A model generated the notes under the pieces. That model had not been told where the DNA came from and made no database searches. It worked only from the letters and a program-made list of their open reading frames with translations. Positions 1 through 5,853 of a DNA stretch of 5,853 bases are shown piece after piece; position 1 is the first letter of the stretch, and the number at the start of each line of letters is the position of its first letter. This stretch comes from Gammaproteobacteria bacterium. Its GTDB lineage: Bacteria; Pseudomonadota; Gammaproteobacteria; Immundisolibacterales; Immundisolibacteraceae. The stretch is taken from NCBI GenBank assembly GCA_003526065.1, contig DQBD01000005.1:1-5853 (forward strand), written 5' to 3'. The position numbers and the translations under genes are program-made.

Positions 1-31
1 TCAGGATGCGGTCGGCGTGGATATCCGCCAT
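1..31 (-). CDS. guaA: GMP synthase (glutamine-hydrolysing), first 10 codons only
   Basis: Only the extreme N-terminus is present; the gene runs off the left edge on the minus strand. The ten visible residues read MADIHADRIL, which fits the start of GuaA, where a short polar leader ends in an HRIL-type segment before the glutamine amidotransferase domain. GuaA converts XMP to GMP in the cytoplasm, the step after GuaB. A GGAG ribosome binding site lies at the usual distance upstream (minus strand GGAG, then CGCTGCC, then ATG). The gene starts 60 bp after the guaB stop codon on the same strand, the common guaBA operon order. No catalytic motif is visible, so the call rests on the N-terminal match and the guaB context. 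Confidence 0.8.
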   Translation of the reverse strand, partial: MADIHADRIL

Positions 32-91
32 GGCAGCGCTCCAGACGCAGGAGGGGACGCCGGGCCATGCCGGCGCGGAAAGAGAAACGGA
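32..91 (-). other. guaB-guaA intercistronic spacer with GC-only hairpin (58-75)
   Basis: The 60-bp spacer contains a perfect 6-bp inverted repeat, CGCCGG (58-63) and CCGGCG (70-75), around a 6-nt loop. In the transcript direction (minus) no U tract follows, so it does not look like an intrinsic terminator. It may be an mRNA-stabilising or processing hairpin between the two cistrons, or may be fortuitous in such GC-rich DNA. The guaA ribosome binding site lies downstream of it in the transcript. Confidence 0.4.
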
Positions 92-1558
92 TCAGCCCAC
101 GTCGACGCGGTAGTTCGGCGGCTCTTTGGTGATCACGACATCGTGAGCATGACTTTCGCGCATACCGGCTTGCGTCACCTTCACGAAGCGGGGTCGCGTG
201 CGCATCTGCGAGATGTCGTTGCAGCCGGTGTAGCCCATGCTGGCTCGAAGGCCGCCCAGGAGCTGATGCACGATGGCCAGAACGCTGCCCTTATACGGCA
301 CGCGGCCTTCGATACCCTCGGGAACGAGCTTTTCCAGTTCGTCGGTGGTGTCTTGGAAATAGCGATCCTTGGAGCCCTGCTGCATGGCCGCAACCGACCC
401 CATGCCGCGATAGGACTTGTAGGACCGGCCCTGGAACAACTCGACCTCGCCGGGGGCCTCTTCGGTACCCGCGAACATGCCGCCGATCATCACGCAATGG
501 GCGCCGGCGACGATAGCCTTGGCCAGATCGCCCGAAAAGCGGATGCCGCCATCGGCGATGACCGGAATCCCGCTATCCCGCAGGGCCGTCGCGATATTGG
601 CGACCGCCGTGATCTGCGGCACACCGACACCGGCGATGATGCGTGTGGTACAGATCGAACCCGGTCCGATGCCCACCTTGACCGCATCGGCGCCGGCTTC
701 GACCAGCGCCAGGGCGGCTTCGGCCGTGGCCACGTTGCCGGCCACCACTTGCAGCCCCGGATACCGCCGCTTGAGCAGGCGGACCCGCTCGATAACGCCG
801 CGGGAATGGCCATGCGCCGTGTCGACCACGATGACGTCGACGCCGGCATCGATCAGGGCTGCCACCCGCTCGTCGCTTTCCGCACTGGTGCCGACCGCTG
901 CGCCGACGCGTAAGCGGCCCTGGCTGTCCTTGCAGGCATTGGGAAAATCGCTGGCTTTCTGGATGTCTTTGACCGTGATGAGGCCGCGCAGCTGGAAGCC
1001 TTCGTTGATCACCAGCACCTTCTCGATGCGGTGTTCGTGCAGCAACTCGATGACTTCAGCCGTGTCCGCACCTTCGCGCACCGTCACCAGCCGCTCCTTG
1101 GGTGTCATGATGCTGGCCACGGGCTTGTCGAGTTCGTCTTCGAAGCGCAGATCGCGGCCGGTCACGATGCCGACCAGGTTTTCGCCGTCCACGACGGGCA
1201 ACCCGGAAATGCCGTGAGCGCGGGTCAGCGCCAGCACTTCGCGGATGCTCTGGTCGGGACGGACGGTGATGGGATCTTTGATGACGCCACTTTCGAACTT
1301 CTTCACCCGAGCGACTTCCGCCGCCTGGCGTTCGATCGACATGTTCTTGTGGACGATCCCGATGCCGCCTTCCTGCGCCAGCGCAATGGCCAGGCGCGCC
1401 TCGGTGACGGTGTCCATGGCCGCGCTGATCAGCGGCACATTAAGGTCGATTTCGCGGGTCAGTGATGTGCGCAAGCTGACTTCGCGCGGCAGGACTTCAG
1501 AATACTCCGGCAGCAGGAGTACGTCGTCGAAGGTCAGCGCTTCCTCGGTCAGTCTCAT
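92..1558 (-). CDS. guaB: Inosine-5'-monophosphate dehydrogenase
   Basis: GuaB oxidises IMP to XMP with NAD+, the committed step of guanine nucleotide synthesis, in the cytoplasm. The 488-residue product has the usual bacterial length and all landmarks. The N-terminal barrel segment includes [10 protein letters not shown] (residues 8-17). A tandem CBS (Bateman) module spans about residues 92-205. The dinucleotide-site motif DTAHGHS is at 246-252, and the active-site loop [11 protein letters not shown] at 296-306 carries the catalytic Cys303. The phosphate-site motif ADGGIR is at 335-340. The mobile flap RGMGSVAAM (384-392) is followed by the Arg399-Tyr400 pair expected for XMP* hydrolysis. The reading frame could begin 22 codons earlier at 1624, but that ATG lies upstream of the TATAAT box, and the protein family starts at [13 protein letters not shown], so ATG at 1558 is chosen. 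Its ribosome binding site is weak: GGA about 8 nt away, and a GAGG abutting the ATG. It is the first gene of the guaBA operon. Confidence 0.98.
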
Positions 1559-1594
1559 CCTCGGGATCCGCGGCAGCTCGGGAAAAGATCGGCG

Positions 1595-1624
1595 ATTATA
1601 GCCGCAGGAGCCGCCTGCGGCCAA
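1595..1624 (-). promoter_or_regulatory. Sigma70-type promoter of guaBA
   Basis: On the minus strand a perfect -10 box TATAAT occupies 1600-1595. A -35-like TTGGCC (4/6 to TTGACA) lies at 1624-1619, with an 18-bp spacer. Transcription would begin near 1588, giving a leader of about 30 nt before the guaB ATG. The 18-bp spacer is almost entirely filled by the right part of an inverted repeat (1601-1621), which suggests operator control. This is prediction from sequence alone. Confidence 0.7.
1601..1621. repeat. Perfect inverted repeat inside the guaB promoter
   Basis: GCCGCAGG (1601-1608) and CCTGCGGC (1614-1621) form a perfect 8-bp inverted repeat around a 5-bp centre. It sits between the -10 and -35 boxes of guaB, touching both, so a protein bound here would occlude RNA polymerase. 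It does not resemble the E. coli PurR box. As an RNA hairpin it lacks a U tract, so a terminator for the upstream lipoprotein gene is less likely. Confidence 0.55.
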
Positions 1625-1643
1625 GCCGGTCGGCGATCCGGCT
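1624..1643. repeat. 6-bp inverted repeat at the 3' end of the lipoprotein gene
   Basis: AGCCGG (1624-1629) and CCGGCT (1638-1643) flank an 8-nt loop. The outer arm reaches the final base of the lipoprotein stop codon. Together with the repeat at 1601-1621 it makes two adjacent potential hairpins in the 84-bp gap. No U run follows on the minus strand, so any termination role would be non-canonical. Confidence 0.35.
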
Positions 1644-2410
1644 CAGGCCGCCGGCCCCGGCGTATAGGTCGCCGGGCAGCTTTGGCCCGGGCGACTGCCC
1701 AGAAGCTGCTCGATGCGCAGCGCCTGCTGGCCACGCGCGGCGCCACGACGTTGCGCTTCGACCCATTCGGCCTGGACGGATACCCAAAGCCCGACCTCGC
1801 TGGCCGATTCACGGGCCGCCTGCTGCAGCGCCGCCATCTCGCGGGATTCGGACAACACCGGCAGCGCCTGACCCGTTCCGCACAAGGCCAGCGTCCCGCT
1901 CCGCGCATTGAAGATGCCGGTCACGCGCATGGATTCAGCAATGGGATCGACACGCGCCGCGCGGCTGAGACTATAGGCCATGGTTCCAGTGAGCGGTTCG
2001 CCGTCCCGGCCGAGCTGCTCGAGCCGGGTGGAATCGGCCAGATGATAATCGCCGGTGCGACCGCTCTCGCCACGCAGGGTCAAGCGCCGTCCTTCGAGCC
2101 GCCAACGGCCGATTTCATGCAGAACGATCCCCTCGCCACCATGCGCCGACTCGTACTGTTGCCGCAGGCGATAGGTGCCGTCGCCGAGCAGCGTGAGCGT
2201 CCGGCGCATGCCGCCGCAGGCCTTGCACGGCAGTTCGCCGACGAAGGTCACCGGCGGCACCAACGTCGATTGCGCGCGCACATCCGGCGCGGGAAACGGC
2301 GCCTGAATCGGCGGCTCCGGATGCTTGGCCGCGCAGGATCCTAACCCCACTGCGACCAGCAGCCCCAACGACCAGCCACGGACCCTGTCCATGTTTTCCC
2401 GCATTTTCAT
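1643..2410 (-). CDS. NlpE-like lipoprotein with N-terminal NlpE/CutF-type domain
   Basis: A predicted 255-aa exported lipoprotein. The start at 2410 gives the signal peptide MKMRENMDRVRGWSLGLLV... ending in the lipobox LGSC with Cys26 as the lipidated residue, followed by a Pro-rich linker (about 31-55). The next segment has the NlpE N-terminal pattern: VGELPCKACGGM (57-68, CxxC at Cys62/Cys65), then TLTLLGDGTYRL (71-82), a GRWRLEG strand (101-107) and LTLRG (110-114). Residues about 161-245 resemble the C-terminal half of NlpE-like proteins: MRVTGIFNA, an LCGTGQALPV stretch and a late Cys245. NlpE proteins are envelope lipoproteins tied to copper tolerance and, in E. coli, surface-stress signalling through Cpx; the role here is inferred. 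ATGs at 2404 and 2392 are alternative starts. 2410 is preferred for its GGGG-type ribosome binding site and signal peptide length; 2461 would make the leader too long. No strong promoter was found. Confidence 0.8.
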   Translation of the reverse strand: MKMRENMDRVRGWSLGLLVAVGLGSCAAKHPEPPIQAPFPAPDVRAQSTLVPPVTFVGELPCKACGGMRRTLTLLGDGTYRLRQQYESAHGGEGIVLHEIGRWRLEGRRLTLRGESGRTGDYHLADSTRLEQLGRDGEPLTGTMAYSLSRAARVDPIAESMRVTGIFNARSGTLALCGTGQALPVLSESREMAALQQAARESASEVGLWVSVQAEWVEAQRRGAARGQQALRIEQLLGSRPGQSCPATYTPGPAA

Positions 2411-2576
2411 GACGCCCCGCTCGCTCGCATACTGTGGATTCATCATGCCAGCATTCGACACAGCGCATCACCCTGCAAGCTGACACCTCGGGACAGCTCA
2501 CCCGAAAAAGCCGGGCACTTGCACGTGGAAGGTCGCGCCAGGCATTCGCATCCCGAACGCCCGGCGCACATTCGAC
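2411..2576. other. Intergenic spacer between the DNA-binding gene and the lipoprotein gene
   Basis: 166 bp separate two minus-strand genes. I see no clear -35/-10 pair for the lipoprotein gene and no canonical terminator for the DNA-binding gene. A weak 4-bp stem (CCCG 2501-2504, CGGG 2512-2515, A-rich loop) and an imperfect palindrome centred on CACGTG (2518-2531) are the only structures noted. Confidence 0.5.
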
Positions 2577-2912
2577 TCATTCCGAAACGCTGCCCTCGGG
2601 GGCCGCTGCGCTGCGCCGCCCGCGACGGGTGGTTCCCGGCGGACGTCCACGCGAGACCTGGAGATAGTTACGCAGCGTGGCGACACTGACCGTAATGTTT
2701 TCCGACTTGAGTACATTCGCGATCATTTCCATGGTGTATCCACGTTTTTGCATCGCGCGGATTTCCTTGGACAGCCGCTTGATCGCTTCCTGCTTGTTCA
2801 ACTCGGACGCCTTCTTCGGCGCTTCGACAGGCGGCATGCCGCGCAGCTTGTCGGCCACTGAATCGACAAACTCAGGCGTGTACTTGGCGCGCTTTTTTCT
2901 TACTTTTTCCAC
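2577..2912 (-). CDS. Small basic protein, putative helix-turn-helix DNA-binding protein
   Basis: I cannot name this 111-aa protein. It starts with GTG at 2912 behind a strong GAGGG ribosome binding site about 7 nt upstream. The N-terminus is very basic (MEKVRKKRAKYTPEF). Residues about 41-85 read as helices followed by a turn: EAIKRLSKEIRAMQKRGYTM, then EMIANVLKSENITVSVATLRNYL. The 'GYT/S..IA..L....I.VS..TLRNYL' layout is that of a helix-turn-helix in which the last helix contacts DNA. Similar layouts occur in small accessory proteins of plasmids and integrative elements (for example TraK-like proteins). The C-terminus is a basic tail of Arg, Gly and Ala (88-104). No relaxase, integrase or partition gene is in view, so mobile-element origin is only a possibility. 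The 5' end and upstream region are markedly AT-rich compared with neighbours, which may reflect transfer or a regulatory region. The inverted repeat at 2954-2982 may be its own operator. Confidence 0.7.
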   Translation of the reverse strand: MEKVRKKRAKYTPEFVDSVADKLRGMPPVEAPKKASELNKQEAIKRLSKEIRAMQKRGYTMEMIANVLKSENITVSVATLRNYLQVSRGRPPGTTRRGRRSAAAPEGSVSE

Positions 2913-2947
2913 AAAATTCCCTCACCATCCAAAAAATTACCAACTTC

Positions 2948-2982
2948 ATTTTAGGCACCAAGAGTAGCCGCTTTTTGGTGCC
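2948..2982 (-). promoter_or_regulatory. Candidate operator/promoter region of the DNA-binding gene with spaced inverted repeat
   Basis: GGCACCAA (2954-2961) and TTGGTGCC (2975-2982) form a perfect 8-bp inverted repeat with a 13-bp spacer. The arm centres are 21 bp apart, that is two turns of DNA on one face. On the minus strand a TAAAAT -10-like hexamer (2953-2948, 5/6) abuts one arm, although no good -35 box is spaced from it. Neither strand has a U tract after the repeat, so an operator is more likely than a terminator. A dimeric regulator, perhaps the adjacent gene product, could bind here. Confidence 0.45.
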
Positions 2983-3111
2983 CTGAAAAGAACACGCCAC
3001 ACCTGCAGAATCGACATCCCGAATTGCCACGCAATCCACACCAGTCACATCCTTCAATTCCTCGGCTCCCGGCGCCCCCGTTTCTGTTTGAACTACCGCT
3101 CAAAAAACCAT

Positions 3112-3124
3112 TCACTTTAAGTGA
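3112..3124. repeat. Perfect 13-bp palindrome TCACTTTAAGTGA
   Basis: Six-base arms TCACTT and AAGTGA flank a single central T. The palindrome lies in the divergent intergenic region and stands out as AT-rich in a GC-rich setting. It is typical in size for a dimeric regulator site, but no protein can be assigned. It is about 330 bp from the downstream regulator start and about 200 bp from the upstream gene start. Confidence 0.4.
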
Positions 3125-3334
3125 CCGAGCGCTGACATCCGCGCGCCAAATACGCGCCATGCGCCATCTGTGGTCCGACTGCGCAACCGCACGCGGCGAA
3201 AACCAGGCATTGGCAAAACCGCCCCCCTCTTACCTGAAACAAGCGACCGATTTCAAATGTATCCGTTGCACCACACCTGAATGATCAGGCGCGCGTCATA
3301 GGGCTGCCGGCATGCCCCATAGGCCCTTCCGCGC

Positions 3335-3344
3335 CCAAATTTGG
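3335..3344. repeat. 10-bp palindrome CCAAATTTGG upstream of the EPS regulator operon
   Basis: A perfect palindrome about 40 bp upstream of the proposed -35 box (3386). With one inserted C it extends to a CGCC...GGCG frame (3332-3346). MarR-family proteins bind short palindromes, often near their own promoter, so it is a candidate autoregulatory site for the adjacent gene. This is inference from position only. Confidence 0.3.
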
Positions 3345-3385
3345 CGACGCGTGGCGCGCGGAAACGACGCCCCGATCGGCGCGAC

Positions 3386-3414
3386 TTGCGCCCAGAGAGT
3401 CGCTGCGCTAGCCT
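3386..3414 (+). promoter_or_regulatory. Candidate sigma70 promoter of the EPS regulatory operon
   Basis: TTGCGC (3386-3391, 4/6 to the -35 consensus) and TAGCCT (3409-3414, 3/6 to the -10 consensus) are separated by exactly 17 bp. Transcription would start near 3421, about 20 nt before the MarR-like start codon. The -10 match is modest, so this is tentative, but no better pair is visible closer to the gene. Confidence 0.4.
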
Positions 3415-3441
3415 GCGTTCAAGCCCTGAACGGAGTCGGTA

Positions 3442-3837
3442 ATGACCTCCGAAGAAGTCCGCTACCGCCTCATGCAACGCTTGGCGCAGAATCCTGCGGT
3501 CACACAGCGCGAGCTGGCGCTGGAGATGGGCGTGAGCGTCGGGAAGATCAACTATTGCCTGCGCGCGCTCATCGAAAAAGGCCACGTCAAACTCGGCAAC
3601 TTCCGCCGCAATCCCGACAAGCGACACTACACCTATTTGTTGACACCCGCGGGCGTCGAGGCCAAAGCATGGGCCACGGTGCATTTTTTGCGCCGCAAGC
3701 GCGCGGAGTACGAAACCATTCAGGCTGAAATTCGTGCCTTGCAGGATGAACTGGCCGCGCTCGGCATCGCCCCTGAACCCGAGCAACCCAAACCGGCCAC
3801 GGATCCCGCAACCGCCACCCCGAGGGAGTCGCCCTGA
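3442..3837 (+). CDS. EPS-associated MarR-family transcriptional regulator
   Basis: A 131-aa winged-helix protein of the MarR type found at the head of exopolysaccharide loci (the 'EPS-associated MarR' family). Residues 4-65 hold the DNA-binding domain: EEVRYRLMQRLAQNP, then VTQRELALEMGVSVGKINYCLRAL as helix-turn-helix, then a wing with GHVKLGNFRRNPDKRHYTYLLTPAG (47-71). Residues 76-112 form a long charged helix (ATVHFLRRKRAEYETIQAEIRALQDEL), probably a dimerising coiled coil. The tail (113-131) is Pro- and Glu-rich and likely disordered. GGAG at 3432-3435, 6 nt before the ATG, supports the start. The stop codon overlaps the next start codon as TGATG, so it is probably translationally coupled to the RfaH-like gene. 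It presumably tunes initiation of the locus. Whether it activates or represses, and its ligand if any, cannot be read from the sequence. Confidence 0.9.
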   Translation: MTSEEVRYRLMQRLAQNPAVTQRELALEMGVSVGKINYCLRALIEKGHVKLGNFRRNPDKRHYTYLLTPAGVEAKAWATVHFLRRKRAEYETIQAEIRALQDELAALGIAPEPEQPKPATDPATATPRESP

Positions 3838-4334
3838 TGACCCGCTGGTATGCCATCCAGACCAAGCCGCGCCAGGAGGAAACTGCGCTGCGCCACCTGG
3901 AGCGTCAGGGCTATGACTGCCACCTCCCACGCATCCGCGAACGGCGGTTGATCCGTCGGCGTCCCGTGTCCATGGCGGTGGCCCTGTTTCCGCGCTACCT
4001 GTTCGCCTGTCTCGACCTCACGACCCAGAACACCGCGCCCATCCGCTCGACCCATGGCGTGGTGGGACTGGTCCGCTTTGGCGCAGGCCCCGCACCGCTC
4101 CCGGAAGGGTTCGTGGAGCAGCTGCGCGAACAGGACGAGCGGGGCGGCATCCCGGAGCTGGGCGACTGGCAGACCGGCGATGCGCTGGAGGTGACCGACG
4201 GGCCTTTTGCCGGACTGCGCGCGGTCTTTGCGGCGCGCAACGGCGATGCGCGGGTCATCGTGCTCATGGAACTGCTCGGCCGGACCCAGCGTCTGGCCCT
4301 GCCGGAACATCAACTGCGGCGCGCCGGCACCTGA
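3837..4334 (+). CDS. rfaH: RfaH-like NusG paralogue, transcription antiterminator
   Basis: The 165-aa product aligns nearly without gaps with E. coli RfaH (162 aa, sequence recalled from memory). Residues 1-100 are the NGN domain that contacts RNA polymerase and the ops DNA, with WYAIQTK (4-10), HLERQGYDC (20-28), FPRYLF (51-56) and GVVGLVRFGAGPAPLP (74-89). The C-terminal KOW domain follows (about 112-163; GDALEVTDGPFAGLRAVF). Residues Lys10, His20 and Thr72, at ops-contacting positions of E. coli RfaH, are kept, but Arg16, Asn70 and Arg73 are Thr, Arg and His. The E48 partner of the autoinhibitory E48-R138 salt bridge is Val here, while the Arg is kept as Arg139. RfaH-type proteins reduce pausing and Rho termination in long surface-polysaccharide operons and couple transcription to ribosomes. 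The ATG overlaps the upstream stop (TGATG), with GAGGGAG at 3822-3828 as ribosome binding site. An exact ops element lies 57 bp after its stop codon. It could also be labelled a specialised NusG-like EPS antiterminator. Confidence 0.92.
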   Translation: MTRWYAIQTKPRQEETALRHLERQGYDCHLPRIRERRLIRRRPVSMAVALFPRYLFACLDLTTQNTAPIRSTHGVVGLVRFGAGPAPLPEGFVEQLREQDERGGIPELGDWQTGDALEVTDGPFAGLRAVFAARNGDARVIVLMELLGRTQRLALPEHQLRRAGT

Positions 4335-4387
4335 CCCGCCGACGTGATCGCCATGCACGGCATGCGAGACCCGCGGGACGGCAATCG

Positions 4388-4417
4388 CAGGGCGGTAGCG
4401 TGCCCTGACAACGCTGC
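4388..4417 (+). promoter_or_regulatory. ops (RfaH recruitment) element GGCGGTAGCGTG at 4391-4402, in a structured leader
   Basis: Bases 4391-4402 match 12 of 12 the E. coli ops sequence GGCGGTAGCGTG, where RNA polymerase pauses and RfaH binds the exposed non-template strand. The flanks AG and CC resemble the JUMPstart context of enterobacterial surface-polysaccharide operons. The element is on the same strand as the genes, between the RfaH-like gene and gmhA, about 70 bp before the gmhA start. It lies within a perfect 6-bp inverted repeat, CAGGGC (4388-4393) and GCCCTG (4402-4407). The loop segment GTAGCGT (4395-4401) can also pair with ACGCTGC (4411-4417) with one G-U pair. For ops to act it must be transcribed, implying read-through from upstream or a promoter before 4390. 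Confidence 0.82.
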
Positions 4418-4432
4418 GCAGACTGATACACT
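4405..4432 (+). promoter_or_regulatory. Candidate promoter for gmhA (extended -10)
   Basis: CTGACA (4405-4410, 5/6) and TACACT (4427-4432, 4/6) are 16 bp apart. A TG one base before the -10 box (4424-4425) gives an extended -10. Start would be near 4439, about 33 nt before the gmhA ATG. Transcripts from here would not contain the ops element just upstream, so either both a read-through and a local transcript exist, or this match is fortuitous. Confidence 0.4.
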
Positions 4433-4471
4433 CATGCGCCCGATCGTCCACCCAGGCCGCCGAGCAAGCCG

Positions 4472-5041
4472 ATGTCCTCGTCACTGATCCAGCAAAGCCT
4501 TACCGAACACCGCGCCGCACTCGAGACCGTGAGCGCCATGGCGCCCGAAATCCTGCGCGCGGCCGAGTCCATCACCCAGACGCTGCGCCGGGGTGGACGC
4601 GTGTTCGCCTGCGGCAATGGCGGCTCGGCAGCCGACGCCCAGCATTTCGCCGCTGAACTGACAGGCCGGTTCGAACGCGAACGCCGCGGGCTCGCTGGGA
4701 TCGCTCTGACCACCGACACCTCGGCGCTGACCGCCATCGGCAACGACTACGGCTTCGATGCGGTTTTCGCACGCCAACTGGAGGCGCTTGGCCAGTCCGG
4801 TGATCTGTTGCTCGCGCTCAGCACGTCCGGCCATTCGCCGAATGTCGTGCGCGCCGTCGAGACCGCCCGCGCGCACGACATCGGCACGCTGGGACTGTTG
4901 GGGCGGGATGGCGGCGCCATGGCCGACCTGGTCGATCAGGCCTTGATCGTCCCCGCGACCCGAACCGCACGCGTCCAGGAAATGCATATCCTGATCCTGC
5001 ATCTGTTATGCGAGGCCATCGACGACACGGATCCCGGCTAA
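4472..5041 (+). CDS. gmhA: Phosphoheptose (D-sedoheptulose-7-phosphate) isomerase
   Basis: A 189-aa SIS-domain protein of GmhA length, converting sedoheptulose 7-phosphate to D-glycero-D-manno-heptose 7-phosphate, the first step to ADP- or GDP-heptose for LPS core or capsule/EPS. The sugar-phosphate motif ACGNGGSAADAQH (46-58) and the second SIS loop STSGHS (117-122) are intact. The four zinc ligands of GmhA are present at matching spacing: His58, Glu62, Gln169 and His177 (E. coli His61, Glu65, Gln172, His180). His177 separates it from the related replication factor DiaA, which I recall as having Asn there. The start at 4472 matches the family; its ribosome binding site is weak (GAGC-like about 10 nt upstream). 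It sits downstream of the ops element and 54 bp before rfbA on the same strand, as the first biosynthetic gene of the locus. Whether it serves general LPS heptose or a locus-specific heptose cannot be told from this window. Confidence 0.9.
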   Translation: MSSSLIQQSLTEHRAALETVSAMAPEILRAAESITQTLRRGGRVFACGNGGSAADAQHFAAELTGRFERERRGLAGIALTTDTSALTAIGNDYGFDAVFARQLEALGQSGDLLLALSTSGHSPNVVRAVETARAHDIGTLGLLGRDGGAMADLVDQALIVPATRTARVQEMHILILHLLCEAIDDTDPG

Positions 5042-5095
5042 CGCTCATTCGCATCACGAGATGTCGCTCTATCCGCCCATGAAAGAGCCGCCCCC

Positions 5096-5853
5096 ATGCT
5101 CATGTCCAACTCGACACCGCGCAAAGGCATCCTGCTTGCCGGCGGCTCCGGCACCCGGCTCTATCCACTCACGGTTGGGGTGAGCAAGCAGCTTATGCCG
5201 GTCTATGACAAACCGATGGTCTACTACCCCCTGTCCACGCTGATGCTGACCGGCATCCGCGAGGTCCTGATCATCACCACACCTCACGACGCCGAAGCTT
5301 TCGCGCGCGTGCTCGGCGATGGCCGCCAATGGGGCATGACGCTGCACTATGCGGCGCAGCCCCAACCCGACGGCATCGCCCAAGCGCTGCTGATCGGCCA
5401 GACATTCCTTGACGGCGCGCCCTCGGCGCTGGTGCTCGGGGACAATATCTTCTTCGGTCATGGCCTTGCCGAATCGCTGGCCGCCGCCCATGCGCAGCCG
5501 AACGGTGCGACGGTATTCGGCTATTGGGTTCGCGATCCGGAACGTTACGGCGTGGTGGAATTCGACGACACGGGCCGGGCCCGATCAATCGAGGAAAAGC
5601 CGGCGCGGCCGCGCTCGAACTACGCCGTCACCGGGCTTTACTTCTACGATGAAACCGCGCCGGCCCGCGCCACTGAATTACGCCCCTCGGCCCGCGGGGA
5701 GCTCGAGATCACCGACCTCAACAACGCCTATCTGGCCGATGGCGCCCTGCGCGTGGAGCGGCTGGGCCGGGGTCAAGCCTGGCTCGATACCGGCACCCAT
5801 GATTCCCTGCTGGACGCAGCCAATTTTGTCCAGGTGATGCAGGCGCGCCAGGG
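5096..5853 (+). CDS. rfbA: Glucose-1-phosphate thymidylyltransferase, 3'-truncated by window edge
   Basis: RfbA/RmlA joins dTTP and glucose 1-phosphate to give dTDP-glucose, the first step towards dTDP-rhamnose and other dTDP-deoxysugars of O-antigen and EPS. The 252 complete residues cover most of the roughly 290-aa enzyme. Visible motifs are the nucleotide-binding loop [13 protein letters not shown] (14-26) with [21 protein letters not shown] (30-50), QPDGIAQA (90-97), and LGDNIFFGH (114-122) with the metal-binding Asp116. Further along are [12 protein letters not shown] (145-156), EEKP (166-169), [11 protein letters not shown] (175-185), [10 protein letters not shown] (198-207) and AWLDTGTH (228-235). 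ATG at 5096 is taken because GAG at 5084-5086 is 9 nt away; ATG at 5102, two codons later, is equally possible. It follows gmhA by 54 bp with no terminator, so it is probably co-transcribed. The missing 40 or so C-terminal residues lie beyond the right edge. No frameshift or key-residue loss is seen. Confidence 0.95.

Follow-up and report, generated by a model that had tools for sequence, protein, structure and literature searches.

Introduction

The rfaH gene of E. coli stands alone, and its product acts in trans (PMC7593976). The accessible portions of the literature, to which this and all following citations refer, describe rfaH genes near envelope operons, with cluster CL4 associated with an HTH regulator (PMC7593976), as well as cis-linked RfaH proteins, often monomorphic (PMC13015549). 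Recruitment in cis has been put forward as an ancestral model (PMC7819879, PMC6391919); RfaH is proposed to have begun in cis by its targets, ops recognition and autoinhibition being late acquisitions for action in trans (PMC7593976, PMC7819879, PMC13015549). A conserved JUMPstart stem-loop was noted in 2010 (PMC2864571). Outside the enterobacteria, RfaH and ops control the capsule operon of Vibrio vulnificus, the accessible text making no mention of a linkage between rfaH and ops (PMC7247339). No report of an exact ops linked to rfaH was found in the open-licence literature, a weak negative; PMC7593976, accessible in part, contains a figure on the positions of ops and regulator.

The window (the whole stretch of 5,853 nucleotides analysed here) resembles the E. 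coli system in that its polysaccharide locus has a leader with an exact 12-nt ops, an RfaH-like protein is encoded, ops is preceded by a hairpin in the E. coli register, and the start codon follows ops at a short distance. It resembles the Vibrio vulnificus capsule locus as an occurrence of RfaH and ops outside the enterobacteria. It differs from E. coli in that its rfaH lies 56 nt before the probable site, and in that the protein is changed at four of eleven ops-contact residues and at E48 and I93. As with UpxY, LoaP, TaA and the RfaH clusters CL2–CL8, the gene of the regulator is found at or within the polysaccharide locus that is its probable target; whereas the recruitment mode of operon-linked NusG paralogues is called unknown in the literature (PMC7593976, PMC6391919), the window has an ops. 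With the JUMPstart RNA (RF01707) it shares the succession of a stem, one G and the ops 12-mer, but it has another stem sequence and a poor match to the conserved 5' box. The locus belongs to a linked variant of the established RfaH/ops system that occurs widely; the chemistry of this variant is ordinary, and its arrangement and breadth are new.

Organization of the locus

The features of the window are as follows.

guaB, minus strand
1643–2461, minus strand: NlpE-like lipoprotein gene (clear Pfam NlpE match; NCBIfam NlpE 69.1 bits against a cut-off of 243)
3442–3837, plus strand: MarR-family EPS-associated regulator, MarR_EPS (TIGR04176, 142.8 bits against a cut-off of 88)
3837–4334, plus strand: RfaH-like NusG paralogue, 165 aa (PF02357; TIGR01955, 144.0 bits against a cut-off of 144.5; E. 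coli RfaH in the PDB)
4363–4389, plus strand: leader hairpin, 5' arm 4363–4367 (UGCGA) and 3' arm 4385–4389 (UCGCA), proposed from covariation across linked sites
4391–4402, plus strand: ops element, exact E. coli 12-mer; pause expected at U11 (4401) by analogy with E. coli
4405–4432, plus strand: promoter-like site (CTGACA, 16 nt, TG.TACACT), a rival start for gmhA
4472–5041, plus strand: gmhA-like sedoheptulose 7-phosphate isomerase gene, the first past ops (TIGR00441, 208.3 against 209.45 bits)
5096–5853, plus strand, continuing past the window end: rmlA (TIGR01207, 416.6 bits)

The stop codon of MarR_EPS and the start codon of rfaH share one base (TGATG, 3835–3839). Beyond the window the contig continues with rmlC, rmlD and rmlB after rmlA, and the sugar genes downstream of ops are gmhA, rmlA, rmlC, rmlD and rmlB. 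Read by eye, there is no clear Shine-Dalgarno sequence before gmhA and a GAGGGAG before rfaH. A near-identical genome (G000, contig C29) differs at 5 of the 5853 bases (371, 3186, 3840, 4600 and 4705), none inside 4363–4402 and one in the second codon of rfaH. On the minus strand, an open reading frame of 111 residues (2577–2912) has no Pfam or NCBIfam match, and similar frames are seen by eye in the same region of two genomes of the same genus (G006, G007).

The sequence GGCGGTAGCGTG at 4391–4402 on the plus strand has no mismatch to the 12-nt ops of E. coli, as an earlier note on this DNA had stated in describing an exact ops on the coding strand of an intergenic gap. The same 12 letters form the ops end of the rfb leader that Rfam gives for E. 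coli K-12 in its JUMPstart alignment. The window ops is placed in a leader on the coding strand, within the rfaH–gmhA gap, 56 nt 3' of rfaH and 69 nt 5' of gmhA; the latter distance fits the reported spacing of ops to gene, "within 100 nts" (PMC11001881). In G000 (2.80 Mb, 96% complete) GGCGGTAGCGTG occurs once on the forward and never on the reverse strand, making this the sole exact copy. Since the reversed-letter control also gives one, a single copy per genome is uninformative, and it is the position in the rfaH–gmhA gap that is informative. Copies with one mismatch number 24, including the exact one, against 46 for the control, so that further ops sites in G000 are not indicated. We set aside a perfect CAGGGC...GCCCTG repeat that surrounds ops, because it folds no better than chance and few linked sites have it.

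The RfaH-like protein

The gene directly before ops had been described as encoding an RfaH homologue. Its best sequence matches in the PDB are indeed E. coli RfaH chains (E 3e-24), and since its scores fall just under the cut-offs of TIGR01955 and NF006534 (121.1 against 124 bits for the latter), we name it RfaH-like and not RfaH. An NusG N-terminal domain (PF02357) is followed by a KOW-type C-terminal domain (CTD), and the modelled N-terminal domain fits the RfaH of ops complexes with 1.6–1.7 A over 97–98 columns; the scores for UpxY (63.1 against a cut-off of 100 bits) and LoaP (29.2 against 125) stay far below those of these families. An RfaH from a source labelled Candidatus Macondimonas is 82% identical, and the host of the window is probably related to that genus. 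Among the eleven ops-contact residues of RfaH (listed in PMC5995543), seven are kept and four are changed (T68P, N70R, A71S and R73H). The first three of these changes are common to 31 of the 32 ops-linked proteins of set 1 (defined below) and to most of the others, and R73 is not enriched among the proteins with a linked ops (5/32, against 12/47 of the others). Of the residues named for RfaH autoinhibition, E48, I93 and F130 (PMC7593976), the window protein keeps F130 and carries E48V and I93V. AlphaFold2 models its CTD as a beta-barrel with moderate confidence, and does the same for a relative that keeps E48, so the method does not discriminate between CTD states.

Linkage of ops and rfaH-like genes

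We surveyed three sets of loci around rfaH-like genes. Set 1 comprises all 77 matches in 76 of 369 genomes of the class plus two congeners (79 loci); set 2, drawn from the 88 new matches in 85 of 398 genomes of the phylum, 60 of these matches, chosen in approximate order of match quality and skipping G598 and G684; and set 3, 80 of 572 named relatives, which after removal of 7 duplicates gave 73 loci. An exact ops lies within about 5 kb of the rfaH-like gene in 78 of the 212 loci (32/79, 13/60 and 33/73 in sets 1–3), with 79 sites in 1.90 Mb examined; the linkage of regulator and ops described for the window is thus recurrent. The reversed control gave 1, 0 and 0 matches in the three sets, one in the same 1.90 Mb. 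Exact sites on the strand of rfaH number 32, 10 and 33, against 0, 4 and 0 on the opposite strand, or 75 of 79 on the same strand. In set 1, one-mismatch copies are few (4 on the same strand and 2 on the opposite one, against 32 exact same-strand copies). In set 2 they number 12 and 4, against 10 exact same-strand copies, and the exact ops is therefore not the sole form near rfaH there. The remaining 134 loci have no exact ops in the stretch examined; at least 1 kb of downstream sequence was available in 190 of the 212 loci, 74 of which have ops.

On the same strand, ops follows rfaH at 71 of the 75 sites, at a distance of 32–4008 nt (median 494), and precedes it at the other 4 (p = 1.3e-18, relative to the bases available and with loci taken as independent). 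The window has the common placement, which supports the further proposal of the earlier note that rfaH escapes its own ops. The order MarR_EPS–rfaH–ops of the window, with ops at up to 320 nt, is found in 11 loci, in 9 of them at 32–69 nt, and in 25 other loci, where ops is farther away, MarR_EPS is found between rfaH and that ops or close to them; a MarR_EPS match within 2.5 kb accompanies 50 of the 78 ops loci against 18 of the 134 others. The ops–rfaH linkage is non-random.

Four loci have the reverse placement, with ops on the same strand 91–533 nt upstream of rfaH (L070, L076, L089, L134) and, in L076 and L089, before a MarR_EPS–rfaH pair; positive autoregulation, or self-activation, is possible in these four. 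In another locus (L223) two exact ops about 320 nt apart are both on the strand opposite to rfaH, with a hairpin at each.

The association extends to whole genomes. A form of the site, CAKGGCGGTAGCGTG (CAK form), is present in 38 of the 369 class genomes, namely in 35 of 76 with an RfaH match and in 3 of 293 without (p = 2.4e-24), and its reversed control in 8 genomes, none of them with RfaH. Because the CAK form had been picked from linked loci, the comparison was repeated without the 25 genomes having a linked CAK site, which left 10 of 51 against 3 of 293 (p = 4.6e-7). These ten RfaH-bearing genomes with an unlinked CAK site indicate that unlinked, trans-type arrangements exist; the 41 remaining RfaH-bearing genomes are devoid of the CAK form.

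A hairpin in fixed register with ops

An inverted repeat ending one nucleotide 5' of ops was first seen in the aligned flanks of set 1; in the window, the 3' end of the hairpin (4389) stands one nucleotide before the start of ops. Pairing was assessed by a permutation test in which the 3' arm of each site (−6 to −2) is combined with upstream stretches taken from other sites, so that composition and shared consensus are preserved. In set 1, the source of the hairpin idea, pairing is 11.06 against 8.03 (sd 0.43; z = 7.1, 0/20000), and when the arm is slid the top z (7.1) falls at this same register, lesser signals appearing at −2, +2, +20 and −26 to −30. With the register fixed beforehand, sets 2 and 3 gave z = 4.3 and 7.5 (0/20000 each), a register one base earlier having an equal z in set 2. 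Pooled over 77 distinct sites, the covariation reaches z = 12.65, and full 5-bp stems number 61 where 22.2 are expected. We also aligned 52 of these 77 sites with MAFFT, hand-picked without near-duplicates or sites lacking a clear stem and therefore biased towards structure. In this alignment 83.5% of cells pair (73.0 after shuffling) and 25 cells have changed on both sides (6.4 after shuffling); the covariation is 0.380, slid partners giving no more than 0.214.

The end of the stem at −2 from ops is in the same register as in the E. coli K-12 rfb leader of the Rfam alignment. That leader scores 21.7 bits with model R1, in whose construction E. coli was not used. Folded alone, the gap, the ops stretch and the hairpin–ops stretch are no better than shuffles, and the best single-sequence fold of 4360–4402 has a pairing other than the proposed hairpin; since folding the window sequence by itself gives no support, the window hairpin rests on comparison. 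A stem shuffle test gives p = 0.295 for the window and p ≤ 0.05 for 10 of the 32 set 1 sites, and an energy-rank test of stems p ≤ 0.05 for 7 of 32 (combined p = 2e-5). Membership in the Rfam JUMPstart family was rejected, the window scoring 18.2 bits with RF01707 under a gathering score of 35, which is reached by 0 of the 13 linked loci tested (13 of the 32 of set 1). The element is a JUMPstart-like leader made of hairpin and ops, and larger than ops alone; the hairpin had been passed over in the earlier note, as had the promoter-like site between ops and gmhA and the published linkage of rfaH with envelope operons.

Placement of the element in close relatives

In a genome of the same family and another genus (G005), the order MarR_EPS–rfaH–hairpin–ops is kept, with 27 of 28 core bases identical to the window, and the open reading frame that follows has, by eye, APS-reductase-like and SqdB-like parts. 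Two genomes of the same genus (G006, G007) keep the order MarR_EPS–rfaH–gmhA–rmlA and have no ops in the gap, G006 having three mismatches at the aligned place and G007 nothing recognisable. The earlier note, which saw a self-contained cassette, had itself named the lack of the 12-mer in close relatives with the same gene order as what would refute it; with the ops absent from the gap in both same-genus genomes, the outcome at this position goes against that picture, and the cassette is not fixed.

Both genomes have exact hairpin–ops elements elsewhere, mostly before polysaccharide genes. In G007 one stands before an open reading frame with APS-reductase and UDP-sulfoquinovose-synthase parts, the second part being cut by the end of the locus, and another has an rmlB-like gene (by eye) on one side and a gene for glucose-1-phosphate cytidylyltransferase on the other; in G006 one is found about 650 nt before an open reading frame that, by eye, seems to encode a reductase of deoxysugar synthesis. 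With model R1, the three G006/G007 elements score 21.3–27.5 bits, against 8.7–15.1 for exact 12-mers inside other genes of the family (L010, L011, L012); the window with G000 scores 38.2 and G005 49.5 bits, both genomes being in the R1 training set, so that the 38.2 bits of the window are partly by construction. Across the order, the best R1 match has E = 0.049 in the five genomes without an RfaH match, three of which are 80–86% complete, and E ≤ 5e-5 in the four with one, among which G006 has 7% contamination. A scan of genome contigs using a single protein gave no match. The placements in G000, G005, G006 and G007 suggest that the site moves and the regulator stays, a reading based on four genomes.

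Two further observations concern these elements. APS-reductase-like and UDP-sulfoquinovose-synthase-like parts occur in one open frame after the hairpin–ops in both G007 (L345) and G005 (L006), and an RfaH-controlled sulfo-sugar operon is possible there. In G006 (contig C55; L346, L021), repeats of the form ctgtaggag... lie between the exact ops and the next open reading frame.

Proposed mechanism and alternatives

We consider it likely, by analogy with E. coli RfaH, that the ops beside the RfaH-like gene recruits its product for read-through of gmhA–rmlACDB. The MarR_EPS/rfaH pair would be transcribed first, and polymerase leaving rfaH would then cross a composite leader of a short RNA hairpin, one nucleotide and the 12-nt ops. 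It would pause at ops U11 (4401), where the exposed non-template strand would recruit the RfaH encoded just upstream; RfaH would stay on the polymerase, keep NusG and Rho off and aid ribosome loading, and gmhA–rmlACDB would be read through without Rho termination. We infer pausing, recruitment, antitermination and ribosome coupling at the window ops from what E. coli RfaH does. As ops follows rfaH, the loop would be feed-forward and not self-amplifying.

The strongest competitor accepts the ops as genuine and lets a promoter of its own at 4405–4432 mainly drive gmhA–rml, RfaH adding little here. The promoter-like site matches at 9 of 12 positions and has a TG before its second hexamer, and by eye a TACACT (G007) or TAAACT (G006) lies 34–39 nt before gmhA in the two genomes without ops there; because this site follows ops, RfaH control of gmhA–rml is only putative. 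We nevertheless find a dominant promoter unlikely, given that 0.4 (sd 0.7) such sites are expected by chance in the region where one was found, that a second promoter would not block RfaH loading on polymerase arriving from upstream, and that 71 of the 79 sites in linked loci share the strand of rfaH and lie downstream of it. Less probable still is a protein that works without ops, constitutively and in cis with an NusG-like fold, the ops being a relic or weakly used. The changes E48V and I93V, the modelled beta-barrel, the frequent monomorphism reported for cis-linked RfaHs (PMC13015549) and the two congeners without ops in the gap would fit it, but the beta-barrel is also modelled for the E48-bearing relative, both congeners have their exact hairpin–ops elements elsewhere, and exact copies on the rfaH strand outnumber one-mismatch copies by 32 to 4 in set 1, though they stand at 10 to 12 in set 2. 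That the 12-mer is there by chance has a negligible probability and was rejected on the surveys of the three locus sets. About one such 12-mer is expected per genome (reversed control 1) and exact copies do occur inside unrelated genes of relatives (L010, L011, L012), but these have the low R1 scores given above against the 38.2 bits of the window (own genome in training), and strand bias, linkage and co-occurrence with RfaH all contradict chance.

Recruitment of RfaH at the window ops remains our preferred reading, and the hairpin adds a feature to it. With polymerase at U11, the base of the hairpin is 11–12 nt from the RNA 3' end. Hairpin-stabilised pauses such as that of his have a hairpin-to-3'-end spacing of about 11–12 nt. 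A cryo-EM paper, in its accessible part, describes the ops-paused complex as biochemically distinct from hairpin-stabilised ones. A further idea, which we hold tentatively and with some doubt, is that the conserved unit may be a two-part pause, hairpin plus ops consensus pause, the hairpin of which would either hold the translocation register or prevent backtracking during the docking of RfaH on the ops loop; linked loci with an intact ops would then be an intermediate between cis and trans RfaH in which it is the site that moves and not the regulator.

Significance

Dozens of linked rfaH-like genes from several proteobacterial lineages already carry the exact 12-nt ops. The varying placement of ops within one genus offers material for ordering the appearance of ops recognition relative to that of autoinhibition. 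Finally, a hairpin in fixed register with ops gives the JUMPstart stem-loop a testable role in pausing, with many sequences lying below the Rfam cut-off.
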